Below, one piece after another: positions 1 through 32,364 of a stretch of 32,364 nucleotides of DNA; the first letter of the stretch is position 1, and each line of letters starts with the position of its first letter. The notes beneath the pieces are model-generated. The model had not been told where the DNA came from. It did no database searches and was given only the letters and a program-made list of their open reading frames with translations. The stretch spans positions 1 through 32,364 of the forward strand of contig JAPPGI010000085.1 in assembly GCA_028874985.1 (NCBI GenBank), given 5' to 3'. This stretch comes from Gemmatimonadota bacterium. GTDB taxonomy: Bacteria; Gemmatimonadota; Gemmatimonadetes; Longimicrobiales; Gaopeijiaceae. Both the position numbers and the translations under genes were made by a program.

Positions 1-665
1 ATCCGCGACTCGATCTGGTTGATCATGTAGCCGTCGCGGTTGTTGTCGTGCCCGACGTACTTCTGGTAGAGGAAGGGCGCCGGGGCGACCTCGTACGGGG
101 TTCCCAGGTTGGACCGGTACCACTCGGCGATCATCGTCTGTCCGTCGGGGTTGATCGACGGCCACAGCATCAGGATGACGTTGTCGAGGATGGCGGCGAT
201 CTCGGGGTCGTCGCCGCCGGTGACCAGGTCGTAGGCGAGCTGGATGGTGTGCTGATGGGTTGCGACCTCGGTGGCGTGGAGGCCGCCGTCGATGTGGACC
301 AGGGCGCGGCCCTCGTCGGCGAGGGCGCGGGCTTCGGCGTCGGTGAGGCCGCGGGTGTGGGCCAGGCGGAGCGCGATCCCGCGGTGGCGTTCCAGGTTGC
401 GCAGGTTCTCGGCGCTGGAGATGAGCCCGATGTAGACGGGACGGCCGAAGGAGGTGCGGCCGACTTCGCGGAGCTCGAGGCGGTCGGTGGCCGCCGCGAG
501 TTGGTGGAAGTAGTCGATGGACTCCTCGAAGGTGGCGAGGTGGAAGTCGGCGCCGACGCGGTGGCCGAGCACGGATTCGGGGGTGGGGGGCTGGGGGTGG
601 AGGGGGGCGGGGGTGAGGGCGAGGGCCAGGGTGGCCGCCGTGAGGGCGAGGGTGAGTGCGGGCAT
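1..665 (-). CDS. M14 family zinc carboxypeptidase, N-terminal part
   Basis: This gene runs off the left edge of the window, so only about the first 221 residues are present. It opens with a hydrophobic Ala/Leu signal peptide (about residues 1-22), so the enzyme is probably exported. The zinc-binding HxxE motif of M14 peptidases is visible as GGLHATEV, followed by the NPDG segment and the NNRDGY substrate-binding stretch. M14 enzymes remove C-terminal residues from peptides using one zinc ion; the second zinc His and the catalytic Glu lie beyond the edge. The ATG is preceded by GAGGAG at good spacing. The next gene upstream ends 32 bases away on the same strand. The family call is firm; substrate is unknown. 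Confidence 0.9.
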   Translation of the reverse strand, partial: MPALTLALTAATLALALTPAPLHPQPPTPESVLGHRVGADFHLATFEESIDYFHQLAAATDRLELREVGRTSFGRPVYIGLISSAENLRNLERHRGIALRLAHTRGLTDAEARALADEGRALVHIDGGLHATEVATHQHTIQLAYDLVTGGDDPEIAAILDNVILMLWPSINPDGQTMIAEWYRSNLGTPYEVAPAPFLYQKYVGHDNNRDGYMINQIESR

Positions 666-697
666 CGCAGGTCTCCTCATCAGGTCGCTCCTTCGAT

Positions 698-1381
698 TCA
701 CGGCAGCCGACCCAGCGCCCTCAAGCGACCGACCCAGCCGGCGAAGTGGGGACACTTCCGTCTCATCGCGGCGAGTCCGATCCGGCTCGCCGCGAGGTTG
801 CCGTCGATGACCTTCTGATATTGGGGCGCCAGTGCCAGAATGCGCTTGGAGGGAGCCGTGTCGGGGTTGTCGTCGATCTCTTCGGGTGAACCGAAGGCCG
901 CGACGATCCGCTCGAGCTCCTGGGGCACTCGCCGGGTGTGCCGTTCCCCGGAGACCACTTCGGCTAGGAGTTGGGGTTTTGAGAAGAGGAGCGCCTCGAA
1001 TTCGTGCATCTGAACGTAGGGAATGAACCGAAGCGTGCGGGGGTCGCCCCCCAAGGCTTCCCCGATCCGGTGCAGCATGGCCTGCTCCACTAATTCGGCC
1101 TTCTCGGCGTGTGAGCTGTTCCGGGCCTCCTCCCGACCCGGCCAGCTGACCGGCATGCCGTAGTAGTCGAACATGGTGGTGACGTGTCGATTGGCGTCCT
1201 CCTTGAGAAGGCCAACGAGCTCCCGCTGCAAGTTCCGCCAAGGCGGCACTCCGCCTTGCCTTCCGGGATGCCCGGGACGCCTCGCGGTGATGAAGACGCC
1301 GCGGCGCCCTAGTGGTTCAGCCAGCAGGCCCTTCACGAAGCGCTCTTCGGTGGGCCCCTCCACCACCGCCAGAACCCGCAT
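698..1381 (-). CDS. DUF4276 family protein (TOPRIM-like), partner of the AAA ATPase
   Basis: A 227-residue protein that starts with the strand-loop VVEGPTEE, carrying the Glu8 typical of TOPRIM-like folds, followed by an acidic FDYYGMP segment and HEFEALLF, all hallmarks of DUF4276. The ATG at 1381 lies two bases after the stop of the ATPase gene, so the two are almost certainly co-translated; an upstream in-frame ATG at 1447 lies inside the ATPase gene and is less likely. In related two-gene systems (OLD/Gabija/PARIS type) the TOPRIM partner is the nuclease or effector and the ATPase the sensor. By analogy this is the effector. That role is inferred; the pairing and motifs are seen directly. 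Confidence 0.85.
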   Translation of the reverse strand: MRVLAVVEGPTEERFVKGLLAEPLGRRGVFITARRPGHPGRQGGVPPWRNLQRELVGLLKEDANRHVTTMFDYYGMPVSWPGREEARNSSHAEKAELVEQAMLHRIGEALGGDPRTLRFIPYVQMHEFEALLFSKPQLLAEVVSGERHTRRVPQELERIVAAFGSPEEIDDNPDTAPSKRILALAPQYQKVIDGNLAASRIGLAAMRRKCPHFAGWVGRLRALGRLP

Positions 1382-1383
1382 GG

Positions 1384-2556
1384 TCAGGGTCTGCCTCCGA
1401 AGTGGTTCTTCTCCCAGAGCTCGCCAAGAGAATACTCCTGCAGCCATTCGGCGAGAGCGTCCTGGCTCGGACGGTGGTACTTCGTCCCGGAGCCGATCTC
1501 GGCCTCGAGCACCGCAATGTCGCTAGCCTCGAATTCGTCGACCAAACGAGGTGACTGCGTCGCCAGCACGATCTGGACCTGTGTGGCCGCAGCTCGCACC
1601 ATCGCCCCCAGGACGTTGATCGCATAGGGGTGCAGTCCCAGTTCGGGTTCGTCCAGGATGATCACGTTGGGCAGTTCCTCCGGCGGCTGCTGCAGCAACG
1701 TCGTGAGGGCCATGAACCGCAGGCTGCCATCGGACAGCTGGTGGGGACCGAAGAGGTGATCCGCGCGATCCTTCTCGCGCCAGTTAAGAACGATCTCCCG
1801 GTCGTTGGCCGTGCTGGGCGCCAGACTGAAGTCCGCAAACGTGGGTAGCGCCAGACGCACGGTGTCGACGACGCGTCGGTAGAAATCCGGCCTCGTGCGC
1901 TCAAGGCGATGGAGGCACGCGGCCAGGTTGCCCGCGTCGGCGCGCAGGTAGCGGTCGTCTCCGATGTAGTGGTGCCGCCGGATGTTGGATGCCGAGGAGG
2001 TGTCGTGGAAGTGATAGGATCGGCACTCTCGGAGCAGGCGGAGCACGACTCGGCAGGTGACGTCCTCTTCGCGGTCCATGAGCAGACTCTCCCGGTGTCC
2101 GGCGCCCAGCAGGATGTCCTGGGCAGTCGGGAAACCGGACCGATGGTAGCGCGCGCGCTCCTCGAGGAAGATCAGGGTGTCGGGGGCCGCGTCGCCGAGC
2201 CGCATCGTGTAGGTCGTGGTCGTTCTCCGTCCGGTGGCGTGGTCTTCTCCTTTGAAGACGACTTCGGCCCGGAGCTGTGGGGACACCTTGCGCCCGCCGA
2301 ACAACTGAGCATCGGAACGTCCCGTTCGTCCGACGTACTCCTGCAAGGCGCCCGTCCCGAGGAATCCGAGCATTCGGAAGAACGACACGAGATTGCTCTT
2401 GCCCGCGCCATTGGCTCCGAGGAGCACCGTTACGTCGCCGAATTCGATGACCTCGTTCCGGAAGGACTTATAGCCCTCCAGCGTCAGCCGGGTCAGCTTC
2501 GGCTTGGTTCGGTCGCCGTCGCCGGGGTCTTCCGACTGCCTGCCAGCCTGTTCCAT
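1384..2556 (-). CDS. AAA_21/AAA_15-type ATPase (OLD/RecF-like)
   Basis: A 390-residue ABC-like ATPase. After the usual opening LTRLTLEGYKSF it has Walker A GANGAGKS (about residues 47-54), an ABC-type signature LSDGSLRF, Walker B VIILDEPELGLHP, and a switch region LATQSPRLVDE with Ser where ABC proteins have His. This is the architecture of stand-alone AAA_21 ATPases found beside TOPRIM or nuclease partners. The start at 2556 is chosen because the family N-terminus follows within about 20 residues; the frame stays open much further upstream but looks non-coding there. The next gene (DUF4276) follows after 2 bases. Likely role is the NTP-driven sensor of a defence module; the function is inferred. 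Confidence 0.88.
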   Translation of the reverse strand: MEQAGRQSEDPGDGDRTKPKLTRLTLEGYKSFRNEVIEFGDVTVLLGANGAGKSNLVSFFRMLGFLGTGALQEYVGRTGRSDAQLFGGRKVSPQLRAEVVFKGEDHATGRRTTTTYTMRLGDAAPDTLIFLEERARYHRSGFPTAQDILLGAGHRESLLMDREEDVTCRVVLRLLRECRSYHFHDTSSASNIRRHHYIGDDRYLRADAGNLAACLHRLERTRPDFYRRVVDTVRLALPTFADFSLAPSTANDREIVLNWREKDRADHLFGPHQLSDGSLRFMALTTLLQQPPEELPNVIILDEPELGLHPYAINVLGAMVRAAATQVQIVLATQSPRLVDEFEASDIAVLEAEIGSGTKYHRPSQDALAEWLQEYSLGELWEKNHFGGRP

Positions 2557-2568
2557 CCGGTTCGCTCG

Positions 2569-2666
2569 CTCGTGAAGTGGGATCCTGACGATACCGGAAG
2601 AGCGGGGTCCGACGCAATCGCCTCGCCTGGGACTGTGCTCCCGTGAATGTGGGGGCACTTCACGAG
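2569..2666. repeat. Perfect 11-bp inverted repeat flanking the operon promoter
   Basis: CTCGTGAAGTG at 2569-2579 is repeated in perfect inverted orientation as CACTTCACGAG at 2656-2666. The pair straddles the candidate promoter and the start region of the AAA ATPase gene. It could be an operator pair or the ends of a small insertion. No target duplication is evident. Confidence 0.6.
2588..2617 (-). promoter_or_regulatory. Candidate sigma70-type promoter of the AAA/DUF4276 operon
   Basis: On the minus strand TTGCGT (2617-2612) and TATCGT (2593-2588) are separated by 18 bases. This would start transcription about 24 bases before the ATG at 2556. It lies inside the 11-bp inverted repeat at 2569-2666. 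Prediction from sequence only. Confidence 0.4.
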
Positions 2667-2985
2667 GTGCAACGGACTCTACGCGGGCTGTTCGAGTAGC
2701 GACCCATTCGACGCTACTGTGGGCCAGATCCCCGAATCGGCCTCGCGGACCCGCCCGGCTTGCGAGGACGGAGCGAGGACCGCTTCCGAACACTGAAGGG
2801 ATCGCTGGCGCACACCGCCGACGCGCTCCAGCTGGCGAAGACGCACGAGGCATTCGGCCAGCTCTCGTATGGCAACCATATACCATATAGGTCGCTCGCT
2901 CTTTCGCGCGCCTCGGCCTAGTGTTGGGATTGGACCGCCTACCCGGCGTGCGGTCGGGCGTCAGACCAGCGGTGGCGGCTGGTGT
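2667..2985. other. Stretch without a recognised gene
   Basis: No convincing gene is seen here. A plus-strand frame at about 2730-2920 reads protein-like (with LAHTADALQLAKTHEAFGQL) but has no family I recognise and no clear start. Around 2868-2890 there is an AT-rich patch with the small inverted repeat TATGG-CAA-CCATA followed by TATACCATATA. It looks like a control region of the kind found before toxin-antitoxin operons and may be what is left of one, given the PIN remnant just downstream. Confidence 0.4.
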
Positions 2986-2991
2986 CGCGCC

Positions 2992-3138
2992 CATCGTGAT
3001 CTATCGCTGCGGCTGGTCGACGGGATCGTCATGGCTATGGCCGAGCGGCTGGAGGCACGGGCGGTTGCGACTCTGGATCTGCGGGCGGTCATGGCGGTGG
3101 CGCCGAAGGGGGGCCGGAGATCTGGCCACGGGATGTGA
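2992..3138 (+). pseudogene. C-terminal remnant of a PIN-domain (VapC-like) toxin
   Basis: The frame ending at 3138 encodes DLSLRLVDGIVMAMAERL followed by VATLDLRAV, which fits the last helix-strand unit of PIN-domain RNases (pattern D-L-x-L-x-D-x-x-V-x-A-x-A-E-R-L, then A-T-x-D-x-R). The Asp of LVDG would be the third catalytic acid. Nothing upstream in this frame resembles the rest of a PIN domain, and no antitoxin is seen, so this is taken as a decayed toxin gene. The short length keeps confidence moderate. Confidence 0.5.
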
Positions 3139-3227
3139 AGCTCCCGAAGCGACTTGTAGCCCTCGATCTTCAGTCTCTTCAGCTTGATCCGATCGGTCCG
3201 ATTGCCGCTGTCCGTCTCCAGTTGGAT
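3133..3227 (-). pseudogene. N-terminal fragment of a second AAA ATPase
   Basis: The minus strand reads TDRIKLKRLKIEGYKSLREL, the standard opening of AAA_15/AAA_21 ATPases, and aligns with the start of the intact ATPase at 1384-2556 (both have an acidic lead, then an LxRLxxEGYKSxR core). After LHI the homology stops and no Walker A follows. An AAAGGA ribosome-binding sequence precedes an ATC codon at 3227 where an ATG would be expected. It begins 15 bases after the stop of the glycosidase gene. Best read as a 5' scrap of a deleted ATPase gene. Confidence 0.6.
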
Positions 3228-3242
3228 GGCTTTCCTTTCCCC

Positions 3243-4658
3243 CTACGCCCCCACGATCTGCCAGGGCGCCCACTCCCTCCACTTCCCCCGCGTGAAGTCC
3301 GGAAACTCCACCGGCGCGCTCCCGTTCGCCACGCTGATCTCCGACAGCTCGCAGACCGCGCTCAGCGCCGCCGCGTCGTAGACGTTCATGTCCAGCGGCA
3401 GCCCCTCGCGCAGGCACTTGACGAGCCGGTAGTCCTCCATGAAGTCCATGCCGCCGTGGCCCGCGCCGATCGACGCCTCGCGCAGCGCCCTCCACAGCGG
3501 GTGCTCGAACTCCTCGTAGTAGCCCTCGGCCTCGTCCCAGCGGTGCGACTCGCTGCGGCCCTCGATGTACACCCGGTCGGGGTAACCCTGGAAGATCCCG
3601 CGCGTGCCCTGGACCTTGTTGATGCGGTCGTAGGGACGCGGGAGGTTGGTGTCGTGGGCCACGTAGATGGTCTTCCCCATCGCCGTCTGGATGAGGCTGC
3701 CGTTCACGTCGCCCAGCGCGAAGGTCTCGGCGCGCTTGGGGTGCCCCTCGGGGTAGTTGGCGACGGCCCACTCCTGCAGTCCTCGCGAGGGGCTGCTCAT
3801 CGAGACCAGGTGGGCGAACCGGTCGCCGCGGTTGATGTTCATGCAGTTGGCGACGGGACCGAGGCCGTGCGTGGGGTAGAGGTTGCCGTTGCGGGTCCAG
3901 GAGTGGTCGCGGCGCCACAGTCCCTCGCCGTCGTCGGCGAACTTGATGCCGCGCAGGTCGTGCAGGTAGCCGCACTCGGCGTGGAGGATCTCGCCCAGCA
4001 GCCCCTGGCGCACGAGGTTCAGGCAGAGCAGCTCGGCACGCCCGTAGTTGACGTTCTCCATCATGGTGCAGTGGCGGCTGGTGCGCTCGGCGGTCTCGAC
4101 CAGCTCCCAGCAGCCGTCCAGCGTGTACGCGGCCGGAACCTCGGTGGCCGCGTGCTTGCCGTTCTCCATGGCGGCGACGCAGATGGGGACGTGCCAGCGC
4201 CACGGGGTGGCGTTGTAGACGAGGTCGAGGTCCTCCTCGGCGCAGAGGCGCTCGAAGTCGGTCTCGCCGGCGGTGTAGAGCGCGGGGCGGGGGTGTCCCG
4301 CCTCCTCGATGAGGCCGGCGGCGCGCTCGGCGTGCTCTTCGCGGATGTCGCAGACCGCGGTGATCACGCAGCCGTCGATGCGGACCAGATTGCGGACGTG
4401 GGCCGTGCCCATCCCACCGACGCCCACGTACCCGATCCGCACCCGTTCGATGGGCGGGGCGGATAGGGGCTGGGCGGGCGGCGCCCCGAGTTCGCCCGGG
4501 ACGGCCGCGGTCCCGGACGGGGCCTCCCGACCGCCCGGTTGAGCCTCCTGTCCGGCGACGGGCGTTCCGCAGCCCGAAACCGCCCCCGCGGCCAGCCCCG
4601 CCGCTCCCGTCCTGAGGAATTCCCGTCGATCGAGTCCGCTCGAGCCGCCCTTCGTCAT
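3243..4658 (-). CDS. GH109-type NAD-dependent glycosidase (Gfo/Idh/MocA fold), Tat-exported
   Basis: A 471-residue Gfo/Idh/MocA-fold protein. It starts with a Tat signal (RREFLR, then an Ala/Gly-rich stretch ending at a Cys, so possibly a lipoprotein). The NAD-binding loop is GVGGMG, followed by EVPAAYTLDGCWELVE. The middle carries the run ENVNYGR, LVRQGLLGE, YLHDLRG, YPTHGLGP and INRGDRF, then GHGGMDF near the C-terminus. These match GH109 enzymes (alpha-N-acetylgalactosaminidases) that cleave by an oxidation-elimination-reduction route using tightly bound NAD. The start at 4658 has GGAAAGGA upstream. Substrate is inferred from family; it could act on another glycoside. It stands alone between the AAA fragment and a transporter gene. 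Confidence 0.85.
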   Translation of the reverse strand: MTKGGSSGLDRREFLRTGAAGLAAGAVSGCGTPVAGQEAQPGGREAPSGTAAVPGELGAPPAQPLSAPPIERVRIGYVGVGGMGTAHVRNLVRIDGCVITAVCDIREEHAERAAGLIEEAGHPRPALYTAGETDFERLCAEEDLDLVYNATPWRWHVPICVAAMENGKHAATEVPAAYTLDGCWELVETAERTSRHCTMMENVNYGRAELLCLNLVRQGLLGEILHAECGYLHDLRGIKFADDGEGLWRRDHSWTRNGNLYPTHGLGPVANCMNINRGDRFAHLVSMSSPSRGLQEWAVANYPEGHPKRAETFALGDVNGSLIQTAMGKTIYVAHDTNLPRPYDRINKVQGTRGIFQGYPDRVYIEGRSESHRWDEAEGYYEEFEHPLWRALREASIGAGHGGMDFMEDYRLVKCLREGLPLDMNVYDAAALSAVCELSEISVANGSAPVEFPDFTRGKWREWAPWQIVGA

Positions 4659-4761
4659 TGCTGTTCCTTTCCCATGGTCCCGTCACCGGTCGCGCGAACG
4701 AGGGTCGCGCACCGTTTGGCAAGTCCGAATCCTTGTGGACGGTGCCACCCGGTGCAAGTGC

Positions 4762-5937
4762 CTACCGCCCCCGCTCCGTCGGCAGCCACTTCAACCGCGG
4801 GTGAAGGGCCAGCAGCGCCGCCAGACCCGCAACCGGCATCGACATGAGCGCGGCGGCGTGCGGCCCCGCCACGTCGGCCGCCGCACCCGCGCCCATCACC
4901 CCCACCGACCCCACCGTCCACGCAAGTCCCATCACGATGCCGGAGCTGGCGCCGGGCGCGCGCGGGATCATCTCCTGGGCCATGACCACGATGGGAGGGA
5001 GCGTGGACATGCCGAGAAATCCCGCAGCCGCGATGGCGGCGAAGCCGAGAGCGTTCCAGGGTCCGAGCCACACCGCCAGCAGGTGGGCCGGAAGTGCCAG
5101 CGCGCACAGCACGAACAGGAGGCGCGGCCTGTCCATGCGGTCGCTCAGGAGCCCGCCGGCCACCGTGCCGAAGGCCTGCGCTCCCAGGTAGACCGAGAGC
5201 GCCACCGCGCCCAACGCCTCGGAGCCCCCCATCTCGGCGACGATGATCGGCTCCATCGTGAGAAACGCCCGCTGGACGAAGGTCATTGCCGAACTGATCC
5301 CGAACACGATCCCCAGGGGGCCCGCAAGCTGGCGGAGGATGGCGGACGGCCGTGGTGCCGGAGCGTGGTCACGGGCTTCCGATCGGCCGCTGGGCAAGCC
5401 GAAGAAGAAGAAAGGGGCGAGCAGAATCGCCGGGAGCATCGCGACCCAAAGCCGTTCCATCCCACCCCACGCCACCAACCCCACCGCCACCAGAGGCCCC
5501 ACCGAGTATCCGGCCGCGCCCCCGAAGGAGAACACCGAGTAGCGCGCGCCGCCCCCCTTGCCCGCCGTCACCCGGACGGCGTACGACGCACCGGGGGGAT
5601 GGAAGGCCGCGCCTCCGAGTCCCCCCATCACCAACAGCACGAGCAGAACCCAGTACGAAGGCGCGAACCCGATGACGGAGACGAAGACCGCACTCGCAAG
5701 CATGCCGCCCACGACAAGGGTCCTCCGTCCGAACCGGTCCCCCAGGTAGCCGAAGAACGGCTGCGGCAGCGCCGTGGCGATGGAGAAGGCCGCGCCGAGG
5801 CCCGCGGCCATCGCGATGGAGATGCCCAGGGAGTCCATGAGCCGCGGCAGCAGGGGCGGCACGATCGAGGCGTAGGCGTCGTTGACGGCATGCGCCAGCG
5901 CGATGGTGACGGCGATGCGCGCGGCGGAGGGGGTCAT
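4762..5937 (-). CDS. MFS transporter, fosmidomycin-resistance (Fsr)-like
   Basis: A 391-residue integral membrane protein with about 12 hydrophobic segments in two halves. The first segment contains AHAVNDAYASIVPPLLP, the loop after segment 2 is the MFS motif GDRFGRR, and segment 4 reads GGLGGAAFHPPGAS; this combination is typical of the Fsr branch of the major facilitator superfamily. Members export fosmidomycin or related small molecules by proton antiport, but most annotated members have no tested substrate. There is no clear ribosome-binding site before the ATG at 5937. It is divergent from the LVIVD gene at 6145. Family call firm, substrate unknown. Confidence 0.85.
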   Translation of the reverse strand: MTPSAARIAVTIALAHAVNDAYASIVPPLLPRLMDSLGISIAMAAGLGAAFSIATALPQPFFGYLGDRFGRRTLVVGGMLASAVFVSVIGFAPSYWVLLVLLVMGGLGGAAFHPPGASYAVRVTAGKGGGARYSVFSFGGAAGYSVGPLVAVGLVAWGGMERLWVAMLPAILLAPFFFFGLPSGRSEARDHAPAPRPSAILRQLAGPLGIVFGISSAMTFVQRAFLTMEPIIVAEMGGSEALGAVALSVYLGAQAFGTVAGGLLSDRMDRPRLLFVLCALALPAHLLAVWLGPWNALGFAAIAAAGFLGMSTLPPIVVMAQEMIPRAPGASSGIVMGLAWTVGSVGVMGAGAAADVAGPHAAALMSMPVAGLAALLALHPRLKWLPTERGR

Positions 5938-6144
5938 CGCGGAGGTTTTCCGGATCCCGGTTCGGGGGGCTGGGCGAGTTCTCGGATGCGCTCCCTGTGA
6001 CCATCCCCAAACCGCTTCCCGCGGTCAAGCCCGGCACCGTATTCGTCAACGGAGCGGCCCGTTGCGGTGTCTTACCTTCGGTCGGATTGCAAGGCATCAG
6101 ACGACGAACATCCCCGCAATGAACCCGAAGAGGACCTGGAAGAG

Positions 6145-8232
6145 ATGACCCCCGCCGCCAGCGCGCACCGTTCCCCCACCTTCTCGCCCATCACGATCCT
6201 GCCGCTCACCATTGCCCTTTCCACCCTGTTGGCGTCCTCTCCCCAGCCCGCGGCCGGGCAGGTGCAGAGCGCGACACCCGCCGACCCGCTCTCGGGCTTC
6301 GATACCGCGCAGTTCCCCCACCCGCCCGGCCTGCGCGTCGACCCACCCACCCCGGACCCCAGGGTCGGGCTGGAGCCGGGCATGTTCGACGCGGGCGAAG
6401 CCATCTGGAACCTGCGCATGCTGTCGACCACGCCGCCTCCGGAGGAGTTCGTGGGGGTGATGAACTCGGACCTGGCCTTCACCGGGCGCTACGCCGTTCA
6501 GGGCAACTTCAACGGCATTCAGGTCTGGGACATCGCGGATCCGGCGAACCCGGTCGCGGTGGTCACCCACGTGTGTCCCGCCTCGCAGAGCGATGTGTCG
6601 GTGTACGGGAATCTGCTCTTCGTCTCCGGCGAGGACTTCGGCGCGAGGCTGGATTGCGGCACGGAGGGCATCCCGGAGCCGGTCAGCCAGGAACGCCTTC
6701 GCGGCATCCGGATCTTCGACATCTCCGACATCGCCGCCCCGGAGTACGTCGCCAACGTGCAGACCTGCCGCGGCTCGCACACGCACACGGTCCTCGAGCA
6801 TCCGGGCGACGACGAGAACGTGTACATATACGTTTCGGGATCGGCTCCGGTCCGGCCGGCCGAGGAGCTGCCCGGCTGCTCCTCCCTGACGCCGGCGGAG
6901 GACCCGAATACGGCGCTCTTCCGCATCGAGGTGATCCGCGTGCCGCTCGCCGACCCCGCCTCCGCGGCGATCGTGAGTTCGCCGCGCATCTTCGAGGACC
7001 TCGTCAGACCGCACCGCCACGGTCCCGCGCCGGCCGATCTCGCAGCCGCCGAGGAGGCCCGCGCCCGGGCCGAGGAAGCCCGGGAGGCCGGCGGGTACGT
7101 GATTGACATCCAGGGTCAGGTGGTCGTACTGCCCGACGAGGCCGTGGGCATGATGTTGGGCGAGATGATCGCTGAGCGGGGAGGTGACGGTCCCCCGACC
7201 GCCGCGGACAGCGCGGCCCTGCGCGAGCAGCTGGATTCGATCGTGGCCGCCCAGATGGCGGCCATGGGGATGGGCGGGGACCCCGGAGACGGCCCCGCCC
7301 CCGGCCCCACCCAGTGCCACGACATCACCGTCTATCCCGCGATCGGCCTCGCCGGCGGCGCCTGCGAGGGCTACGGGATGCTCCTCGACATCAGCGACCC
7401 CGTCAACCCGCGGCGGATCGCCGAGGTGGCCGACTCCAACTTCTCCTACTGGCACTCGGCCACCTTCAACAACGACGGCACGGCAATCCTGTTCACCGAC
7501 GAGTGGGGCGGGGGCGGCGGGCCCAAGTGCCGCGCGGACGACCCGGTGGAGTGGGGGGCCAACGCCATCTTCACCGTCGAGGACGGGGAGCTGGTCTTCC
7601 GGAGCTACTACAAGATGCCCGCCGTGCAGACGACGCTGGAGAACTGCGTGGCCCACAACGGATCGCTGATCCCGGTGCCGGGACGCGACATCATGATCCA
7701 GGGCTGGTACCAGGGCGGCATCTCGCTGATCGAATGGACCGATCCCGCCAACCCGGTCGAGATCGGGTACCATGACCGCGGCCCCTTCAACCCCGACCGC
7801 ATGCAGATGGCCGGGAGCTGGTCCGTGTACTGGTACAACGGCGTGATCGTCAACTCGGAGATCGCGCGGGGACTCGACATCTTCGAACTGACGCCGAGCG
7901 AGTCCCTGACGCAGAACGAGATCGACGCCGCCAACTCGGTGCGGTTGAACCAGCTCAACTCGCAGGGCCAGCCCGTCTATGAGTGGCCCGCAACCTTCGC
8001 GCTCGCGCGCGCCTACCTCGACCAGCTCGAGCGGTGGCACGGCATGTCGGCACCCCGGGTCGCGGCGGCGCGGACCGCATTGGACTCGGCCGAAAGCGCC
8101 ACCGGAGCGGCCCGCAACGACGCGCTGGGCTCCCTCGCCGCCGCCCTCGCCGAACACGCAGCGGAGGCGGCGGATTCCGACAAGGTCGCCCGGCTCGCCG
8201 ACGCCATACGGCGCCTGGCCGATGCCGAATAG
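6145..8232 (+). CDS. LVIVD-repeat beta-propeller protein, exported (paralog 1)
   Basis: A 695-residue exported protein (signal peptide about residues 15-38, ending AAG-Q). It contains LVIVD-type repeats of the form IQVWDIADPANPV, IRIFDISDIAAPEYV, LLDISDPVNPRRI and LIEWTDPANPV, each a propeller strand pair. Conserved His/Cys-rich patches include CRGSHTHTV, QCHDITVYPAIGL and FTDEWGGGGGPKC, suggesting a metal site or disulfides. A Glu/Ala-rich insert (about 300-400) and a C-terminal helical domain (from FALARAYLDQLER) complete it. The start at 6145 is chosen over an earlier in-frame ATG (6067) because the signal peptide follows it. Its last 11 bases overlap the DUF305 gene. Biochemical role unknown. 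Confidence 0.85.
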   Translation: MTPAASAHRSPTFSPITILPLTIALSTLLASSPQPAAGQVQSATPADPLSGFDTAQFPHPPGLRVDPPTPDPRVGLEPGMFDAGEAIWNLRMLSTTPPPEEFVGVMNSDLAFTGRYAVQGNFNGIQVWDIADPANPVAVVTHVCPASQSDVSVYGNLLFVSGEDFGARLDCGTEGIPEPVSQERLRGIRIFDISDIAAPEYVANVQTCRGSHTHTVLEHPGDDENVYIYVSGSAPVRPAEELPGCSSLTPAEDPNTALFRIEVIRVPLADPASAAIVSSPRIFEDLVRPHRHGPAPADLAAAEEARARAEEAREAGGYVIDIQGQVVVLPDEAVGMMLGEMIAERGGDGPPTAADSAALREQLDSIVAAQMAAMGMGGDPGDGPAPGPTQCHDITVYPAIGLAGGACEGYGMLLDISDPVNPRRIAEVADSNFSYWHSATFNNDGTAILFTDEWGGGGGPKCRADDPVEWGANAIFTVEDGELVFRSYYKMPAVQTTLENCVAHNGSLIPVPGRDIMIQGWYQGGISLIEWTDPANPVEIGYHDRGPFNPDRMQMAGSWSVYWYNGVIVNSEIARGLDIFELTPSESLTQNEIDAANSVRLNQLNSQGQPVYEWPATFALARAYLDQLERWHGMSAPRVAAARTALDSAESATGAARNDALGSLAAALAEHAAEAADSDKVARLADAIRRLADAE

Positions 8233-8974
8233 GAGGAATCCGATCAAGTACCGCCGCCCCATCGTCGCCGCCGCCCTCGGGACCGCCGTCATGCACGGCT
8301 GCACCGGGCCGGCCCCGCGGCCCGAACCGCCGGCCCCGCCGGCCACCGGGGTCCCCACCACCCCGGCACCCGATCCCACCACCCCCCCGCCCACCCGCCC
8401 CGACGCGGCCACCGTGGCCCGGCTCGAGGCCCTGTACCGCGCCCGCGCGGACAGCGCGCTCACCGGGTACCACCCCGCCGACGTCCACTTCATGACCGGC
8501 ATGATCGGTCACCACGCCCAGGCGCTGGTCATGTCCGGCTTCGCACCGGAAAACGGTGCCAGCCCCACCATCCGGACGCTCTGCGCCCGGATCATCAACG
8601 CGCAGAAGGACGAGATCGACATCATGCAGGCGTGGCTGCGCGACCGTGGCGAGAAGGTCCCCGAAATCCACATCGCCGACGGCCGTCTCATGATCCACGG
8701 CCCCGAGCACGCCCACCACATGCCCGGGATGCTGAGTGCCGAGCAGCTGGAAGAGCTTCGCCACGCCAGGGGAACCGGTTTCGACCGTCTCTTTCTGGAA
8801 TACATGATCATGCACCACAAGGGCGCGGTCACGATGGTGCTCGATCTCTTCGCCACCGACGGCGCCGCCCAGGACGACTTCGTCTTCAAGCTCGCCTCCG
8901 ACATCCAGGCCGATCAGGGTTCCGGGATCAAGCGCATGGAACTCATGCTGGTGGAGCTCGGAGGCTCACGCTGA
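8222..8974 (+). CDS. DUF305 lipoprotein
   Basis: A 250-residue protein with a short signal peptide leading to a Cys (residue 27), a Pro/Thr-rich linker, and a DUF305 domain built from two ferritin-like helical units with His pairs: MTGMIGHHAQAL, EHAHHMPGM and MIMHHKGAV. DUF305 proteins are often linked to copper handling (for example cyanobacterial CopM). The ATG at 8222 overlaps the end of the LVIVD gene but has no ribosome-binding site; a perfect AGGAGG (8231-8236) instead sits 6 bases before an in-frame ATC at 8243, giving a better signal peptide (KYRRPIVAAALG). The start is therefore uncertain. It lies between two LVIVD paralogs, probably as one operon. Confidence 0.85.
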   Translation: MPNRRNPIKYRRPIVAAALGTAVMHGCTGPAPRPEPPAPPATGVPTTPAPDPTTPPPTRPDAATVARLEALYRARADSALTGYHPADVHFMTGMIGHHAQALVMSGFAPENGASPTIRTLCARIINAQKDEIDIMQAWLRDRGEKVPEIHIADGRLMIHGPEHAHHMPGMLSAEQLEELRHARGTGFDRLFLEYMIMHHKGAVTMVLDLFATDGAAQDDFVFKLASDIQADQGSGIKRMELMLVELGGSR

Positions 8975-9029
8975 AATCCCACACCACCCTGGCACGCAGG
9001 GTCACCCCACCGCCATCAGGACAGCACCC

Positions 9030-11123
9030 ATGACCCCCTTCGACCACGGCACCGGCCGCCACCGGCCCCTCGCGCGCCTCGCGGCGCTTCTCCCTCTCGC
9101 GGCCCTGCTGGCCACCCTTCCCGGATGCGCCTCGCAGCCGGCGGCGGACCCCCCCCGGACCCCGGCCCCCCGGCAGCCCGCACCCCCGATGACGGCGGAC
9201 GACGACCGGATCGAGATGGTCCAGGTCGCCCAATCCCCCGGCCTCCGGGTCAACCCGCCCACCCCCGACCCGCGCGTGGGCCTCGAGCCCGGCATGTTCG
9301 ACGCGGGCGAGGCCATCTGGAACCTCCGCATGCTCTCGACCACACCGCCCCCGGAGGAGTTCGTCGGCACCACCAACTCCGACCTCGCCTTCACCGGCAA
9401 CTACGCCATCCAGGGCAACTACGACGGCATCCAGGTGTGGGACATCTCCGATCCGCGCAGTCCGAAGACGGTCGTCACCTACGTGTGTCCGGCCTCGCAG
9501 AGCGATGTCTCGGTCTACGACAACCTCCTCTTCGTCTCCGGCGAGGGACGGGGCGGTCGGCTGGACTGCGGCGAGCAGGGCGTGCCCGAGAGGATCAGCC
9601 ACGAGCGGCTGCGCGGAATCCGCATCTTCGACATCTCCGACATCGCGAACCCGGAGTACGTCGCCAACGTGCAGACCTGCCGGGGCTCGCACACCCACAC
9701 CGTGCTCAAGCACCCGGGCGACGACGACAACGTATACATCTACGTCTCCGGCTCGTCGTTCGTGCGTCCCGCCGAGGAACTCGCCGGCTGCTCGGGTCTG
9801 TCACCCGCCGAGGATCCGAACTCCGCCCGGTTCCGCATCGAGGTGATCCGCGTTCCGCTCGACGACCCCACGGCCGCCGCGATCGTGACTTCGCCGCGGA
9901 TCTTCGACGGCCTGGTGGCCCCGCCCCGGCACGGGTTGTCCCCCGCCGACCTGCGTGAGATCGCGGAGGCCCGCGAGGCGGGAGCCTTCGTGGCGATGTT
10001 GGGGGGCCGACCGCGCGTCATGCCGGATCGTTTCGTCACGCCGAGGCTCGACAGCATCGTGGCCGCGCGCGGGGGCGAAGGCGCCCCGACCGCCGCCGAC
10101 AGCGCCGCGCTGCAGGACCACTTCGACGAGCAGGCCCGGATCCAGGCGGAGCAGATGGCGGCCCGGACAGACGAGGAACGGGAACCCCGCCCCGGACCCT
10201 CCCAGTGCCACGACATCACCGTCTACCCCGCGATCGGCCTGGCGGGGGGCGCCTGCGGCGGCTACGGCCTCCTCCTCGACATCACCGATCCCACGAACCC
10301 GGTGCGCCTCGCCGCGGTGGCCGACTCGAACTTCTCGTACTGGCACTCCGCGACCTTCAGCAACGACGGCAGCAAGATCATGTTCACCGACGAGTGGGGC
10401 GGCGGCGGCGCGCCCAAGTGCCGCGTGGACGACCCCATGGAGTGGGGCGCCAACGCCGTCTTCACCATCGAGGACGGCGAGATGGTCTTTCGGAGCTACT
10501 ACAAGATGCCCGCGCCGCAGACCAGGCTGGAGAACTGCGTCGCGCACAACGGGTCGCTCATCCCGGTGCCGGGCCGCGACATCATGGTCCAGGGCTGGTA
10601 CCAGGGCGGCATCTCGCTGGTCGACTGGACCGACCCGCGGAGTCCCGTCGAGATCGCCTACCACGACCGCGGCCCGTTCAACGCGGAGCGCATGGTGAGC
10701 GCGGGCTCGTGGTCCGTCTACTGGTACAACGGCGTGATCGTCAACTCCGAGATCAAGCGCGGGCTCGACATCTTCGAGCTGACGCCCAGCGACATCCTCA
10801 CGCAGAACGAGATCGACGCGGCCAACTCGGTGGTGCTCGGCCAGCTCAACTCACAGGGCCAGCCCGTCTACGAGTGGCCCGCGACGTTCGCGCTGGCGCG
10901 CGCCTACCTGGACCAGCTGGAGCGCCGGCGGGCAATGCCGGAGGAGGAGATCGCGGCCGCGCGGCGGGATCTGGACGGTGCGGAAGCGGTCACGGGAACG
11001 GATCGCGCGGACGCCCTGCGTGCTCTCGCCGAGAGGCTCCAGGAGCCGATGGGCGGCGCAATCGGAGAGCGTGCGGTGAGGCTTCGGAGGCTGGTGGACG
11101 CGGTGCTGCGGCTGGTCACCTGA
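9030..11123 (+). CDS. LVIVD-repeat beta-propeller lipoprotein (paralog 2)
   Basis: A 697-residue paralog of the protein at 6145-8232, alike over nearly its whole length (shared RVGLEPGMFDAGEAIWNL, SDLAFTG, SHTHTVL, CHDITVYPAIGL, DEWGGGG, WYQGGISL and the C-terminal FALARAYLDQLER domain). It differs at the N-terminus: a signal peptide ends in the lipobox LPGC (Cys33), so it is lipid-anchored whereas paralog 1 is probably soluble. The charged insert before the second propeller half is also diverged. Upstream is the DUF305 gene, 55 bases away. The anchored/soluble split suggests the copies have specialised. Function unknown. Confidence 0.87.
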   Translation: MTPFDHGTGRHRPLARLAALLPLAALLATLPGCASQPAADPPRTPAPRQPAPPMTADDDRIEMVQVAQSPGLRVNPPTPDPRVGLEPGMFDAGEAIWNLRMLSTTPPPEEFVGTTNSDLAFTGNYAIQGNYDGIQVWDISDPRSPKTVVTYVCPASQSDVSVYDNLLFVSGEGRGGRLDCGEQGVPERISHERLRGIRIFDISDIANPEYVANVQTCRGSHTHTVLKHPGDDDNVYIYVSGSSFVRPAEELAGCSGLSPAEDPNSARFRIEVIRVPLDDPTAAAIVTSPRIFDGLVAPPRHGLSPADLREIAEAREAGAFVAMLGGRPRVMPDRFVTPRLDSIVAARGGEGAPTAADSAALQDHFDEQARIQAEQMAARTDEEREPRPGPSQCHDITVYPAIGLAGGACGGYGLLLDITDPTNPVRLAAVADSNFSYWHSATFSNDGSKIMFTDEWGGGGAPKCRVDDPMEWGANAVFTIEDGEMVFRSYYKMPAPQTRLENCVAHNGSLIPVPGRDIMVQGWYQGGISLVDWTDPRSPVEIAYHDRGPFNAERMVSAGSWSVYWYNGVIVNSEIKRGLDIFELTPSDILTQNEIDAANSVVLGQLNSQGQPVYEWPATFALARAYLDQLERRRAMPEEEIAAARRDLDGAEAVTGTDRADALRALAERLQEPMGGAIGERAVRLRRLVDAVLRLVT

Positions 11124-11136
11124 CCCCCACCGAAGA

Positions 11137-11874
11137 TCACTCCAGCCCGACCGACACCCCCGCCCGGTAGGTCATCAGATTGGCGTCGCTCGTGATGGGT
11201 CTGGCCACATAGCCGCCACCTCGTCTCACGTCGAGGTGCTCGGCGCCCCTGATCAGGTACTGTGTCAGCCCGTTGTGCTGGTACGAGGCGGAGAGATCCA
11301 GCGACAGCGGGTTCTTCCCTCCCCGGATCTCGACGGAGAGCCCACCACCCCCGGTGAGGGACAGCTGGAAGTCGTCGAAGTTGGTCGAAGACGCGATCGT
11401 CTCGTCGCTGTATAGCGGGGAGACGCTCGATGAGGTGACGAAGTAGGCGAAACCCACGGTGCCGTAGACGTACGGCCTGATATGTCCGTTCCCCAGATAG
11501 ACCTGGGGTCCGAGCCCGCCGGAAACAATCGAGTTGGTCGTCCGCTGCTCGACTTCCACCAGGGGAACGGTCGCACTGAACTGGACCCGTTCCGACTCGC
11601 CACCGTAGATGACGAAGCCACCCTCGGCGCGCAGCCCCGCCAGTCTGTTCTCGCCCAGGAAGAGCACGCCACCGAAACCCATGCCACCCCCGAGAGCGAC
11701 ATGGTTCCGAAATTCCCCCAACGGGACGGTCAGGTCGACGTACCCGAACAGCTCGCCTTCGAGGTTGTCCCACGCTTCCTGGGCTGCCGCGCGCTCCGTG
11801 AACGTGAACCCGCCGAGGGCAAACGTCCCCACCAGGATGATTCTCTTCGTAATAGTACTTGCGATTCTCGACAT
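11137..11874 (-). CDS. Outer-membrane beta-barrel protein
   Basis: A 245-residue protein with a signal peptide ending AAAQ (about residues 1-32), then alternating polar/hydrophobic strands with many Gly and aromatic residues (GGGMGFGGVLFLG, YVYGTVGFAYFV, LSLTGGGGLSVEI), ending in a strand with terminal hydrophobic-polar pattern (GVSVGLE). This is the pattern of small outer-membrane porin-like or opacity-type barrels. The start at 11874 is preceded by AGGAG about 10 bases upstream; an open frame extends further upstream but without coding character. It converges on the LVIVD gene, 13 bases between stops. No finer assignment is possible. Confidence 0.75.
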   Translation of the reverse strand: MSRIASTITKRIILVGTFALGGFTFTERAAAQEAWDNLEGELFGYVDLTVPLGEFRNHVALGGGMGFGGVLFLGENRLAGLRAEGGFVIYGGESERVQFSATVPLVEVEQRTTNSIVSGGLGPQVYLGNGHIRPYVYGTVGFAYFVTSSSVSPLYSDETIASSTNFDDFQLSLTGGGGLSVEIRGGKNPLSLDLSASYQHNGLTQYLIRGAEHLDVRRGGGYVARPITSDANLMTYRAGVSVGLE

Positions 11875-12041
11875 TGCTCGCTCGCTCCTCTGTCCATGTC
11901 GTCTTTCTCTTCGGTCAAGCGCCGCGCCGGGCGGGATGCCCGCGGGCACTGCGCCGTTCACCGCCAACCTACCGGACCGACCGGCACGGCTCATAGTACC
12001 AAGCAGGTAAGCCCGGGTTCCATGCCGCGGGGCAAATGCGA

Positions 12042-12428
12042 CTACCAGAGAACGGGGGCGGGGTATTGGGCGATCTCTTCGTCCGGCGTCACGATCGTCA
12101 AGCCGTTCAGTATCGCCTGCGACACGAGGCCGCGATCGAAGGGATCGTGGTGAAGGGGCGGGAGACGGGCGTCGTGGGCGGCTGCGGGCTCGTCGAACGC
12201 CAGAGGTTCGAGGCCCAGCCACGCACGGCGGCTGCTGACGTACCGGTGCGGGGGTTGAGGCAGCGGAAGACGGCCGATCCGGTGCTTCATCGCGATCTCC
12301 CAGGCCGAGAGCGCGCTCAGATAGACCGTGTTCCGCGGATCGCGGCACGCGGTCAAGGCTGCCTCGGTCAGTTGCGGGTCCGCCGCCGCCAGCCAGAGGA
12401 ATGTGCAGGTGTCGACGAGGAGCTTCAC
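12042..12428 (-). CDS. VapC-like PIN-domain toxin
   Basis: A 128-residue PIN-domain RNase. It has the N-terminal LLVDTCTFLWL (first catalytic Asp), the central SAWEIAMKHRIGRL (Glu), and DPFDRGLVSQAI plus TPDEEI (further acids), the usual set for VapC toxins of the COG3744 type. These cut specific RNAs when not bound by the antitoxin. It uses GTG as start and shares its first base with the last base of the antitoxin stop (TAGTG), so translation is coupled. The toxin appears complete. It pairs with the Phd-type antitoxin gene directly upstream. Confidence 0.93.
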   Translation of the reverse strand: MKLLVDTCTFLWLAAADPQLTEAALTACRDPRNTVYLSALSAWEIAMKHRIGRLPLPQPPHRYVSSRRAWLGLEPLAFDEPAAAHDARLPPLHHDPFDRGLVSQAILNGLTIVTPDEEIAQYPAPVLW

Positions 12429-12703
12429 TACTCGCCGCCCATGCCACCCGTACCGCGCCGGTGTCCCCGAACACCTCCGAACGGGCGCGCGAGCTTCTCC
12501 GGTAGCGGCTCGAAGAAGCTCTCGGGCACCGTCATCCCCCGGTCGATGCCGATGGGCCGCTGTTCGGCGGGTGTCGCGCGTATCGGCCGGATCTCGGCGA
12601 TCGGGACGTTGCGGCGGCAGAGCGTGATCGTCTCCCCCGCCTCGACTCGGGCGAGGTAGCCGGACAGATGGGCCCTGGCGTCCGCGATGTTGACTCTGGT
12701 CAT
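12428..12703 (-). CDS. Phd/YefM-family antitoxin
   Basis: A 91-residue antitoxin beginning VNIADARAHLSGYLARVE and then GETITLCRRNVPIAEIRPI, the standard Phd/YefM DNA-binding fold that also presents the tail that binds the toxin. The C-terminal half is Pro/Gly-rich and likely unfolded until it binds VapC. The ATG at 12703 lacks a ribosome-binding site because the promoter -10 lies only 7 bases ahead, so the mRNA is probably leaderless. It should repress its own promoter with the toxin as co-repressor, as in the family. Confidence 0.92.
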   Translation of the reverse strand: MTRVNIADARAHLSGYLARVEAGETITLCRRNVPIAEIRPIRATPAEQRPIGIDRGMTVPESFFEPLPEKLARPFGGVRGHRRGTGGMGGE

Positions 12704-12734
12704 GTACAGAAAGATAGCGTACTAGTTGTACTTG

Positions 12735-12738
<4 letters not shown>
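12704..12738 (-). promoter_or_regulatory. Promoter and operator of the Phd/VapC operon
   Basis: On the minus strand an exact TTGACA (12738-12733) is followed after 16 bases by TATCTT (12716-12711), then 7 bases and the ATG at 12703. The spacer contains the small palindrome GTAC-AACTA-GTAC, a likely operator. The -35 box overlaps the last codons of queG. Confidence 0.7.
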
Positions 12739-13903
<1,165 letters not shown>

Positions 13904-13907
<4 letters not shown>

Positions 13908-14917
13908 TCTCGTCCTCCTCCCGGCAGCCGAAACCGATAGATGCCGGCATCCGCCAAGGAGCCTGCGTACAACCAGCCGGAATCCTCGACGACGCTGAAG
14001 CCCAACATGGGCACATCGAGGTAGAGTTGTCGCACCAATCCGCCGGTGTTCCAATCGAATACGTGTATTTCCTGCCCCATGGACTCGTTCATGTCCATGG
14101 AATAGTAGTCGCCACCCGAATAAAGAGCATACAAGCCATCAGCGCTCGCCCAGCACGAAGAATAGGTGAACCGCTCCGGAACGAATCGGAACTCACCGTC
14201 CACGCGATCAAAGAGGGAGCCGGTGGAAAACGGGACTGCCGCGTCAACCACATGCTTGGCCGTGCGGTCATAGATTTCTACTCTTGCGGCGGTCTTGTAG
14301 AGCACCGCGAAGCCGGTCCCCCGAGGGTTTACGCAGAACGAGAAGTTCAAGCTGGCGTCCACTCGCAGCGACATGGGAATGGCGTCGTGGCCCAACAGGA
14401 CTCCCGGAACGGTCCTGGTCACGTTGCCAGCGCCGTCGAAGAGCACGAAGCGCTTCGCGGGAGGCCGCAGGTTGACGCCTATGATCGTGGCGGAGTCCAA
14501 CCACGCGGCGTGCAACAGCGTAGGCACTGCCGTGAGGTCCACGACCGCGACGTCGGACGCGATCGGTCCAGGTTCTTCAATCCGCGTGAGCCTCCTCGCG
14601 TCGAACACCCAAACCGCGTTCCTGTCGTGCGGCAGCATTTGCATGCCCACCGGCATGTTCGCGAATTCGCCCGGCCCGGGACCGATTCGCCCGAACGAGA
14701 CGATCAATTCCCCTGTCTCGCGGTCCAGCGCGTGAAGGTTGGGATCACCTTGCCAGTCGGACACCAGGAGGTGGTCGCCCCATGGTTGAACGAAGCCGGG
14801 AAGTCCGATTGCAGGGGGCCGGGAAAGAAGTTCCCCCTCGAGGGTGTCGACCGGGAGCGTTACCTGGATTGCCGCCAGGCTGTCTGCGGTGGCCAATGAT
14901 ACCGCGACGGCGATCAC
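13904..14917 (-). CDS. 6-bladed beta-propeller (NHL-like) protein
   Basis: A protein of about 337 residues with repeated strand units such as LHALDRETGELIVSFGRIGPGPGE, VWVFDARRLTRIEE and IHVFDWNTGGLVRQL, the pattern of 6-bladed propeller proteins with the FGxxGxGPGEF signature. Base use is less GC-rich at third positions than in its neighbours. The start is uncertain: GTG at 14917 gives a short hydrophobic lead (IAVAVSLATADSLA), while an in-frame ATG at 15136 adds 73 Arg/Ser-rich residues that look non-coding. The gene lies downstream of the FG-GAP/LVIVD gene on the same strand and overlaps queG by 4 bases. Function unknown. Confidence 0.72.
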
Positions 14918-15143
14918 CGGGCATGACGGAGTAAGAAGCCTCGGAGAATACACGCTCCGAGATGCGCGCGACTTGGACCGACGGCTCGCGATGCGCGGTT
15001 CGCTTCCTCGCGGCTCGGAGGAAGCTGTTCGCCGAATTGGGGGGAGAAGCCGAATCACAAGATGCCTCCTCGCGGGGTCAAGCGTACCGGACATCGGCCT
15101 ACCGCCACCATTGGAACCGGCTCCAGCCCGCGACATCGGAGCG

Positions 15144-17627
15144 TCAACTCACCGGCCGCACCCTCTTCTTCAGCACGAACAGCCCTTCCTGCATGCTGGT
15201 CACGATCACCGTGCCGCTTTCGAAGTACGGGTAGTTGCTCCAAGCCCCGCCGAACCCCGGCCCCTCCTTGTACGGCGCCGTGTCGAAGGCCGCGACCTCA
15301 CGCGGGTTCACGGGATCGGAGATGTCCAGTATGTGCAAGCCGTGCAGGTAGTTGGCCTGGTAGACCAGGCCGTCCTTGACGTAGAGATTGTGCGCGCTGG
15401 CGGGGTGCGAGCCCATGAACTCCTTGACGAGCACGGGGTCTTCGACGTCGCTGAGGTCCCAGATGAGCGTGCGGGTCGTCTCGACGTTGCCCCTTATGAC
15501 ATCGGCTTCGTCGTCCTGGTAGAAGTAGCGGTGGTCGGGGGTGAGCCAGCCCTGGTGAATGTACGCCGGATTGGTCGAGGACCCGGTCGACACCTCGACC
15601 GGGTTGTCTCTGTCGGTCACGTCCGTGATCTGGAAGACGTCGCCATTCGAGTTCAGACACAGTTCGTGGCCCCGGTACCGCTCGTCGGGCCCCTGGTACA
15701 CCACGCACTGCGAGTCGTGAATGTTGTCCGAGGAGCCGCAGCCGACGAACTCGGGGTTTCTCGGATCCCGGATGTCGATCATGTGGAGGCCGCCCCCGCA
15801 CGGCTGTCCGCCGCCCCCGCTCCCCACCGCATAGGCGAAGCCGGTCTCCTCGTTGATGACGATGTTGTGCGAACTCGCGACTTCCGTGTAGAGCACATCG
15901 GGTTCGAAGAGCGCCGGCATTTCGTCCGGGGAGACGCTGCGCAGACGGGTGAGGTCGAAGACCTGCATGCCGTGGTTCCCCGCCCCGTCGGCCACGATGA
16001 AGGCGTGGTCCCCGTATGTCTTGATGTCCCGCCACAGCTGGGACGGCGGGGTGTCCGGTGTCTTGGGAAGGTCGCCTACCAGCACCGGGTTGGTCGGGTC
16101 GGTGATGTCGATGAACGATGTACCGTCGTTGCGTCCCACCAGCGCATACTCGCGCCCCGTTTCCGCGTCGGTCCAGCCCCAGTTGTCGTTGGCCCGCACG
16201 CCGCGCGCATGCCCTTCGGCCCTGAGCAGCGAGGGCGGGATGTAGGCCAGCAGCTCGACCTCCTCACAGTCGAAGAGGGCGGCCCGGCCCTCGGTGCAGC
16301 GGTGTTCCTCGCCGACGATCGGCGCCATCGCGTCGGGGGCGCTCACGAGCATCGCACCGTCGCCCCAGCCGTCGTCGCCGCGGTCGAAGAGGTGGACCGA
16401 ACCCGCCCGGTGGTGCATGCCGGACGCCCCGACCGCGACCACCCCGGCATCCGCCACGATCAGGCCGCCGAAGCGGTCGCTCTCGACGGTCTCCGCGCGG
16501 GGGAGCCGGATGCGGCGCGGCGTGGCGGGCGGCGAACCGTCGCCGGCGGCCTCGTACACGAAGACCGAGCCGGTTTCGTAGCCGCGCGTGGTGGGCGCGC
16601 CGACCCACACGTCGTTTCCGGCGAAGGCCACGGCAGCGCCGAAACGGTCGCCGCTCTCGCCGTTCGCGAAGGTGAGCCGTTCGTCGGCGGGGACCCACCG
16701 GGTGAGGTCGGCGTTCCAGGAATGCGTGAAGACGGCGCCGCGGCTGTCGTCCGTTCCCGGCGCCCCGATCAGGACCCTGTCACCGGCTGCCGCCAGGGCC
16801 GACCCGAAGTTCGCGTTGGCCTCGGTGGCCGATTCGAGGGCTCCGGCTTCCTCCCAAACCCCCTCCGCCAAGCGGAAGTGATAGACGCGGCCGGCGGCTT
16901 GGCCCTCCTCGCCCCCGGCGTTCCACCCGGGTGCGCCGATCAGGAGGCCGTGCGGGGTGAACAGGATGCCCGTGCCGAAGAGGTCGCCGCTCCCTCCGTC
17001 GGCTGTTTGCAGCTTCTGTCGCCGGACCCAGTTTCCGTCGCCGTCCCGCCGGTATGCGTAGACGACGCCCCGGGGCGCCGCCTCCAGTGTCCTCGGGCCC
17101 TCCCTCGTCTCCGATCCCGTCACACCCACCATCAGCCAGTCGCCGGCCGCAGCCACACTCAGGCCGAAGTCGGTCCCGCAGTAGCCGTCGAAGCGGCAGC
17201 GAGGTGACTGTCCGGCGATCTCTTCGTCCTCGATCGTTGCCGTGGCGTCCCACTCACCGCCGTCGCTGCGCTCGAAGACGTGCAGCGGACCTCCGCGCTG
17301 GCCGACGAAGAGGGTGTTGCCGGTCCTGGCCAGCAGGGTGCCGAAGCCGTCCGCGCGCTCCGGGCCGGGGGCGTGCAGAACGCTGGTTTCGCGCCAGGCG
17401 TCGCCGGACCTGTGGTAGACGTAGACCGCGCCGGGCCGGAAGGAGGTCGTGGGTTCGGCGATGAGGATCCGGTCGCCGTCGATCACGACCGCGTGGCCGA
17501 AGGCGCCGGACTGGGCGGCGAGGGGCGGGGGGGCGGTGGCGACGAGCGCGAGAAACGCGAGCCCGAGCGCGGTGGGCGTCCGGGTCGCCAGGGGGGTGAA
17601 TAGACGGGCGATGGGTGCGGGAATCAT
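15144..17627 (-). CDS. Exported FG-GAP propeller fused to LVIVD (choice-of-anchor B) domain
   Basis: An 827-residue exported protein with a signal peptide (about residues 1-38, ending LAAQ). Residues about 40-440 form FG-GAP/integrin-like repeats (recurring FG-x-A-x-A-x-x-G-D-x-x-x-V-G-A-P, for example DRFGAAVAFAGNDVWVGAP). From about 450 a second unit follows with LVIVD-type strands (FIDITDPTNPVLVGDL, HILDISDPVNPREV) and His/Cys-rich loops such as SHNIVINEETGFAYAVG and HDSQCVVYQGPDERY, typical of choice-of-anchor B proteins. The ATG has AGGAG at 5 bases. Likely a cell-surface or secreted protein; ligand unknown. It is transcribed with the propeller gene downstream. Confidence 0.85.
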   Translation of the reverse strand: MIPAPIARLFTPLATRTPTALGLAFLALVATAPPPLAAQSGAFGHAVVIDGDRILIAEPTTSFRPGAVYVYHRSGDAWRETSVLHAPGPERADGFGTLLARTGNTLFVGQRGGPLHVFERSDGGEWDATATIEDEEIAGQSPRCRFDGYCGTDFGLSVAAAGDWLMVGVTGSETREGPRTLEAAPRGVVYAYRRDGDGNWVRRQKLQTADGGSGDLFGTGILFTPHGLLIGAPGWNAGGEEGQAAGRVYHFRLAEGVWEEAGALESATEANANFGSALAAAGDRVLIGAPGTDDSRGAVFTHSWNADLTRWVPADERLTFANGESGDRFGAAVAFAGNDVWVGAPTTRGYETGSVFVYEAAGDGSPPATPRRIRLPRAETVESDRFGGLIVADAGVVAVGASGMHHRAGSVHLFDRGDDGWGDGAMLVSAPDAMAPIVGEEHRCTEGRAALFDCEEVELLAYIPPSLLRAEGHARGVRANDNWGWTDAETGREYALVGRNDGTSFIDITDPTNPVLVGDLPKTPDTPPSQLWRDIKTYGDHAFIVADGAGNHGMQVFDLTRLRSVSPDEMPALFEPDVLYTEVASSHNIVINEETGFAYAVGSGGGGQPCGGGLHMIDIRDPRNPEFVGCGSSDNIHDSQCVVYQGPDERYRGHELCLNSNGDVFQITDVTDRDNPVEVSTGSSTNPAYIHQGWLTPDHRYFYQDDEADVIRGNVETTRTLIWDLSDVEDPVLVKEFMGSHPASAHNLYVKDGLVYQANYLHGLHILDISDPVNPREVAAFDTAPYKEGPGFGGAWSNYPYFESGTVIVTSMQEGLFVLKKRVRPVS

Positions 17628-17771
17628 GGCTGCTCCTGATGGGCTGGTTCACTGGAATCGGCATCGTAGCGAGCGGGTCCGGCACCTGGCAACAGGCTGG
17701 CTGCGGATTCTTCGCAAATCCTCCCAACGGTACCGCCACTTGCCCAGGAGGATCCTGCCCAGGGGGATCAC

Positions 17772-17810
17772 TTGCCTGAACGACGGCAACGGAGTAGCAT
17801 TACGGTGCTA
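17772..17810 (+). promoter_or_regulatory. Promoter and operator of the AbrB/Doc operon
   Basis: TTGCCT (17772-17777), 17 bases, then TAGCAT (17795-17800). The -10 is part of the inverted repeat TAGCA-TTACGG-TGCTA (17795-17810), a likely binding site for the antitoxin. AGGAGG (17813-17818) follows, 5 bases before the ATG. Confidence 0.6.
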
Positions 17811-17823
17811 CCAGGAGGGGCTC

Positions 17824-18051
17824 ATGGTTAGGAACGTGAAACTGCGTCGAATGGGGGGATCCGTCGGGGCCACCCTGCCAAAGGACATGGCGGAACGCCT
17901 TCACCTAGAGGCGGGTGACGAAGTGTTGGCCGTGGAGACGGCGAACGGGATCCTGCTGAGCCCCTACGATCCGGATGTGGAGGAAGGGCTGAACATCGCG
18001 GTCGAGGCCCAGAAGCGATACCGGGGAGCTCTCAGAGAACTCGCCAGGTGA
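17824..18051 (+). CDS. AbrB/MazE (SpoVT)-type antitoxin
   Basis: A 75-residue swapped-hairpin DNA-binding protein: VKLRRMGGSVGATLPKDMAE followed by LEAGDEVLAVETANGILLSPY is the standard AbrB/MazE pattern. The C-terminal tail (YDPDVEEGLNIAVEAQKRYR) would hold the toxin. AGGAGG precedes the ATG at 17824 at 5 bases. It overlaps the toxin gene by 4 bases (GTGA). The partner is a Doc/Fic protein, so this is the AbrB-Doc type of pair rather than the classical Phd-Doc. Likely binds the inverted repeat over its own -10. Confidence 0.92.
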   Translation: MVRNVKLRRMGGSVGATLPKDMAERLHLEAGDEVLAVETANGILLSPYDPDVEEGLNIAVEAQKRYRGALRELAR

Positions 18052-18461
18052 CCGCGCCGGAGCCGCGGTGGGTTCCCCGGCTGGTCATTGAAGCCGTCCA
18101 CCTCGACCAGGTCCGTGAACACGGCGGCCTCATCGGAATGCGTGACGAGGAGGCCCTTGAGGCCGCGCTGGCCCGGGCAAGGCACCGGTGGACGTACGAA
18201 CCCGAGTCGGACCTGCCGCGCCTTGCCGCCGACTACGCATTCGGTATCTGCTCCGGCCACCCCTTTCGCGACGGGAACAAGCGGATCTCGTTCCTGGCCG
18301 CCGTCATCTGCCTCGGTCTCAACGGGTTCGGCCTTGCCGCGCCGGAATCGGAAGTGGTCGAGAAGATGATGGCCCTTGCGTCCGGCAACCTGGACGACAC
18401 GGCGCTCGCCGAGTGGTTGCGGTCGCGAATCGAGCCCCGGAACGGCCGCACCCGGCCATGA
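18048..18461 (+). CDS. Doc/Fic-family toxin
   Basis: A 137-residue Fic-fold protein of Doc size. The active-site loop is HPFRDGNKR (about residues 71-79), with the catalytic His and the anion-binding DGNKR, preceded by GLIGMRDEEALEAAL typical of death-on-curing proteins. P1 Doc, which phosphorylates EF-Tu, has ANKR in place of GNKR; here the residue is Gly as in AMP-transferring Fic proteins, so the transfer chemistry cannot be settled from sequence. It starts with GTG, overlapping the antitoxin stop. Looks intact. Confidence 0.92.
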   Translation: MTAPEPRWVPRLVIEAVHLDQVREHGGLIGMRDEEALEAALARARHRWTYEPESDLPRLAADYAFGICSGHPFRDGNKRISFLAAVICLGLNGFGLAAPESEVVEKMMALASGNLDDTALAEWLRSRIEPRNGRTRP

Positions 18462-18503
18462 GGACTATGCGAGCGGGTCTGTCCATCGACCCCCTCGAAG
18501 AAG

Positions 18504-18576
18504 CTCCCGCGGCAGGACTCGAACCTGCGACCCGACGGTTAACAGCCGTCTGCTCTACCAGCTGAGCTACGCGGGA
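18504..18576 (-). tRNA. tRNA-Asn (anticodon GUU)
   Basis: A full cloverleaf is readable on the minus strand: 7-bp acceptor stem TCCCGCG/CGCGGGA, D-arm GCTCAGCTGGTAGAGC, anticodon stem GACGG/CCGTC with loop CTGTTAA (GUU), and T-arm GCAGG-TTCGAGT-CCTGC. The discriminator is G and no CCA is encoded. The gene lies directly downstream of a truncated PIN toxin gene on the same strand. Confidence 0.97.
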
Positions 18577-18643
18577 TTGGGAGGGAACAGCGAGGAAAAA
18601 TCGCCTGGGCGGGGAAGAGAGTCAACCGGAACCGGGGGGTTCG

Positions 18644-18712
18644 CCCGACGGCGCAGAGTCCGCGGGTCGCCAGCGCACCTACAAGGACGTTCGTATCGAG
18701 AAAAACCCTCAA
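18644..18712 (-). pseudogene. Truncated PIN-domain toxin (partner of the CopG antitoxin)
   Basis: Starting at TTG (18712), which overlaps the antitoxin stop as TTGA, the frame reads RVFLDTNVLVGALATRGLCA, the near-invariant N-terminus of COG1569 PIN toxins with the first catalytic Asp. After about 21 residues the match ends and the frame drifts through non-coding sequence into the tRNA-Asn gene. The rest of the toxin (about 110 residues) is missing. This is a deletion, since the coupling to the antitoxin is intact. Confidence 0.75.
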
Positions 18713-18930
18713 GACACGTCGCGGAAGACGTCGTCGTCGGTCAGGTAGCCTCGCGCTTCGGCGAAGGGCCGGATCCGGCCGCGAAGATCAGCCAGCCGCT
18801 CCAGCGCCAACTGGCGCCTCAACGCCTCGCGCACGAACGAGCTTCTACTCCGGCCGCTCCTGCGAGCGGCCCGATCCAACCGGCGCTCCATGTCCGGGTC
18901 GATTCTGATGGTCACCGCGGAAGTCTTCAT
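18709..18930 (-). CDS. Ribbon-helix-helix (CopG-type) antitoxin, orphaned
   Basis: A 73-residue ribbon-helix-helix protein: strand AVTIRIDPDMERRLDRAARR, turn SGRSRSSFVREALRR, then a Leu/Arg helix and an acidic tail (DDDVFRD). This is the usual antitoxin of COG1569 PIN toxins. The toxin gene that follows is cut short, so the antitoxin is orphaned; it may survive as an autorepressor or neutralise related toxins. The ATG at 18930 has no ribosome-binding site and sits 7 bases after a -10-like hexamer, so it may be leaderless. Confidence 0.85.
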   Translation of the reverse strand: MKTSAVTIRIDPDMERRLDRAARRSGRSRSSFVREALRRQLALERLADLRGRIRPFAEARGYLTDDDVFRDVS

Positions 18931-18937
18931 GTCAATC

Positions 18938-18966
18938 AATGTAGTTACGTTCGCCTTGCGTCCGAA
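18938..18966 (-). promoter_or_regulatory. Candidate promoter of the CopG antitoxin
   Basis: On the minus strand TTCGGA (18966-18961), 17 bases, TACATT (18943-18938), then 7 bases to the ATG. The same 7-base -10 to ATG spacing is seen before the Phd antitoxin gene. Confidence 0.4.
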
Positions 18967-19041
18967 CAGCGGAGAAACCCACCCTTCCGGCGTAGGCTGC
19001 CGCCGGGCTCCGCGGACGAAGTCGCCGAATTGATCCACGGG

Positions 19042-20082
19042 CTACACATTGAACCGCACGCGCACGATCTCCCCATCCTCGACCACATACTCCTTCCCCT
19101 CCACCCTGAGCATCCCCGCCTCCTTCACGGCCTGCTCCGAACCGTACTCGGCGAACACCTCGAACGGGATGATCTCGGCGCGGATGAAGCCGCGTTCCAT
19201 GTCGCTGTGGACCTGTCCGGCCGCGGCCCGCGCCACCGTTCCCCGCCGGATCGTCCACGCATGCACGTCCTCCGTTCCGACGGTGAAGAACGACACCAGG
19301 TCCATGAGGTCGTACGCGGTGCGGATGAAACGGGAGAGGGCCGGTTCGGCCAGCCCCATGTCCTCCAGGAACTCGGGCTGGTCCTCCGAGTCGAGCAGCG
19401 CGATCTCGGCCTCGACGCTGGCCGAAAGAACCATTGCGGCGCCCCCCATCCCCGCAACTTCAGCGGCGAGCCGAGGGTCCAGATCCTCGCCGGCCCGCTC
19501 CTCTTCGACATTCACGGCGGCCAGTAGCGGCAGGTCGCTCAGCAGCCCGAATCCCTTCAGGAATCCCCTGTGCAGTTCGGCCTCGGAGAGCCGACGGAGC
19601 GCCCCGCCCTCGCCCAGGGCCGCGGCCATCGTCTCGAAGGCGTCGATTTCGCGCACATCGGCCCGTTCCTTGCGCGCACGGTCGAGGCGCCGCTCCACGA
19701 CGGCCAGGTCCGCCAGCACGCACTCCTCGTGAAAGGCCCGCAGGTCGCCGAGCGGGTCGGGGTCGCCCTCCAGCGCCGGGTTCACGAAGTCGCGGAGCAC
19801 GAGGCACAGGGCGTCGCGGTCGCGGATTTCCTGGAGGCTGCGCGGGGACAGGACCTGCGGCACGCCCCCGTGTTCGCCCGGAACGTCGCGCAGGTTGATG
19901 GTCGCGTGGGTGGTCTTCTTCGGGGAGTAGGCGCGGGACAGGAAGTCGACGCGCGGGTCAGGCACGCGCACGGTCCCGACCCGCACCTCGCCCCCGTAGC
20001 CGACCGGCACGTCCAGTCCGGTCATGGCGTTGAAGAGGGTCGTCTTGCCCGAGCCGGGGAAGCCGCAGAGGCCGAATCTCAT
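19042..20082 (-). CDS. ychF: YchF/Ola1-like P-loop ATPase
   Basis: A 346-residue Obg-like ATPase. It has the P-loop GFPGSGKTT (residues 7-15), then INLRDVPG (G3-like) and the C-terminal TGS domain (from about 270, with LMDLVSFFTVGTEDVHAWTI and RGFIRAEIIPFEVF). YchF proteins bind the ribosome and prefer ATP; the base-specificity element, usually NxxE, reads here as NVEE. The P-loop differs from the common LPNVGKST and the middle coiled-coil is short, so this may be a divergent branch rather than the housekeeping copy. The start at 20082 is set by the domain edge; no clear ribosome-binding site precedes it. Confidence 0.85.
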   Translation of the reverse strand: MRFGLCGFPGSGKTTLFNAMTGLDVPVGYGGEVRVGTVRVPDPRVDFLSRAYSPKKTTHATINLRDVPGEHGGVPQVLSPRSLQEIRDRDALCLVLRDFVNPALEGDPDPLGDLRAFHEECVLADLAVVERRLDRARKERADVREIDAFETMAAALGEGGALRRLSEAELHRGFLKGFGLLSDLPLLAAVNVEEERAGEDLDPRLAAEVAGMGGAAMVLSASVEAEIALLDSEDQPEFLEDMGLAEPALSRFIRTAYDLMDLVSFFTVGTEDVHAWTIRRGTVARAAAGQVHSDMERGFIRAEIIPFEVFAEYGSEQAVKEAGMLRVEGKEYVVEDGEIVRVRFNV

Positions 20083-20159
20083 GGGGAGGGGGACGCCGGG
20101 TGGGGTGGCTGCTGGCTGGCGGCTGGGGGAGCGATCAGCGTAGTCTCCTTGCTGCGCCC

Positions 20160-20208
20160 GGGAGCCCGTGGACAAACCCCCGCGGCGCGGGTTTCTCCAT
20201 GGACTCCC
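20160..20208. repeat. REP-like hairpin element, copy 1
   Basis: Two 20-base arms (20160-20179 and 20189-20208) pair with 3 mismatches around the GC-rich loop CCGCGGCGC. The left arm begins GGGAGCCCGTGGACAAACCC. The same kind of element occurs at 28732-28784 (18 of 22 bases identical over the stretch from the shared AG to CCCCGCG). It lies in the leader region between ychF and the amidase gene. Confidence 0.7.
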
Positions 20209-20318
20209 GGACATGCGGCAACCTGCCTTCGTCGAATCACCCAACAACGTGCAGCGAATGGGCAGCCGGGGGAAGGACAGGTGCGTCGCTCACAACCGAT
20301 ACCGGAAGGAGTCGTCCG

Positions 20319-21491
20319 ATGCTCCGTTCACCCGAGAGGCGGCGCACACGCCCGTGCGAGCACCCGGAACCGTGGGGATTCTTCCCACGGATTCGCTTCC
20401 CCCGCAGCCCGCGGGGTACCCCTGCGTCACACCGGAAGCGGGGCGGAGCCGGGCTGGCGGGACCGGTCCTGATTCTCTCACTGGTTCTTGCAGGCTGTGA
20501 GATCCAGCCCATCCCGGATGATGTCCAGCCCATGTCAGATGATACTCAGCCCATGTCGGAGCATGATCCGCCCATCCCAACGCCGGATTTCACCCTCGGG
20601 ACCGAGAACACGCACAACCGCTGGAGCGCCGCGATCCCGCCGGTGCTGACCGTCCCCTCGGGAGCGGTCGTGGAGGTACACACCAAGGAGGCGTCCGACG
20701 GCCAGATCACCGAGTCCACAGCGGCCGGGGAGCTCGGCAACATCGACTTCGGCTTGATCCACCCGCTCACGGGGCCGATCCGGGTGGAGGGCGCCGGTGC
20801 GGGTGATGTGCTCGCGGTGACGATCCACGAAGTCGAAGTGAGTGGTTGGGGGTGGGCGACGATCCTCCCCGGGTTCGGCTTCCTCGCCGACGAGTTCACC
20901 GAGCCGTGGCTTCGCGGCTTCCCCATGGAGCCCGGCGCGACCGAGGTGCGCTTCAACGACCGCGTCACGCTCCCGCTGGCCCCGTTCGCGGGGGTGATGG
21001 GGGTCGCGCCCGCCACCGATTCCATGCTGGTGACCATTCCGCCGCGCACCAACGGCGGCAACATGGACAACCGCCACATGACCGCGGGGACGACCGTGTA
21101 TCTGCCCGTCCAGGTCGAGGGCGCGCTCTTCTCGATCGGCGACGCCCACGCGGTCCAGGGGGACGGCGAGGTCTCGGGCACGGCCATCGAGGCGCCGATG
21201 CGGATCGTGCTCACGCTCGAGGTCGTCGAGAACACGCGGGGGATGGTCGAGCCTCAGTACGAGACGGGCGAGTACTACGCGGTGACGGGGTTCGCGACCA
21301 CGATCGACGAGGCGGCGCGGAAGGCGACGCGGTACATGATCGACTACCTGGTGGCGGAGCACTGGCTTACGCGTGAGGAGGCGTACGTGCTTTGCTCCCT
21401 GGCGGGGGATCTGAAGATTTCGGAGACGGTGGACGTGCCGCACATGCTGGTGAGCATGCATATGCCGAAGGGGATCTTCGGGGGTCAGTAG
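20319..21491 (+). CDS. Acetamidase/formamidase family protein, exported (lipoprotein-like)
   Basis: A 390-residue protein. From about residue 90 it is a complete FmdA/AmdA domain: SAAIPPVLTVPSGAVVEVHT, GPIRVEGAGAGDVLAVTI, the metal-site and core segments GGNMDNRHMTAGTTVYLPV, GDAHAVQGDGEVSGTA, and the C-terminal helix with LVAEHWLTREEAYVLCS. These enzymes hydrolyse formamide or short amides to ammonia. Unusually for a mostly cytoplasmic family, this copy has a long Arg-rich lead, a hydrophobic stretch and a lipobox LAGC, followed by four 7-residue repeats. GGAAGGAG precedes the ATG at 20319. The 40-residue basic lead before the signal is odd, but no later ATG exists. Confidence 0.87.
   Translation: MLRSPERRRTRPCEHPEPWGFFPRIRFPRSPRGTPASHRKRGGAGLAGPVLILSLVLAGCEIQPIPDDVQPMSDDTQPMSEHDPPIPTPDFTLGTENTHNRWSAAIPPVLTVPSGAVVEVHTKEASDGQITESTAAGELGNIDFGLIHPLTGPIRVEGAGAGDVLAVTIHEVEVSGWGWATILPGFGFLADEFTEPWLRGFPMEPGATEVRFNDRVTLPLAPFAGVMGVAPATDSMLVTIPPRTNGGNMDNRHMTAGTTVYLPVQVEGALFSIGDAHAVQGDGEVSGTAIEAPMRIVLTLEVVENTRGMVEPQYETGEYYAVTGFATTIDEAARKATRYMIDYLVAEHWLTREEAYVLCSLAGDLKISETVDVPHMLVSMHMPKGIFGGQ
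20505..20588 (+). repeat. Four 21-bp in-frame tandem repeats in the amidase gene
   Basis: Four 7-codon units just after the lipobox encode QPIPDDV, QPMSDDT, QPMSEHD and PPIPTPD. Such acidic/Pro repeats act as a flexible tether between a lipid anchor and a folded domain. Copy number may vary by slippage. Confidence 0.85.
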
Positions 21492-21523
21492 TTCTTTACG
21501 GAAGAATTCGGCCTAGTGTCACG

Positions 21524-21775
21524 TCAAACATCACACGTCGGATAGGGGCGCTTGACACGGGCGTCGCCCGCGGTGAACCGCCAGTCGACCCTGGCTCGGG
21601 ATTCGGGCTCCGGCCGCCTGTCGGGCGGAAGTCGGCATTGCACAGCGGCGGGATCACCCAGCCGACGCGCCGCCGCGGTTTGACTTGACGGCACCCGCCG
21701 CACCGTCTCGTGCGAGACGCCGTACTGCTTGGGGGGCGGCACGAATCCCGCCGGTGGCCTGTCCCATTCCGACAT
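21524..21775 (-). pseudogene. IS630-family transposase remnant
   Basis: The minus strand retains the helix-turn-helix segment YGVSHETVRRV, preceded by WDRPPAGF, and the C-terminal DWRFTAGDARVKRPYP that ends IS630-type transposases. The catalytic DDE core between them is missing and only about 70 codons remain, so this is a deleted, inactive copy. No clear terminal inverted repeats were seen. The rest of the gap between the amidase gene and 21819 shows nothing further. Confidence 0.55.
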
Positions 21776-21818
21776 GCTCGCGTCCCGGGTTTCGCCGCGG
21801 CGACGGGCGGGCGCCCGA

Positions 21819-21926
21819 TCACGCCACCGCCTCCAGCGCCGCGAGCTCCAGCGACAGCGGGACCGCCGAGTCGACGAAGCGGGGGGCGCCGTTGGACAGG
21901 CGGTTCAGGGGCGGCATCGCGCTCAT
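21819..21926 (-). CDS. Small ORF coupled to the AbiEii-like gene, unknown
   Basis: A 35-residue frame beginning at ATG 21926, which overlaps the stop of the nucleotidyltransferase gene as ATGA. It reads NRLSNGAPRFVDSAVPLSLEL in the middle and ends AALEAVA. I do not recognise it. It may be a tiny third gene of the operon or the start of a gene cut by the IS630 event next door. Confidence 0.3.
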   Translation of the reverse strand: MSAMPPLNRLSNGAPRFVDSAVPLSLELAALEAVA

Positions 21927-22795
21927 GTCTGCCTCAGGCCGAGTCCTCTGAGCCATGCGTCAACCTGACCGAAGGCGTCCTGCTGCCATTGACTCGCTGT
22001 GCGGCCGCCCACCAGGTGGGAACCCTCCACGAATTCCCGAACGCTCGTCGGTCCGAAGTCTTCGCTGTCCCGGAACTTCCTGGAAATCAACCGGTAGCCT
22101 CTTCGGGCCGACTCTACTTCGAGGAGTGGTCGGGTTGCTTCCACCAGAGCTTCGATCCCACCCGGGAAGTTGCGGATCGAATAGTAGATGTCGTAGGCGT
22201 CCTTGCGTTTCAGACGATTGGCGATGGCGTAGCCTTTCATGGCCAGGAGGGCTGGAATCGAAGCCACCGCGATGTGAACCAGATTCCTGCCGCCATCTGG
22301 CATATCTCCTTCGATGGCAACCATCTGGTAGAACCTGAGCGCGAGCTCGGCACCGTCGGCGCGTTGGACCGCGAATTGGCTTATGAGCGGCGGCGTGTTC
22401 CTGGTGATCTCGGCGTCACGCGGCATCAGGAAGTCGACGACGATGTCGATGTCGGGACCACCATCCCTGACAGGTACAGTGCGTACGAGTTGGAAGCGGC
22501 GCACATTGCCTCGCTGGTGATAGCCATGTGTCAGAAGAGATTCGACGAGTCGAGCATACTCACCGTCACCCAAGGCGAGCGGGTCGACACCGAGGTCCAC
22601 GTCTACGGTCCCGCTGTGGGGCATGTCGGCTTCGCTCAGCAGCAGCCAGGGAACGGCGCCGCCGACAACCGCAAACTTGCCCCTGAAGCTACCAAGGATC
22701 TGGCCGATCTCGACCAGGACCGATTTGACCGCCGCCGTCGTCCGGTCACCGTAGTCCCCGGTGCGTTGAGGCTCTGTCACAGCCATGGAAAGCAC
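21923..22795 (-). CDS. AbiEii-like nucleotidyltransferase toxin
   Basis: A 290-residue nucleotidyltransferase of the AbiEii type. It has the NTase signature FAVVGGAVPWLLL (GG at residues 45-46), followed by GTVDVDLGVDP (Asp65 and Asp67, the metal-binding pair) and a third acid in DIDIVVDFL. The later part, with AMKGYAIANRLKRKDAYDIYY, is the typical Lys/Asp element of AbiEii. Family toxins (type IV TA) transfer nucleotides to tRNA. Two starts are possible: GTG at 22795 and ATG at 22786. It overlaps the upstream antitoxin-like gene by 19 bases, so it is translationally coupled. Confidence 0.85.
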   Translation of the reverse strand: MLSMAVTEPQRTGDYGDRTTAAVKSVLVEIGQILGSFRGKFAVVGGAVPWLLLSEADMPHSGTVDVDLGVDPLALGDGEYARLVESLLTHGYHQRGNVRRFQLVRTVPVRDGGPDIDIVVDFLMPRDAEITRNTPPLISQFAVQRADGAELALRFYQMVAIEGDMPDGGRNLVHIAVASIPALLAMKGYAIANRLKRKDAYDIYYSIRNFPGGIEALVEATRPLLEVESARRGYRLISRKFRDSEDFGPTSVREFVEGSHLVGGRTASQWQQDAFGQVDAWLRGLGLRQT

Positions 22796-23883
22796 TTCGA
22801 GGCCAAGTGCTCGGCGGTCTCACGATCTCGATCGTTTCCCAGCCAGAGATCGAGGTACGTGATGATCGGACTGGCGCAATAGACACCCGGCGCCGGCTGA
22901 GCGGCGTCGTCGAAGAGACTCTCATCGCGCGGGATGCTCACGATGACGTTGGTTCCTCTTTCGACATGGGTCAGCTCCAACGCCTCCTGCAGCATCCGGG
23001 CGCCGGGTTCGTCGGCATAGAAGCTGTCCGTGCCGCCCCGGCCGAAGGGCGCGAACCATTGGGCAGCTGAGTGTGACGACAGAATCGCGCGTGGAAGATG
23101 TGGTTTCGCATTCAGCCTCCCCGACAGCTGCTGAGAGAGTTGAACGCCGTGGAAGAGCGTGTACCCGGGAATGAGGCGGCCAGCCGGCTTGCGGTATTCC
23201 TCGCGCCAGTTCCTCAACAGCGCGCCCGGCTGGGCGAGGATGATCCCGTCTTTCCGATTCTCGACCCATTCTCTGGCCAGCAGGGCCTTGCGAACGTTGC
23301 TCACATGGCCGAGGCTCGCATTGGCCGTTTCCGCCAAGTCGGCAACACGCCACGCCTTGGCGGGATCGCGCAGGAGCACCCGGAGGATTGCGGCCGCCTT
23401 CGGAGCGAATATGGACCTCAGAGCACGGCTTTCGGCTTTGGGCCGGTCTGCGACAGCCCGATCGATGTAGACATCGTCGAAAGCGAGGCGGGCGTTTCCG
23501 ACCAGGTCCAGGTAGGCGACGTCGTGATCGATGCAAATCGACCGAGACTCGGGAGAGAGGTAGGGACTCACGAGCATGGGGATCAAACGCAGGCCGGAAT
23601 CCTCGAGGCCGGACTGACGGGCATGCGCCAGGTAGCCCTTGAGCTGGTAGACCGCCGACCGGACGAATCGGGGAGCACCGTCACTCTTGACTTCGATGAC
23701 GAGTAGGTAGGTGTCATCGCCGTGTTCGAACTGGATGCGCCCGGCAACGGGATGGCCGCCTGGGGGCCGGTGGTCGTGGCGAACCGAGCTGGCCTTCAGG
23801 TGCGGGACATGGCCGAGTAGGTTACCGACCGCGTCCAGACCCGCGGTTTTCACGTTGTTTACCAAGATATCTATTTTCATCAT
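22777..23883 (-). CDS. AbiEi-like antitoxin/regulator with nuclease-like N-terminus
   Basis: A 368-residue protein. Residues about 40-110 look like a PD-(D/E)XK nuclease fold: YLLVIEVKSDGAPRFVRSAV has the Glu-x-Lys pair (E64, K66) followed by a Gln (Q80). A short acidic strand and VAYLDLVGNARLAF follow. Residues about 190-240 form a winged helix (AAAILRVLLRDPAKAWRVADL, then LGHVSNVRKALL), as in AbiEi regulators. The C-terminal 120 residues are poorly characterised. It sits upstream of and overlaps the AbiEii-like toxin gene, as AbiEi does. The nuclease assignment is by motif only. The start may be 23883 or 23880 (two adjacent ATGs). Confidence 0.78.
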   Translation of the reverse strand: MMKIDILVNNVKTAGLDAVGNLLGHVPHLKASSVRHDHRPPGGHPVAGRIQFEHGDDTYLLVIEVKSDGAPRFVRSAVYQLKGYLAHARQSGLEDSGLRLIPMLVSPYLSPESRSICIDHDVAYLDLVGNARLAFDDVYIDRAVADRPKAESRALRSIFAPKAAAILRVLLRDPAKAWRVADLAETANASLGHVSNVRKALLAREWVENRKDGIILAQPGALLRNWREEYRKPAGRLIPGYTLFHGVQLSQQLSGRLNAKPHLPRAILSSHSAAQWFAPFGRGGTDSFYADEPGARMLQEALELTHVERGTNVIVSIPRDESLFDDAAQPAPGVYCASPIITYLDLWLGNDRDRETAEHLASKCFPWL

Positions 23884-23893
23884 GAACTGAAAA

Positions 23894-23918
23894 TGACGAT
23901 TATGGTGAAATACGTCAA
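23894..23918 (-). promoter_or_regulatory. Candidate promoter/operator of the AbiE-like operon
   Basis: On the minus strand TTGACG (23918-23913) is a good -35; a matching -10 is weak (TCATTT or CATAAT). An inverted repeat TGACG/CGTCA with a 14-base spacer (23894-23917) spans the region and would suit binding by the winged-helix protein. Confidence 0.45.
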
Positions 23919-24030
23919 GTGGGGTGGATCCGGTCCCCCGCAGAACGCTACTATTCGTCCCTCCAGCCACCGAGCCAGCCCCACCACCTCACGCCCTCGT
24001 CGCTCGCCCAACTCCACCCCCCACACCCCC

Positions 24031-24252
24031 ATGAAGCCCACCCACCGCATCGGCCTCATCCTCTGGCGCACCGGCATCCTCATGGTGGGAGGCTATTTCG
24101 CCTTCTTCGCCCTCCGCCCTATCCTCCGCATCGCCGACCCGGTACTCGAAGTCGGAGTCACCCTGGTTCTCGCCGGCACCCTCTTCGTCCTGGTTTCCGT
24201 CGTCCGGGAACAGATCGAAGACGCCCGCCGGGCAAGGAGTTATGAAGAATGA
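24031..24252 (+). CDS. Small two-helix membrane protein
   Basis: A 73-residue protein with two hydrophobic segments (GILMVGGYFAFFALRPIL and VLEVGVTLVLAGTLFVLVSV) and a charged C-terminal tail EQIEDARRARSYEE. No family is recognised. There is no ribosome-binding site before the ATG at 24031; an in-frame ATG further upstream (23893) would add unlikely Pro/Ser-rich sequence. It overlaps the next gene by 4 bases (ATGA), so the two are translated together. Probably inner membrane; role unknown. Confidence 0.6.
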   Translation: MKPTHRIGLILWRTGILMVGGYFAFFALRPILRIADPVLEVGVTLVLAGTLFVLVSVVREQIEDARRARSYEE

Positions 24253-24509
24253 CCCGCCTGCTGCGCATCACCGGATTCCTGCTGATCGGCGCCGGCGCCC
24301 TGGTCATCCTGGTCTGGGCCATTCGCCCGCTTCGCGCGATCTGGCCGTGGCTCATCGCGCTGCCCCCGGCCATCCAGATCGGAATCGGAGTGGCCGCGTT
24401 GGGCCTCGTTGTCCTCATGGCGTCGCTTATCGCGGAGAGAATCGGCGAGCGCGAGGCGGACCGGGCGCTTCGGGAGGATCGTCCCGAATCTTCCTCTCTT
24501 GAAGAATGA
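24249..24509 (+). CDS. Small two-helix membrane protein
   Basis: An 86-residue protein with two hydrophobic segments (ITGFLLIGAGALVILVWAI and IQIGIGVAALGLVVLMASLI) and a charged, acidic C-terminus. It resembles its upstream neighbour in layout and may form a complex with it. The ATG overlaps that gene's stop. The YbjQ-family gene follows after 43 bases, so the three are likely one operon. No known family recognised. Confidence 0.65.
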   Translation: MTRLLRITGFLLIGAGALVILVWAIRPLRAIWPWLIALPPAIQIGIGVAALGLVVLMASLIAERIGEREADRALREDRPESSSLEE

Positions 24510-24552
24510 CCGCACCCGCACACCCAATCACCAATTCCACAAAGGAGCAGAA

Positions 24553-24867
24553 ATGATCGTCGTCAACACCGAAACCGTCCCGGGCCACCAGGTCGCGGAA
24601 GCGCTGGGCGTCGTTCGCGGAAGCACGATTCGCGCCAAGCACATCGGCAGGGACATCATGGCCAGCCTGCGAAACATCGTCGGCGGAGAGGTCAGGGAGT
24701 ACACCGAGATGCTCACCGAGACGAGGAACGAGAGCGTGCAGCGGATGAAGCAGGAGGCGCGGGCGCTCGGCGCCGACGCGGTGGTGAATCTGCGCTTCTC
24801 CACATCCCAGGTCATGGCGGGGGCCGCCGAATTGCTGGCGTACGGGACCGCGGTGAGATTCAGGTAG
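24553..24867 (+). CDS. YbjQ family (heavy-metal-binding domain, UPF0145) protein
   Basis: A 104-residue protein covering the whole YbjQ domain: VNTETVPGHQVAEALGVVRG, AKHIGRDIMASLRNIVGGE, EYTEMLTETRNESVQRM and ALGADAVVNLRFSTSQV are the conserved blocks. Members form pentamers; despite the name, metal binding is not well shown for most. AAAGGAG precedes the ATG at good spacing. It is the third gene of a small operon with two membrane proteins, which suggests a membrane-associated role that cannot be specified here. Confidence 0.9.
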   Translation: MIVVNTETVPGHQVAEALGVVRGSTIRAKHIGRDIMASLRNIVGGEVREYTEMLTETRNESVQRMKQEARALGADAVVNLRFSTSQVMAGAAELLAYGTAVRFR

Positions 24868-24922
24868 CGGCCGCCTTGGAGGATCCAGGGCCACATGTGG
24901 TATCTTGGACCACGACCGCACC

Positions 24923-25357
24923 TCACCCCGGCATCCGAAACCGGAGCACCACGACCGTGTGCACCCCGGTCACCGGATCAACCACCACCCCGACGATGAC
25001 CTCCTCCCCGAAGAACGGCGGCGGATCGGCCAGCAGCGGCTCCGGCACGACGACCGTACCCGCGTAGCGCCCGTCGTATTCCAGGACATCGTAGTAACGC
25101 GATGACCCCATGCCCTCCGCAGGCCAGCGCTCGACCCAGAAGCGGTCCGATGCACCCACGTGGACGCCGGTGAATGCCGGCAGCGAGTCCGGGATCTCGC
25201 CCTGCAAGATCTCCGGCGCGACGTTCATCACATCGTCCAGCGGGACGGGAAGCGAATCGATGCGGGCCTCGATTGCCCTCATGCTGTCCGCGCGTTCGGC
25301 CCGAGGCACCGGGCGGCGCTCGATCTCAGGACCGGCGATCGTCCGGAGAAGATCGGA
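24923..25357 (-). pseudogene. C-terminal half of a 6-bladed beta-propeller gene
   Basis: About 140 residues of convincing coding sequence: LLRTIAGPEIERRPVP, RAIEARIDSLPVP, ending with SDRFWVERW, YYDVLEYDGRYAGTVVVP, and VVVDPVTGVHTVVVLRF. This is the end of the same exported propeller family whose members normally carry a signal peptide and about 400 residues. No start or signal peptide is present: upstream of about 25357 the frame runs antisense through another propeller gene fragment. It is therefore a 5'-truncated gene joined head to head with the fragment on the plus strand. Confidence 0.65.
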
Positions 25358-25804
25358 CTCGACGGAAGCGTCACCGGGACGATCGAGCGCCCGATCGCGC
25401 CCCTTCCCGTAGACGACGAGATCAAGGAGGCCGAGCGCGAGCGCTTCCGTAAAGCTCAGGAGGAGTCCGCTGATGCAATAGGCAGAACCAGCTCGTCCTT
25501 CCAGATCGAGCGGGAGGGGGTGGAGGAGCGCACCTTCGCCGAAGAGGTCCCGGTGCTGTGGGGCCTGGAGGTGGACTGGGAGGACCGGATCTGGGTGGAA
25601 CGCCGGGGTCCGACCGGCCGGGGCGACGGGCCGACCGACATCGTGAGACCCGGCGGAGAGTACATCGGCACCCTGCCGTCCGAGGGGCTCCGGACGCCGG
25701 ACGCCTTCGGCCCCGACGGGCTCATAGCCTACATCGAGCGCAACGAGATGGACGTTCCGACCGTGCGCGTGGTCAGGCTGGTTGCGCTGGAACCGGGGGG
25801 ATAG
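25357..25804 (+). pseudogene. C-terminal half of a second 6-bladed beta-propeller gene
   Basis: About 148 residues: LDGSVTGTIERPIAPLPVDD, a Lys/Glu/Arg-rich helix (EAERERFRKAQEE), WEDRIWVERRGP, PGGEYIGTLPSEGLRTPDAF, GLIAYIERNEMDVPTVRVVRL. It is the end of a propeller protein related to but distinct from the minus-strand fragment. It begins at the same blade position where the other begins, and it too lacks a start and signal peptide. Its 3' end overlaps the convergent M28 peptidase gene by 32 bases. Almost certainly not expressed as a functional exported protein. Confidence 0.65.
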
Positions 25805-28718
25805 GGTCCGTCTCCGGGAGTACGTCCCCCGGGTCACCCTCCCCGCCCCCCACGCCCGACTCGGCCCCCTCCTCAACCGGCGGTCCCCCCACCCCAACCA
25901 ACGTCACCTCCCCGCTCACGAGGTCGACGCTCACCACCGTCCGGATCATCGCGCGGTCCGAGAGCATGCGGGTGTTGGGCGCGAGCTCCGGCGGCCGGGC
26001 GAAGATGTTGCCGCCCACGAGCTCGCCCGGACGCAGGTGGTGCTCGATCACGGCAAACCTGAGGACGGTGTCGGCGGGGCCGACTTCGAAATCCAGCAGC
26101 ACGGCCCCCTCCGGAGCACCCCAATGCGTGAGCCGCACCGGGCGATCCCCGCCGGTGAGCGGCCTGCCGTTCAGACCGGCCAGCCGGGGCCCCGCCTCTC
26201 CGACGCGGACGATCCTCGTCTCCGAGCCGCCCTGCGCGACACCCGGGACGGGCTGGATGTCGCGCAGGCGGAAGAGCAACATCTCGGCGCCGATCTCCGA
26301 GGTGACGGCAAGGCGCAGCATGCCGCTCACGTCCGTGACGTTCGGCACGAGCTCGACGGTGGGCGGGGGCACGGTCAGGGGCTCGGCCTCCGCGACCGCG
26401 TAGCGAAGCCACTGCGCCGTGAACTGCGAGAGCGACTCCGGCGCCTCCGCCGTATCGACCGGCCCCACCGCCGCAACCGCCCACGCCATGCCCGGGTGGG
26501 AATCGTCCCGGGCGGGGTGGGTGCCCCACCAGGCGCCGCCGGTCTCCCGGTCCATGAGGTATACCAGCGTCGAGGGGGCGGGCCGCTCGGCCGAGGGCGT
26601 GGCGGTCGAGACTCCCACCGCGAGGAAGACGCCCGCCGAGGCCAACCCCGCCACCGGCGCCCACCACCCGTTGGGCTCGCGCAGCGCGTCGAGCAGGGGC
26701 AAGACCAGCACGAACACCAGGCCCGCGAGAATGGCCAGCACCGGCGCGAGTCCGATCCCCATCGCGAGCCACACGCTTTCGGTGAAGGGGGTCAGCACGG
26801 CCACGACGGGGAGCGCCGCCAGCACGGCCACCACCCAGCGCAGATGTCCCGGCCGGCCATCGCGGGGGACGCCCGCCACCGCCAGCGCACCGATGCACCC
26901 GGCCAGCACCGGCCACTGGAGGTTCACGGCCGCCATGGGGAACAGGACCGTAGTGGCACCGGCCAACATCACCGGCAGGAAGAGGGCGCCCACGGCCAGC
27001 TCGGCCACGGAGAACCACCTCCTGAGAAGCGTCAGCAAGAGGGTCGCCAGGACGAACGCGACGCTCACGATGGCCAGGACGTACCAGCCTTCGCTGTGGA
27101 AGGCGCCCGCATGGAGCGCCCCGAATTCCGGATGCGCGCCCGCACGCCATCGGTACAGGAACAACGCGGCCAGGCCCGCCGCTCCGAGCTGCGCAACCGA
27201 CGCCAAGAGACCCGCCGCGACACCGCCGGCCCGCAGCCCCCCCCGCCTCCCCACCACGAGCGCCACGACCCAAAGCACCATGGCAGCGCCCCCCAGCACC
27301 CAGATCCAGAACCTGCCGTACGTCACCAGCCCCACGACCGGCAGCGAGATGTAGCTCACGTCCGGGGCGTGCACCGTGCTCAGATCGGCGTTGCCGAAGT
27401 GGCGCAGCAAGGCCAGCACCTGGATTCCGTGGTGCTGCAGCGTCCCTTCGTCGAAGTTCTCCGGCGAATCGTAGACCTGGTGGTACACGTGCGCGCGTGC
27501 CACCCCGGCGAAGTTCAGGCCCTGCCTGCCGGCCTCCTTGAACGGCGTGAAGTCGGTGTCGTTGGGCATGCGCCGGTAGATCTCGTACGCCACCGAGTTC
27601 GCGACCGGTCGGGGGTTGGACTCTCCGAAGGCCGCGATCACCCAGCCGTTGTCGGCACCCGTCTCGAACATCATGGAGGGGCCGCCGCCACCCCGCATTT
27701 CGATCGACACGACGAGTGCCACATTCGCCATCCACGGGTGCTCGTCGACGAATGCGCGGGCACCCAGCAGCCCCAGTTCCTCCGCATCGGTGATGAGGAC
27801 GATGAGGTCGTTGCGGAGCCCGGGACCCTCGCCCAGGGCGCGGACCGCCTCCAGGATCGCGACCACCCCCGACGCGTCGTCGGCCGCCCCCAGCGCGATC
27901 CCGCGGCTGTCGTAGTGGGCGGTGACGAGCACGGCCGGGCCGCCGGGCTCCGTGCCGGGTATCCTGGCCAGGATGTTGCGCACGGTGGCCGCCGTTACGG
28001 CAATCCCGCCTCCGGTGGCCGAGGTCGCCGTCTGCACGAAGGGCTCGTGTCCCAGGGCGCGGAGCTGCCCCAGCAGGTATTCGCGCACACCTGCGTGCGC
28101 CGGAGAGCCGGGCGGGTGCGCCACGGAGGCTATCCTGACGAGGTGCGACATCGCCCTGCCGGACGAGAACACCGTGTCGGGGGCGGTGGCGGGGACCGGC
28201 GCGGGGACGGTGCGGAACACACTCGAGAACCACGCCAGGACGAGGAGCAACGCCAGCGTCAGCGGGCCGCGCATGCCGTTCCACGGGGGAGAAGCTGCGG
28301 AAGGCTCGGCCTTCCGGCCGGATTCCGGGGCTGTCGCGGTACCCTTATCGGCGGGCCGGCCGGCTCCCGGCTCCGTCCGCCCGGTGTCCGCCACCGCGGT
28401 CCTGCGGGCGGCTTTTCCCCTGCCGCGCGTTTCTCCCTTCCGCCCTCCGAACCGAAATCCCCTGCGCGCCTTGCGATCCTTCTCCCGCGGTTCCCCGCGT
28501 CCGCCCGGGCCGCGTCCTCCGGCCGCCGCCGGTTCCCCTCCACCGGTCACTCCCGCTTCCGTCCTGCCTCCCGCCTCCCGTGCCGGCCCGGCGTCGGCAC
28601 CGTCTTCCCCCTCCCCCGCCAACTCCCGCTCGATCTCCCGCTCCAACTCCTCGATCTCGTCCTCGCTGATCCCCAACTCCGCGAAGGACGGGATTTTCGG
28701 CAGCTTGTCGTCTGTCAT
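25773..28718 (-). CDS. M28 family metallopeptidase, multi-pass membrane protein
   Basis: A 981-residue protein. Residues 1-145 are charged and disordered-looking (acidic helix, then Arg/Gly-rich). A membrane helix follows (LTLALLLVLAWFSSVF), then an M28 aminopeptidase domain with the di-zinc ligands and base in VTAHYDSRG, GAADDASG, TDAEELGLLGA, SIEMRG and HQVYDSPENFD. The second half has about eight membrane segments and a C-terminal beta-rich domain. This layout matches membrane M28 peptidases of the Fxna/ERMP1 type. The ATG at 28718 has GGAGAGAG upstream. The peptidase domain should face the periplasm. Substrate unknown. Confidence 0.88.
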   Translation of the reverse strand: MTDDKLPKIPSFAELGISEDEIEELEREIERELAGEGEDGADAGPAREAGGRTEAGVTGGGEPAAAGGRGPGGRGEPREKDRKARRGFRFGGRKGETRGRGKAARRTAVADTGRTEPGAGRPADKGTATAPESGRKAEPSAASPPWNGMRGPLTLALLLVLAWFSSVFRTVPAPVPATAPDTVFSSGRAMSHLVRIASVAHPPGSPAHAGVREYLLGQLRALGHEPFVQTATSATGGGIAVTAATVRNILARIPGTEPGGPAVLVTAHYDSRGIALGAADDASGVVAILEAVRALGEGPGLRNDLIVLITDAEELGLLGARAFVDEHPWMANVALVVSIEMRGGGGPSMMFETGADNGWVIAAFGESNPRPVANSVAYEIYRRMPNDTDFTPFKEAGRQGLNFAGVARAHVYHQVYDSPENFDEGTLQHHGIQVLALLRHFGNADLSTVHAPDVSYISLPVVGLVTYGRFWIWVLGGAAMVLWVVALVVGRRGGLRAGGVAAGLLASVAQLGAAGLAALFLYRWRAGAHPEFGALHAGAFHSEGWYVLAIVSVAFVLATLLLTLLRRWFSVAELAVGALFLPVMLAGATTVLFPMAAVNLQWPVLAGCIGALAVAGVPRDGRPGHLRWVVAVLAALPVVAVLTPFTESVWLAMGIGLAPVLAILAGLVFVLVLPLLDALREPNGWWAPVAGLASAGVFLAVGVSTATPSAERPAPSTLVYLMDRETGGAWWGTHPARDDSHPGMAWAVAAVGPVDTAEAPESLSQFTAQWLRYAVAEAEPLTVPPPTVELVPNVTDVSGMLRLAVTSEIGAEMLLFRLRDIQPVPGVAQGGSETRIVRVGEAGPRLAGLNGRPLTGGDRPVRLTHWGAPEGAVLLDFEVGPADTVLRFAVIEHHLRPGELVGGNIFARPPELAPNTRMLSDRAMIRTVVSVDLVSGEVTLVGVGGPPVEEGAESGVGGGEGDPGDVLPETDPIPPVPAQPA

Positions 28719-28731
28719 CGTCTCTCTCCGC

Positions 28732-28784
28732 TAGCAGTCCGTGGATAGAGCCCCGCGAGCACCGAGAGCCTCCACGGGCTGCTA
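28732..28784. repeat. REP-like hairpin element, copy 2
   Basis: TAGCAGTCCGTGGA (28732-28745) pairs with TCCACGGGCTGCTA (28771-28784) at 13 of 14 positions around a 25-base GC-rich loop. The right arm includes the stop codon of the PhoX-like gene, so the element forms the 3' end of that transcript and the leader of the M28 gene. Related to the element at 20160-20208. Confidence 0.7.
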
Positions 28785-30242
28785 CAGCGGCCCGTCCTCC
28801 CACGGCCCCCACATCGCGTACGTTGCGCTGGCCCGCGACGATTCGGCCTCGCGCCCACCCTGCACGTTGAAGAACATTACGCGCCCGTCCGGACTGAAGC
28901 ACGACCCCGCGAACTCGCCCGGCTGGGGCCCGCCCTCGGCGCGCGGCGCCCGCACCATGTTCACGATGCGTCCCTCGCGGTCCAGACCCCGCACGTACTG
29001 GTCGTCGGTCCCGTCCTCGCACATCACCAGCCCCCCCCTCGGGCTCACCACGATGTTGTCCGGACTGTCCAGCACGTCGTGGGACGGCGACTCGAAGACC
29101 AGGGTCAGCTCGCCCTCGTCGTCGGATCCGGGCCGGTAGTGGAATACCTGCCCCGCCTCGGCGTCTCCACCGTTGGTCGAGACGATGTAGATGCCACCGT
29201 CGCCGTGGAAGGCGCCCTCGAGACGGGCGAAGCGTGCCGCGCCCCGTGCGACCCCCTGCCTGAAGACCGCCAGCCGGTCCTCTTCGGCGTTGGCCGGATC
29301 GGGGTCGTCGATATCCACCCAGTGGACGGGCAGCACCGTGCCCGGGGTCCGGCCGCGGGCGGTCAGGTAGCCGGGCTCGCCGGTCACCGCCATCATCTGG
29401 AGCCTGCCGCCGGCGGCAAGCGCACCGGGCTCGTCGGGAAGGAAGCGGTAGAATCCCGCGCCGGGCAGCCTGTCGGGCACGTACCAGGTGTCCTCGGTCT
29501 CGTAGACGATTCCGGTGCCCGGGTCGATGGCCACCGCTTCGTGGACGAAACGGCCCATGGCGCGCAGGGGAACGGGGTCGACCGGCCCGGTGGCGTCCAC
29601 CGGCACCTCGAAGATGTAGCCGTGGGGCTTTTCGTATCCCGCCCCCGGCCCCCAGGTGATCTCTTCGCAGGAGAGCCAGCTCCCCCACGGCGTCGGCCCG
29701 CCCGCGCAGTTCACCGCGGTGCCCGCCAGCGACACGAACTCGTCCACCAGCTCGACGCTCAGGTCCCCGTCCGCCTCCGCGATCCGCACCTCCAGCGAGG
29801 TGGTGCCGCCCGAGGCCCGCGGGTCGTAGTGGGGCTCGCCGATGGGCCGCGCCCTGTCCGCCTTGTCGACCATTTCGTGGTTGCGGATCAACCGGACGTT
29901 GCCGTTGGGCAGGGGAAAGGCGGCCATGCCGTCGAAGGCGTTGGGAACGGTCAGGCCGTCGCGCACGGTCGAAGCCACGCCGCCGGAACCGAGGCGTACG
30001 CACCGGAAGCTCTCGGGAATCTCGATTTCGGGGCAGTCGGGACTCGCGACCAGCTCGCCGTAGGGCCTGATGAACGGACTCGCGGTCCGGCGATTCCGGC
30101 CCCCGGGCCCGCGGCCGGCATCCGGCTCCGACGTTCCACTCCTCCCATTCCAGCTGATCAGGCCGGCCAGCGAGGGCGTCAAGACCGCTCCGCCACCGGC
30201 CGAGGTCAGTCTTCTGAGGAAAACGCGGCGCTCCATCGGCAT
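28782..30242 (-). CDS. PhoX-like alkaline phosphatase (DUF839), Tat-exported
   Basis: A 486-residue protein with a Tat signal (RRVFLRRLTSAGGG). The PhoX/DUF839 blocks are present: VPNAFDGMAAFPLPNGNVRL, IRNHE, GGTTSLEV, NCAGGPTPWGSWLSCEE, GRFVHEAVAIDPGTGIVYE, DTWYVPD, AGFYRFLPDE and EDGTDDQYVRG. PhoX enzymes release phosphate from organic phosphates using calcium and iron. Some DUF839 members may have other roles, so activity is inferred. The start at 30242 has GGAGAG close ahead; a second ATG lies 6 bases later. It is followed by the M28 gene on the same strand with a hairpin element between. Confidence 0.87.
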   Translation of the reverse strand: MPMERRVFLRRLTSAGGGAVLTPSLAGLISWNGRSGTSEPDAGRGPGGRNRRTASPFIRPYGELVASPDCPEIEIPESFRCVRLGSGGVASTVRDGLTVPNAFDGMAAFPLPNGNVRLIRNHEMVDKADRARPIGEPHYDPRASGGTTSLEVRIAEADGDLSVELVDEFVSLAGTAVNCAGGPTPWGSWLSCEEITWGPGAGYEKPHGYIFEVPVDATGPVDPVPLRAMGRFVHEAVAIDPGTGIVYETEDTWYVPDRLPGAGFYRFLPDEPGALAAGGRLQMMAVTGEPGYLTARGRTPGTVLPVHWVDIDDPDPANAEEDRLAVFRQGVARGAARFARLEGAFHGDGGIYIVSTNGGDAEAGQVFHYRPGSDDEGELTLVFESPSHDVLDSPDNIVVSPRGGLVMCEDGTDDQYVRGLDREGRIVNMVRAPRAEGGPQPGEFAGSCFSPDGRVMFFNVQGGREAESSRASATYAMWGPWEDGPL

Positions 30243-30349
30243 CTCTCTCTCCAGATCGGTACGGTTCGACGGGAGTCCAGGGAACGGACAACCCGAAGGC
30301 TTCAAGCCTGCGGCAATCCCTCCACGGATGGCAACCCCGGTCACTCAAC

Positions 30350-30377
30350 TTGTTTCCGAAACGCCGGTCGTTACATA
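30350..30377 (+). promoter_or_regulatory. Candidate promoter for the epimerase gene
   Basis: TTGTTT (30350-30355), 16 bases, TACATA (30372-30377). It lies in the 222-base gap between the divergent PhoX-like and epimerase genes, about 85 bases ahead of the ATG at 30465. The rest of the gap shows nothing recognisable. Confidence 0.4.
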
Positions 30378-30464
30378 CATTGCCGTTTCACTCCCGAGTT
30401 TCAGGCGCTCACCGAGCCCGGCGCGTTTCCTCCGGCCCAACCCGACAACCGATGGAGCAACCAG

Positions 30465-31622
30465 ATGACGCACCCGCAGAACAGGCGGGAGTTCCTGAGG
30501 ACAACCGCGGCGGCGGCCGGTGCATACGGGCTCGGTCTGGTCGGCGGCCAGGGTTGCGCCCCGGACGGCGACACCCCCGCCCCGATGACGATCCTGATCC
30601 TGGGCGGCACCGGTTTCATCGGTCCCCACATGGTTCGCCGCGCCGTGTCCCGCGGCCACGAGGTGACCCTGTTCAACCGCGGGCGGACCAACCCCCACCT
30701 CTTCCCGGAGCTGGAAAAGCTCGTCGGCGACCGCGACGGCGACCTGGAGGCGCTCGAAGGCCGGAGTTGGGACGCGGTGATCGACAACTCGGGGTTCGTC
30801 CCGCGTCACGTGCGTGATTCGGCCGAGCTCCTGTCCGAATCCGGACGCTACCTGTTCGTGTCCTCCATTTCGGCCTACAAGGATCTCGCCCCCGCTGGAA
30901 TCACCGAGGACTACGAGGTGGGCCGGCTCGACGACCCCGCCGTGGAGCAGGTGACGGGCGCCACCTACGGGCCCCTCAAGGCGCTTTGCGAGGAGGCCGT
31001 CCGGGAGGTCTTCGGAGAGCGCGCCAACATCGTGCGCCCGGGCTTCATCGTGGGCCCCGGGGACCCCAGCGACCGGTGGACCTACTGGCCGGTGCGGGTG
31101 TCGATGGGGGGCGACATGGCGGTGCCCGGAGCTCCCGGGAATCCGGTTCAGTTCATCGACGCGCGCGATCTGGCGATCTGGGTCGTGGGCATGCTGGAGA
31201 GCGGCGTCGGGGGCGTATTCAACGGCGTGGGGCCGGTGGAGCCGCTCGACATGGGGACCTTCCTGGAGACCTGCCGCGACGTGAGCGGCGGGGACGCCGT
31301 CTTCCACTGGGTCGAAGCCGGTTTCATCCGGGAACAGAACATCTTCTTTCCGATCTGGAGCCCCACGACGGGCGACTTCGGCGGGGCGCACCAGGTCGAC
31401 ATTTCCCGTGCCATGGCCACCGGCTACAGGAGCCGCCCCCTCGCGGACACCGTCCGTGACACGCTAGAGTGGTGGAACGGGCTCACCGACGAAGACCGGC
31501 CCGGGGGCGCGTTGCGCGCCGGGCCGCGCAAGCCGGGGGCGATGGGCGGGCAACCGATATCCACCGAGGAGATGCTTCGGCTGGAAGCGGAGCTGCTGGA
31601 GGCGTGGGCCACCCGAGCGTAG
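30465..31622 (+). CDS. NAD-dependent epimerase/dehydratase family protein, Tat-exported
   Basis: A 385-residue extended-SDR protein with a Tat signal (RREFLRTTAAAAG, ending near a Cys). The nucleotide-binding loop is ILGGTGFIGPHMVRRA, with VTLFNRGRT next (Arg after the second strand, compatible with NAD(P)). The SDR catalytic Tyr-x-x-x-Lys is YGPLK, with upstream SSISAYKD. Substrate is probably a sugar or sugar nucleotide but cannot be set from sequence. GGAG lies 7 bases before the ATG. Tat export would carry it across the membrane already folded with its cofactor. A STAS gene follows after 32 bases. Confidence 0.88.
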   Translation: MTHPQNRREFLRTTAAAAGAYGLGLVGGQGCAPDGDTPAPMTILILGGTGFIGPHMVRRAVSRGHEVTLFNRGRTNPHLFPELEKLVGDRDGDLEALEGRSWDAVIDNSGFVPRHVRDSAELLSESGRYLFVSSISAYKDLAPAGITEDYEVGRLDDPAVEQVTGATYGPLKALCEEAVREVFGERANIVRPGFIVGPGDPSDRWTYWPVRVSMGGDMAVPGAPGNPVQFIDARDLAIWVVGMLESGVGGVFNGVGPVEPLDMGTFLETCRDVSGGDAVFHWVEAGFIREQNIFFPIWSPTTGDFGGAHQVDISRAMATGYRSRPLADTVRDTLEWWNGLTDEDRPGGALRAGPRKPGAMGGQPISTEEMLRLEAELLEAWATRA

Positions 31623-31654
31623 ACGCACACCCGAAATAAAAGAGCAGAGGAATC

Positions 31655-32017
31655 ATGGAGATACAGGTCGACTGGTCACGCAACGCGGGAGTTCTGATCG
31701 CCAAGCCGATCGGGCGCATCTATAGCGCCAACTACTTGGAGTGGCAGACCGCGATCGAGTCCGGCATCGAAGCCGGCGACCAGGCGATGGCCGTCGACTT
31801 CGGGCAGGTGCCCTACCTGAGCAGTGCCGGCCTCCGGGTTCTCCTGATGACCGCAAAGCGGTTCAAGGGGCCCGGTCGGGCGTTCGTGCTCTGCAACCTT
31901 ACTCGCACAGTCCGCAAGGTCATCGCCGCCAGCGGCTTCGACGGGGTGATCCCAGTGTACGACACGGAAGCTACGGCTGTCGCCGCCATCACGGGAGAAG
32001 GCAACGCGGACGGCTAG
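31655..32017 (+). CDS. STAS-domain anti-sigma-factor antagonist
   Basis: A 120-residue single STAS domain. AMAVDFGQVPYLSSAGLRVLL carries the conserved Asp and the Ser pair before AGLR, where kinase phosphorylation normally occurs. Such proteins bind an anti-sigma kinase when unphosphorylated. No kinase, phosphatase or sigma gene is nearby, so its partner is elsewhere. GAGGA precedes the ATG. The adjoining enzymes do not suggest a link. Confidence 0.9.
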   Translation: MEIQVDWSRNAGVLIAKPIGRIYSANYLEWQTAIESGIEAGDQAMAVDFGQVPYLSSAGLRVLLMTAKRFKGPGRAFVLCNLTRTVRKVIAASGFDGVIPVYDTEATAVAAITGEGNADG

Positions 32018-32063
32018 GCGCGTTTCCACGCGCCGCACAGGCCCCAACGTGGAGAGACCGATC

Positions 32064-32364
32064 GTGTCCGACCAGCTGAACCGCAGGGACTTCGTGGACC
32101 GTACCTCCAAACTCGCGATGGGCGCGATGATCGTGCCGCGCCATGTGCTCGGCGGCCCGGGATACCAGGCCCCGTCGGACCGGCTGAACCTCGCGATCAT
32201 CGGCGTCGGCGGGCAGGGCACCGAGAACGCCCAGGAGTTCGGCACCGAGCACATCGCGGCTATCTGCGATGTCGATTTCGGCGTGGTGCACCGGCGGGTC
32301 CAGGAGCGCCTGACGGGCGGATCGGCAGAGGTCCGAATCACGGCAGGAAATCGGCTAACTACTT
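32064..32364 (+). CDS. Gfo/Idh/MocA family oxidoreductase, N-terminal part
   Basis: Only about 100 residues are in the window. A Tat signal (LNRRDFVDRTSKLAMGAM) is followed by the NAD(P) loop IIGVGGQGTENAQEF and AAICDVD, the start of a Gfo/Idh domain. GTG at 32064 is taken as start, with GGAGAG about 7 bases ahead. It follows the STAS gene at 46 bases. The sequence ends before any substrate-specific region, so it cannot be told whether it is a dehydrogenase or a GH109-like glycosidase. Confidence 0.85.
   Translation, partial: MSDQLNRRDFVDRTSKLAMGAMIVPRHVLGGPGYQAPSDRLNLAIIGVGGQGTENAQEFGTEHIAAICDVDFGVVHRRVQERLTGGSAEVRITAGNRLTT

Follow-up and report, generated by a model that had tools for sequence, protein, structure and literature searches.

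Deletion scars produced by illegitimate end joining present two truncated genes that meet at a blunt join, with the middle missing and the flanks collinear, and the same features are found at the locus described here. Unlike the usual scars of this kind, both remnants are propeller genes, and they are broken at nearly the same place. One of them, remnant A, corresponds to the tail of a BlaR1/MecR1-type M56 peptidase sensor gene (PF05569) with a C-terminal propeller, of which intact relatives exist (L064-L069). In contrast to such sensor genes, it consists of the final 142 residues alone; the peptidase and the membrane part are gone. Judged by their intact relatives, the propeller part of A and, probably, remnant B go with the 6-bladed beta-propeller family (DUF5128, PF17170), but unlike members of this family, neither stub alone matches any Pfam or NCBIfam family. 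We found nothing specific in the literature on such a head-to-head pair of stubs. The feature is an ordinary broken-gene (pseudogene) scar and no new genetic system; it provides an example of gene loss by a blunt join at a variable locus, in a genome crowded with propeller paralogs.

The window, i.e., the whole stretch of DNA analyzed here (32,364 nucleotides), corresponds to an entire contig (C90) of the metagenome-assembled Gemmatimonadota genome G000 (4.25 Mb in 230 contigs, 95% complete). It contains two nose-to-nose gene stubs, both of which are 3' ends of propeller-protein genes. Remnant A (24923..25351, minus strand) comprises the last 142 codons and the stop codon of a fusion of a BlaR1-type M56 peptidase and a 6-bladed propeller, without the first ~580 codons. 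Remnant B (25352..25804, plus strand) comprises the last 150 codons and the stop codon of a 6-bladed-propeller gene, without the first ~270 codons. The preliminary description had reported two propeller C-termini joined head to head with their N-terminal parts gone, and the homologs of both (142 and 150 residues) that we found in congeners confirm this.

Base-by-base alignment with seven relatives of A and 14 relatives of B revealed a sharp break: the likeness to A stops at 25351 and the likeness to B starts at 25352. This falls within the range previously given for the junction (about 25345-25365), about 6 bp to the left of the position 25357 that had been read from the window alone. According to the sequence of the relatives, the A side would run on past the join as about CCGGCCATC, and the B side reads ...AAGCTC|ATCGG at the join, so that the junction (25351..25352) is blunt, with a microhomology of 0 or at most 1 bp. 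The palindrome TCGA, which had been placed at the join, is situated within B, a few bases away from the break, and no role of it is apparent. Near the junction we found one imperfect 19-nt inverted repeat (79% complementary, arms 319 nt apart) and no direct repeat or recombination-site repeat. In the protein alignment, the breaks are located at YRIQEFDQDGR|LLRTI in A and at YRVKL|IG.DGSVTGTI in B. They are 6 codons (18 bp) apart, and the earlier claim of a break at the same blade is right to within this distance. Two long GC-rich open frames cross the junction (24923-25897 on the minus strand and 25160-25804 on the plus strand) and should not be annotated as genes.

In congeneric genomes, each half is part of a separate intact gene. 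Among the 58 relatives searched, A and B never occur in one place, and DNA spanning the junction has no match in any of them. A alone was matched in seven congeners, with 77-80% DNA identity over positions 1-429 of the query and 68% in G020. Homologous intact A genes are present in G016, G005, G017, G019, G001, and G007; they encode a 6-bladed propeller preceded by an M56 peptidase of the BlaR1 type. The intact protein has ~726 amino acids in L064, and stub A retains ~20% of it; in six genomes, the frame is free of stops over 742-922 codons. Peptidase_M56 was detected in the intact L064 gene with an E-value of 1.6e-31 and is absent from stub A itself; the DUF5128 profile scores 35.1 bits in an intact A relative, above the cut-off of 22.9. 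Past its stop codon, remnant A no longer resembles its relatives, and in no relative does A lie next to the YbjQ-like gene. With 542 amino acids of L064 as query, the missing 5' part of A was not found in G000. The search returned only other propeller/M56 genes with 26-55% identity over short stretches, the best matches being other propeller genes at 31-39% amino acid identity. The A gene of G020 looks broken as well (L070, G020:C49:8811-9439), its open frame skipping from the propeller start to the C-terminal part in a different frame.

B alone was matched in many congeners, with up to 87% DNA identity over positions 430-882 of the query. Intact B proteins have ~416 amino acids or more, of which the stub retains ~36%; the 5' part of a B relative scores 20.1 bits with the DUF5128 profile, compared to the cut-off of 22.9. 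G014 carries an intact positional ortholog of B, which converges with this M28-type peptidase gene just as stub B does in the window, and the alignment with this genome is collinear from 25352 through the M28-type gene to ~32320. In the tree, the closest B is a copy from G010 and not the positional copy of G014. With 1152 bp of G014 as query, the missing 5' part of B was not found in G000, where the query matched short paralog stretches at ≤72% DNA identity (155 bp) and, beyond those, 50 bp at 84% and 40 bp at 85%.

The stubs are flanked on the left by a gene which we take to be YbjQ-like (24553..24867, plus strand; collinear with G006, G018, and G012 up to ~24866). On the right, they are flanked by an M28-type membrane peptidase gene (25773..28718, minus strand; named from its sequence), which is convergent with remnant B and collinear with G014, G006, G018, and G021. 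In G006:C98, G018:C50, and G021:C1, the left genes (acetamidase-like to YbjQ-like) and the right genes (M28-type peptidase onward) are both present on the single contig and arranged as in the window, and the gap between the flanking aligned blocks measures 7-11 kb compared to 1.4 kb in the window. In G006 and G018, this gap holds other genes, named from their sequence as S9-type peptidases, a Fur-like gene, and others. In G001, G017, and G019, ~0.2-2.4 kb separates the acetamidase-like and the M28-type genes. Because the order of the flanks is kept in congeners while the spacing between them differs, we conclude from these alignments that the locus is variable in gene content and that both sides of the contig belong together. 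Identity of the window to G006 drops from ~91% on the left to ~78% in the M28-type gene. Drops in the same direction occur between G006 and G018 (95 to 90) and between G006 and G021 (92 to 84), and the window stays outside both pairs. We rejected a contig built from two species, as the distance of each gene to its counterparts in congeners is in line with a rate specific to that gene.

Overall, we regard it as likely that the junction is a deletion scar between two divergently oriented paralogs, formed by illegitimate, NHEJ-like end joining; the two stubs would meet because the stretch between the opposed propeller genes was most likely lost. In the ancestor, A on the minus and B on the plus strand would have stood back to back between the YbjQ-like and the M28-type peptidase genes; as A and B are divergently adjacent in no relative, this arrangement is one that we infer. 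A single deletion would then have taken the 5' parts of both genes along with anything between them; illegitimate end joining, whether Ku-dependent or not, would probably have sealed the ends that are now bluntly joined at 25351|25352. Since G000 encodes Ku, non-homologous end joining may be available in this genome, and a blunt or near-blunt join together with Ku is characteristic of its products. The deletion is further supported by the separate intact genes in relatives and the sharp limit of likeness. Among the three options offered in the preliminary description, deletion between divergent paralogs has the strongest support, given the intact B at the G014 locus, the absence of both missing halves from G000, and the flanks that are collinear across the junction. 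As in pseudogenes, the intact orthologs are much longer and the missing parts do not occur elsewhere in the genome. On the other side, the closest B in the tree is not the positional one, and the assembly that contains the junction is a metagenome bin of 230 contigs.

Both 3' stubs would now be non-functional remnants that are starting to drift. Nonsynonymous and synonymous changes number 29:18 on the window branches compared to 19:29 in the sister sequences (Fisher p 0.04), in a count that takes each base change of a codon singly, with one intermediate even reading as a stop. This excess of nonsynonymous changes is a weak hint that the stubs may be under relaxed selection, which would fit a fairly recent loss. 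The signal is faint, and the absence of stops and frameshifts from both stubs counts against the deletion. In G000, a query consisting of M56 peptidase and propeller hits 106 places, mostly by propeller matches, which indicates a very large set of paralogs. Damaged propeller genes also occur elsewhere in this genome: L030 contains a premature stop, L035 a frameshift, and L044 is a 122-codon C-terminal fragment with a different break, surrounded by longer paralogs in an array. Inspection of these three short C-terminal frames led us to reject recurrent truncation at the same blade.

An assembly or binning chimera, in which two incomplete gene ends were joined by the assembler and the chromosome keeps intact genes at this place, had also been considered in the preliminary description. 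It draws on the fragmentation of the bin, on the window being a whole contig, on the more than 100 places that match the propeller query, and on the absence of a 27-mer across the junction from the GTDB r220 contigs and IMG/VR, both of which may omit the window's own genome. Yet it is unlikely: collinearity of the flanks with three congeners extends over both sides of the join, the distances obtained for the window on either side agree with each gene's own rate, and the assembly contains neither of the lost 5' halves. Moreover, the two sides share no sequence at the join that would presumably mislead an overlap- or k-mer-based assembler. Quite improbable, too, is the capture of a short piece of A at a break in B during repair, or a larger inversion or translocation instead of a simple deletion. 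In favor of these events, A is not a neighbor of the YbjQ-like gene in any relative, and the resemblance of the remnant to its relatives goes no further than the stop codon. On the other hand, more steps are needed, and after an inversion the 5' halves should still be present at other places in the genome, where neither was found.

If both breaks were random in propellers of ~1200 bp, they would coincide to within 18 bp with a probability of ~3% by a rough estimate; this coincidence was singled out for being eye-catching and is most likely due to chance. It is very unlikely that it marks a recombination-prone site in the family, at which C-terminal blades of propeller genes are preferentially exchanged or lost. 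A fold-back or hairpin-mediated event in which inverted homology of A and B was the driving force, proposed earlier as fold-back or template switch, has the near-homologous break positions in its favor and is nevertheless highly improbable. A and B share a single DNA match of 23 bp at 82% and ~27% protein identity; inverted homology cannot have guided the event because the two are too unlike in DNA. In addition, the join is blunt, the breaks are offset, and the nearby inverted repeat is the only one. We consider a programmed, shufflon-like exchange of C-terminal cassettes, in which the two tails would serve as silent cassettes, to be the least credible possibility and practically negligible. 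Two C-terminal modules do stand head to head and other short C-terminal open frames exist in the genome, but a recombination-site repeat is lacking at the junction, the three other short frames are those described above (stop, frameshift, and differently broken fragment), and no gene was found whose 5' half matches and which could act as donor.

Elsewhere in the window, a tRNA-Asn gene (18503-18576) is better conserved than anything else in the left part, with 95-100% identity in many congeners. ARAGORN additionally called a tRNA-Arg (gcg, 91 bases) at 3751-3841 inside long open frames, which is possibly spurious. A dispersed repeat at 21513-21914 (~130-400 bp) has more than 10 further copies in G000 (78-98%), several of them at contig ends, and copies are also present in several congeners. 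It may represent a small mobile element and probably fragments the assembly.
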